From NCBI GenBank assembly GCA_030737835.1, contig CM060850.1, positions 2,631,788 to 2,695,787 on the forward strand: a DNA stretch of 64,000 nt, given 5' to 3'. Within the stretch, counting starts at the first letter, position 1; the number at the start of each line of letters is the position of its first letter. Origin of the DNA: Acorus gramineus (lineage: Eukaryota; Streptophyta; Magnoliopsida; Acorales; Acoraceae). Of the stretch, positions 1 to 64,000 are shown piece by piece. Position numbers and translations under genes: made by a program. The notes below the pieces were generated by a model. That model saw only the letters and a program-made list of their open reading frames with translations, did no database searches and was not told where the DNA came from.

Positions 1-12
1 CACAGTGGAGAG

Positions 13-246
13 TTTTTTTTGGTTCGGAGGCCATGTATGGCAAATACATACTACAAGTCTTGTAAAGCTATTACATACTCAGCCCAAAGGATTAGTTTTA
101 CAAGAAATAACAACAACAGCATGGGACCGTCGCCCAGTACCAATTGTGTTTGTTCACTGGGAGAGCCTAGGATTCGATCCCGCGTCCGTTAGAGGAGAGA
201 TGGGGTGTCCATCCACTGCACCAAGGCAGTACGGGATAGAACCGCG
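13..246 (-). mobile_element. tRNA-derived SINE, complete copy
   Basis: Read on the minus strand this is a short retroposon with a polymerase III promoter. An A box (TGGTGCAGTGGATGG, positions 223-209) and a B box (GGGATCGAATCC, 181-170) lie about 28 nt apart, as in tRNA-derived SINEs. The 3' end is an A-run, seen as eight T at 13-20. The 10-bp direct repeat GTGGAGAGTT at 5-14 and 247-256 is the target-site duplication, so both ends are defined. It has no coding capacity and would depend on LINE machinery for movement. Confidence 0.75.
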
Positions 247-373
247 GTGGAGAGTTGATAAAGTGTTGTTTTAAAACGTTTTTGACATGAGTAAAAATAG
301 GCGTTCAACACAGGGAGGCGTCATCAAACGCGAACACGCGTTTTTTGCTATGCATTGTGTCAGCCTATGCAGA

Positions 374-791
374 TAGGGGTGGTAAACTAACCCAGTCGCT
401 TGGGTTCTACTTGAGTTCAGCTTGTTTGAAGCTCGTTTGGGCTCATTCAATTAGACAAATGAATAATTTTTAAAACTCAGTTATAAACGGGCAGAGTCAA
501 ACTCATGATCCTAGTGTTCTTTTTCTTTTTATGATTTTTAAATATTGAACACAAAATTTTAGCCTAAATGAGCCGAGCTCACGAGCATAAACGAATATAA
601 CTTTATAACGATTAATGTTATGATTTTACAAACGAGCCGAGTCGAACTTTAACTGATTTTTTTATAATACAAATGAACCGAGCTAGAATACAAAATTAAG
701 CTTGGTCCCTAACCCAAGTCAAGTTTAATTATAAATGAACGGAGCCTGAATTTATCAAAGCTTAGCAAGTTCGGCTCGTCTACCACCCTTA
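374..791. mobile_element. hAT-like MITE with GAGC-rich inverted ends
   Basis: The ends read AGGGGTGGTAAACTA on the left and, reverse-complemented, AAGGGTGGTAGACGAGCC on the right. The body repeats GAGCCGAGCTC-like blocks on both strands, a pattern widespread in angiosperm non-autonomous DNA elements of the AGGGGTGGCAAACGAGCCGAG type. No reading frame is present. I could not find a convincing target-site duplication, so the exact ends are approximate. Confidence 0.55.
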
Positions 792-1869
792 AGCGCAAAT
801 GCTGCGAGGACGTAGAATCAAGTGGCGTGGGCCTCCACATTTGAAATCTCGACGCAGTGGTGGAGAAGCGATGTTTCCATGCCTTGAAAACACAAAAAAA
901 ATGGCTATGTAACGCTACCACTCCCTTTAAAACACCAGCACAAAAATTCTGTTTGGATGAAAAATAGCGTTCCGCAGTGTGTCTAAACACAAACTCACCC
1001 CTAACACATTTTCAAATGATCTTCAAGTCCATTTAAAAATACATATGAAAATTTTGAGTGGTTTAAAATAACTTGATTACTGAAAAACAGATTTTTTTCG
1101 TTTTATAAAAATTAATTTTTTTTTATACTAAAAATTGAAAATATTTTTTTAATTAAATTAATTTTTTAAAATACGTTTGATAATATTTTTTAATTCTTTA
1201 TTTAATTAAAAACCCTTTAATAAAACGGATTCAAAATGGCCCAGGACTATCCTCACATCGTGCAGATGAAACACAATCAAATCAACAAGCTTCATCATTG
1301 TGTTTTTTTGTGAATGATGCAAAATAATAGCAGATCGTCCGATCGAAACCATCATTCGAACAATTTGAATCATGGTCTTGATGATCTGATAAGATCCCAA
1401 CAATCACATGTACTTTTGAAGATTTAGACAACTTTTTTTATTTCATTTTATTAATTGGTGAGGTATTGACTTTTTTTTATTAAAATATAATGGAGCTAGC
1501 TAAAAAAAAAAAAAAATCAGAATAATTAGACAGAAAAATAAATGCACGTATAGGGTCTAGAAGAAAAATATTTGTGTTCTAATCTAATCATCTACAGCAA
1601 TGATTGGTTGACATTTTATCCGACTTTACGTTTTAATCTGTTTTAAGTTCAACATTGAACCAAAGGTGCATTTCATGTTGAGCTTTTTAAAATCAGATTC
1701 CGTTTTTTAGAAAAAAAAATAGAGATAAAAAATTTATAAAATAAATCAAACATATGTTTAAAATAATCGTGTTACTAAATGCAACTTGCATCATACATTA
1801 GATCACATTTAGTTATGTGATTCGTGTTGAAGTGACACGTGCACATATGTATATATATATATTATATTA
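792..1869. other. AT-rich intergenic stretch, nothing recognised
   Basis: There are long A and T runs with several short low-complexity blocks and no conserved protein reading frame on either strand. Confidence 0.6.
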
Positions 1870-2347
1870 AAAATAATTTAAATAATCATTTGAAAACACA
1901 TATGTAAATTCTAATAACTCCATGCGTTAAATTGACATATGAAGAATATTATATGAATATTTCGTTTGATTAACTTTAACTGAAGACACAATATATTAAA
2001 AATTATCTATAATTTATTAAAAATATAAAAAAATTTCTGTAAATAACAATTTTATCTATTTGAATATATTATAAAACTCTATTTAGATAGTAAAAATCAT
2101 CATTTATAGATATTTTTTCATTTTTGACTCATTATATTAGATTTTTTGAATACTATGTTTTCAATCAGAGTTAACCAGATAGAATATTCACAAAATATAT
2201 AATCATCATCAGTCAATTGAAATTTAACTTGGGGAGGAGCTATATAGATTTATATAGATATTTTCAGGAGGTTATATGGACTTTGAAAAAAAATTAGAGA
2301 AATATATAGATATCGAATAGTTTGTCAGGGTTATATGAATTTTTTCC
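1870..2347. mobile_element. MITE family A, copy 1 (Mutator-type)
   Basis: This is a diverged copy of the element defined at 58262-58770. It shares blocks such as gaatattatatgaatattt, an internal gttaactttaactgaaga segment and its near-complement close to the right end, and ends with GGGTTATATGAATTTTTTCC. The left end is eroded and boundaries are approximate. It lies about 0.45 kb upstream of the DUF616 gene. Confidence 0.5.
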
Positions 2348-2802
2348 ATTAAAAAACCTGATATTTCATTAAATTTAATAATTATATGTAAAAAAAAAAG
2401 CTAAAACATGTTAAATCTATAAAATGATTATATAAATATGTAATTTAAAAAATTAAAACATATATCAGATTTTCCGAAAAAAATAAAATAAAATCACGGG
2501 GCCCATTTTTATCTGTTTCCCGAGAAAAATGACAGATCAATTAAAGCCGCGCGGGGATGCATAAATGAGAACAGATCCACAGATCCAAAGGCCAAAATCA
2601 GAGGAGCATAATTAGTGGACGGTCGTGATCGGAGATCCTCCACATTGCAAGGTGCCTTGGACACTCGAGCGCAGTGAACTCCAGAGCGACAGTTCCGCGT
2701 CGCGCTTCCCCATTTCAGATCTTCAGATCCGGACATTTTAGGGTTTCTCAACTAGATCCACCAATCTCTCGTGAATTCGAATCACGGCCGGTGGATCTGG
2801 AC

Positions 2803-2871
2803 ATGGTTGAAGATGATGGAAGCAGAAGCCCAGCGATCTCTCTCCATGAGATCCGGGAGAAGAATCGATAG
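2803..2871 (+). promoter_or_regulatory. upstream ORF overlapping the DUF616 start
   Basis: An ATG 10 bases before the chosen main start opens a 22-codon frame (begins MVEDDGSRSP) that ends at TAG 2869-2871. It runs across the main ATG at 2813 in a different frame. If the 5' UTR contains it, ribosomes reach this ATG first, which would reduce translation of the main protein. That regulatory role is inference from layout only. Confidence 0.4.
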
Positions 2872-5800
2872 AAGCAACCAATCCAAACCCTCCAAAGGTA
2901 GAATCACAAGCAAATCCAGTTCTTCTTCTTCTATTGATTTGGAATTCTTATCGTGTCTTGTTCGCAGATGTGGAAGACGGTCCGTTCTTGCAAGGGAGGG
3001 CCACGCAGGACCTGCCGATGAGGATCTTCTTCAGGAGGGGATTCATACGGCTGTTGCTCGTGTCGGGGATTACGTGGACGCTGCTCATCCTACTCGTGGT
3101 TTTGTTCCATGTTTTGTCTTGCCAATCTTCGATAACTTCCTTGTCAGGTATTACTAAATATTTCATGTCTTTGATTCGAATTTGCTCTTCAAAATTCTCT
3201 TTTTTTTTTTTATTTCTAGTATTATGTGAATGTCGTGTTTTGTTTTTAATGTTAAATTTGATCACACACATTGGAAAGGATTTGTGGAACCTATTTCTTG
3301 CTCTGAGATATTATAATACACAGCTTCTTGTCCCTGGCCACTATTAGTTTTAGTTATCCCTCGCCTTAACTTACATGCTTCTTTGACTTGAACTGTATAA
3401 ATTTCTCAATGAATCGAAAAACCTGATACACGTAACTGTGAAGTGCGGATGCAAGATGCAAAGATTTTTGGGGGCAATGTGATCTCGAAGGTTTATTGTA
3501 TTCTGGGTAGTGGGAACTGTTGAGTACTGTTTCTCTAAATGCAGACGCACTGGCAATATTAGTTGTTGCAGAAGGTGCACAAGATTGCATAGATTGCGAT
3601 TTGCAGAAAAATATGTACCCTTGCTCGTCTTATTTAATTACCAGACAGGTTTATAATCATTTAGCCTTTATGAACAGTGAAAATGTAATATGTGACATGT
3701 GGGATTGATGCATCAAGAGTTGTTTTCTACGCCCTCATGTCAAAGAGCATTCTTATTTTTCCCCTCTTACAGGGGTTGGATGTATATTGTTAATTGAATG
3801 GGTCCATGACTCTATCTTCTTAGATGAACTATCTTAATGTAGGATTTCCATGCATAAGGTTTGTTAAGTCCCTCTTCTTACAAGCCCACTTTTTTTCTTT
3901 TTTTTTTTCAATTGGGAAGTGATGGCTATCCTTGAGGAATGTGTGCCAAGAAGGCAAGGAAAATTCTAGATTGTTTATCATTGCTCTTCTACCTAGTCTT
4001 ATGTGTGATGCCTCCTCCAGAACTTTGTGATTCCCAGTGTAACACAATGTAGATGTGGATTGTACAAAATTTGAATTCATCTATTATGAATCTTGATCAA
4101 TCTGATCCTGACTAAAATTTTGGTGGCGCTGGAACTGGATTTGCTCAGTGAATCTGGCCTGTTTACAGTCCTAAACTCTAGGCCAGTAATTTAGTTGATT
4201 CTTGCATCTCCTGGTGGAGATCATGTGAACATCTATTACAGCTTTATAGATGCAATTCATATCTTATTCATTCACTTAAAACCAAGAAGTTCATGTGGTC
4301 AACAATAAACTAGTCAGACTGACTATGAAGTCATCAAGGAGGAAGTTTCTTGCATCTGTTAAGGAAATGGGAAGTGGGCATTGTTGCAGTTAGGATAATG
4401 CTTTTACTTGAACTGCACAAATTACCATTTATTCAAAACTTTTTCCATTATGCAACCTCTCTATATATGATTCATTGATATTGGAAGTTTAGGTGGGATA
4501 TAAATGCAATTTTTTTGCATTATCTGCAGAAAGATGTAGGAAAGACAGCAAGGTCTACGTCATATTGGATACAATGGGACTTGTTCCAAAACCACAACAT
4601 CGTAAGATAACACTTGCTGGGCATTCTTTTTTTTTCATGAAGTCCCTTCTTTTGTCACTGATGGTATGCCTCCATTGTTTAATGCTTATCATTCTTCAGG
4701 TTGCTCGATCCCTCTTGCTGATGACCCAGATTCTGTAGTCATTCCAAAGAGGGGTATGTTAAATACAATTCCTGAAAAAATATCATACTTTTCAGTGGAC
4801 AAGGTGCCTAACTCTGAGTCTCAATCTTTCCCATTATTTGGAGGGCATCAAAGCTGGGCCCAGAGAGAGGAGAGTTTTAAGCTAAATAAAACCATGAAGG
4901 TAAGCCAGTAATTATTTAGAAGAGTATTTCTTTGTTTGTGTGTGGCTGGTCCTATTTTCTCTATGCGTGTGGGACCCTTTTTCTTAGTTGTTTTTGTTTC
5001 ATTTTGTTGATTACCAAAACATTGATTGATTAAATCATGATGCAGCCATAGAAGAATCTGACTCCTTTTGTCCATCAAAGGTATTTTTCCATGGTGTTAG
5101 TCTGTAATTTTTTCTTGGCTGTAATTATAATTACCAGAAATGGGCAATGGGTGTGCTGATGGGACAGAAATAGCGAAACAGGGGTCAGATAGATGCACAA
5201 TTCTCCATTTCCTCGTAGAGTTCTATCATTGAGCTGTTATTTTGTGAAAATGACAATGTCAAATGTATATTTCTTCTAAAATGGCATATCAGCACTATGT
5301 TGTGTTGCATTGTAGAAAAAAATAAATAAAACTTTCTTTATGTGTCAGAAAAATATATCAACTGATTGTAGCAGACATGTTTGGAATTTGGTCTGAAGTA
5401 TAGATATCTACACATTAGAAGATATATTTAGGTGTTAAACCCAATCAATATATTTTCAATAGAAGATTTTTCTTTTTCTCTTTCAAAATTAGAAACCTGC
5501 CTTTATTACCAAGAAGTGTGCCGGTGAAGGTTCCATGTGTTAGAATGCTTCCATTGTAATTAGCTGCAGGGTCTTGTAAGTATGAGGCATTTCTTCTCGT
5601 AATTCTTATAAATGTGTTTCTCATATGGAAATCACTTTTTCTTGCTAATCTGGGTGACAACCAGATCAAAAGGATTAAATGCTTAGTCCAAAGACCTTTA
5701 ATCATTGACCCAGTTAGATAAGACATTAACTAATATAATATTAGAACTCTACACACTCGACAATGACTAGCCATCCTAGTAGTAGAAGTAACATTCATAG

Positions 5801-7993
5801 TGGGGATTTTTTGTTTATTAGATAGTTTCTTCAAATTGTATTGTGAAGAACAAGTCTATGCACTAGTGTGTCTTAGCTCTTTTAGGTTTTCGTTATTTAC
5901 TTATTTATATATTTATTTACATATTTTCCAAATTTTATTGATGTCTTTATCATTTTTGAATGAGCAAGTAATTGACCATCGTGTGGCATGTTTGAAAATC
6001 TTCTCGTTTATCTCCCCTATATGGGTATGTTTCCTGCCCCTTCATAAATAGGCATGCCAAACAGGTAGTGCAATAACGATAATTTATTTCCAGTGTTACA
6101 TGGAATTGTTATAAAGAATATATGAATGTTTGACATGATCGTTCTCTTTTTCAATTTGCCATTTATGTCAAATAGTATGTTATTTGTTTGTACTCTAGGT
6201 GCACTGTGGATTTATGCAAAACGGCGGTGCAGAAATGGATGCTATAGATGTTGAGTATGCCAAGAAATGCAGATTTGTGGTTGCCTCTGGAATCTTTGAT
6301 GGGTATGACATTCCACATCAACCCTCAAACATAAGCCGTCGTTCGCGAAAGCTTTTCTGCTTCCTTATGGTGGTGGATGAGACATCTCTAAGTTTCATCA
6401 AGCAAAACATTAGTGTCAAAGAGGACAAGGATGGGGGCAAGTGGGTTGGTATCTGGCGCCTGGTGACATTGCATCATCCTCCATATGACGAGCCCAGAAG
6501 AAATGGGAAGGTCCCCAAGATATTAACCCATAGGCTATACCCTCAAGCTCAGTACAGTATCTGGATTGATGGTAAAATGGAACTTATAGTTGATCCATTG
6601 CTCATTCTCGAAAGGTGAATAGATAGCTGATTTTTTGTGACATATTCACGTCAATTTTCCATGTCTCACCTAGAGCGCACAAAGAATCAGTAGTACATAT
6701 TCTGTGATAATAATAATTTCATAATTGTGGGAGGAGCTGGGCCAGATTTTAAAAGATCCATTTTGTACTCATGTAGGTATCTTTGGCGGGATAAGAATAC
6801 TTTTGCAATCGCTTGTCATAAGCATCACAAGAGTATATATGAGGAAGCCGATGCAATCAAGCGAAGGAAGCGCTATGCTCGGCCTCTGATTGATCTACAC
6901 ATTAAAATATACCGTTATGAGGGGATGGACATGTGGAGTCCTGCAAAAAATACAATTAGTGGTGAGTCCACATTACCTTGTCCTTTTTCTGATCAAATTA
7001 TTAAAACCATTCATGCTTTGCTTGACATAATCTTGGTGAATCAATTAATGTGTCTGGGTCCTTCCATTTACTAGCTTCACATTTTTTCTGAATCAGGCCC
7101 CATAGATCAAACATGTTGGCCTTATTAACTTGGTCTTCCTTCTAGGTTATAATGAAACCAATAAATTCATCTTGATGTCTAATTCATATATTTCTTATGA
7201 TGATCTATGTGAGGTGTAGTTAGTAGTAAGCATTTTGTCCGCACTACATAATACAATAATGGCTGCTGATACACTGTCATTCCTGCGTTTCTAACCAAGT
7301 ATATTAAATCTCGAATAGAGTATATATTCAGTTAGGAGAGTATATATTGCATTATGAAACATGCACGAAGGTATGCATTAAATTCATGTGAGTATATACT
7401 TCAACATTTTTTTGTTGTCAAAGTATATAATTCATTAGACAAGTATATACCTTTCAAAAAATCAACACATGTTAGGACTGCAAAAGTGACTAGTGACTGG
7501 AGGAATGATTGAGTGTAATGTTTTCCTACAATAATTGACTTGAAGTCATTGGTTGAGCATACAAGGACACATTTTCATATGTTTGACGTATAATAATACT
7601 GCATGACTATGAATTGCAGATGTCCCTGAGGGAGCCGTCATCATACGGGAACACACACCACTCAACAACCTGTTCAGCTGCCTGTGGTTCAACGAGGTGA
7701 ACCTCTTCACTCCAAGGGACCAGCTGAGCTTCGGCTACGTTGTGTACAGGTTAGGTGAGTCGTTCAAGTTTTTCATGTTCCCGAACTGCGAATACAATTC
7801 TTTGTTTATACTGCACAATCACACCAGAGAACACTCGTCGATAGTCGAGTGGGTGAAGTCTCTTGATGAACTGAAAGATAAAAACAGTAGTTTGAGGGAG
7901 AGTAGAGGGGGTTTGGGACTGTGGACTCCGTATCCTGGGAACCTGTCATCAATTCAACTCCCAAATGTTACAAGAACATCACTCGCAGGCTAA
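2813..7993 (+). CDS. DUF616 family membrane protein, TOD1/MUCI70-like
   Basis: The seven exons are 2813-2897, 2968-3147, 4530-4601, 4700-4899, 6199-6614, 6777-6961 and 7620-7993. All introns are GT-AG and the frame is kept, giving 503 aa. Residues 57-77 form one hydrophobic anchor after a basic RRGFIR stretch, so a type II Golgi or endomembrane topology is likely. The DUF616 body includes VHCGFMQNGGAEMD, RFVVASGIFDGYD, IWIDGKMELIVDPLLILE, ACHKHHKSIYEEADAI and REHTPLNNLFSCLWFNE, in the order known from Arabidopsis TOD1 and MUCI70. TOD1 was reported as a ceramidase acting in pollen-tube turgor. MUCI70 is treated as a probable glycosyltransferase in mucilage or xylan synthesis, so the activity cannot be fixed from sequence. 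ATG 2813 is followed at once by a second ATG (2816). The gene is convergent with the pseudouridine synthase. Confidence 0.93.
3148..4529 (+). other. intron 2 of the DUF616 gene
   Basis: This 1.4-kb GT-AG intron holds no protein-coding frame. Intron 4 (4900-6198, 1.3 kb) is likewise empty. I saw no complete transposon in either. Confidence 0.7.
7305..7500. repeat. dispersed repeat (family D) in DUF616 intron 6
   Basis: This is an AT-rich block with recurring AGTATATA motifs, ending in a segment like ttaggactgcaaaagtgact. Similar sequence recurs at 44440-44620 and in part at 43555-43690 in the last intron of the RING gene, so it is a dispersed element of unknown class. Its ends are not defined. 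Confidence 0.45.
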
Positions 7994-8814
7994 AGTATAT
8001 AATCCACGGCAATATTTTCATTCTTTTAAAGATATTATATTGATATCATCCAGTGTTTCCTAATGCTTGCATTGTCAATTGAGGGAGGTAAAGGATATGC
8101 AATGTTTCTTTTTGTCACCAGTCAAATTTGTGATTTTTTTCTTTATTCAAAACCACCTCTAAGTCTCAATATGTTCATAGATGGCTGCAGAGGTATCCCT
8201 GTTCAATGTAGGGAGGGGTCCTGTTTGAGTCGTACTCCTGTTGACAGATGATATTTTAACCATGAAAATTCACACAAATTTTTGTAGGCTCTAACCAAGA
8301 TTACTGGAAATTGGTTTTCTTCTTTTATTGTGCTTACTAATGGAGAAGATGTAGGATGAATTTAGTTAACAATGCCTCAATGGAAGAAAAAAAATGAATT
8401 GAGACCTAGAGGTCTCAATACAATGTAAAAGGCAGTACAATGTGAAAAGCAGTTATTCCATCAATGCAAAATGAGTCTGGGTTTAGTTAGGACTGGTTTT
8501 GATTAGTCCAGTCAGCACTGAATTGCTCAACCTATAAAGTGAATCATGTAGCTTATGAATTGAAAAGCAGTCAATTATTGGATACATGTATCGCTCTTAT
8601 TGGATACCGATGATATTGATCAAACTCAGGCCTCGACTAGATCCAATAGGAGGTAATATATGTACTCAACAATTGGTTGTACAGTTTAATTAATAGATTG
8701 TGCAGTTGAGTCACAGATCCATACTTGTAAAATTGTAATGTCCTTTTTGCGCGTCTGCCAATTTTTTTTGTTTTGTTTAAATAACTCATTGAAATTGTGA
8801 ATGCTTATCATCAT

Positions 8815-9187
8815 AAATCAGATCACAGGTGGATATCCAAAAGGAAAAATAAATTTTACACCCAATAACATTTGATTCTTTCAAGTCAAATCACAGATGG
8901 ATACCTAAAAGGAAAAATAAATTTTACACCCTTTAACATTTGATTATTTCCAACGTCAAAATATTTTTTGTCAAAAAAAAGAAGAAATCAAAATATGACC
9001 TGGTATCTTCGAGCCCTTGAATGAGTAAATACTCGAGCATATTAAAGGAAAATGAAATAAAATTTGATTATTTCCAACATTAAAATATTTTTTTTCAAAA
9101 TAAAGAAGAAATCAAAATATGACCTGGTATCCTCGAGCCCTTGAATGAGTTATACTCGAGAATATTAAAGGAAAATGAAATAAAAAT
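8815..9187. repeat. two adjacent tandem duplications
   Basis: A unit of about 65 bp (core aaaaggaaaaataaatttta) occurs twice at about 8815-8945. It runs straight into a unit of about 125 bp (core gaaatcaaaatatgacctgg, then ctcgagcccttgaatgagt) that occurs twice at about 8939-9187. Copies are close to identical, so both events look recent. They lie in the intergenic space between the convergent DUF616 and pseudouridine synthase genes (7994-9767), where nothing else was recognised. Confidence 0.8.
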
Positions 9188-9767
9188 TGATGCAGTATGT
9201 ATTCCTCCACGTAACTTTCGTATGTTTTGATTTTTTAAAAAAATTATGTATTTCACATACTTGTTGAATACTTGAATTGTATCAACCCACTTATAAATAA
9301 ATAAAAATTTTAGAAACTATATACGATCATGTGATCATGTCATTATCTTTATGCGGGACTATACATGAGACGGTCATATTGAATTGGCTTTGTCATCTAA
9401 ACATGGAGGTCATCATAAACAGGCGAGAGCAATACAAAGGAATGGTAATTCAAGGAAACCACAGGTATCCCAATTCCCAACCAGGTCGAATTTACTTCAA
9501 ATCAACCCACCTTCAATCAACATAGTTTTTTTATAAGAAAAAAAAAAAAGTTGATGCAATGGACTCTAATTTTAACGAATTTCAGAATCACTTGTAAATT
9601 CAAAAAAAAAAAAAAAAATCATGATGAATACATGTTCATTTCAATTCTTGCAATGATGAGAAGATTACACATACTTTTTCCCTTACAAAATGGTCAGTCA
9701 ATCTAAAGCAAAATAATAATAAATAAATAAATAATACTTTTTTCTTTTACCTTGGCAGTTGATTGCG

Positions 9768-12700
9768 TTAATCAGAGATCTTGGACAATCTGCTAGATTT
9801 TGATGGAATTATTTTCTCTGACCCAAAAGTCCGAAGTTGAGTCAGAACTTCCGCGAAATCGGCTGGTGGGGGGCACGAGAACTTCACATCCTCTCCAGTG
9901 TTAGGATGCTTAAACCTGAATTACATCATCTGAAAGTCAGCATCCTCGCTGCATATAAAACAAACAGATAATGAACTTTGAAAAAATAAAATAAAGTGCA
10001 ATCCTTACCCCAGATAGAGAGCATGTAAGCAAGGCCTATCTATTTTCGATACCATGCTTGAAAGGAGGCCATGGCAACTCGGTCGAGTTCTGGGCCTCAG
10101 CATTGAGAGTGCCATGCTCTTTGTTCCTCCATAGATTTCATCTCCTAGAAGAGGGATTCCCAAGTGTTTTGCATGTACACGTATCTATTCCAGTATAACA
10201 TTGAGGCTTAATGCATAATCAAAAACCTAAACGAATGTGTTTAACGATAACAGGATCAAAATGATACACAATGGTTCTTGACATTGAACATTTCAACTCC
10301 TAATAGCTCAATCTGGAAGACTAGTAAACTTGTATGATCAAATAAAAAAAATGAAGTTTACACATATTTTAGAAGAAATTAACGATAAGAATGAAAATTT
10401 TAGTCGCTTGCACACGCTTCCAACAGGAGTTTCGCCTTGCATTAGAGAAAATTTTCCTAAGCAAACAACTCGTATTACCTGATGAGTACGGCCTGTTTCT
10501 AGCCTCCACTCCACTAGTGCAGAGCCACCACCGGCAAGAATCTCTATAACTTTGTACCTGTGATAATTTGCAATACACATGGACCAATAAAATGACAGTG
10601 CATTCTAAAGACAAATAGCAAAACTAGTTCAAACTTTGGTGCCAGATAGAGAATTCTATAAAGCTTCTTCCACCATACATAATGCTAGAGCTGCATCAAT
10701 TATAGCACATAATCATTTTGAATTGTGTATGTTCAACAGATAGCTACCTTTTTAACGACATAAAATAAGACACCAAATTAAATATTGTATGATGATCAGT
10801 AAGGGGCTTCCATTGGCATGTGATATAGGAGTAGAATGTGATTTTGTCTTATCAATGATCCTGATCAGTATTCAAGTATGATATCTAGATCCACAAGGCA
10901 TGAAGTGAGAGAATACACTTTAGGACGTCTTTTTGGAGTTATTCACTTTAATTGGTTGGGTATTGGTCTCTTGTGGCCAACCCATTAAATAGGGCATTCT
11001 CTCATTGGAATCCAAAAGGGCTTTCTTTTGAAACATGTGAAAAGTTTAAAACTATACCCTCAACCAAGGTTCATCACATGCTTTGCACTTCAAGCAATGC
11101 TAAGCTTTTTAAGAGCAACCTGATAAGCATCATATTCCCTATGCACTGAAATCTTCACTCCATTTGTCCAGTTAACCCAAACAATTCACCATTACCCTAT
11201 TTAATTTTTCTGAAGGACTGGTTATCTATTCAAAGAAGGATTCTGAGGCTTAAAGAGTTGTGCGTCATGCTTATTTCATGTCCAAAATAACGAATAGATT
11301 ACAGGAGACATCGATATCAAAATTGCGAATTATTGAAATCACGAGCTATATAAGCAATAATTGGAAAATGGGATTTGAAGTTCTTTGACTGATCATGTAA
11401 GTTATGGTAAAAATAACAATAAGAAACATGGTCGAGTTACTAAAACAAGCATCATGTACTCCCACAAACATGGGTATAGCTGAGTCAGAAAACAGTGGGT
11501 CAAGGACCATAAATCACCTACTAGCAGCTTGACGAGCCAGCCTACTGGCATTTGAATCAGAGACTGCAGCCATTCGAATTCTATTATTGGAATCACGAGC
11601 TATTGGGATATTGATCCGTCCAGAACTTGGGGAGGGGACTCCAATGGTAAGGCTAATGTACACTCTATGAATTGTGTGCAGCTTGAACTGTTCAGATAAA
11701 TGGGCATGAGAATCTTCATCCTGTATGAAATGAAACATCAGATCTTAATTTTTGCATCAACTCTGTTCTTCTCTAATGTACCCTTTGTTCCTCTTTCTGA
11801 AAGCAATTATTTTTATATGCATTTATTCTTCGTTTTGATTGCCTAATCAATATGCTCAAACTATAAAAAAACTCAGAAACTAACTAAAACTTCGCAAGAA
11901 ACAGTCACACCAATATCATGAATTTATCTGTGATGCCTACATCTACCCCAATGCATACACAGAAACACCCTGCTTACTGAAAACCATCAAGAACTGACAA
12001 ACAAAGCATCACTGAAAACAACATACACACTTATTATAAAGCCAAGAAACTCATAAACCATTCAAGCAATTACGATTATCACCGCCGCTCGATATTAAAA
12101 AAACGCACCTTCGCAACAACGAGCAATCCGCTCGTGCCTTTGTCCAACCTATGCACAATGCCAGGGCGCACGCATCCTCCTGCCGCGGCCGCCCCCTCAA
12201 CAGCGATGGCATTGCAATCGAATTCATCATCGGAACCATCATCCAATTCCAAAGACGCAGCGACCGCCGGAAGTCTACAGTGATTCAGAATCCCATTCAC
12301 GAGCGTCCCGTTCGGATTCCCCGGGGCGGGATGAACCACCTGGAATCCGTCACGAGATTCAGATTGACCAACAAAAACAACAATCCATTGAAATCAATAA
12401 CACTGCACCTACCATGTGAGCGGGCTTGTTCAACACGAGGACGTGATCGTCTTCGTAGACGATGTCCAACGGTATGTCCTCGGGTTCCGCGCTCAGCGGT
12501 CGCACCTCGGAAACCGTGCACTCGACGAAGTCGCCCTCTTTGACCGTCTGCGAGACCTTATCGACGGTCCGGCCGTTGATGGAGACCAGGCCGGATCGGA
12601 TGCTGGACTGGACCCGGGCGCGGCTGACGCCGGGGATCCTCGAGGAGATCCACGCGTCGAGCCTCGATTTCCGGGCGGCGGCGCCGCCGCCCGCCACCCT

Positions 12701-12916
12701 CTCCTCAAGCCGCTCTCCCGCGTGGTTGCCTCGGAAGGCGCGCCGCGGCTGCTCTTGCTCGGGGTGGTGGTGATGGTGGTCGTCCGACTCGACGGAGGCG
12801 GATGAAGAGGAACGGCGGAGGAGGATGTCGGAAACCCTAGAATTTTTAGGATTTCTTCGGAGGAGGCGAAGAGGTTGCGTCGGTGAAGCGTAGGTGGCGG
12901 GAAGGAGAGAAAGCAT
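9768..12916 (-). CDS. RNA pseudouridine synthase, RluD family, probably chloroplast
   Basis: The six exons in gene order are 12916-12413, 12339-12109, 11720-11518, 10557-10479, 10184-10009 and 9915-9768. All junctions are in frame, giving 446 aa. The product isomerises uridine to pseudouridine in RNA, most likely organellar rRNA. Residues 1 to about 75 are Ser/Arg-rich with few acids, consistent with a transit peptide. An S4 RNA-binding domain follows ([18 protein letters not shown] to about 140), then [21 protein letters not shown], the catalytic motif [15 protein letters not shown] (231-245, catalytic Asp234) and [20 protein letters not shown]. Length and order match Arabidopsis 'RNA pseudouridine synthase 2, chloroplastic'. 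Exon 1 is strongly GC-rich, with a His run at about residues 46-50, while the introns are AT-rich. Mitochondrial targeting remains possible. Confidence 0.94.
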
Positions 12917-13222
12917 CGCGACCGTACAATCCGGATGTCCGATTTTTTTTTTGGATTTGATGAGAAAATCGGTCGAACTGTTATCATCCGTTAATTATTA
13001 GGTTTATGTGCTACTCTCCCACTGAATATTGATGGTACTGATCAGAGCCCCGGACTCACAGAAGCAGTCCTGATTTGGATCCAAAATGTTGTTTGGACGG
13101 CTGGATAAAGATGTGTTTCATAAAATTTCTTTGTATCAGCACTATACAAGAAGGGCTGACATTACATGGCCAGTCTGTCGATTTGACATGTTGGATCGTG
13201 TCATGTTAGTTCATCAAATAGG

Positions 13223-13342
13223 GATAACGATTCCGTAAAACTCATATGTTGGTTTGATTGCAACAGGCCTGTGTCATGCCGACCTGACTCTAACAAAAGG
13301 GAGAAAAGGTAGATGAGGTGTGTGGTAGAAACTTGGGATCCG
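13223..13342. repeat. 120-bp direct repeat, left copy
   Basis: This is identical to 14109-14228 except for one base (GATTCC here, GGTTCC there). The pair flanks the foldback element between them. The outer flank of the right copy (tttggaaaagagctg) continues without resemblance to the inserted DNA. Confidence 0.9.
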
Positions 13343-14108
13343 AAATTGGTCGTCATTTCAGGTTTTGGGCGACCGGACTTGGTCGCCATTTCAGGTTTTG
13401 GGCGACAGTAATTGGTCGCAATTTCAGGCTTTGGGCGACTGTAATTGGTCGAACAGGGTTCAAAACTATATCTACCTATTTTTTGTAAACAAATAAATTT
13501 TTGGGTTTATCCATCATATTCTACATTTATTTTTTATCCAAACAACAGCTAAGGGGCCGAAAAAAATGTAAGTATGTATACTTTCAATTAATTCAAATTA
13601 TTAGACAAATATATATCATTTTTAAGCTTCGTTTGAATTCGTAGTTAAGAGGATTCTTGGTTTGAAAACAAAAAAAAACCTATCAGTTGATCCAAACACA
13701 TTATATATTTGGCTTTTGAAAATTAGTCCGTCACTTATGTAAAAAAAATTGTTCTTATATTCTACATTTAAGAATAATAATTGATTCTCCTTACATTACA
13801 ACTCAGACTTGGAGTGGTATGAAGGATTCAAGGAAGATATACGTCATGGGATTATGTTTCCAAGAAAAAAAATTATAAACTTTATTACAAATCCTGTTCG
13901 ACCAAGTTCGGTCGTCCGAAACCTGAAATGACGATCAAGTCCGGTCGCCCAAAATTTGAAATGGCGACCAAGTCCGGTCGTCCAAAACCTGAAGTGGCGA
14001 CCAAATCTGGTCGACCTGGCCGGATCGGTGGGAAAAGATAAAACACCGATTTTTTTTTTCCGATTGGTGGGGTAAGAAAAACCCTTGGTGGGGATAGCCG
14101 TGCCCTAG
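13342..14108. mobile_element. foldback element with 33-bp sub-repeats in its arms
   Basis: The left arm has three 33-bp units at 13342-13374, 13375-13407 and 13408-13440, followed by gtaattggtcgaacag. The right arm is the inverted equivalent: ctgttcgaccaagttc at 13894-13909, then units 13910-13942, 13943-13975 and 13976-14008. Each unit is itself partly palindromic (GGTCGCC ... GGGCGACC). The loop (13457-13893) is AT-rich with no reading frame, and about 100 bp of non-repeated tail follow the right arm. Inverted arms made of tandem units recall foldback (FB) elements. The class of transposase is unknown. Confidence 0.8.
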
Positions 14109-14228
14109 GATAACGGTTCCGTAAAACTCATATGTTGGTTTGATTGCAACAGGCCTGTGTCATGCCGACCTGACTCTAACAAAAGGGAGAAAAGGTAGAT
14201 GAGGTGTGTGGTAGAAACTTGGGATCCG
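14109..14228. repeat. 120-bp direct repeat, right copy
   Basis: This is the partner of 13223-13342, of equal length with one mismatch. Confidence 0.9.
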
Positions 14229-14648
14229 TTTGGAAAAGAGCTGTGGAACGCTACGTCGACGAAATGCAAGAAACGATATGGGGATGGAATCCAACGCCCA
14301 AATGGAAAAACCTATTTGATTGGGTAATTGCATTGGGGGATGGGAATTGATGCGAACGCAGGTTTGGGGTCTTGCCAAACAGACCCTTGGACGAAATGAC
14401 AGAGAGGACAACAAGAAAGAGGGGTCGAGACGGTGTGAGGAGGCAGAGAGCGGCAGGGGTAGGTTGTTGGGGCTGGAAAAGAGGTGGAGAAAGAAAGAGG
14501 ATGGGAGAGCATGTGATGAGTTAAATCTATTAGAATCATATGCCTTAAAATTTGTGTCATATTTTATAAAATCCAAAACAGATGTTAATATTAGAGAATT
14601 TTTAGAAAGAGAAAGGCGAGAAAGAGGAGGACAACAAGAAAGAGGAGG

Positions 14649-14759
14649 GCGACGTACTACACGTCATCGGATCCCTAGAATGCCTTTGGCGGTGCTTGCG
14701 GGTACGGCGACCTAGTGAAGACTGAGTATGGCATGGCGACGGCGACGTTCAGCGAGGCC

Positions 14760-14761
<2 letters not shown>
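14649..14761 (+). pseudogene. expansin gene fragment
   Basis: In one frame this reads ATYYTSSDP, a stop (TAG 14676-14678), then NAFGGACGYGDLVKTEYGMA and TATFSEAL. GGACGYGDL followed by YG.ATA..SEAL is the conserved start of the mature expansin catalytic-like domain (cell-wall loosening proteins). It then breaks off at a CT microsatellite (14762-14797). No other expansin exon is present, so this is a displaced gene fragment, probably carried by a transposable element. The fragment is GC-rich against AT-rich surroundings. The match is from memory of the family. Confidence 0.55.

Positions 14762-14797
<36 letters not shown>
14762..14797. repeat. (CT)n microsatellite
   Basis: A CT run of about 36 bp directly follows the expansin fragment. 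After it, 14800-15010 carries repeated GGTTCGAC/GTCGAAC motifs like those of the foldback elements. Confidence 0.85.
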
Positions 14798-14798
<1 letters not shown>

Positions 14799-15010
14799 AC
14801 CTGGTTCGACTTTCCTCAGTCGTCCTAGACAACCCAGGTCGACCTAGGCTCGTCATCCATAAAATGTGAGGAACGACTGGAATTGGTCGAACGGGTTCCA
14901 GAACCTTTGTTAAATTCTGGATTTGGTTCGACGCATTCGTCTAAAATTTTCATGTTCGACCGGTGTATGTCGTTCTTCTAAGTTTAAGATCGACTGGCGA
15001 TCGAACGGGT

Positions 15011-15638
15011 AATTTGAACCCTATAAATTCCACAAGAGGAAATTTTAAAAGTTTAAGGAACAAGAGATAGACACAACTGCAAGTCAATTAATTAGCACAA
15101 TTGGAGTAGATTTTCAACCTCTACAACATTTATGGGTGTCCTTGACGACAATGGAGGGCTTTGACAACATTGATGGGTGTCAAAGCCCTCCATTATATAC
15201 TTCAAAGCTTCTCGTCTACTTTCAAAAACATACAAAGATGATGCAGTAGTTATTTAATTTCCAAGATTATGATTAATTATGCATAATACTTTAATTTAAA
15301 CAATGTATAATACAAATATATATAATCTTACAATATATGTCAAATATTTTTCAAAATGGATACGCTGTTGATATTTGTATTAGTACTCTGAATATTTGAA
15401 TATCAAATAATTTTGGGTATATGAATTTTAGATAATTAACATCACAGGCCCACGCTGTGCCATGACTGGCAGGTAGCCAGGTATACTCTTCCTGTATGTA
15501 TCAGATAATAGTATTATCATAGCCTTTCATCAAGCTTTCTGTGCTTTATTTGTTATACAAGAACACAAAAACACTTTCTATAAACAAATACAGATTGAGC
15601 GAAGTGCAACAATGGATGACTTCGGTTCTTCTGTGATG
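15011..15638. other. intergenic, nothing recognised
   Basis: AT-rich spacer downstream of the kinase gene. A short repeated phrase (ttgacaac.ttgatgggtgtc, then tcaaagccctccattatata) gives a weak hairpin near 15130-15200 but no gene. Confidence 0.5.
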
Positions 15639-18814
<3,176 letters not shown>

Positions 18815-19125
18815 TTTTTGGGGGTGTGGGGGAGTGATGGAGAGAATTTGAAGGATTGGGGGAGGGGTTCTTTTAACTTCCTTTCTTCCTTCTTTTATTA
18901 CTTGTTATTGTGCTTTCCTTGCTTTGTGTCAGTATCTGTTCTTTGCTTACACCTCTCTCCTTCTCTCTCTCTCTCTCCCTCTCCCTCTCACAGACAGAGA
19001 TTAGTTTCAGAGGAGGCTTTCAATGATGGGGAAGAATTCGAAACTTGTTTTGCCGGTTAATGTATTCTATTCACATAATTAATCTGGACAATGCTTTGTT
19101 TTCCGGATTCAATTTATTTTATTTT

Positions 19126-19560
19126 AAAAAAAAATCCAAATAACCAAACACCCCACAGCCCGAAATTCATATAACCCATGTAACTTTCTCAAAACACCTG
19201 CGTAAATTCAAATGAACATTTAAGTTAAACTTTAATTGATAGATAAAAAATATTATGTGAATATTCTACTTAGTTAACCTTGATTGAAACATAGTATATT
19301 AATACACCATTATAACTTGTTAAAATGCAAAAAAAATTTTGTAAACGATGATTTTACCTTTAAAGATAAATTATAAAACTCTATTCGAATGATAAAAATG
19401 GTTATTTATAGAGAATGTTATGCATTTTTAGGAGTTTTTGGTTTTCTATATTTTCAGTCAAGATTAACTAGACATAATATTCATAAAATAATTCTAATCT
19501 TATAATAAAAATTTAATTCAATAAACTATTTCAAACAGTTTACCGGGCTATTTGAATTCT
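19126..19560. mobile_element. MITE family A, copy 2
   Basis: Shares with 58262-58770 the left-end phrase aaaaatccaaataacc, gtgaatattctacttagtta and the complementary right-half phrase. Ends are eroded. It lies upstream of the CDPK gene. Confidence 0.55.
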
Positions 19561-19887
19561 TGCCTTTATTTTATTAATGGGGTGGAGGAGGGTTACCGTT
19601 GTCATTGTAATTTGGAGTACCTTTTTTTGGGGGGACAAATGTGAGTGCTGAATGGACACCACAGAAACTTTTTGAAAGATAGGACATAAAAGAGCTGTGT
19701 ATATGTTACGCATCAATTATTTGAAGATATTCGAAGCTGCTCTGAATTTGTATCCAAATATTAAGGTATCAGTTTTTTAAAAAAGTTATTTTTAGGTTAA
19801 CCCTAACATTTAAAATTGAAATGCTACATGCATTCTCTAAACTTTAGTTTTAATTTTAAGCTTTACTAATTGTATTATTGTCATCTT

Positions 19888-20149
19888 CAGTGATCATAGC
19901 ACAATGATTTAGGTTTCCGTGTGTTAAGGATAAGTCTTAGTACTGACTTACTCACTTATTTGTTGACGATTATTCAAATTTCTGTGAAACCGAGGCAAAC
20001 AGATGAAAGTAGCTTTTCCAGCTTGACTGTAAAGTCAATAATGAAAGATCCATCTGATATAAATTTTTATTTTTTTTTATTTTCAATATTTAACATGTAC
20101 GGTCACATCACGAGGGGTCCCTCCGATATAAAAAAAAAATTGTATTATT
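19888..20149 (+). mobile_element. tRNA-derived SINE (same family as 47928), diverged
   Basis: Aligns along its length with the SINE at 47928-48143: tgatcatagcacaatgattt (A-box region), ttaaggataagtcttagta (B-box region), cacttatttgttgacgatta, gaggcaaacag, and a 3' end ccctccgatataaaaaaaaa. The 3' third looks partly duplicated, because both gatccatctgatataaattt and gtccctccgatataaaa are present. It is older than the 47.9-kb copy. Confidence 0.65.
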
Positions 20150-20800
20150 TTCAATATTTACATGTCATCTAATTATCGCAACTAGTGCATATATTTAAAC
20201 ATGTTAACCATTAAAAAACAAATTGAGTGGATATGGAAATTAAGGTATACGATGTGTATGTGATCTGTTGACAAACTTATGTAGTTATGTTTGAGTAATT
20301 GGAAGACCAGATAATCCCTCATTATCCGTATAACCTGCACTGATTAAAAGGCACTTTTTGAGTTTATATTTGTTCCTCATGATTTTGCATCTCGCCTTTC
20401 AAAAAAATGTTGAAAAGGAACTGCATTATTAAAGGAGTATATTCACTTGACTCTCAGACCAAGCATTCAAAAGTTGATAGAATTTACTTTGTTAAAAGTA
20501 GCAAAAGTGAGATAGGTATCTGCAACAAAATAGAAAAATAAAATGAAAAATAAAACACCTTGTGAAAATGAGGTTCAATGGGCATTATTTGGTTGGTATG
20601 TCATTCACCCCCACATGCCAAAAGATGAGACTGAATAAATTCCTTTTGGTTTGAATCTACCCATCATTGGTATTTATTGCATCAAATTCATGACACTGAC
20701 AAAAAAAAATTTAGAATTCTAAAGGTTGGTTTGACAAGGAAAAAATAGTCATTACGGGGATAAATGAATGAGATGATAGCTTAGCTCCGTGTGACATAAA

Positions 20801-20996
20801 AAGATAATCGGTATAAATTAAGTGTAATTATCCCAATTTTAAAATAAAAATGAGGATATATTGTTTTACTTGAAGATTGGAATAACATTTATCTTCAAGA
20901 TAATCGGTATAAATTACGCACAGTTATCCCAATTTTAAAATAAAAATGAGGATATATTGTTCCACCTGAATATTGGAATAACATTTATCCTTATTT
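20801..20996. repeat. tandem duplication, period about 97 bp
   Basis: Two copies of a unit containing aagataatcggtataaatta and cccaattttaaaataaaaat occur head to tail, with only a few differences. No coding content. Confidence 0.8.
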
Positions 20997-22137
20997 TTTA
21001 TCCTAATTTTAATAAATATAAATATAAATAAAATGAATAGACTTTTTATCTTTTAAAACTAGGACAACTTATCTTTTCATAGTTACGGTGAAAGCAACAA
21101 GGTGCAAGTCAAGGAGAAAATGGTGCAAGGCTTAAACATGAATGTATGAATGCATTGGTAGACCATGCTCTAAATCCTTGTGAAGAGCTTGGTGTTTTTC
21201 TTCTTTCAATGCTTTTTACTCCCTCAGATTCAGAAATCAGAAGTATTAAGCAACTAGGTGGTGGAGAATATCTAAGGCCCATGTCTGGGGTTATGGAATA
21301 GAGTATTGCTACACTTAGATTTTTTTTTTTTTTTCAGTTTAAAACACAGACTTATATATCTTGTTATGGATTCAGTGAAACATATACCTCACTAAATTTA
21401 TTTTTACACTTACCAAAAATGGGTTCATTCAACTCAAAATAGAGCAATATGCACTTTTTGTCAAAGCATATATCTCATTAAATGATGTTTACCATTTTTT
21501 TTTAAATAAAAACATGTGATGTCTGGGTGTTGGTTGATAAATGTGACTGAATGTATCATTTTCCTATAGGATAAGAGGAGAATAAGCGCTGATGTGGTGA
21601 AATAACGAGAAAAATTATATCTTAATAAACTAGCATAAGATGCAGATCCATATCAAACTATAACATAATAAGTAATGATGGTGAAATTATAAGAAAAATG
21701 TAATGATCTGATTAGACTACCAACATATCCTGGATAAAACTACGTAGCATCGGGCAGATGCTAAAATTTTAGCCTGGAATTTATAAAATTGAATAAAAAA
21801 AAATTATTACATATCCATTTTCAATAGAATTCAAGTTCCCATTGGTACGCGCATATGATTTCCTTTTAGAGCAAGTTGATATTCTTTCTCATTCTATTTT
21901 GCTAGAATACCAATAAAATTAAAATTGTGTTTGAAATATTCTATTTTTATGTTCATTTCTGAACATTTAAATAAAATATATTTTTTTATGAAATCCATCC
22001 AAACATAATTTCTAAAAATTATGGACCCATTATCGAATTGACCTTTATTTTCCTCTAAATTTTTACCCCACTTTCCAATGCTAGCCACCAAAGAAATCGT
22101 ATGTTACAACTATGTTTATAATATATTTACAAATATG
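20997..22137. other. AT-rich intergenic stretch, nothing recognised
   Basis: No conserved reading frame and no repeat with definable ends were seen on either strand. Confidence 0.55.
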
Positions 22138-22690
22138 CAAGGTTTGGGCGGGCCCCTACACTGAGACTGAGACCATCATCCACCTCTTCTGTCAATGCAA
22201 GGTTTCCCGGGAGTTTTGGGCCATGGTGCGGACCTCTACGCCGATCGATATATTTACTGATATTGAGGAGCTTTGGGCAGTTGGGAGGAACATGTGGAAA
22301 CCAAGGAACTCCAAGCTTCATAACCTCATCCTCCAATTGGTGATCCCCACGGCGACGTGGTCGATCTGAAAGGTGAGGAACAAAACAATGTTTAAAGGCT
22401 CTCATGTGTACATGGAGAATATTTTGGAGGCGGTGTTGGCGTTGATTAGGGTTGGGGGCGCAACATTGCTGGAGCAAGTGGAATGCGATGAATGTTAATA
22501 ATTTTGTAATTATTGAGTGATGAGTTTCTATAGTGGCGTATCAAGAGGGCCGATAGATATCTTATCTACGAATCCATCATCCCACTTCTATATAGAACTC
22601 TATTATTCTTTTTATTTTTCTTTTCTCTCTTTTCCTCACATCCCCCTTCATAATTGTAATCCTCACTCACTTTGCAATAAAAGCAAATGT
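22138..22690 (+). mobile_element. LINE 3' fragment (zf-RVT region)
   Basis: The frame reads WAGPYTETETIIHLFCQCKV then SREFWAMV and, after about 45 residues, KVRNKTMFKG. The pattern C..C...ET..HLF..C....FW followed by W.I.K.RN..F is the zinc-binding region that follows reverse transcriptase in plant L1-type LINEs. One in-frame stop separates the two parts, so it is dead. The coding part ends near 22500, and the rest looks like a 3' UTR. The 5' end is truncated, as usual for LINE insertions. Confidence 0.7.
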
Positions 22691-22959
22691 TACGCCTCTT
22701 AAAATCAATGGTCTTCTTGACTGAAATTGCTGTTGTTTTCCTTATTGAAAGCCAATTGGGCCACTTGACATTGATGGAACATGAGCACACTGAAGTTGGA
22801 TCAATAGGGTCATTCAAATAAGATTTTTGATGTGGCTTCTGTCTGCCGCATGTGGTCCATCAATTTTAATATAATATGACTTGGAAAATGTTTACACTCA
22901 AAGTGCTGCCACATGTTTTTAATTTTTAACATATGTAGCTCTTACTTGGTTAAGGATAA

Positions 22960-23394
22960 AAATTATTCTATGATAGATAACTATTTCAATATAAACAAAG
23001 AATAAGTCATTTTTTGTTTGATTTTATTTTCTGTTATTTTTTTTAAAATGTAATATTAAAAATTTTGTTGTTTGGTTGATAATGAATAAATTTTAAATAA
23101 AAAGTGAATAAGATATAAATAATAATTTATAAAAAGTGAAAAATTGATTTGATATGTGGGTCCCCTGATTTAATAAAAGTGATGACAAGTGATTTGACTT
23201 ATGGACACTTTTTATACCAGTAAAATAAATTAGATGAAATAACACAATTTCAAAGGAGCTTGGAATACCAATATCAGTTTATTCTTATCTATTTTAACAT
23301 AGTTATACACCATATTCATTGTAAACAAATAATTTGTTGGTCTTATTATCCTCTATTCCTCCCATGTTCTCCCATCCAAACATGGGCTTAAAGA
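22960..23394. mobile_element. MITE family B, copy 1
   Basis: The right end is CCAAACATGGGCTTA. The interior shares ttgtttggttgataatgaat, aagtgaaaaattgatttgat and ttggaataccaatatcagtt with the copies at 23586, 60905 and 61690. AT-rich, non-coding; left end approximate. Confidence 0.5.
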
Positions 23395-23585
23395 TTTCAC
23401 ATATAAGTTAGGCTTTCAAGAATAACAGGAGAAATGATTGAGTTGTTAGCATCTTATAACTTATTGTTTCTAATTTTTTATGAGATGCGCATCCTATTTT
23501 ACTTGTAAAGAGGGACAAAGATAACAACATATATTTGTGGTGAGTGGCTTTGCCACTGGTAAGTCTTTCGGTTCTAATCTCTCTT

Positions 23586-23990
23586 GGCCCATGTTTGGAT
23601 ACAAAATTAAACTTATTTTGGAGTATGCAATTATATCAGCATAAGTGGATATATGAATGGAATAAATGATTTTGTATTTTGTTGTGTTTTGAATTATTTT
23701 AGTTGAGAAATGTAATTATAGAGTTATTGTTGTTTGAATAAAATGTGAATAAAATATCAATAAGAATTTATAAAAGATGAAAAAATGATAATAGTTGATT
23801 TGACAACAGATTTATAAGAGGTGATGAGTTGATTTGACAGTGGACCCACATATTCTTTGGGTGGAATAAATTAAAATAACTTTAATTTAAGGGTTGATTG
23901 GAATACATATACCACTTTGTACCAGTTTATTTTAGCATAGGTTATCTTAAGGTATTCATTACATCCAAAAACCAAAAATTACTTATTCCC
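23586..23990. mobile_element. MITE family B, copy 2
   Basis: Starts GGCCCATGTTTGGATA and ends near CATCCAAAAACC. The interior matches copies 1, 3 and 4 (gttgtttgaataaaatgtga, ataagaatttataaaagatg, attggaatacatataccact). Two copies of one family lie side by side here. Confidence 0.55.
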
Positions 23991-23999
23991 CACACACGT

Positions 24000-24560
24000 G
24001 TCAACCACCACATATCTCCCCTACGTTCCTTGCAAGGTCAGATCCCTTCTGAGTGTCCGTGTGTCTCCCAAGTCATCGCACATTCAGTGCACATCTTAGG
24101 ACACAACTGGCCACGCTGCATTAGTTCTCCTGAGTCCGTCCGACAAATCCCATGAGTTTGCCCGGAAAAGATGTCCGATACTCTAGATGTGTTACCCAAC
24201 ACTCTCGGTCAAGGTTCCCGACGCTCCTAGTCGAGTTATCCGTTATTTCGGGATGAATTGCCTGACACTCTTGATAAAGGCTTCTGAAGCTCCCGGTTTA
24301 GTTGCCTGACAAGCCCATCTCATTGCGCCCGTGATGCCGGCTCATTTGGATCACGCTTCTCAGTCATGCCTCCGTGTATGATTGGGGTCCTGTTCCAGCC
24401 ATCCCTACACGTCTCCGAGCCACATATGTGTCCCTCTCGTCTTGGCATAGTCAGAAGACATTGCACACTTCCACACAAATATGTTAAGCACGTGTGTCCT
24501 TCACGTGCCATGAGTTTTAGGGTATGACAATCGTGACCTATTCCATATTCAAACAGAGGC
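24000..24560. repeat. GC-richer island with degenerate 22-bp tandem repeat
   Basis: At about 24167-24322 roughly seven 22-bp units of the type TTGCCTGACACTCTTGATAAAG follow each other, strongly diverged but in register. The surrounding 0.5 kb is clearly richer in GC than its neighbours and has no long conserved frame. It could be an old minisatellite or part of a decayed retroelement. Confidence 0.6.
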
Positions 24561-24777
24561 TTCACGTTTAAATAATGTTGTCCATAAGGATTTCTTTCAT
24601 ATCTTAACAATGGAAATGATCTAATAACAAAAAAAAAAAAAAAAAAAATCTTCTATTATAAATTAAATCAATCATAAAAGTAATACCATTTACACCAAAA
24701 AAATATGAGACAGATAAATCTCTTGTGATTGATCCTAGTCATCAAATTAATCAAATTTTTTTGTCACTATATCACGA

Positions 24778-24778
<1 letters not shown>

Positions 24779-24812
<34 letters not shown>
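24779..24812. repeat. (AT)n microsatellite
   Basis: Alternating AT run of about 34 bp. An A-run of about 20 bp lies at 24628-24648. The rest of 24813-25172 shows no gene. Its TGGGGTGTGACA near 25150 resembles plant LTR ends but is isolated. Confidence 0.8.
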
Positions 24813-24815
<3 letters not shown>

Positions 24816-25172
24816 CTAGGTCATAAGTCATAACATCACATGACAACCCCTCATCAACTGAGTCTCGTGAGGATCCATTCAATCCACGCTCAAGGTGCCG
24901 TGGAGGGCGTGACCTTTTCTTCCCAGAATTTTTTGAAAAGGAACTTTATGCTTTGATGAATGAGAAGTTTATATTCAATTCCCACATTTTTGCTAGGTTT
25001 ATATGACACTTGAAGCATTATGAACTAGAGATATTGATTTCTTGGCTTTCAAGAAATTTTTTATTCTTTTTATCATTGTTTGATTAACTTGCATGTCCTG
25101 CACTTAATTCGTTCTCTTTTTTTTTTTTTTTTATTCCTAAAGCGTCGGAATGGGGTGTGACATAGGTTTATA

Positions 25173-25613
25173 GATAAATTGCATTTAAACCCTTTAAAAT
25201 CTCTGAAACCTACAAAAACACCGTCTGCAGTTTCAAAATATGCACTTACATTCATGACATTAAATTTTTCGATTAAAATAAAACAAAACTATAATTTTAT
25301 CCATTTTAATTAAATATTACCGTATTTTTATCTTTTAATTAACTATTGTGTAAATTAATTCTCACAATAAATTGATCTAAATTTATTTGAAGACTTGATT
25401 ATTGTAGTAATTAGTATTTTACAAAGCATATTCAAAGTTAATTGGGTTCTTTTTTTGGGTATTTACAAAATCAATTAAAGGGCTAAAATAGTATTTTTAA
25501 AATACGTTTGTTCCATTTTAAAGGAAAATCTAACGATAGAGAGTGTAAGTGTATGTTTTTTAACTTTAGGGGGTGCTTTTGTGAGTTTCAAGGGGGTCCA
25601 AATGCATTTTATC
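25173..25613. mobile_element. MITE with inverted ends GATAAATTGCATTTAAACCC
   Basis: The left end GATAAATTGCATTTAAACCC matches the reverse of the right end (GATAAAATGCATTTGGACCC), and the similarity continues inward (CTGAAACCTACAAAAACACC against TTGAAACTCACAAAAGCACC). About 440 bp, non-coding. Length and long inverted ends suggest a Mutator-type element. Confidence 0.65.
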
Positions 25614-25621
25614 GACCCCCC

Positions 25622-26610
25622 GATAGCTATACTAAGATAGATAATAATCTATGTTGAATAAGTAAATTTTTGTTTGGTTGTCTTTTCTGTTATTCTCATT
25701 GGGAAACGTAAAAGTGACATTCTTGTTGTTTGGTTTACCTTTAATAAAGTGATGATAAGTGATGGATAAATTATGGATAAGAATTTATAGTTTTTTAAAT
25801 GATAACGGGTAGCAAGTCAACCCGGACATGACCTGATAAAAGGCGTAAATACCTGATCCGAAGGACCCAACATATGACCCGATGGACCAGATTGACCAAA
25901 CCTAAAGACTATGTGATTTTTTTATTTATAATCCAACCCAACACCCATGATTCAACCCAACCTTTATAACTAAATACTAAATAATTATTTAAAATTTTAA
26001 GCATTTAAAATATTTTTATAACCTTCTGACTTCACGCAAAAGCATAATAATTCAAACCGTATTCCAAATGTTCCCTCATAAAACATTAAAAATTCAAAAT
26101 AGTGAAAAATTATTTATAATACACTAGACTCTTTTTAAAAAAAAACAAATGAACCCATTGTAGGCCCTTAAGATGTTCATCAACATCTTCTGATCTGATC
26201 TATGCTTGTTAGTGGGTCAGCCCAATTGAAACGAACCCGAGACCCGATATGGACTCGACCTGAAGAACCCAACAATCAAACGGGTTGGGTCTGGGTCCAC
26301 CCCAATCTGACCAGACCCAACCCGTTGACATGCCTATATGTAATTGATTTGATAGATATGATAGTTTTTAGAATGTGTATGTAAGACTGTTAGGTAAGAT
26401 AAATTTTTAAAATGACAGGAAAAAATATTTTTATCCATTGACATAGATAAACTTTGATAAGTAATTTTAATATTTTCTTATAATAGTTATCAAGTTTAAT
26501 TCTAGCTTATCCAAACATAACTATTAGAATTTATTTAAAAAAAACAAACATTGAATAAGTGTTATTCTCTAGTATTCACCTTTATTCTTTATTAATTCTC
26601 CATCACAAAC
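25622..26610. mobile_element. MITE family C, split by another element
   Basis: The left half (25622-25802) and right half (about 26336-26610) match the uninterrupted copy at 50545-51060. Shared phrases are gatagctatactgggatag, taagtgatgaataag, gatttgatagatgtgatag and tccattggtatagataagc (with small changes). The halves are separated by a foreign insert at about 25803-26335. Confidence 0.65.
25803..26335. mobile_element. hAT-like MITE nested in family C element
   Basis: The ends are rich in gggTTGGGTCTGGGTC/GACCCAACCC-type blocks in opposite orientation (left gtcaacccggacatgacc, right cccaacccgttgacatgcc). This is the well-known pattern of hAT-type MITEs carrying GGGTCGGGT-like motifs. It lies inside a family C copy, so it is the younger of the two. 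No target duplication was clear. Confidence 0.5.
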
Positions 26611-26890
26611 CGGGAAAAGTGCTAGTTTCAGTTGCCCAGAATTCAGGGACTCTGGTATTTCAAGCAAGTCTCACGCATTGTTATGCTTAATTGGCCATTT
26701 GGCCACGAGTGATATTTTTTGAAGATAGCTTTTCATTTAAAACTTTTTTTGAAATAAATTTTTCAGAAAACAAACTCATGATTCTCAAAAGATGTCTTTT
26801 CATAACTAAAAAGTATTTTTTACTCTTATTCAAACAAAGTAACAGGTGATGACAGTATCTTTTGCAGCATTGAATTTCAAACAAAAAAGA

Positions 26891-26916
26891 GGTGGGGTGG
26901 GGTGGGGCGAGGGGGT
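26891..26916 (+). other. G-quadruplex motif
   Basis: GGTGGGGTGGGGTGGGGCG followed by GGGGG gives four or more runs of at least four G with 1-3-base loops, a strong predicted quadruplex on the plus strand within AT-rich DNA. The neighbouring 26611-27371 shows no gene. Confidence 0.7.
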
Positions 26917-27365
26917 TGGAGAGAGATCTGTTCTAGATAATTTTCCTCAGATGTGGCTTATCAATGTGCCACAGGTACAGGTTATCTTTTGAGCTATTTG
27001 GATACCATTTATATATTTATAGATATTTTTCAATATTACCTGCATTAATAATGCAGACGTTGTTTCCCACATTCACGTTCTCTCACACATAACCTAATGA
27101 TACACACACACACTGTTAATGAAATTGAAATTTTTAATTTTTTTTTTAAATAAGTGAATCCTTAACATTCATTAGATTATTATATATCTCATTTTATAAA
27201 AATATATACTCCATTATATAATATATATATACATTTTAAAAAAATTTAAAAGCATGTGAAAACTACATAGAAGGCCATAAGAGGGGCTCTATATGACATT
27301 ATCTTAAAATGGGCTATATACCCATCCCATAAAATAAGAACGCCACACCAAATAAAAAATGAAAA

Positions 27366-27371
<6 letters not shown>

Positions 27372-27411
<40 letters not shown>
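27372..27411. repeat. (CT)n microsatellite
   Basis: About 40 bp of pure CT repeat. It adjoins a short GC-rich block (ggtcggccggcctac). Confidence 0.9.
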
Positions 27412-27413
<2 letters not shown>

Positions 27414-27599
27414 GGTCGGCCGGCCTACTTTCGCCTTCCCTTTCCATCCACTTCCACCGGCGATGGAATTACTGTCGTCTTGTTATTTCCATCTTATTAG
27501 ATCATGTCGATCCTTTGATAAAACAACGATGGATTGTTGTCGATTGGGGGTAGGAAGGCTTTTCTGACCCTTGTTAAAAAAGTATTCTATCAAGCTGAA

Positions 27600-28010
27600 G
27601 CACCCTACCAGACAGAAATTTTGTCAGATAACTAGAAATATTTCTAGTCTCTGTTCGACGATATATCTGTCGACATGTGCAAGCAATGGTCGCTGAGTCA
27701 TTGGTCATCTTTTGCTATACAGCTCAACAATGACCATGTCGAATCGGGATAGGGAAGGTCCGTAGCTTTCGGACTCTTGTTCGACTGTAATGTAGTCGAA
27801 ATATATGGTCCAAGTTGACTAAGCTTTGGTCGTCTTTTTGCGAAATAGCTCGACAAGTCTATGTCGAACTGGGGTCCATAAAGGTGCACATATTTTTGGA
27901 ACTAGTTCAACAAGTTTTCTGTCAACATATGCAGCCTAGTTCAACACTGTCATTGTCGAAGGAGACCACTTATACAACAATTGTATTGTCGAACTTGACC
28001 CTAAAAAGCG
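27600..28010. repeat. array of short TTCGAC/GTCGAA palindromes
   Basis: Roughly eight imperfect hairpins such as GTTCGACTGTAATGTAGTCGAA-like and CTCGACAAGTCTATGTCGAAC-like units recur every 50-60 bp, separated by less conserved spacers (GGTCC, AAGG). The TTCGAC/GTCGAA motif is the same as in the foldback elements at 13.3 and 38.7 kb. No protein frame was seen. Confidence 0.55.
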
Positions 28011-28304
28011 CCTTTGATTTCCCTCTGAATAAGAACATGTTGTGCATGACAAATAAATAATAGGCTAAACACAAATGCTTATAATAATTATCACATTAAG
28101 AATATATCAAATATATATTAAGTCATGCATAAAATAAAATATTAAGGGATTAGAAAAGTGTGTCCGAAAATATGGAAGCGAGTGAAGACACTCTATCCTC
28201 GGTGAATAAGGTCCCCTCATGCACATGGTTGAATGACTCTTACCACTGAGAGATACACCACAATAGGTTTTGTTCTTCCGGGATGCGAGCTATGGAAAAA
28301 CCAC

Positions 28305-28935
28305 GATGAACGGACTTAGGGATGGAAACAGGGCGGGTTAGAACGGGTTTTATGAATCCCAAACCCAAACCCACCCACAAAATCCTATCTCAAACCCTTC
28401 CCAAACTTGTCCCATTTAAGTCGGGCTGGGTCGGATCGGGTTGGGCCAAGACATATTAGGAAAAGATATTAAAATATATTTTTATGTAATATTTAATCTA
28501 AATTGAAATTTTAAATAAAAATATATATTTATTAGAATAAACTCTACAAAATAAGAAATAAAATAAGAAATATAACTTTCAGTTTCCATAACAAGTGATA
28601 AATATAATGTTTCAATTTTTTTTTTTTTTGAATACCAAAAGGCAACTCGGTGTATGTTTATATGATTTCAAATTTCAATTAGCATTTAAGTTTATTCATT
28701 TTTATTTTTTGATATTTTTTTTGGAACACCAAATGAAAAATATAAATTATGTAATTATTATAACAAATATTTAATCTTAATATTAATTGCAACCGGGGCA
28801 GGTTCGGGACGGGTTTTGCTAAGTAAACCCATTTTCCGTTCCAAACCCATCGGGTTTCATTTTATCTATCCAAAATCCGTCCCAAACCCAACCCGTCCCA
28901 ACTAGGTTGGGTCAGATCAGGTACCCTATTCCAAA
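28305..28935. mobile_element. hAT-like MITE with GGGTTTGGG/CCCAAACCC ends
   Basis: The left side starts GGGATGGAAACAGGGCGGG and carries cccaaacccaaacccaccc. The right side carries ccaaacccaacccgtccc and ggttgggtcagatcagg. The interior is AT-rich and non-coding. This matches the common plant hAT-MITE pattern. The exact right end and target duplication are not resolved. Confidence 0.5.
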
Positions 28936-29745
28936 TAGATAGATAACTAGAAAAGGAAAATAGTATTGCATGCAGACTGGGTTAGACACTAGAAGGGCTG
29001 AACATAATTGATCACTAATGCATTAAGTACACATAGTAAAGAAGAATTGGAATCCTATTTTTACTTGAGATTATCTCCCTCGGACATTAGAACCCTTCCT
29101 TTTATATGCAAATGATATATGATGTTAATATGTAAATAAAACGCCACATATTAATGCATTGTCATTGAATATTTGAAACGCATGAAATTCTCAAGCGGCT
29201 GAGCGTTCTAATCTTCCAAAACGCACGCTCTGTCCGTTATTAACCGTTTCAAAACCCCAACTCATCCAAATGACTAGTAAGGCTTAAGATATGCATGTAT
29301 TTTTGTTCATCAAATTCTAACAGAACATGTGTTTGGTCAAATCAGTCACTAATCATCTCAAAACAAACCAGAAAGGTATCAATGTTAAAATGGACATCCA
29401 TTAAAAGCAAACCAAGCAAATTAAACTCAAGTGGTGGTATTACATGTAAGTTGGCTGTGTATTTCAGTTAGCCCTGCATGTGCCTGTCTTCATTTGCCCC
29501 CAAATAATTTTTATTTTTTTTCTAATGATACAGCATGGTATGGGCAATCTCATGAAACCATATGATAATGTTTTTTCAAAAATTGAATGGATGAAACAAA
29601 TGGAAACTCAAGTAGATCGGAACCTCATAGTGTGAAGTTTTGTCCATAACATTGTCACAATTCGACATGGATAATAAGCATATTAATTTGGTGATGTCAT
29701 GAATCCATGAAAGAGATGATATTGGGTAGAGAGAGAGAGAGATTC
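28936..29745. other. intergenic, nothing recognised
   Basis: No conserved reading frame or bounded repeat was seen. Confidence 0.5.
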
Positions 29746-29782
29746 AATGTGAGATTGTTGGGGGTGGGATTCCATTGATAGG

Positions 29783-29835
<53 letters not shown>

Positions 29836-29889
29836 CCATCATGGCTCCATTTTAAAGAAATGGAAGGGGCACTCCAACAATCTCACATT
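29746..29889. repeat. hairpin with (TA)n loop
   Basis: AATGTGAGATTGTTGG at 29746-29761 is exactly complementary to 29874-29889. Pairing continues inward with mismatches (GGGGGTGGGATTCCATT against the complement of AATGGAAGGGGCACTCC), giving an arm of about 37 bp. The loop contains about 50 bp of TA repeat (29783-29832). It may be a short MITE or a small-RNA precursor-like fold. I do not recognise a known miRNA in it. Confidence 0.6.
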
Positions 29890-29961
29890 TTGGAAAACAA
29901 CAACAAGAAAGAAGAATGCATAAAAAAAAAAAACGGATAAGATACAGGAAAATGCTAATAC

Positions 29962-30064
29962 TCTTGTAAATCATTGTTGAATCCACTTCCTCCTCCATAA
30001 CCACTACCTCTGTATTGACCTATTCTGTATCCGTTTCCGTACTGACCTCTTCCGTATTTCGAAT
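29962..30064 (-). pseudogene. glycine-rich protein C-terminal fragment
   Basis: On the minus strand this reads KYGRGQYGNGYRIGQYRGSG then YGGGSGFNNDLQEY and a stop (TAG). The Tyr-Gly-rich repeats followed by a short acidic end look like the C-terminus of a glycine-rich protein. Upstream (higher coordinates) the frame runs into AT-rich DNA with no domain. It may be a captured or retroposed gene end, or a real last exon whose gene is lost. Parent family not identified. Confidence 0.35.
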
Positions 30065-30065
30065 G

Positions 30066-32586
30066 ATTTTTTTCTTATCATAAAAATATAAAAAATAAAA
30101 ATATTTACTTTACACTTCGAAATGCATTGATTGAACATTTGTAGAAAAAAACGTGGTAATGAACTGATGTAATATTTTTATTTTAAATTCAATGTATCAA
30201 ATCAAACTTAATTTATTTCAATTTTAGTGTAGTTTCAATTAATCTATGAATATTATTATATGAGTTATTCTAAATTATGAAGTTTTTAAATTTTTAATGA
30301 CATTAAACGGTGTGGGTGTACCCGTCCTCTATCCTAAATCCTAATGATATAATCTACAATCTTTTAAGCCTGTCAAGTAAATAGAAAAAAAAATGTATAT
30401 GTAAAATTAGGCCTGCATGATCACCCTTCTAAATCATCCAGTCACCATGTTTGGTTACCAATTATAAATTGGACCAATGGTGGACCATGAAGAGTGATTA
30501 TGACTCATGAATTGAACCAATTTGGGGGTGGATTGGGACCAGAGAGCAAAAGCATGTTATAAAATGGTCTCAATAATAATAATAATAATAAATGGCCTGT
30601 GTGACTAGTTCCTCGGCAGCGGCGACAAGACACATCCCCTTTTAATTCTCTTATCCTCTCTTCTCAACTTGTTTTGAGACAAGTTTTTAGATTTATAACA
30701 TCTTTTAAAAATTATATAGTTTAAATTTATTTTAAAAAAAAATATCAATTTTTTTTAATATTTCAACTTTATATGATTCGAATTATCGAAATTTATTGAT
30801 ATTTTAAGATAAGTACTTATAAGGATGGCGTTTATTCTCTTTTGTTTTTTATCTTGTCATCATTTTTTTCTTCTTATTTGTCTTATAATTTGGGAGAATA
30901 AAAGATTTCAACAATTTATTCCAGTTCCCTCAGAAATTCATAGTAAATTTTATGCTAACTCGTCAAACATAGATATGAAGCTCCTACGTTGACATCTAAA
31001 CAGGTATTCAATATTAATTAATTTATTTTTTTATTCTTATTAGATTTTAAACCACTCATTCACTTGTTTCAATTTTTTTTAACAGGCGTGCTTTTTTTAT
31101 TTTGTAATGAGAGGATTGAATCCTTAATTGCTCTAGACATGCGAATCAATAGTGTAATTCCATATTCTTAGCATGTCTTTTATATTTTATTTATTTAATG
31201 TCACATAGGCTTGTTAATATTTTATACCCCACACAGTTTACAACCATGACACATTCAACAAATTTCACGCTCCTTGTTTATCTAATTTGACAATTAATTA
31301 AATAACAAATCAGGCATGACATCAAGAATATAAAAATTAAAACTAAAATAAAAGACCCCAAGTTTTAAATAAGGAAAAAGATACACGTAGCTCCATTTGC
31401 AGCTTTTATTGCAGTCCATCCCATTTTTTTTTTTATAAAATTATAAACTCACCATTTGAAGTGCATGCTATTATATAAAATGAAATATATACTGTGAGAT
31501 ACAATAATATTTTTTTTTCATAGTTAAAAAATAAATAAAAAATAGACTGTAATATATATTATGATAGTGCAGTATATATTATATCATCATATCATATAAG
31601 ATTATAAAATGAGCTATAAAATAAAGTGCATGTATCAGCACTCTTTAAATAAATCCAGCTAACCATGAGAGCTAAGTGTGTGATATTGAAAGTGTTTGAG
31701 GAGGACGGCCGGCCACCAACATAATAATAATAATAATAATAATAATATTTTGTCCCAGCATAGGAAGTTATCAACTTTTTTTTTTTTCAAATGAAAATGA
31801 TACGTCCTATGTGATGTACTATGTGCAGTACCATTCGAAAAGAATATGTATACATTCATCAATTAAAAATACTACGAATATAAAAAGTAAATATACATTG
31901 ACTGACACCACTGTATAATTTTTCTTTGAAAAAAGAAATTCATATGCTAAGAGACCATATATTATACATTATCACAGTATACATTATCACAATATATAAC
32001 AAGATAAGAGACCATTTCTTCATTGCAGACGAGGTTTGCAAACTCTTTCCTAAAAATAATAATAATACATTTATTCATGTGTGCAATCTCAACCGCATGT
32101 TCGAACTTGATAGGTGTATCGAGATAAATAACAATCCATGCAGAATAAACAGTTTTTTCATTGAAAAACGTAAAAAATAGTTTTTTTGTTGTTTAATTCA
32201 TCATGAATAAAATAAAGATAAGTATTAAATAAGATATGAATAAGAAATTATAATTTTTAAAATGACCACTTTGCCCTCAGAATTATTAGTTTGTGTTTGG
32301 TGTGGTTGATAGATATAAATAAATTCATGATGTGTGGGATTAAATCAGGGGTGTCCATTCTATGTAATTATTTATTGTGTGTCGTTATGTGTAAACAAAA
32401 GAACCTATTTGTGTGAAACCACATTTTACTTATGAACAGTGCTAACAAAAATAATATGTTTTTTTAAATTTTTTTTTAATGAGATAGTTATCTTAGCCAA
32501 ATTAATGACGTTCATTATTTCCCCAGCCAAATTTTAGGTAAAGCAGTCCCCATATACACCAAACCGTGACTAACACACCAAAACAT
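30066..32586. other. AT-rich intergenic stretch
   Basis: No conserved protein frame was seen. It contains (AAT)n at 30571-30590 and 31719-31746 and several long T or A runs. The block 32180-32460 resembles MITE families B/C weakly (ttgttgtttaattcatcatg, gattaaatcaggggtgtcc) but ends are not definable. Confidence 0.5.
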
Positions 32587-32594
32587 TTTACATG

Positions 32595-35026
32595 CAGGAC
32601 TGGCTCTTTTATTAGGTAACTTAGGCAATTACCTAAGGCCCCTAGATGCATAAAGACCCCTAAATTTTTATTTATTTATAAGTAAGTTCAGATGTTGACT
32701 AATAATAGTTGAACACATCGCAAAAAAATATTTATTTTTTAAAACAATTATTAGTTATTTTGATATAGCAAAATAGTAACCAATAAAAAAATGACAACAT
32801 TTTATGATACCTAAAAAATAACAAAAAAAAAAAAATATTACACGACCAATAGGATTTAAAGGCTTTTTTTAATCTAAAAAAAAATGGGAATATAAAACGA
32901 CAAAGCCTAAAAACCTGTTATTATTGTTTTTTACACTCTTTTTTTATTCTTTTCAATCTATTTCTTCTTTATATAAAAAAACATTTCTGGACTTCTTATT
33001 TACTGATGCAGCGTGATGATCACGCTCTTTTGCTGAACCGATCAACATTCAGGAATGTGAGATTTGCAGGCTCCAACGACGCTGTTGATTTGTGAAAAAT
33101 ACCAGGACGATGGGCTTCAACGAGTTTGTTGATTCCTAAGAATACCAGAAACGATGGAAATCTATATATTTGATAATCCTCCTAGGATCACAAAAATACA
33201 ATAGAGAAAATAAAATTATATTTATCAAATAATGTTCTAATTTTGTGATTATAAAGTCTATTTATAGAGTAGAGAATCCTAAAAAACTAGGATCTCAACA
33301 AATCTCTCTATATCTCTCAAATCACAGATTAGTAAATGCTAACTAAATCCTAACTAAATCCAAATTTAAATTCAAATTCAATCCTAACTAATAAAAATAA
33401 AAATTCATATATGGATGATATCTAAATATTAACTAATCATATCCAGAAAAATATGATAAACCTAACAAATAAAACAAAAATATTAAAAATTGTAAATCAT
33501 TTATAATCGTCCATTTGATGGTCCTTAATGCCAATCGAACGGTCCATGATCGTGTTGCATCATTCTCTCTAGGTTTGAGAGAATTTATTCTCGAATTCAT
33601 ATCCTTATCAGAATTGTCACCATGAACTTCAAATATGGATTTCTTACGAACAACGAATCTTTTAAGGTGCAGCATCACATCCATGCAATCAGACCAATGC
33701 TCACGAATTCAGTTTTCAAGTAATAACTTTCTGAGAATGGGTGGTGGATGAGACAAAATGAAGGAGGGAAAGAATGGATCCACAAAATAATGGTAGGGTG
33801 GATGAAATGCTTCATGTGATAGCTTTTTTTATGGTGAAGTGGTATGGGTGAATTGAACGGGGTCAAATATTTGAGGGGAGTTCTTGGGCTTGAATTTCTC
33901 CATCTCTTCATCGAAGATCAGTGGAATATATGTTTCTTCAATTTCTTCATCAAATATTGGTGGAAGGTTCGTCTCGTGAATCTCCTCATTGAATATAGGT
34001 GGAAGGTTCGGCACTTCAATCTCTTCATCGAAAATGGTGGAATGTTCACTTCTTCAATCTCTTTATCAAAGATAGGCAGAAGGTTTGTCTCTTCGAATAG
34101 GTTATCGAAATCACCATCAATAAGCTCCTCCTCCACAAATTGTGGAGTTGTTGGTCGTTCTTGATGTCGGATAAACACCATTATATTATCTTTTCCATTT
34201 GATTGGTTAACGCATCAAGTCCTGCATTTGTGCAATGAATGAATTGTTGTGCTATGTCATGAGTGTACGGCTCTCCGATGGGAACCTCATGTGGAACCAG
34301 ACGTCTCTCTCTCTCTCTCTTTTGATGGACTGGAATGAAAAGATTAATATGTGGGGTTGGAATGGTAAGATCTTTTTTATTTGAAAAGGTGATGTAATCG
34401 GTTGGGGGAGGAGGTTGTATGGGTTGGCTTATTGAATTTTTTTATTATTATTATTTTTGGAGGGGGTGTGTTTGGGGTTTGTACGGAATGGATGGAATAT
34501 GATCGATTTTTTTTTATTTGGGTTTGTAAGGATGGGATGGGATTAGAATTTTTTTTTTTTTTTATAAGTGGGATGGATCACGGATTAGCTCGATGAATTA
34601 ACGAGGCTCTGATATTAATTGATGCAGCGTGATGATCACACACTTTTACTGACCCGATCAATCTTCAGGTATTCTTAGAAATCAACAGACTCGTTGAAAC
34701 TCTTCATCCTGGTATTCTTAGGAATCAACAGTGTTATTGGAGCCTGCAAATCTCACATCCCTGAAGATTGATCGGGTCAGCAGAAGAGCGTGATCATTAC
34801 GCTGCATCATTTACTGTAGACAAAAAAAAATTATGTGGTGTAGACAACAAGGAACATCATTTTCTTTTATTTGAATCAAATAAAAACTTACATATAAAAA
34901 CTTAATTAGTAATTTTGCATCCCAAAAAACTAGAAGAATGAATTTTAAGTAAAAAATTAATAATTTAAAATTAAAAGAAAAATTATTAAATCGCTTTAAG
35001 CCTCATAATATATCGAGCCAGCTCTG
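32595..35026. mobile_element. hAT element carrying a nested LTR fossil
   Basis: The terminal inverted repeats are CAGGACTGGCTC at the left end and CAGAGCTGGCTC reading inward from the right end. The 8-bp flanks TTTACATG (32587-32594) and TTTACATA (35027-35034) form a target duplication with one difference, the hAT hallmark. Apart from the retroelement inserted at 33004-34809, only about 0.6 kb of hAT sequence remains, AT-rich and with no transposase frame. It is therefore a non-autonomous or eroded copy. Confidence 0.75.
33004..34809 (-). mobile_element. Ty3/gypsy-type LTR retroelement fossil, broken and internally reduced
   Basis: Inserted on the minus strand into the hAT element, with 5-bp target duplication TTTAC (32999-33003 and 34810-34814). 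A 3' LTR of about 559 bp (33004-33562) is preceded by a purine-rich tract and a short piece resembling the end of pol. About 1 kb of internal DNA carries an acidic PPIFDEE-rich region typical of the area upstream of gag. A methionine-tRNA-type primer-binding site lies at about 34606-34617. The 5' side holds only the last part of an LTR (34620-34668), followed by an inverted LTR end (34669-34809). Most coding domains are missing, so it cannot be autonomous. The two LTR-end copies differ at about one base in eight, indicating considerable age. Confidence 0.7.
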
Positions 35027-35034
35027 TTTACATA

Positions 35035-35571
35035 CAATACAAATGTTAGTAAGGTTGTTCACACTAATTAACATTTGATCTCCTAAAAATGTCATCATCT
35101 CTTGAAGGCCATGGAAACCAATCGTTACAGGACCTTTGGGAAGCAGCAAGGCAAAAGAAAAACAAAGACGATAACATCTTAGAGGGCTCAATCTCACTTT
35201 CCATCATTCCTGCATTTGCGTGGGCGATTTGGTGATCTAGAAACGCGATGGTGTTCCAAGGTGCTCGCTTTTATGTCGAAAATCTTTGGGAGATGACTCA
35301 TCATTCGATCATCGATTGGGGAAAATGCATTGGGGGAGCAGCCCAGATCCTGTTCATGGAAGATCAACTGCGCATTGAGATCTAGCTTGATGAGACTCCG
35401 TGTTGGGAGAGGAGAGATAGAAACCTTTTCAACATCTCTTATCTTTTCCTGTGTACCGTCTCTATCTTTTTATGTATTTTTTTTTAATCTATTCTTTCTT
35501 ATCTCCAATTTAAATGTTGTTTATTTTGATCTTTTGAAATGAAAAATACCTATAATTCGTTAAAAAAAAAA
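35035..35571 (+). mobile_element. LINE 3' end with poly-A tail
   Basis: A frame reads LQDLWEAARQKKNKDDNILEG, SISLSIIPAFAWAIW, stop, SRNAMVFQGARFYVENLW. The pattern W.IW..RN..F.G is the C-terminal region of plant L1-type LINE ORF2. About 200 bp of 3' UTR follow, ending in an A-run (35562-35571). The copy is 5'-truncated and dead. It abuts the target duplication of the hAT element. Confidence 0.65.
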
Positions 35572-35769
35572 CCATAAATTTGAGCAACATAAATGAAGCG
35601 ATGGAGTGAATGTGATTTGATATATAAGGGACACATGTCAATAGATGGAAACACTTGCAACTTGCATCGGATGGTTAGGATCAATGCTTGCGTGTGTTGT
35701 TTTTGGACGGCTGAGATTTAATCTAAAACAGGAGTCTACTGATCAGATGGTTGTCATTTGATAAGAGGG

Positions 35770-36010
35770 TATGGTTGAGTTGTGTAAAATGGTACGAGAT
35801 AAATTATTCGTAATGACATTTTAGGGTATTTTAATTCTCTGGTATAGATAAGCTCTGATAAGCAATTTTAACATTTTCTTATAATAGTTATCAGACTTTA
35901 TCATAGTTTATTCAAACATAACTATCAAAGTTTATTCTTGTAAAACAAACAACTTTTTGGGGCTATTCTTTTGTATTCTTCTTTATTCTTGACTTATGCT
36001 CCACTTCAAA
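35770..36010. mobile_element. MITE family C, partial copy
   Basis: Matches the right half of the copy at 50545-51060 (ggtatagataagctctgata, cataactatcaaagtttatt, ggacttatgctccacttc). The left half is absent. Confidence 0.5.
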
Positions 36011-36190
36011 CAGGAGGATTAAAGTTTATATTCGTTTAATAAAATACGTAGAAGTATATACCTAGAAAACATGGTACATCTTTTTTTTTTAAGTAAAAAT
36101 TAATATACATACAAGTCTAATTTAATAATTCTTTTCGTACGTACACCACTTCGTCTAAGTTGACTTTTTCGTCATTCTTTGATAACATTA

Positions 36191-36427
36191 AGGGTGCGTT
36201 TAGAAACATAGTTTGAAAAATAGCGTTTAGCTTTTAGATGTTTTATACAAACATTTTAAGAGTGTAATGATGATGGCTAGTTTATGAAACATAGATTTTG
36301 AGGCACAGTCTACAGACAAAATCTAGTAATGATGATGTATTTAAGTTGATTTGTTTGATAACAGCTTTTAACTTTAGTTTATAAAAAAACTAAAAGCTAT
36401 TTTTTTTTTTTGTGCCAAATGCACCCT
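36191..36427. mobile_element. MITE with AGGGTGCGTTTAG ends
   Basis: The left end AGGGTGCGTTTAGAAACA and the right end, reversed, AGGGTGCATTTGGCACAAA form short inverted repeats of the GGGTGCGTTTGG type common in plant MITEs. The element is about 237 bp and non-coding. Confidence 0.55.
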
Positions 36428-36826
36428 AAAAAAAGTATAAGAAGGGACAATCAATCCGTTTTGTGACACTGTCCGCAGTTAAGAGACGATTCGATAATCA
36501 CTAGTACAAATATATCAGATAAAATATATAGTTTAGGGAATTAAATTAACGAAATGTATAGAAAATTAAATAATGTTATGTATAACTCTTTTTTCAGCCT
36601 TAATTTCAGTTCATACATGTTTTGTTTTATTAAACAATATATTTTATCTAATGAGATAATTGTTTTTATAAAAAATGAAACATATATTCTAACGAATAGC
36701 ATGAATACATTTATAAAAAATGTAAAAAAATTCTATCGCATATAACCAATTCCCAAGTGCATGGAAACATTTGTTATTGGTATTGAGGCTGAAAAATGAA
36801 CAGTGTGTAACAACACTAAAAAAAAG

Positions 36827-37781
36827 GGTTAAAGACATTTAAGTCCCTACAAACATGGGAAAACCCATATAAGTCCCTACTAAAATTAGGACAGACATAC
36901 GAGTCCCTGAAAACTCAGAAAAACCCAATTATCATCCCTGAGTTCAATTTCCATCCAAATTTAATGGAATATTCCTAGAATATTCCATCACATATAATTG
37001 TGTAGACATTGAAGTCCTTATAAACAGTCATAAAGACAAATTAGTCCCTGTAAAAGATAAAATTGCCCCTAAAAGACTTTTACATTAAATTGTGTATACA
37101 TTGTAGTCCCTATAAATAATCATAAAGACAAATTAGTCTCCGCAAAATACAAATTTGCCCTTAAAAGACTTTTACATGTAATTGAATAGACATTACAGTC
37201 CTTATAAACAATCGTAAAGACAAATTGGTTCCTCTAAAAGACAAAAATACCCTTGAAGTATTTTTACATTTAATTGTGCAGACATTGCAATTTAAAAATT
37301 AAATACCCTCTAAAAGACTGCAATTTCTACACAATTAAATGTAAAAATTCTTCAGGGGCATTTTTGTCTTTTACATGTATCAATTTGTGTTTACGATTAT
37401 TTATAAGGACTGTAATGTCTATCCAATTAAATATAAAAATCTTTCAGGGGCAATTTTGTCTTTTGCAAGGACTAATTTATCTTTATGATTTTTTATAGGG
37501 ACTGCAATGTGTACACAATTTAATGTAAAAGTCTTTCAAGGACAATTTTATCTTTTGCAGGGACTAATTTGTCTTTATGACTGTTTATAAGGACTTCAAT
37601 GTCTACACAATTATATGTGACAGAATATTCTGAGAATATTCCATTAAGTTTGGATGGAAATTTAACTCAGGGATGATAATTGGGTTTTTCTGAGTTTTCA
37701 GGGACTCGTACGTCTGTCCCAATTTTAGTAGGGATTTATATGGGTTTTTCCATGTTTGTAGGGACTTAGATGTCTTTAACC
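36827..37781. mobile_element. 955-bp foldback element with ~92-bp sub-repeats
   Basis: The whole element is one long inverted repeat, from GGTTAAAGACATTTAAGTCC to its complement ending CTTTAACC. Each arm of about 460 bp starts with a unique 165-bp part (gtccctacaaacatggg, ggaatattcctagaatattcc-type) and continues with three to four tandem units of about 92 bp. Unit anchors are aattgtgtagacattg, cataaagacaaattagtccc and aaaagacttttacat. The turn lies near 37300. No target duplication and no coding frame were recognised. Confidence 0.85.
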
Positions 37782-37884
37782 TACACATCTATGTATATAT
37801 TTTTTGGTACTTTGAATTAAATTCAGAAAATGAAATCGAGGTAAGAGTTAGAAAAAAAATATAGCTACACCCACCCAAAAATTA

Positions 37885-38640
37885 AAGTGGAGTTTTATTT
37901 CCACCCCTCTACTTCAATTTTTCACCCCCAAAAAATTAATTTTTGGGGGTGGGATAGAGAGCCCGGTAAAAAAAAAAAAAAAGAAGAGAGAGGGGAAGAG
38001 ACAAAACGAGAGGAAGAAGAAGAGAGAGTAGCCGGCGGTGATTGAGCACGTGTTCACCGGTGTCACCATGTGCGTGATGACCACCTCGTCGTTCCTTTCT
38101 CACTGTGACCTCGACAGAGCAGACGCGTGCGTAAGGACTATGGTTCACCGTAACTCACGCTCTCCATCGGCGTCGGTGACGACGATTACCGACATCACGC
38201 TCTCCTCGGCAATGATGGTAACTTAGGCAGTCACACTCCCCAACATCATGCTCTCCATCGATGGCAGCGATGATGCGGCACGACCACCACGTCATCTCTC
38301 CTCGCGCATATGCGAGGACCTCCGCCGCATCAGTGATGACAACCGCATTACCACAATGACCACCGCGTCATCTCTCCTCGCGCATACACGAGGACCACCA
38401 CATCATCACGACGACCACCGTGACGACCACCGCATGGCGCCGACAAGCACTGCATCATCTCCATAGGCGACGATAACCACGCAAGGCAACGGTTGCGATT
38501 CACTTCTCTATTTATCTCTCCGTCTCTCTCTTCTCCCTCTTTTAACTTAGTTCTCTAACCCACCCTCAATTTTTTTTATGTTTGGGGTGGGATAGAGAAG
38601 TGTAGGAGTGAAAATAAAGCTGCACTAAAGTTGTTTCCTA
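37885..38640. mobile_element. inverted-repeat element with GC-rich interior
   Basis: Left AGTGGAGTTTTATTTCCACC and reversed right AGTGCAGCTTTATTTTCACT match, as do CTACTTC/CACTTC and the flanking gggtgggatagaga motifs at 37950 and 38588. The interior (about 38020-38520) is markedly GC-rich, with repeated catctctcctcgcgcata and gaccaccgcatc phrases, in sharp contrast to the AT-rich surroundings. This resembles elements that carry host gene pieces, but no protein family is recognisable. Confidence 0.5.
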
Positions 38641-38692
38641 AGCCAAATTAATTAAAGGGGGCCAATAGTTTCATCCACGGGGTTTTTCAACC

Positions 38693-39880
38693 CACCCCTT
38701 TCAAAAAAATAAAAATGTGATTTTTTTAAGATGTGAACTTATTTAAGCCATTCGACTTTGTAAAGTACCCATTATATCACAAGTCGACATTACATAGTTG
38801 AACTGGTCACAAAGACCTAAGCCCTCTCTGCGACCCATTCGACTTTGTATAGTCGTCAGTTATATACTCCGTTCGACATCGCAGAGTCGAACATGTCACA
38901 GAAATCTAAGGCTCTCATATGACCCATTCGACTTTGTGAAATGGTCAATTATGCAGTGTTTTAAAATCCAACCCGACCTGCTTGGTTGAACCAGTTAAAC
39001 ATTCACTCGCATTGAATTCTGGTTCGGTTTAGCAATATAACCCGATGATATAAAAAATCAGTAAAACTCAATCAACCCACCGATTGAACCAACGGTTTTT
39101 GTGAACCGGTTGCTGGTTGACTATATCGAATGGTTTTTTATTAATAGAAATTGTGATTAATCACTTGTTAAAATATGAAATCTAATAAAAAGTTTAGATT
39201 TTATATACTAAAATCATGTTATGATGTTAAGTAAAACATTTATGCAAAGATTTTCTAAAATATTTTATATTTTTATTTAGTAATGATAATTAAAAATATT
39301 ATTATATTATAATTATGTCATGGTTCAAATCTGGTTGACCCAATAGTTGAACCAATAACGCTTGACTCATTCATTTTTTTTGTTCATTGAACGGTTTGAT
39401 TTTTAAAACATTTTCATTATATCACAAGTTGACATCACATGGTTGAACTAATCTCAGAGACCTAAGGCCCTCTCTACGGTCCATTCGATTTGTGATATAA
39501 TGAACGATATCACAAAGAGATATCCAAACACTATATCATGTGATTTGTCCTTCATGATACTGAATAATGCACCATCGTTTGAAGATATCATTTAATTGAG
39601 AACGCTATAACAAGCGAACATATTGTTCAAAACACAAAGTCGAATAGGCCGTAGAGAGGGATTTAGGTCTTTGTAACTAGTTCGATTATGTGATGTTGAC
39701 CTGTGAAATAATGAACGACTTCATAAAGTCGAATGAGCTACAAAGAGGACCTTAAATCTCTGTGACCAGTTTGACTCTATGATGTCAACCTGTCACATAA
39801 TGGACGACTTCACAAAGTCGAATGGATCAGGGTGGGGTCACTCTTTAAAAAAATCACATTCTGATTTTTTTAGAGGGGTG
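38693..39880. mobile_element. foldback element with ~88-bp CCATTCGAC sub-repeats
   Basis: The outer ends CACCCCTTTCAAAAAAAT and, reversed, CACCCCTCTAAAAAAATC match. The next blocks AATGTGATTTTTTTAA match exactly in opposite orientation. Both arms then consist of tandem units of about 88 bp beginning CCATTCGACTTTGT and containing GTCGAC or TTCGA motifs and ctggtcacaaagacctaag. At least three units lie in each arm. The left arm is interrupted by another MITE at 38958-39409. No coding frame was seen. Confidence 0.8.
38958..39409. mobile_element. GTTTTAAAA-type MITE nested in the foldback element
   Basis: Starts GTTTTAAAATCCAACCC and ends ATTTTTAAAAC. Near both ends it carries GGTTGAACC/GGTTCAA motifs (gaaccggttgctggttgac inside). 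This belongs to the common angiosperm GTTTTAAAACCGGTTC type. It splits a unit of the surrounding foldback arm, so it is younger. Confidence 0.65.
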
Positions 39881-40700
39881 ATCTAAATAACTATGTATAT
39901 GAGAATATCGATACCCTTAATTAAAACACGCGTGAAACTTGATTTGGACTCTCCATCACTGCCACACAATTCATGCAACACGAGAAAAGAAACAAAATCA
40001 AGAACACAATTCATGCAACAAGAGAAAAAATAAGTGCTTCCAACCACAAAATTCCTTTTTAGCTCCATTTTATGCTTTGAATTGTATGTATCTATTTAAA
40101 TGTTACATGTGAAAAATATTTTTAGATAAAAAAAACATATGATTTTAAAAAATGATAATATTAAAAATTGGAAAAATATAAAAACAGTATCACGGGAATC
40201 GGTTTAGTTTTAATTTCAACCAATACACTTAAAATTAGTCTCATCAGAAAACAAACAAAAAATAAATTAAAATCAAACTTTTTAATCTACTAGAAGATGT
40301 CACTTGATTCACTTATCCCTTGGGCATGTGGACTCCTATGGAACACTTCCATAAGTGCAATCATCTAGACGGATTTTGTGAACTTATGTTTCATAACTAT
40401 TTAAACATAATGTTTAAATATGTAACTATTCATGTCATTCTATGTAGTGATAATGGTCCGATCCATTTTATTTCAGAAAATTTGTAACATAATAGAACCC
40501 TGGTAAAGAAAAAAAAACTTTGCTTAGCCTCATCAAAGTAGAGCCAGAAGAAAACAAAAAGGAGAGGAGGAATGCATTAAATGCTGGTTGGTCATGTCTT
40601 CCATTCTTTTATTATCTCATCTGTCTCTCTCTCTCTCTCTCTCTCTCATACTTCCTTTGTCTTTCTCTCTCTTAATCGCTAAGGAATCTCTCTCTCCCCC
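39881..40700. promoter_or_regulatory. 5' flank of the RING-H2 gene
   Basis: No gene was seen. A CT-rich tract (about 40620-40700, including a CT microsatellite 40622-40648) is followed by a TATA-like TTTATAAAT at 40710-40718, 62 bp before the ATG at 40780. This spacing fits a core promoter with a short leader. Confidence 0.5.
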
Positions 40701-40779
40701 AACCCATCCTTTATAAATCAATGCCACAAACACCACCTTCTTCAAAACACCCAGATTGAAAAACTGAGAACAGAAAGCC

Positions 40780-43700
40780 ATGGACTTTCTCACTTCTTCT
40801 CCTGCTTCTTTGTTTCCTCCTCCACCTGCCCCTACCCCCAGTTCCTCTTCTTCAAATACTGTTTTTTCAGTTTTTGTTGCAGTGATTGGGAAGCTTTTGT
40901 GTGGGTTGCTCACCTGCGTCTTTGCATTTGGTTAGTGATACCCTTCATTCCTCTGCGCCTTATTTGTTGGGCTCTCTCTCTATTTGTTTTGATAAGTAGT
41001 CTTTGTTGTGGGTTCAAATGGGTAGACATAGAATACCAAGATGGGGACGATGTGATTGTTTTTTATTCTATTTGTCTGGGACTTCATGTAGTACAATGAA
41101 ATTGAGTATCTTTTGTTATGGTTAATACTGTTAGTTTCTGAACTGGGTCATTTTTTGGTTTGTCCTCTTATCATTGTTTTGTGATTGGGGATGTGTTGGT
41201 GATTTTTGTGCAATTTAAAAAAATCTGACATTTTTGTCCTGAAAACTGAACAAAGAGAAAGGGGGATCCATTGATGAATGTTTTGTTGAATTACAAGGAA
41301 AGAAAGGAGGGTGTGAAGGGATCTTAGTTTTCACTCATTGTTTTTTGGGTATTCCATCTTTGCAGTCTTGCAAATTGGTTCTGCAAAATGGGGATGTTGT
41401 AAAACTTCTGTTTTTGACAAGAAAAACTCATTCTTTAACTATTCATTTGTTTCTTGCAGTGGGTTCGCTAGTCGGTGCCATCACTGGTGCTCTAATAGGG
41501 CAGGCAACCGAGAGTGGGATGGTTCGTGGAGCTGCGATTGGAGCTATATCTGGTGCTGTTTTCTCCATTGAAGTGGCAGAGTCATCTTTTGCGATGTGGC
41601 ATTCCAGTGAATCGGCGATTTGGAGCCTGCTTTATATGGTATGTTTTGCTGCCCAACCTATTTCATCTCTAATGCAATCATTGCTGTACTTACTTAACTA
41701 CCCATTTTGAAGTTTAGAAATTGAACACAAGTGATATTTGGGTTTTATTGGTTATTGGAACTCTTGGCTATTGCCAATTACTGAAGAAGCTGCATTTTTT
41801 GATGCAATGACATGCATGATTAAACTTGTTTATTGTTTCTATCTCCTTCTCAAGGTGCATGAACCTTCATCTATATTACTACAAAGTTCCACTTAGAACC
41901 AATTATCAAACTGATTCTACTTCTCCAAATCACTTTTCTGATAATAGATAACTTTGTCTTTTGGTTTCGGATTTTAGTTATATGTTAAAAGTCAACACAA
42001 CTTCTTTTATAAAAAATACCGGTTGGGAGCAGTTATTATGAAAAAGCTATTTTGGAAAATAAGTTCCAAACTGGCTTCAGTAAGGATCTCATTGATTTGA
42101 TAAAATTGATTATGGTGGCAACAAAACTTCTCGAGGATTTTTTTTCCCAGCAAAGTTTAACATCGTGCTGTTGTTTCTCATGCAAATTATAGCACTTTGA
42201 ATCTCTCCTCATGAAAAATCTCTGCACCACTTATTCAAGAATGCCAGTAATCTAGGAGAGCATAATAACTCCAGGATTCTAGCTAATGCATCAAAGCCAA
42301 ATATCTTTGAATGACAGCAGCCATTTTCATGTATTGGTTGCTCTTTACTGGTAACTCGATAAGATATGTGGACCAAATTATGTGTTCCTTGCAATTGTAC
42401 AGTTATTTCACCCATTAGTTTGATTATTTTATTTGAACCGTGTATGTATTTTACCATTTTCTATTAGTCAATATAAAATTGATTGCTTGGGTGGGGCATG
42501 GAGATTGGAGACTTCTCAATGAAGAAGTTTTCCTTTGAGGTTGTTGGGAGATCAATTATGTCATAATGAGACACATTTGACCTTCCACAGAGAGTTGAAA
42601 GCTGTGTATTTTGGGTGGGGAAGGGGGAAACATCTTGTCTCACTAATTATCCGAATGTTCATTGGATTTAATTAATTGGAGGAAATCCCATACTTTAAAA
42701 AAAAGTAAATTTTTACCTTTTGCTATCTATACTCCCGTTACAATAGCAATCTCTAAAAGATAAAAAATATGGCATCTACTACTCATCTCTGTCTCTCAAA
42801 CCTCAAATGGGGCACTGTGTATCCAATCCTTTTCTTTTAGAATAATTTTTGGATGTTGAACCAAAATCATTTGAATATAATGCAAAGTTCTTGTTCAAGG
42901 ACCCCCTTTTGTTGTTTATCGTTATCACTTGTGCAATTGTTAATCTTCAGTCTTGAAACTTGTTAAATATATCATGCTTCTTAGGTCAGCTACACTAAAA
43001 TTATTTTAGGATACTAATGTTACAGTATCATATTATAGATACAAGTAAAAAACAACCGCTAATTCATTCCCTAGCGTTAAGTACTTATTTAAATTCACTT
43101 TTCCTTCAGATTGATATTTTCTCAAGCCTTCTCAGTGGAAGAATTGTTCGAGAAAAGGTTGGCCCAGCAGTGCAGAGTGCTGTGCAAAGCCAGGTAGGCA
43201 TTCCATTTGAACGTGACTGTTAAATAGAGCTTCAAAACTTTCAAAAAAATAATACACATTCATCACTTTGTCCTTGTTAATCCAGATGAGTGCGGTCGAC
43301 TCAACTTTTGTAGAGTTCCTCGACATCTTTGAAACAGGCGGGACAAAAGGTCTTTCCAAGGAGTTGGTCGACGAGATCCCAAAGATCACCATCACTGCTG
43401 AAAACAACATCGACTCTTCTGGAGAGAGAACATGCTGTTCCGTATGTTTACAGGTTTACCACTGCTCCTCGAACTAAACATAGCTTCTTAGAACAAAAAT
43501 TGAGCAATCAATCCTACAAACTCCATGTCATTTAATGCAGTGTATGGAATCTCTAATAAAATATACACTCTACTATCTCGGTATACACTAAAATTTTATG
43601 CATTCAATTCATTCGTATATATACTTCACTATTTTGTGAATGTATGTACTTCATTAGATAATTTAAATCGTGTTTGGTCTGCAGAAATAACTTAGTGTTA

Positions 43701-43850
43701 CATTTTCCATTCTCAAAATCTCTGCAGGATTTCCAAACTGGAGAGGTTGCACGAAGCTTGCCTCATTGTCAACACATATTTCACCTGTCTTGCATCGATG
43801 GCTGGCTCATGAGGCACGGTTCTTGCCCACTTTGCCGAAGGGATCTGTAG
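40780..43850 (+). CDS. NEP1-interacting protein-like RING-H2 membrane protein
   Basis: The five exons are 40780-40930, 41460-41638, 43110-43193, 43286-43453 and 43728-43850. All are in frame, giving 234 aa. The likely E3 ubiquitin ligase is held in a membrane. A Pro/Ser-rich N-terminus is followed by hydrophobic segments (about 28-50, and the Gly-rich [13 protein letters not shown] from 52). Then come [34 protein letters not shown] and [15 protein letters not shown]. The C-terminal RING-H2 finger uses C189, C192, C208, H210, H213, C216, C227 and C230. The order and the ending CPLCRRDL match Arabidopsis NIP1/NIP2, which bind the N-terminus of the plastid RNA polymerase NEP1 at thylakoids, and the related ATL25/26/27. 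Whether this copy is plastidial or endomembrane is not decided by sequence. Confidence 0.95.
41639..43109 (+). other. intron 2 of the RING-H2 gene
   Basis: A 1.47-kb intron. At about 41880-42080 it holds a degenerate MITE-like block (agttccacttagaaccaatt on the left, ggaaaataagttccaaact on the right) related to the Tourist-like copy at 16625. No coding frame. Confidence 0.45.
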
Positions 43851-43977
43851 GCCTCTTTTGCCGCAACTCTTCTGCCGATCTCTGCCATGCGAACATGAAT
43901 TTTTGGCCTTGTAGATTATTTCTGATTCTTTGTTTATTTGATCTTCTGAATTTTCCACTTGTGTTGGAAGCATTGTA

Positions 43978-44439
43978 ACCAGTGATTAGTTGTGTGTGTT
44001 TATTTAGCTGTACATAACTGCATTATGTTAATATAGCTTACCATATAATTTTGTGCATTGTGTATTCACCGACCATGTTTGGCTTCAAGACACAGATGCT
44101 TCATTGGACACTTTGTTTCTATTTTCTGGCTGGGCTAACTGCATTTTTTTATCAGTGAAAGATGGTTCATTTGACTGTAAACATTTTGCTTTGGGGATCA
44201 TAAAAAATTAACCGGACCTGGTATAAGCATGTTAGAGTTTACAATCTTAGGTATCATGAATCTGTGTTTATGTAAATACTTTTATCAAATGGAATTAAAT
44301 CATGATAATTACTGGCTTCACTCATGTGATCCCCACATAGGATTTGTAGAGTTAAATGGAAGGTGGTCTTTCATCTTTCTATTGTATGTCTTCAATTTAT
44401 GTGTATAATGAAATACTATTTTTTTTAAAAAAAAAAAAA
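43978..44439. other. 3' flank of the RING-H2 gene
   Basis: Probable 3' UTR and downstream spacer without further gene. An A-run lies at 44428-44441. Confidence 0.5.
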
Positions 44440-44620
44440 TAGGGGAATACATGTGAAATCTTTAATAAAGTATATATTTTATTAGAAAAGTTGTACAAAA
44501 AAATTCGTATTTAATTCATTTGTGTGTGTATTTCATTATTGTGAAAGGAGATACTTTATCAAGCAGGGTATACACATTTAAATGTGTTAGGATTGTAAAA
44601 GTGACTTTGTAAAATTTTCA
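44440..44620. repeat. dispersed repeat, family D copy
   Basis: Contains aaagtatatattttattaga, ttcatttgtgtgtgtatttc and gtgttaggattgtaaaagtg, resembling 7305-7500. Non-coding. Confidence 0.45.
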
Positions 44621-45012
44621 TTTCAAGAAGTCAAGTGCTACAACACTTTCTATCATTCTATGTTTATGCCACACAAAAAATACTTGTTAAAGAGCGAAGA
44701 AAGGAGTTTGAATCCTGTGTTAAAGAATATATGTCAGTGGCTAAAACTCTATTTTCAATAAAACTCACATTTTGATCGATATATATGAAAAATCAACAAT
44801 TATACTAGTTACATCGCATATTCTCATTGGCATATACATAAGATTTTTATCTTGATTATTTAAAAACATGTTTGGAAAGTACAATTTTGTATTAAATAAC
44901 TTAAGAAAATTCGATTCTCGAGAAATTTAAAAAAGCATATTTTTTATTGTAAAAGTTAAATAAAATTTTCAATTAACCTTTTTTTTTTTTTTTTTGGAAA
45001 AATCAATATAAA

Positions 45013-45530
45013 CCTTTCAAAAGTTAACTAAATCAATTTTAACCCCTATAAAATTGAAAAATCGTAACAAGTCTTCCGAAAGTACGTATGATTAACGACT
45101 TAGTTCCTATATTAAGTTGTTCCAATAAATACATTTAAATAAATCCTTACAAAATATAATAAATATGATTTAATCATTTTAATGATAACAATGTTCCAGT
45201 CTTTTCCTAAAAATTCACCAGCTATCTTATACTCATCAATGATTAAAAAAAAAGGAAAAAATTAATATAACTCTCTGAAAACTTATCCTTTCAAAAGTTA
45301 ACTAAATCAATTTTAACCCCTATAAAATTGAAAAATCGTAACAAGTCTTCCGAAAGTACGTATGATTAACGACTTAGTTCCTATATTAAGTTGTTCCAAT
45401 AAATACATTTAAATAAATCCTTACAAAATATAATAAATATGATTTAATCATTTTAATGATAACAATGTTCCAGTCTTTTCCTAAAAATTCACCAGCTATC
45501 TTATACTCATCAATGATTAAAAAAAAAAAT
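45013..45530. repeat. recent 274-bp tandem duplication
   Basis: The block starting cctttcaaaagttaactaaa at 45013 recurs at 45287. The copies appear identical through a core of about 235 bp, ending caatgattaaaaaaaaa. The lack of changes indicates a young duplication. No coding content. Confidence 0.9.
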
Positions 45531-46254
45531 TAATATAACTCCCTGAAAACTTATAAAAATAGAAAATGTCTTTGTAAAATCAGTAAATTCCTTTAAAGTC
45601 AACTACAAATCTTGTTAGTGTATTACAGTAATTTATTAAGTAAATTTTTAAAGAGTGTTACAGTAATTTATTATGTATAGTTATAGTCAACCACATATCT
45701 TATTAGTTTCGGGTTACAGTAAAAACTAAAATAAATATTATCTAATAAGATATAAACATAAATAGATTTTTGAATTTTATAATTTTTTTTATTTTCATAA
45801 GTTTTTAGAAAACTTCATAGATTTTAAAAAAAAAATAAGAGATGAGAATATTACGAGGCACGTGACCAATTTTTTAATTTTACATCAACTAAACAATAAT
45901 GTAGTTAACTTTTCAAAGAATTAGATATTTTTTCCTCCTCTTTTTTTTTTTTTTCTTTAATCGTTTAGAAACACGTCTATCTTTTTTAACTTCTGTAAAA
46001 GTAAAAGCAAGCCCTACCGAACTGTCTTTAAACATAGGATCCATGGAAAAGCACAGATGGATAATAAGAGGAAGACCATTATGAAATCCCTAAAGCAACC
46101 ACCAATCCATGAAGCTAATGGACACCAATGACCAATCCACATTCAATATCGGGTCGACCCAACCTGAGACGCGGACGTACTCTTCACTCAGATTACGCCG
46201 TACTTGCAAAACCAAACGCCACATAAAAATCGATCGAGAGAGAGAGAAAGAGAG
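45531..46254. promoter_or_regulatory. 5' flank of CPP1
   Basis: No gene in the AT-rich part. From about 46020 the composition rises in GC, and a GA-rich leader (46233-46254) leads to the ATG. No clear TATA box was seen. Confidence 0.4.
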
Positions 46255-49200
46255 ATGGCGTCTCTATCCCTCGGAGCGATCCGAACAGCTCTCTTAAAGA
46301 CTTGCGGCGGCGGCGCAGTCACCCTGTCTCCTCCGTATCAGAGATCTCCGGCGGTGGCGATGGGAAGGGGGAGGAGGAGACGGCGGCTGGGGACGGCGGC
46401 TGTCCGGCCGAGGCCGAGGAGACCGGCGCCGCCGGAGGCGTCGAGGGCGGACGATTCACTCCCGTTCGAGATGTCGGTAGAGAACGCACTGAAGCTGCTC
46501 GGGGTCGGGGACGGGGCCTCTTTCGATGATATATTGCGCGCCAAGAATTCCATCGTTGCGTCCTGCAAGGACGACCAGGAAGCGATTGCTAGGGTAAGCT
46601 TGAAGAAATGAAGTTAAAGTTGTTGAATTGGTTGATGTAATGGTCGGAATTGGTGCAATTTAATGGTTATGGAGAATTTGAAGGGTTTGATCTGAAATTG
46701 GTTCTTAGGAGGCGTTTTGAACGGATTTGATTGGCTAATTTGATATAAATGTAACTTTTGTTATGTTGTGATTTTATTTGGCATGAACTACAATTGGTCT
46801 TGTTGTTTCTGTGAGTCCTAATAATTTGTTAAGTTCTAGTATTATGTGGCATGTAGAGATCTATAAAATTTTGTTATGAACCATAGCCTCTCAAGTTCAT
46901 TGCATGAGTGATAAAGAGTGTAGACATTGATTGTGATAAATTTTTAAACTTTTGGTAGGTAACAAATCTCAGATTTCAGTATCAATCACATATAATAATC
47001 CTCATGCCAACGGTAATGCTCAGTGTACTAATAGATATTCTAACACATACCATTCTATCATGAAATGAATTAGACGTGGCACTAATTCATGGATAATAAT
47101 TTTGTTGGTTTTTAGTTAATGAAATGCATGTGAATGGTTGTTTTACAGGTAGAGGCTGCATATGACATGTTGCTAATGGAGAGTTTGACCCGGCGCAGAG
47201 CAGGCAAAGTTGCCAATAGTAGCATCCGTTATGCAGATGTGAAACCTGTGAATAGCCAAGCAAGTTCAATGCCTCAATGGTTGCAGGCGGCGGTTAAGAA
47301 TGTACCTGTTTCGGTTGAAACTCCATCTACGGCAAATTTGGGCGTACAGGCTGGTGTTTATGGGGCAATGATGGCTTTCACATTTGTTAGTGGTTCAACA
47401 TCTTCGCCAGGGGTATATAGTGGAGCTGATGTTCCTGGATTGATATTGGCTACTGGTTTTGGAGCTTCGCTGTACTTTTTGACCAAGAAGAACATGAAAC
47501 TTGGTGAGATGCTTGGACATTTTTGTTTGTTTTTGGTTTCGCAATTCATAAAGATTTGCAGAGGCACCCCTTTAGAACTTGAGTAACTTGATATCTGCAT
47601 TCAAGAGTTTTTGGAATTGATCACTAATATTTATAGACGCGGATTAAGAGGTACCTAGATCTCAATATTAAAGATTTCTTAACAATGTAAACCACAGTAA
47701 GTACTATTGAAGCCATAGACTCTCTGAAATATGTTCCAAGTTCAATTCATCTTAAATACCTCATAAATTTGCAGGGTGGATGTGAAGCAAATGGATGAAT
47801 TTCAAGAGTGGAGACTACAGTTAGACTCATATGTGATCTGCTATTCTTAAAAGTCTATCGGGCTACACATCGTTAATCTCTTATTTTCTAAGAGGACAAC
47901 TCTGTATAGAAAACGTTGTCTGAAACTGTCCTCAGTGGTCATAACACAACGGTTCAGAGCTTACATACGTTAAGGGTAGGTCTTGGGTTTAAGTCTTAGC
48001 GCTCACTTACCCACCTGTTTATTGACGATTATTCGAAAAAATATTATGTGGGACAAAGGCAAACAAGCGGAGGTAGCCTTCCCATCTTGATCATAAGGTC
48101 AGCCACGGAGAGTCCCTCCGATATAAAAAAAAAAAAAGAAAAAAAAACGTTGTTTGAAACTTAATGACCATTTCTGCAAGTAACCTTTGTTTCTCTCCTG
48201 GGTCTAACTTAACTCATTTCAAGTGGGTGAGGTTCACCTCATGGGACAACAATAACTGGGTAAGAACTGCTCTCAAAGAGATTTTGTTTCAGAAGTAGGG
48301 CATGCTATTATGATTTTACCTGAAAACCAGGTCTGTCAACACATTGTGTTCCCTCCAGCGACAGGTAAACATTACCAATAGACCATATCCTTCCTGTGCA
48401 TTTGAGTAAAGTTCTCAGCATTAAATAGATTTCAAATTAGCTACTTTACTATCAGTGAGCTCAGTTGCTGCAAGACACGGAATACAAAATAATTTTCTTG
48501 TTCGCATAGAAAAAAGATTCTGAAGAGTGAATTATCTTTGTTTATATAAAATTTCAAGACAAATTGCTAACATGAATTATTATCTCATACATATTGAATC
48601 ACATAGCTGGACTTCAGAGTTTTATGTATATGTGAGGTTGCAATTTTGTTGATTGAGCTTCTTCATTCAATGTAAATATCCAGCTGAATGGATTGATATG
48701 GTAATCCTTTTGTTTAAATTGGAATTTGGGTATGCAAGGATCAGAAGATTTCCATTGAGTGATCTCCTTCTATGAAATAAAATGATACCTTTTTTTTGTT
48801 TTGAAAAAGGTAGATCTTGCTACCACCACTTTCCTTGCTAAAAGAGTGATTTTTTCAATTGGGACAGAGTAGCCTTAACCATGTGTGGTAACAGGTAAAC
48901 CCCAAGGGGAGTCCCGACCCTGTCAGGGGAGCAACCCTTGCCTTCAACAAACAAACCCCCACAAATATTTACACAAAAAGCCTACTGGGAAAGAACTATG
49001 CACAATCTGCTGTTTGGTGTAGTTATAAAAAAATTTCCATCATGATCTTAACTGTTTGTGTGAGATTTGTGTGAGATTTGTTGATCTTACTGCTTGATTT
49101 TGTGAAATAAGGCTAGCAATACAAAAACATATTTTATGAATACGATGCCACAAGGTACGTGGCATTGATATTTGCTTGCTTTATTTTCCAATTTAATATT

Positions 49201-49469
49201 GAACAACTTTATTGTACTGTGTTTCTAGAAGTTCCATCTGTCCAACATTTCTGATCTGGAGCTCATTAGCCATCTGTAAATCATATTTTGCAGGAAAAGC
49301 AGCTCTGATAACTGCAGGTGGCCTTGTGGTGGGTGCAGTTGTAGGATCTGCTGTTGAAAATTGGCTGCAGGTTGATATTGTCCCATTCTTCGGCATCCAT
49401 TCACCAGCTGTGATAGTGAGTGAGTTCATCCTCTTCACTCAATTCTTGGTGTCTCTATACCTAAGGTAG
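46255..49469 (+). CDS. CPP1: CPP1, chaperone-like protein of POR1 (chloroplast)
   Basis: The three exons are 46255-46593, 47149-47503 and 49294-49469. The frame is kept, giving 289 aa. In Arabidopsis this plastid membrane protein (also called CDF1) stabilises light-dependent protochlorophyllide oxidoreductase and so supports chlorophyll synthesis. Residues 1 to about 65 are rich in Arg, Ser, Ala and Pro and poor in acids, as in transit peptides. A J-like domain without HPD follows (MSVENALKLLGVGDGASFDD to AYDMLLMESLTRRRAGKV). Hydrophobic segments come next: VQAGVYGAMMAFTFV, VPGLILATGFGASLYFLT, the Gly-rich AALITAGGLVVGAVVGSAV, and AVIVSEFILFTQFLVSLYLR at the C-terminus. The ATG lies directly after a GA-rich leader. 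The frame is open upstream but has no other ATG. Confidence 0.94.
47928..48143 (+). mobile_element. tRNA-derived SINE in CPP1 intron 2
   Basis: The target duplication AAAACGTTGTCTGAAACT (47910-47927) recurs with one difference at 48144-48161. An A-box-like tggtcataacacaacggtt and a B-box-like gggtttaagtcttagc lie near the 5' end, and the 3' end is ctccgatata plus an A-rich tail. It is 216 bp long, in the same orientation as the gene, and belongs to the same family as 19888-20149. Confidence 0.8.
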
Positions 49470-50544
49470 GTTTTATGAAAAATAGGTCCGGTTGCATAAA
49501 ACTTTTTTTTATAGATATTGTTTAGATCATTTGTACAAATGCCATGTTGGCTGCCAAATTGTCTATGTATGTGTACAGCTTTCAAAATGGAGCTAATATC
49601 ATTGTTCATAATTTGAACTATGCAATTGGAAAGATGAATTCCCTTTCGCCTTTTGAAATGACAAAATAAGATCATTATTTTTTTCTCAAAAAGTATCATT
49701 AAGAAGCAAGAAAAAATGGATCATTCTTTTATTATTGTGATGGTTTGAAATGATTTTGAATACCACATATATCATCTATGATCATAGGGTGCAGGGCCAT
49801 GTAACAAAACTGCACTGTTAATAACCTAGTCTGAAAGTTCAATATAGTTATCAGATATGTGGTTTTCAGCCTCAGATTGAAAGGAACCTCTAATTGGTTG
49901 ATGTAATTACCTTGGTCTCTGTGACACCTTGGATATGCAAACAAGGTGTTCCCTTCAGGTCTCTTTTGGAATCACTTTAGTCCTATAGCAAAAACAATGG
50001 GTGGCAACTGGCATGAGATCAGTGAGTTTTTAATAACATGTCAAATTTGTAATATTTAATTTAAGAATCTAATATGTAATGTAATTGATTTCAAATATTT
50101 CTAGTAGTATAGATCTTTTCTCAAGTCCGGGATCCAGAAATGATAATCCGGGAAGGGTAAAAATTGGTAAATTTTGTGTAAAGTTAAGGGAAATTTTGAA
50201 AAAAAAAAAAAGTAGAAAAAATTATGGCTTGCAAAATTCACGAAAATCATCAATATCTAGATCGTATTCATGATCTCACATTATTGATTACATGCAAATT
50301 TTATATGCATTTAACATGCTTAAAGCATGATTTACTGTTTAATCTGTGATTTAAAAAGGAGTTGAGCTTTTGCTAAAAAGTACATCTAATACATGAATTA
50401 TCGTGTGGAGTGTATTTTGGGCTTAAAAACCCATAATTCAATGTTTGATAACAGAGTTTACAATCACGAAAATCTGTTTTAATCCCAGCGCTAGGAAATT
50501 AGATCCGCTTAATTATCTTCATTTTTTATTTGTTGTTTGCTTAC
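49470..50544. other. spacer between convergent CPP1 and DUF630/632 genes
   Basis: Begins with the CPP1 3' UTR. No further conserved frame or bounded repeat was seen. Confidence 0.5.
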
Positions 50545-51060
50545 CCCCCTATGGGGTGTAATTAGGTTATTCGCTCCTGATAGCTATACTGGGATAGATA
50601 ACAATCCAGGCTGAACAACTTTTTGTTTTGTTGTTTTTTTTGTTATTCTCATTAGGAAACGTAAAAATGACTTTTTTGTTGTTTGGTTCACATTGGATAA
50701 AGTGATGATAAATGAATGATAAGTGATGAATAAGAGTTTATGATTTCTTAAATGACAATTATACCCCGAGATATATGATTGATTTGATAGATGTGATAGT
50801 TTTTGGAATCTGTGTGACTCTGTTAGGTGAGATAAATTTTTTAAAATGACAGAGAATGATATTTTTATCCATTGGTATAGATAAGCCTTGATAAGCAATT
50901 CCACAATTTCCTTAAAATAGTTATCAGGCTTTATCCTAGCTTATCCAGACATAACTATCAGGATTTATTTTATCAAAACAAACAGATTTTTTTTACTATT
51001 CTCCTATATTCTTCCTTATTCTGGACTTATTTCTCTAGGCATACGGGGGTTAGATTACAA
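50545..51060. mobile_element. MITE family C, uninterrupted copy
   Basis: About 0.5 kb, AT-rich and non-coding. It shares both halves with 25622-26610 and the right half with 35770-36010. The ends are not sharply inverted, so the class is uncertain. Confidence 0.55.
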
Positions 51061-51597
51061 AAATTTGACTCATCCAACTTGTGCTGTTTTGATGTTTTTT
51101 CTTAAAATATAGACTTCCCTAATGAACTAAATATTTTTTTTTTATAGTACAGTAGGCAACCCACCTTGTATTAATCACCACCCTATCAATGTGTGTATAT
51201 TCTCCACTGGATCCACTAGGAGTGTATAGTAAACGGAAAAACCGTCTCTGGGTAGCAGACGTGAATACAAAACAGACTTGAGTGTATAAGCGCACCCTAA
51301 TGAAAAACCATTCTCCTCGTCCTGACCATTTTTCAGCTTTCTAAACATCTATTGCATTAAAATGTTGAATAAAGAAATACAATTGGGGCTTCCCCCTTGA
51401 TCTTCCCTCTCCACACATCTCAATATCCAACCTGCTACTTGCAATAATAGAAAGGGTTGGAATGGGCAGTACAGAGGGACTGCAAAATTGTGGATGAACT
51501 TAAAAGAATTGAGTCCTATCCACTGAAGACCTGCAAAAACTACATCTCTAGCAATGCTTGTTCACTAATATACAGATCCAAACTACCACATAAGATA

Positions 51598-54500
51598 CTA
51601 ACCACTGTCCACCTCAGGCAACAAACTTTCTATGCATGAAGAGCCCTCTATGCATGATGGCTTTTCTACCTTCTCTTCTGCCAATTTCGCTTTTTCGAAG
51701 CTCTCCAAAACATCGGCATACATTTTCAAAGAGGCTTTGGAGAAATCAGTGAGTGATTCAAAGATGGAAGCCAAACCTGTCCGGAAGCCATTCAAGGTGA
51801 CCCTCTGAGTCTCCTGTACACAATCATTGTGTTTTGCCCTCTCCACATCCAGTTTTTTCCTGGATATTTCAACTAGTTCCTTTCTTCCAGCCAAAATCTC
51901 AACCTGTTGCCTGATATCCTGCTCGGATTTTGTTTCGGAGAGTTTGGAATCCAAAACCTTGTTTTCTGCTCTCTGGAATGCGTGGACCCTCTTGTCGAGT
52001 TCCCTTGCAAGGCCTTCAACCTTTCTCTTCTGTTGCTGTTCCTCTGATTGCTTAACCAATAATATCCTCACGTCTCTATCAAAACGTCTAATTGAAAAGG
52101 AGACAGCCTTATCAGGCAACTTCTTGAGTGAGTTTAACCAGTCATGACAGATCACAAGCACAGGTGGAGCACCAATTCTATATGTAGGCGCTGATGATCT
52201 GCCTCCTGAATAGAACTCTACTTCCGGCATAATAAACTTGTCAAGCCAACCTGCAAGAGCTTCAACATATGCTCTCTGTGCAACAATATAACTTGTGAAA
52301 TTGGTGCGCCAGTTTTGAAGCTCAACCTCCAGTTGAAGAGTGGCGATGCGGTGCATGTCGTTGCAGAACTTCCCGTAAGCTGAGCATGTGAGAGTCTTCA
52401 CTTCCAGCATTATCTGATTCTGGGATTCATGGGATTCTAGCATTATCTTCCATGTTCGCATTAGGCTGCACACAATGTGGAAAACGAGGGGCCAAGGTCA
52501 GGGGTTGCTTTAGTTTTTATACACCTCAAATGTGAAGTTCAACCTTCCAGACAATAGGAAGGGTATCTATCTGATTCCCCATGCCTTTTAATATCATCCT
52601 CATATAGATAATGTAGCAGGTCCACAGTCACAGCTACACACACTAGAGAATCCTTAGCACCTCTACAAGTGTTTTTAGTATATCAAGATGAAAGAGTGTT
52701 CAGTGTTGCTTACCCATGTAATAGCTCAATAAGCTGTGGTTGCAACTCTTCATCTCTCAATTTCTCTATTCTTTTTGATATAGTCTCGGCTGTCCGAATT
52801 GTCACCCATATCCTTGTATGTAGATCTTTCACAGCAGCCCTTGTTTTGTCGACAGATTGCGAATCGTCTCCCTTGACTTCGTGGCTCCTTAACTGTGAGC
52901 ATTTGCGCTCATAGATTCGCCTGGTATCATCTCCTACCTAAGAAAAGATTAAAATACTAAATCACACACAAGGTGAATATATCATATTTGAATTTTTAAG
53001 AACAATCTATGGCAGGGAGACGACAATTAGAAACTATATGTAAGTGATAAGAAATGCCGTTTGTTTGAAAACGTTTGAAAGAATACCTTCACTTCCTCAT
53101 ACAATTTCTTCTCCCATGCATATAGCCTTCCCAGCGTCTGGGAATGGCTCCCAGATTCCATCCCACCATAGTCCTCAAAGAGCTCGTTCTTGTATTCCGT
53201 CCAACTGGAATCCTTGGAGCTGGATGCAAGGGAGCTTTTATAGGATGATGACGATGACTGGGATGAGAAAGACCGATGCCATGTAATAGCATGGATTATC
53301 TTCGATGAATTATCTGCATTGACAGAGGAGGAATCAGGATTCAGGATTCATTTTCAAATGTGCACTTGTAAACTTCATTAACATGATAAGTTTAAGCATA
53401 TAAGAAGAACCAGAAGTTCATAGAAGTACAAGGTGAAAAGCACGTATTAGACTCTTAAGAAACATGCAAACAGCATTTGGATTGTGTGTGAAATAACTGC
53501 AGTCAATGATTTCATTCTGCATTTCTTGTTCCTGTAAAATATGATCACCACTGGCTTGTTATCTATATCAGACTATGTTTTTGAGCAAAAGAAAGCAAAA
53601 AAAATTTCAAATACACCATACAGTAAGTATTGGTATGAATACCACCTAACACTAGTCTGAGTCTCTACATTGAAAATTTTTACTTTTAACTATTCATAAA
53701 TCCTGAACATAAAAATAGTCTCATATACACAGTTTTCCTTCAGTGAGAAGTGATGAAGCCAAACTTAAAAAGGGACCATCATTAAAGCAACAGTCCATCC
53801 TAAGTACTGTAAAACCAAAAGAAATAAATAATAAATTAAACCTACCTGCAGAAGATAAGGTAAATAAAAGAGAGAGACAAGGATTCAGAATCACCACTTA
53901 TCCTCATTCAAGAACTCATCAATCAAAAGTTAAAAAGCAACAAATAAAGTGAAAGTGAAGAAACAGCCCCACCTTTTAGAGCCCCTCTTCCAATCAAGCT
54001 AATACAAAGTACAAAAACAATCATTCTTCTTTACAACAACAACAACAAAAACCCTAATCTTTAAAATCTTTTCACCAACACAAAGTATACAAAACCAAAA
54101 CATATAAGCCATAAAAAAAAAAAAACCATTTGAAGAAAATCAAACATACACACAAATCAAACAAACCCATTAAAAGAAGATAAAAAAAAGGGACCTTTGA
54201 TTTCATCAAAGCCTGACTGAAGATGGAACCGATTGGCCTCAAGCATCCTTGAAACCTCCTTCCCACAGTCATAAGCCCTAATGAAATGGTCCTCAACATC
54301 CTTCAAAGCCTCCAAAAGCTCCCTCTCCCTCTCCGGTTCATCCACAACCGTCAACCCCTTCTCCCCCTCTCCATCCCCTTCACCACAACCGTCCATCACC
54401 CTCACCAACTCATCCCCACCGTCCGTTCCCTCCTCCCCTTCTCCCTCCTCTTCAAGCTCAGGTATCCCCTCCTTCTCCCTCACCACCCTCATCACCTCCT

Positions 54501-54981
54501 CCTCCTCCTCCTCCTCTTCACCTCTGACCATCTCTTCCGCCCCCCTCACCCCCTCAAAGGGATTGAAAAAGTCCCACCCCGCGAAATCCCTCATCGGCGA
54601 AGGCGGCGTCGGTGGCATTCCCGTAAATACGTACCCTTTCAAAAGCTCCTCCCTTTCTTGCCCTTCCGGGGAGGCGGTGGTCGTTGTCGGAGAGGGTTTC
54701 GACGGCTCAGGCGGAGGTGGGTCTCCGTCTTCGACGGCGGAGGGCGGCGAAGACGGAGGGGGGAGGGAGAGGGGGAGGGAGGGGGAGGAGTGGCGGGTGA
54801 CGAAGAGGCGGAGGGAGTCGGCGACGGCGTGGAGGGAGAGGGTGTACTTGTTGTGGGCCTCCGCTAACGCGTAGCGGCGGTCGACGGCGGACTTGAGGAG
54901 CCTCTTCCGCTCGCGGAGGAGCTCCACCGCCTCGTCCTCGGCTCCGACGAGGTGCCGGGCGGAGGACGCGCAGGCGCCCAT
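51598..54981 (-). CDS. DUF630/DUF632 protein (NRG2-like, possibly membrane-anchored regulator)
   Basis: The four exons in gene order are 54981-54195, 53313-53087, 52937-52714 and 52465-51598. All are in frame, giving 701 aa. The N-terminus MGACASSARHLVGAEDEAVE is the DUF630 signature, with Gly2 and Cys4 fitting myristoylation and palmitoylation. Residues about 65-250 are low complexity: Ser/Pro runs, DFFNPFE, and an unbroken Glu run near 185. DUF632 then runs from EALKDVEDHFIRAYDCGKEV to about residue 600, with GRLYAWEKKLYEEVK and a helical, charged coiled-coil C-terminal part. In Arabidopsis, family member NRG2 acts in nitrate signalling. Others affect leaf shape in rice, so the role of this copy is open. 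The donor of intron 1 (AAAG|GTCCCT) is weak. An upstream in-frame ATG exists at 55257. Confidence 0.94.
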
Positions 54982-55190
54982 CTTGGGCCGTCCGATGATG
55001 GGTTTGGACGGCTGGGATTGTCTGCTGGAGTTGGCGCTCTTTTTTTTTCTTCGTACGACGATTTTTTGACCGTGTGAGAGAGAGTGTGTGAAACGGTGAA
55101 AAAATGGGGTCGCCTTTTTTTTGCTGGGGGGTGGGATGGGGTGAGAATAGGGGTGGGATGGGGTGAGAATATCGAAATGGTGGATGTGGG

Positions 55191-55200
55191 TTTTTATATT
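55191..55200 (-). promoter_or_regulatory. TATA-like box of the DUF630/632 gene
   Basis: AATATAAAAA on the minus strand, 210 bp upstream of the chosen ATG (54981). If used, transcription would start near 55165, downstream of the in-frame ATG at 55257, which supports the shorter protein. Confidence 0.4.
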
Positions 55201-55612
55201 GAAATTTTTAATTTTAAGTCCACGCAAACGTAACAATTTTGAGATCGATTCCTCCATTCTTCGTGTTTTTTTTAATCGTCTATTTGATTTTTAATCCCTC
55301 CGTCAAATGTCTATTCATACACCGTTAATTTGTAAAATGTGATTTTATTTTAAATCCCCGTAAATCATGCTATTTAGTAATCAGTTCCTGTAAAATATGA
55401 AGAAGGGAGAGACTAATCACTAAATAACATAATTTATCAGGATCTAAAAATAAATCACATTTCATAAATTAACGGTGTATAGACAGACGTTTGACGAAGG
55501 AATTAAAAACTAAATAGGTGGTTGAATATAGAGACTTGAAAAAAAATATGAAGAATTAAGGGATCGATTCTTAAATAAATATGTTTACAGAACTTAAAAA
55601 TAAAAATCCCTT
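55200..55612. mobile_element. foldback MITE upstream of the DUF630/632 gene
   Basis: The left half and the reversed right half match along about 200 bp: tttttaattttaagtc.., gagatcgattcctccattct, cgtctatttgatttttaatc, tacaccgttaatttgtaaaa and gctatttagtaatcagt each have an inverted partner between 55400 and 55612. About 413 bp in total, non-coding, turn near 55400. Confidence 0.75.
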
Positions 55613-57323
55613 CTATATTTTGTCCACGTGCATATTTTATTTACGTTCATACACTTTAATAAGTTAATATCCCTTCATATTCATTTAATTTATTCTGCGT
55701 ACCAGATTTATAAAAATATTTTTTTGAGTTAAATGAATGACATTTTGGGATCTGATATACTCAGGGGCAACTCTTTAAAAATATTTTTTTTATAGGAATA
55801 AAGGGTAAAATAACATATTTAATATATTTTATCTATTTGTTTATTTATTTGTAAAGGATTGCTGAGATTCCATAGATGATGAAGTTGATGATTAATCTCT
55901 GGCATATGTATAATGATGAAGAGAATAAAATATCACGTAAAACACAAAATTAACAAGAAAATGATTCCCTATATCAAGTTAGCAAAACCCAAAATTAAAA
56001 AGTTTTTTAATTTAACACTTAACAAAAAAGAGATTAAATAAATATAATACAATTAATTAAAATTATAAAAATGACTATAAATTTTGATCGGGGGCACTAT
56101 CTCAAACCCCCACAAGATATCAGTATATTACATGTTCTCTTAGGGCCAGGTGATCCTAGGCTTTCGTGAACTAAAGCTTCATATTAGAATGCAAGATATC
56201 TCAGAAGAGATGATATATATTTTTAGCTATTTACGTTTTTTTTATTTAAATAATATTATTCATATATCAATTTTTTTAAAAAAAAAAAAAACCATTGATT
56301 GTATTCATCATTGTTTATATTCAATAAAAATAATAACATTAAAATGAGAAAATACATGCGTTAAAAAATAATAATCTAAATAAAATATTGTTACATCTAT
56401 CTATATGCTAATTGGAAGTGTTTAAATTTTTTAACTTTGTTTCTTTGTAACACTTTCATTTTCGAATTTATCCTTAATTTTTTATAATCATTATTTTTCA
56501 ATTTAAGGTGAGAATGAAAAAAAAAAATGGATAGTGTGATATATTCATCAAACTTTTCTTTTTAATATAAATGAATGGTGGTGATGGTGTCATATCATTT
56601 TTTTTTTGTTATTGTTATTTTTTTATTATATTTAGATTAAAATAATCATGAAATATATACGATGAATAGCTAATTTCGAGTCATATGAGTTTTAATGTTT
56701 GATCTCATTTTTCATCGTAAAATAGTCAATTTTTGAAAAAATCTATTTCACAGTCATAAATATATATTAAAAAGCTCTTTCCAACGAGTTATTGATCACT
56801 CCAATCAGAGTTATACTTAAAAATTTTTAAAAAATTAAAGAATTTCGGGTATAATTTAATTCTTGATTTTTTTGTATCTATATATAAATTGAATAATATT
56901 ATCAATATCTACCAAATCTTAATGGTTATTTTTACAAATATACCCTTAAAAAGCACATTTTAGCAAAATATACTTGATGATTTGTTATTTCCAATAATAT
57001 CGTTCAAAAGGGTTTAAATTGTGTGTAAACATCATTTTTTTATCTATATATTCAAACAAATATTATTGGTTTCAGAGTTTTAAATGAGATATTTTTATAA
57101 TATAAGGTTAGTTAAGGGGTGTGTATATATATATATAAGAATTCATTTTGTGTTGCAACCCTTTATGTGTAATTTCATAATAAATTTACAATTCATTTAA
57201 TTATTATATTAAAAAAATTTATTATATCGTTTGTGTATATATGACATGGTATATGATATCATATATAAATGGATTTTAAAAATTTAGAATATTGGTCGTA
57301 CAACTTTTTTTTTTTTTTTTTTT
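55613..57323. other. AT-rich intergenic stretch, nothing recognised
   Basis: Very AT-rich with no conserved frame. Ends of any older elements cannot be defined. Confidence 0.55.
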
Positions 57324-57908
57324 GAAGACTTTTTATCTATTTGGAAGAAAGTACTTCAATTCTTCTTTACTTAATCATTTTCAATATTTTTTATGTTTCT
57401 GATTTTATTTTATTTTTTTGAAAATATAGGCATTATATAACTTAGTAAGTGTTACATAAGTCTAAAGCTTACCAACAAGTTGGCAAGAACAAGTAGAAGA
57501 GAGTGAAAAATTACAAAAAGATGGGGAGAACGCCGATCCGAGCGGGACTCAAATACTCACGAGTCATGAGAATATGCATTCCACATAGAACCCGAACCAA
57601 TTCGTGCTCCCCTCCCATGAGGATATGCGTTTCTGATTTTTTTTTAGGGTAATATTTTATGTTTATGTTGATAGAATAAAAATGGGTTAAAATGAAAACA
57701 GTAAATAAATAAATTAAATAATTGTTATATATAAAAAAAAAATTGGAAGACTTTAATCTATTTGGAAGAATGCACTTCAATTATTATTTACGTAATCATT
57801 TTCAATATTCAATATTTTATGTTTCTGGTTTTTTTTTTCTAGGGTAATATTTCATGTTTCTGTTGATGGAATAAAAATAGGTTAATAAAAACAGTAAATA
57901 AATAAATT
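57324..57908. repeat. interleaved direct duplications
   Basis: Block 57324-57405 (gaagactttttatctatttg, ttaatcattttcaatatttt) recurs at 57747-57829. Block 57644-57717 (tagggtaatattttatgttt, acagtaaataaataaatt) recurs at 57841-57908. The pattern fits duplication followed by insertion of about 0.2 kb (57410-57640) holding a less AT-rich segment. Confidence 0.65.
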
Positions 57909-58145
57909 CACTTGTTTTTTATATATACTTATGAATGGGTGTTTTTATTACTTTATATTACTTTATACTGACTGTCAAGGCCAACGCCGGAGACTGTATA
58001 TAGGTGACAAATGCGAGTGGGTAAAATAATTTATTTCTGTCGACGTCGTTGGATTCGGTGCTCTGTCTCTCTCTCTCTCTCTCTGGACTGTGGTTTTCTG
58101 TGTGTTGAAACTTGTGCCCTCTTTTTAGGGTTTGATGAAAAGTCC

Positions 58146-58245
58146 ATGAAGAGAGGTTTTGGTGGAGTTTTTTTAATTCTTAATTTTTTGTTAATGTGGG
58201 GTTTTGTGTGTTTGGGTGAGGGGTGTGTGTTATTGGCAATGAAAG
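58146..58245 (+). CDS. possible first exon of an ERECTA-like receptor kinase (signal peptide)
   Basis: ATG 58146 gives MKRGFGGVFLILNFLLMWGF then VCLGEGCVLLAMK. That is a basic start, a long hydrophobic core and a small-residue end, i.e. a secretion signal, followed by GEG..LLAMKG, which resembles EGKALMAIKG at the mature N-terminus of ERECTA-like LRR kinases. A possible donor AAAG|GTTATA at 58246 leaves phase 1. A TATATA box (57996) and a CT-rich leader (58062-58083) precede it. No second exon was found in the remaining 5.7 kb, which is full of transposons, so it may be a broken gene, have a very long intron, or be chance. Confidence 0.3.
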
Positions 58246-58261
58246 GTTATAATTAAAGAAA

Positions 58262-58770
58262 GGGAAAAATCCATATAACCCCCTTGTAAACTGACTTAAA
58301 TACATATAACCCTATGATGTTTCTTAAAATCCATATAACCCCCTAAAAGCACCTAATCCAAATAACCTTCTAAATAAAAATTAGGTTACTAGATGATGAA
58401 TATTTTGTGAATATTATGTTTGGTTAACCCTAGTAGAAAACATAGTATACTAAAAAAAAAACCCTACAATTTGTTAAAAATGTAAAAAATCTTCTATAAA
58501 TGACGATTTTACCCCTTCAGATAGGGTTTTATAATATATCCAGAGATGATAAAAATTATCATTTTTAAAAGATTTTTTCATTTTTAACACATTATAGTAG
58601 TTTTTTAATATATTGTGTTTTCGATCAAGACTAGTTAAATAAAATATTGATAAAATATTTATTATTTATTAACAAAAATTTTATTTAAAAGATTATTTAG
58701 ATTTATTAAATATTTTTAGATAATTATATAGATTTTAATCAAATTTATAGGGATTGCGTAGATTTTTCCC
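58262..58770. mobile_element. MITE family A, reference copy (Mutator-type)
   Basis: Terminal inverted repeats GGGAAAAATCCATATAACCC and, reversed, GGGAAAAATCTACGCAATCCC. The 9-bp flanks TTAAAGAAA (58253-58261) and TTAAATAAA (58771-58779) form a Mutator-type target duplication with one difference. 509 bp, non-coding. It defines the family also seen at 1870 and 19126. Confidence 0.75.
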
Positions 58771-58779
58771 TTAAATAAA

Positions 58780-59541
58780 AAAGTACAGTAGAAAGAGTAC
58801 AGCCGAATAAAATGTTAATTAAAGAGAGTTTAAAAAAGCCCTCGTGAGACGTGACAGACTCCGGATTTTCGTCAATCGTCAGCTATCTTTCTTGTTGGAA
58901 GGCAATGCTACATCAGTCTTCAATGATGGTTTAATAAATGTTTAAAACCATACCTAAATCTTTATTGTCTCTTATCAGTATTGATTAAGAATAATGATGT
59001 TTAACATTGATTAGTATCACATTTGTTGGTTTAAAAAAATTAATTTTTTCAAGTCGAAAGAAATTCATTCTTTAATATGATTAGAGTTTGCTGTATCTCT
59101 TAAAATGAATTTTGATTAAATATGATGTATATAAAGATTAAATAAAATAAATTAGTTGCTTTTAAAACGTGAACTACTAGAGCGGTGTTTTCGCAAGGTG
59201 GTGAACTCATAAATATAAAAAATGTGTTTGTTTGTGCATTTTCGTGTCTATCGGCTGCCACCAACTCCACCGCAACCAAAACACTAGGCCAAGCCCTTAG
59301 ATTTCATGTATGTTTAAAATCATATTTATGGTCCTATGGTCGAATGCGTTTATACTCGTATATGTGATCCATTGTTTATATATGAATATTTGTTTTTTTA
59401 AAAAAGCTCATTTGATTCGTGTTATTTCATTGGTTGTGATTTCATCACAAAATTGTCAAAAAATGTGAAAAATTATGTCATTATTATTATTAGTAGAAGG
59501 GATCAACTAGATTTATTATTTAATAAATTGCTCTTATTAAT
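58780..59541. other. intergenic, nothing recognised
   Basis: No conserved frame or bounded element was seen between the Mutator-type MITE and the hAT element. Confidence 0.5.
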
Positions 59542-59549
59542 AGTATTAT

Positions 59550-60690
59550 CAGGGGCGGACCTTGGGGGGCAAGCTGCCCCCCCACCCAAAGATTTTGAAA
59601 AAAATAATTAGTGGCCCATACATAAATCATAATGCATTCCATATAATTCTCAATAATTAATGCCCAGCCCATTTAGCCCAACAAAGAGTCGTTGATAAAT
59701 TGTGTGGCACAAGCCACCAAGTGAGACCCGTTGAAATAAAATAAAAAAAATCCTAATAACAATACCTCTTCTGTTGTGAATATGGTGGATAACCATCACT
59801 TCTCTAACCCATAACCTCCCCCACTCTTCTACTCCATAACCCCCTCTTCAACCCCACTTCCCATATTATATACAGCCGAAAAAAATCAAAATTGGTGTGC
59901 CCGTCGTGACGTCTCGAACCCCGTATCTTTACTACTCTGCGATCTTCTTGTTGTATGTTTAATATTTTTTTTAGATGAAACATATTTTGAATACTTAGTT
60001 TTGATTTATTTTTATTTTTTTGTATTTGATTTGTGTTTATTTTTTGTTGGTGAATTTGACTTATTTTTGTTGATTGGATTATGAGATTTGAAAATATTAA
60101 GTTCATCTTCAATTCTTCAAATTTTTGTATGAGTAATATTTAATTAATATTTTTTTTCAGCTCCAATTTTAGTCCTATATGCGTAGATATAAAATCACCA
60201 GAGCATATATTCACATTAATGAAGTACATGCTTGATAAAATATTTTTGTTAAAATTTATTTATTTTATTTTATTTGGATAGAGTTATTTTTTTTATTTTG
60301 CTGGTTTTCAATTGAAATTTCAGATCAATCATAAGTGAGTTTTAAATGATTGACTCATTCTTTAAAGGAAATTACTCCAGCCAGATAACCGATTCACTTC
60401 CTTCTTCTCATATTAATCCACCTCCAGTTATTGAAAGTCCTTCACCTAAACGTCCAAGAACGGAAGATGTCACAGGTACTCCTCTTCCTATTTCTTATTT
60501 AATTTTGTGACTATTATAAAAAATATCTAAGAGATCTTCATTGGTGCATTGACTTATTAATGAATTACTTGAATTTTGATATTTTTGTTTTAAATTATCA
60601 TTTTTATATTTATATTTTGTTACAATTTTTTTATTTCAAGTATATTGTTTGGTCCCCGGCTCCCCATTCTAAATCCTGGGTCCACCCCTG
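59550..60690 (+). mobile_element. non-autonomous hAT element with a transposase N-terminal exon
   Basis: Inverted ends CAGGGGCGGACCTTGGGGG and, reversed, CAGGGGTGGACCCAGGATT. The 8-bp flanks AGTATTAT (59542-59549) and AGTATCAT (60691-60698) are a hAT target duplication with one difference. An intact exon at 60346-60475 begins MIDSFFKGNYSSQITDSLPS and runs to SPSPKRPRTEDVTG before a GT donor, matching the N-terminal leader of ZMYM-type hAT transposases. The zinc-finger, catalytic and dimerisation regions are missing, so this is an internal-deletion derivative of 1141 bp. Confidence 0.8.
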
Positions 60691-60904
60691 AGTATCATTA
60701 GAATACTGGTAATAATAATAATATTGTTTTTTATTACTAATACTGTTAGTGCTTAATAATTTTATTATAATATTCATTAGTAGTAACATTAATATATATT
60801 AATAACGAGTAATATTATAGTTAATAATACTTGCTTTTTACTAAATAATCAATATATTATTAATACTTTTTTAAAAAATATATTAATAATATTTTACTAT
60901 TACT

Positions 60905-61290
60905 AATCATACCCTCCTTGTTTGATTCAATGATGAGTTATTTTAAGGTTTCCGACTGTTCTAGTATAAATAAAAATTATTTATTTTTTTATTTAGTTGT
61001 GTTTCAAATTATTCTTTTTGGGAAAATGTAACAATAAAAATTTTTGTTGTTTAGATAAAATATAAATAATATGTGGATAAGAATTTATAAAATGTAAAAA
61101 AATAATGATAGTTGATTTGTAAGAGATGATGACAGTTGATTTGATAGTTAACCTGCATTTTCTGTTAGTTAAAAAACCTGGAAAAATTAATTTCAAGAGT
61201 TGACTGGAATCCAGATACCATTTTATACTAATTAATTCTAGCGTATGAATTTTCATTTATTCCGGGCATCCAAACATCCATAATGAGACT
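60905..61290. mobile_element. MITE family B, copy 3
   Basis: Shares with 23586-23990 ttgtgtttcaaattattctt, ataagaatttataaaatgta, gatgatgacagttgatttga and gactggaatccagatacca. The right end is near GCATCCAAACATCC. Confidence 0.55.
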
Positions 61291-61689
61291 ATTTCGACTA
61301 ATTTCAGCTTATTATGGGCCTATTCTCGAACCATGGGCTTTAAATGTTTTCAAATAATTCAAAAAAAAATATTTTAATTGAAAAGTTTGTTTCAATTTTT
61401 TAAACCAAAGGTGGTTATTTTCGAAAAAGAGCTTCTTGATAATCAAATTTATTAAACTATTCTATACAAAATTATATTTATCAAACGAGTTTTCAAAATG
61501 ACATCCAGTGTTTATGTGTGTATGAGATAAGTATCGTTTTCAACAAGGAGTTTCCATGTGTGTTTTGGGGTGAGCTCATCAAATTGTGGTGATAATAACC
61601 ACACCCGTTTAACCCACTTATCTTCTAATCCCACCATTTTTTTTTTTGGAGGGTCTATACATTTTCACAACTTTTTAGTTTAAATATAT

Positions 61690-62155
61690 AATGAGAGAGA
61701 CTTAAGCTTCAATTTGAATACAGAATGAGACTTATTCTTGAGTAAATAGTTATTTTGGTATAAGTGAGTATAATTAAGGATAAAGTGATTTTGTGTTTAG
61801 TTGTGTTTTGAATTATTTTCGTTGGGAAACGTAATAATAAAATTTTTGTTGTTTGAATAAAATGTAAATAAAGTGTGGATCATGATTTATAAAAGATGAA
61901 AAATGATGATAGTTGATTTGCCAGGTGATTATAAGAGATGAAAAAATTAAATACAGTGGGTCCTACATATGCTGTTGCCCGGTATAAGTTGGTATAAGTC
62001 CCATTCAAGCTTGATCCGAGAATAGCTATGCAAGCTTATACCAGATTATTTGAGCATAACTTATACACGGGTATTCTGTCCTCCCAAACATGCTAATAAG
62101 TTTATTCCACTTTATACTCCAATCTATCCAGGGATACTCCACTTCCAAACATAGG
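61690..62155. mobile_element. MITE family B, copy 4
   Basis: Contains gtgttttgaattattttcgt, gaaacgtaataataaaattt and tttgttgtttgaataaaatg, and ends CCAAACATAGGCTA, the complement of the family's left end. AT-rich, non-coding. Confidence 0.55.
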
Positions 62156-62156
62156 C

Positions 62157-62342
62157 TAAGAATGTGTTTGGTTGCGCGATTACGAAACTAATTCTATAGA
62201 AGCTCACCCTTCAAAGCTTCTAGACACTATTTATCTAAAACCTATTTGTAGGAAGCTGCTATAATAAAAATATTTAATTGTACTATTATAAAAATAGCTT
62301 TCTACCAATACAAAACCTACCTGCAACTAAACATTGTCTTAA
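62157..62342. mobile_element. Tourist/hAT-like small MITE
   Basis: The left end gaatgtgtttggttgcgcga and the reversed right end gacaatgtttagttgcaggt pair. About 185 bp, directly beside family B copy 4. Confidence 0.5.
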
Positions 62343-62835
62343 AAGATAAATTAAAAATACAATGGAATATATTTATTTTATTTTATTTTCTTAGCATGCA
62401 CTTTTCAGATACTCTCAAAATTGGAGTATGAAACTCTGAATACATCCCCATAGAGGTTGGCAAAGGTTATTGGGGGTGAAACGCACCCACCTACCCCCTT
62501 TTGGTTTACTTTTCTCAACTTGGAACATAATCTAATGATGGATGTGAATGATGTGCTCATCCGCACTTGGCTTTTCGTACTGTTGTTATGAGTGCAAAAT
62601 TGGGTGTACAGTATGACGAGGTTTGGGTTCATCTTGGCCGTCCAATAATTGCCCGATGAGACCCGTCCAGCTTTCATGTTTGATGTTATTGATGGCTTGT
62701 GGTATTCTCTCGGTATGGGTTTTTGCTTTATTTTCTGACTGAATAGCAATTCTTGGAATAGATGATAGAACCTGCCAAAAGAGAGCCGGCATTCGTAAAC
62801 TGTGAACTGTGATGAATAAATACATCACACATAGC

Positions 62836-63460
62836 CAGCGGCGGAGCCACCTTGGATTTGCCTACCGTCTTATTTTCAGTTCAAATTCTAGCACGTTTTA
62901 ATTTTTTTTTAAAAATAATATACTTCATCTAATAAGGTATACGTTTTTATAAAAAAAATAAAATATATATTTTAATAAATTGCATGGATATATTTATAGA
63001 AAATGTAAAATTTTTTTATTGAAGCATACCTCATTAATATGAGTATACGCGTCGTTAATTTTCTATCGATGCATATGAGACTAGAATTGAGGTTGCAAAA
63101 AAATTGGGTGTAACAACACTCTTTTAATTAGGCCCATAAGTCATGGGTCCATCTACATATGAAATTCCGAAACAACAACAATTCACCACTAAAAAAAAAA
63201 AAAACATTATATTTATGTTTTAACATATATTTTTTGTGAATCATTGATTTGAATTTGATATATCACTTTAAAAAATGATAATTATTTTTTAGAATTATTC
63301 AATGATATGTTTTATGTGAATGTCTTTATTTCATTTTATACTTATTTTTATATATATGCTATTGAAATTAAAAAAAAAAAATATAATGATATAACTTAAG
63401 AAAATATTTACATAAGTCACATTTGACAACCCCCTTATAAAAGTTCTGACTCCACCACTA
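62836..63460. mobile_element. hAT MITE with 8-bp target duplication
   Basis: Ends CAGCGGCGGAGCCAC and, reversed, TAGTGGTGGAGTCAG. Flanks CACATAGC (62828-62835) and CTCATAGC (63461-63468) differ at one base. 625 bp, AT-rich, no transposase frame. The ends resemble those of the hAT element at 59550 only partly. Confidence 0.7.
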
Positions 63461-63468
63461 CTCATAGC

Positions 63469-64000
63469 TTTTCCAACTAATACAATCATTCATTAACTCC
63501 CAAAAAACCATTCATTAAATTACATATTATTATAAAAATATAAAAATTGCATTAAGATAGAATATTATTTTTTATAAAAAGTTTTTTTAAAAAATTTTCA
63601 TACATTGTAGTATACACTATGCTAGGCAACTGTGTGGACCACTTCTAAACTATGGGACTATAAAATGGATTGAACTAGTATCAACCCTCTACTGTATAAG
63701 AATGTTAGAAGTACTCCCTCGTTAGGACTTGGATTCGAGTTTTATCTCATAATGACATAGACAGCTTTATGCAAGAAAAAAAACTCAGCTGAAAAAGAAG
63801 CATACACAGATGATACAACATGCATGGATAAGATGATACAACATGCATGGATAAGAAATACAGTTAACACCCATTAGGACCTCAAAAGTTACACCTCATA
63901 CCCTGCAAAATTTGCCAGTTTGTAACAACATATATGAAACCATTTATCACTGCATATCATTATTATCTGTGTAGCAAGAAATCAGTCTGGATTCAAATCT
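63469..64000. other. window end: no gene; 23-bp tandem repeat
   Basis: gatgatacaacatgcatgg plus ATAA occurs twice in a row (63809-63831 and 63832-63854). A B-box-like ggattcgagttttatct at about 63730 followed by an A-run at 63775-63783 may be the end of a SINE. No coding frame was seen. Confidence 0.5.

Follow-up and report, generated by a model that had tools for sequence, protein, structure and literature searches.

The Tm1 Mutator/Foldback elements of root-knot nematodes resemble the element described here in having composite inverted repeats with tandem units and non-autonomous copies, and in the parts of the Tm1 description drawn upon here target duplications of 8-10 bp, mostly 9 bp, accompany 45 of 53 complete elements (PMC3169594). 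Extracts from the literature on other systems describe DNA gained or altered near transposons. In Pack-TIRs, nearby DNA is copied into terminal-inverted-repeat elements at short microhomologies, as here, through gap filling and fork-stalling template switching (PMC8277862), and the scars of rice DNA transposons include fillers after excision (PMC4423477) and repair that is error-prone and adds mutations close to the site (PMC5023962). In alternative Ac transposition, flanking DNA around the element is duplicated in direct orientation, as it is at the present locus (PMC3744419, PMC4270019).

The locus lies in a stretch of 64,000 nucleotides of Acorus gramineus DNA (the window), in which an inverted-repeat element is situated between two direct repeats of about 120 bp. 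Two features together define the event at this locus: the left end of the element is missing, and the 9-bp target duplication next to the surviving right end is exactly where the repeat begins.

Structure of the window locus

The 120-bp direct repeat reported by an earlier note on this DNA is real: 13222-13342 and 14108-14228 agree over 121 nt at 99% identity and, with the target duplication included, the copies extend over 13219-13342 (124 nt) and 14106-14228 (123 nt), differing by one substitution and one indel (a 1-base gap). The left copy is distinguished by the extra G and by an A at 13230. The right flank matched the upstream sequence with E = 1.5e-59. The inverted arms, each described as holding three 33-bp tandem units, were likewise recovered (Table 1), with 13346-13460 being 84% complementary to 13890-14004. 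The element had also been placed exactly between the repeats, which is correct for the element as a whole, as it fills the space between them (13340/13343-14105), but not for the 33-bp units, because about 90 bp of terminal sequence separates the right units from the right repeat; the matching ~98 bp is absent on the left.

Table 1. Coordinates of features at the window locus
Feature	Position	Strand	Remark
Left target duplication TAGGGATAAC, start of left flank copy	13219..13228	+	One extra G relative to the right one
Left copy: target duplication plus right-flank DNA, in the place of the element's left terminus	13219..13342	+	
CCG common to flank and element, putative microhomology at the single new joint	13340..13342	+	
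Left-truncated foldback MULE-like element, without approximately positions 1-98 of the 882-bp intact copy L003	13343..14105	+	
Left arm, 3.3 units of 33 bp	13344..13451	+	Tandem repeats
Right arm, in inverted orientation to the left one, 3.5 units of 33 bp	13899..14013	+	
Right terminal sequence, intact, ending GGGGATAGCCGTGCCC	14014..14105	+	
Right target duplication TAGGATAAC, 9 bp	14106..14114	+	
Right copy: original right flank, presumed match to the template of the duplication	14106..14228	+	

Comparison with L003, an intact copy of 882 bp, revealed what the window copy has lost and gained. L003 aligns with the window copy from position 99 onward, and its first ~98 bp, the terminus GGGCGCGTCTATCCCC included, are missing from the window copy. 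At this position the window copy instead repeats the right target duplication together with ~114 bp of the right flank. This flank copy meets the element's left arm at CCG, a 3-bp match; matches of 3 bp or longer arose in 6% of random joins. The left half of the locus is best read as empty-site sequence and the right half as occupied-site sequence, and since the left junction reads like an empty site, a single new joint would be needed. The earlier view that the 120-bp duplication is not the product of a transposase and points to break repair or template switching is supported. The missing left end and the coincidence of the repeat's start with the target duplication were not visible to the earlier note.

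When 13340-14105 was folded as single-stranded DNA, the energy was -148.7 kcal/mol, against an average of -78.1 across 20 shuffled sequences (z -11.8). A foldback of this strength is compatible with slippage on one chromosome, whereby a fork would slip across the hairpin, from the left 9-bp target duplication to the right one, copy ~114 bp of flank and then return to the left arm by a second jump. A repeat that begins at the target duplication is also in keeping with such a route. However, slippage calls for two jumps, as opposed to one new joint if an empty allele was copied, and we consider it improbable.

An ORF on the minus strand at 12359-12916 carries an S4 domain and, from its sequence, is a putative pseudouridine synthase; the element lies ~420 bp upstream of its first ATG. 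Neighboring domains in the window are DUF630/632, CPP1-like and TOD1/MUCI70, a set that points to plant DNA. Other repeats in the window include a further foldback at 36827-37781 (463-nt arms, 91% complementary, with a 29-nt spacer and about three 92-bp tandem units per arm), a 274-bp tandem duplication at 45013-45554, of which 241 nt are identical, and a pair of 115-nt arms at 55271-55526 (79% complementary, 26-nt spacer) just upstream of a DUF630/632 ORF.

The element family

The search of the whole genome containing the window (398.6 Mb, 137 contigs), with the stretch at the window locus as query, scored 40 of 902 first-look candidates. Of the matches listed, the window locus alone covered the first 118 bases of the query and all others begin at 13340 or beyond, while the 120-bp flank block occurred twice, both times at the window locus. 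The block was ruled out as a component of the element on these grounds, as it was found only at the window locus and the other copies listed start downstream of it.

Many copies of the window element's family are present in the genome, full copies being ~880 bp. A terminal pattern with up to three mismatches was found at 372 forward and 354 reverse places, versus one and one for a reversed control. A left end was present for 82 of the 91 right ends examined (orientation checked), and an exact 9-bp target duplication flanks 59 of these two-ended copies, with 11 more having one mismatch. Eight of the 23 without an exact 9-bp duplication fit 8 bp exactly; given these counts, the hAT superfamily, which has an 8-bp target duplication, was ruled out. 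Seven of the 82 were off by more than one base in both the 9-bp and the 8-bp tests, among them L084 and L092, in which a duplication with a shifted boundary is visible by eye. In L002, L014 and L035 both ends are present with no recognisable target duplication, and these copies are possibly recombinants.

Elements of the family start with GGGC and have long terminal inverted repeats beginning with G, as in Mutator-like elements, and positions 1-220 of an intact copy match right ends inverted at ~79-80%. The window copy has the approximately three 33-bp units per arm of a foldback, repeats spaced at 33 bp occur in other family copies as well, and the family has the 9-bp (8-11) target duplication of Mutator-like elements. 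The long inverted repeats with tandem units and the 9-bp duplications therefore place the family with the Mutator-like foldback elements. The window element is a non-autonomous member of that group, ordinary in itself. In a search for an autonomous partner encoding a MULE transposase, none of 150 matches to PF10551 (150 of 1162 first-look candidates scored) lay between paired family ends in a by-eye comparison with about 100 of 262, 100 of 120 and 100 of 726 places; four lay ~2.5-5.5 kb outside the ends of short copies.

The earlier note had proposed a search for further copies and their flanks, and had named ordinary short target duplications as the result that would speak against insertion with a 120-bp duplication. 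This was the result obtained: there are many copies and their target duplications are short, so an insertion mechanism leaving 120 bp is removed from consideration. The same counts (59 of 82 exact at 9 bp and 11 more one base off) speak against a transposase making a 120-bp staggered cut in this family; we found no point in support of such an enzyme and regard its probability as negligible.

Copies lacking a left end and a second locus with a flank duplication

Nine of the 91 right ends had no left end at the expected distance, namely those of the window copy, L019, L024, L029, L038, L072, L073 (twice) and L114. As copies were mostly located through the right end, loss of the left end was easier to detect than loss of the right. 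In L024, a family element is inserted into another copy of its own family (a nested insertion).

L029 has the same architecture as the window copy. The first ~252 bp of this element are lost, and a 240-bp direct repeat is present at 98.3% identity (4 of 240 positions differ, one of them at the joint). The right copy of the repeat begins at the first base past the element, GATTTTATA, and the left copy opens with the identical 9 bp. At the 98.3% level of identity the L029 block was found at the L029 locus only, with part of it resembling a dispersed repeat at ~73-81%, and the other flank of L029 had one match in the genome, itself. The architecture was therefore present at 2 of 91 right ends. 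No third locus of this type was found among the ends scanned (177 and 188 ends, from overlapping patterns), the remaining matches being weak or offset ones, or ones that belong to tandem arrays or tandem duplications. The second locus suggests a recurring process. At both loci the lengths lost and gained are alike (~98 versus ~121 in the window, ~252 versus 240 in L029), which would fit a return near register, although two points cannot prove it.

L029 also bears on whether the scar might stem from an excision-linked repair or from a hybrid-element event between sister copies, either of which would leave the left target duplication with a footprint and the element with one end resected. The difference between TAGGGATAAC on the left and TAGGATAAC on the right of the window element could be a partial footprint, and fillers of 1-123 bp are given for rice excisions in the part of that report drawn upon here (PMC4423477). 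The target duplication of L029 is an exact 9 bp without a footprint, which counts against both events. In addition, a normal hybrid-element insertion would leave the element end intact, and this origin appears quite improbable.

Several other unusual copies were compared with the window copy. About 118 bp of the left end is lost from L072 with no copy of the flank, so end loss is not always paired with duplication, and ~8 bp is lost at the left end of L038. Neither L020/L021 nor L073 represents the same event: in L020/L021 (contig C9, ~14.264-14.266 Mb) the whole element and its flanks are tandemly duplicated with a period of ~1,317 bp and the target-duplication letters are identical, and L073 (405-1913, reverse strand) is a truncated copy inside a 753-bp tandem duplication, with its first ~519 bp absent and a junction match, TTCAT, within the 9-bp target duplication. 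At L118/L126, a two-ended element (L126, 950-2204) sits within a pre-existing 132-bp tandem array, and it looks likely that L056 is also in such an array, as its repeats are older and offset. An insertion of the window element into a pre-existing tandem duplication, with later deletion of its left end, would resemble the L118/L126 case. A pre-existing array does not hold for the window copy, where the block was found twice only, both at the one locus; moreover, that model leaves to chance the coincidence of repeat start and insertion site at both loci, and we regard it as extremely improbable.

Age of the insertions and of the duplications

A tree was built from 100 element bodies, after removal of 17 duplicate rows and of 11 loci that had no long match. 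The terminal branches of the window copy and L029 were the 4th and 5th shortest of the 100, and private substitutions were zero in both (over 766 and 629 bp). Both therefore look like young insertions, but youth is not peculiar to them, since 21-38 of the 100 copies were likewise without private substitutions. The duplications did not prove measurably younger than the insertions, since differences already exist between their flank copies (one substitution plus one indel over 123-124 nt in the window, 4 of 240 in L029). A hand estimate, softened by the branch lengths and not used as proof, weakly suggested that the flank copies are more diverged than the age of the element predicts. These differences may be allelic or may come from error-prone synthesis, which the consulted portions of two reports describe in repair (PMC5023962, PMC3039667). 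Slippage at the hairpin as a late event predicts flank copies more alike than the insertion age allows, which is not what these small numbers show.

The apparent youth of the insertions is also relevant to the main rival explanation, an assembly artefact in which the consensus follows an empty haplotype for ~120 bp beyond the insertion site and then switches to an occupied haplotype inside the element, giving identical letters with no such molecule. Young insertions may be heterozygous, the repeat copies differ by ~1-2%, as alleles might, and false heterotype duplications are a known class of error in the portion of the source used (PMC9516828). On the other hand, gaps between copies are among the marks of false duplication given there (PMC9516828), and no N is present at the joint in the window or L029. 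Contigs of up to 33 Mb suggest long reads able to span 1 kb, no second high-identity place for the flanks was found in the genome, and short matches at the joints are not required by an artefact, though chance could give them. On balance, we consider an artefact unlikely, though it is the most serious competitor.

Discussion

Overall, the locus was probably produced by a microhomology template switch in repair or replication that joined an empty and an occupied allele while the insertion was new. A Mutator-like foldback element would have inserted with a normal 9-bp target duplication and, with the insertion still young, a nascent or broken strand of the left flank would have been extended on an element-free template (the empty sister or homologue), copying the target duplication and ~114 bp of flank before it returned to the occupied chromosome at the CCG match, within the left arm of the element. 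The product would read, in order, left flank, target duplication, flank copy, truncated element, target duplication and flank. If the empty and occupied alleles differ only at the target duplication, the repeat is expected to begin exactly there, as it does at both loci. Three parts of this account are inferred: the empty allele as template, the trigger (either incomplete joining of the ends at insertion or a stall at the hairpin) and the young age of the insertion at the time. The points counted against a template switch are that there are two loci only, that both are from one assembly, that random joins give a match of 3 bp or longer in 6% of cases, that an assembler joining the two haplotypes would give identical letters, that 21-38 of 100 copies are likewise free of private substitutions, and that L072 lost its end without a duplication.

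We tentatively speculate that half-completed MULE insertions might share a recurrent fate: the end already joined would be kept and the other one resected, while the target end would be lengthened by copying an empty sister or homologue and would then rejoin near register. Failed second-end joining would in that case be marked by a direct repeat of 0.1-0.25 kb that is anchored at the target duplication. Read as a template switch, the odd 120-bp duplication is a repair scar whose one joint is explained. Scars of this type, if real, would allow incomplete or allele-templated transposon insertions to be counted directly from genome sequence; if they are assembly chimeras, they point to a kind of error at young insertions that could be mistaken for biology.

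Compared with Tm1, the unit length and sequence differ here and a transposase-bearing member was not found among the listed ends compared by eye, and the consulted parts of the Tm1 description contain no flank duplication coupled to the loss of an end (PMC3169594). In Pack-TIRs, as far as the extract describes them, both ends of the element are retained and the filler is internal to it, whereas here the copy replaces one end and starts at the target duplication (PMC8277862); captured DNA within a two-ended element was thus not what was found. Insertions in rice are generally precise in the portion of that report used here, and the window architecture was not encountered there (PMC4423477). In titles and the openings of abstracts, from which the literature was mostly judged, we recognised no report of the architecture of the window copy and L029. 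The duplications made by alternative Ac transposition keep intact ends and create new target duplications, whereas the window copy lost one end. The kind of element is itself known, and it is the architecture of the scar that is rare.
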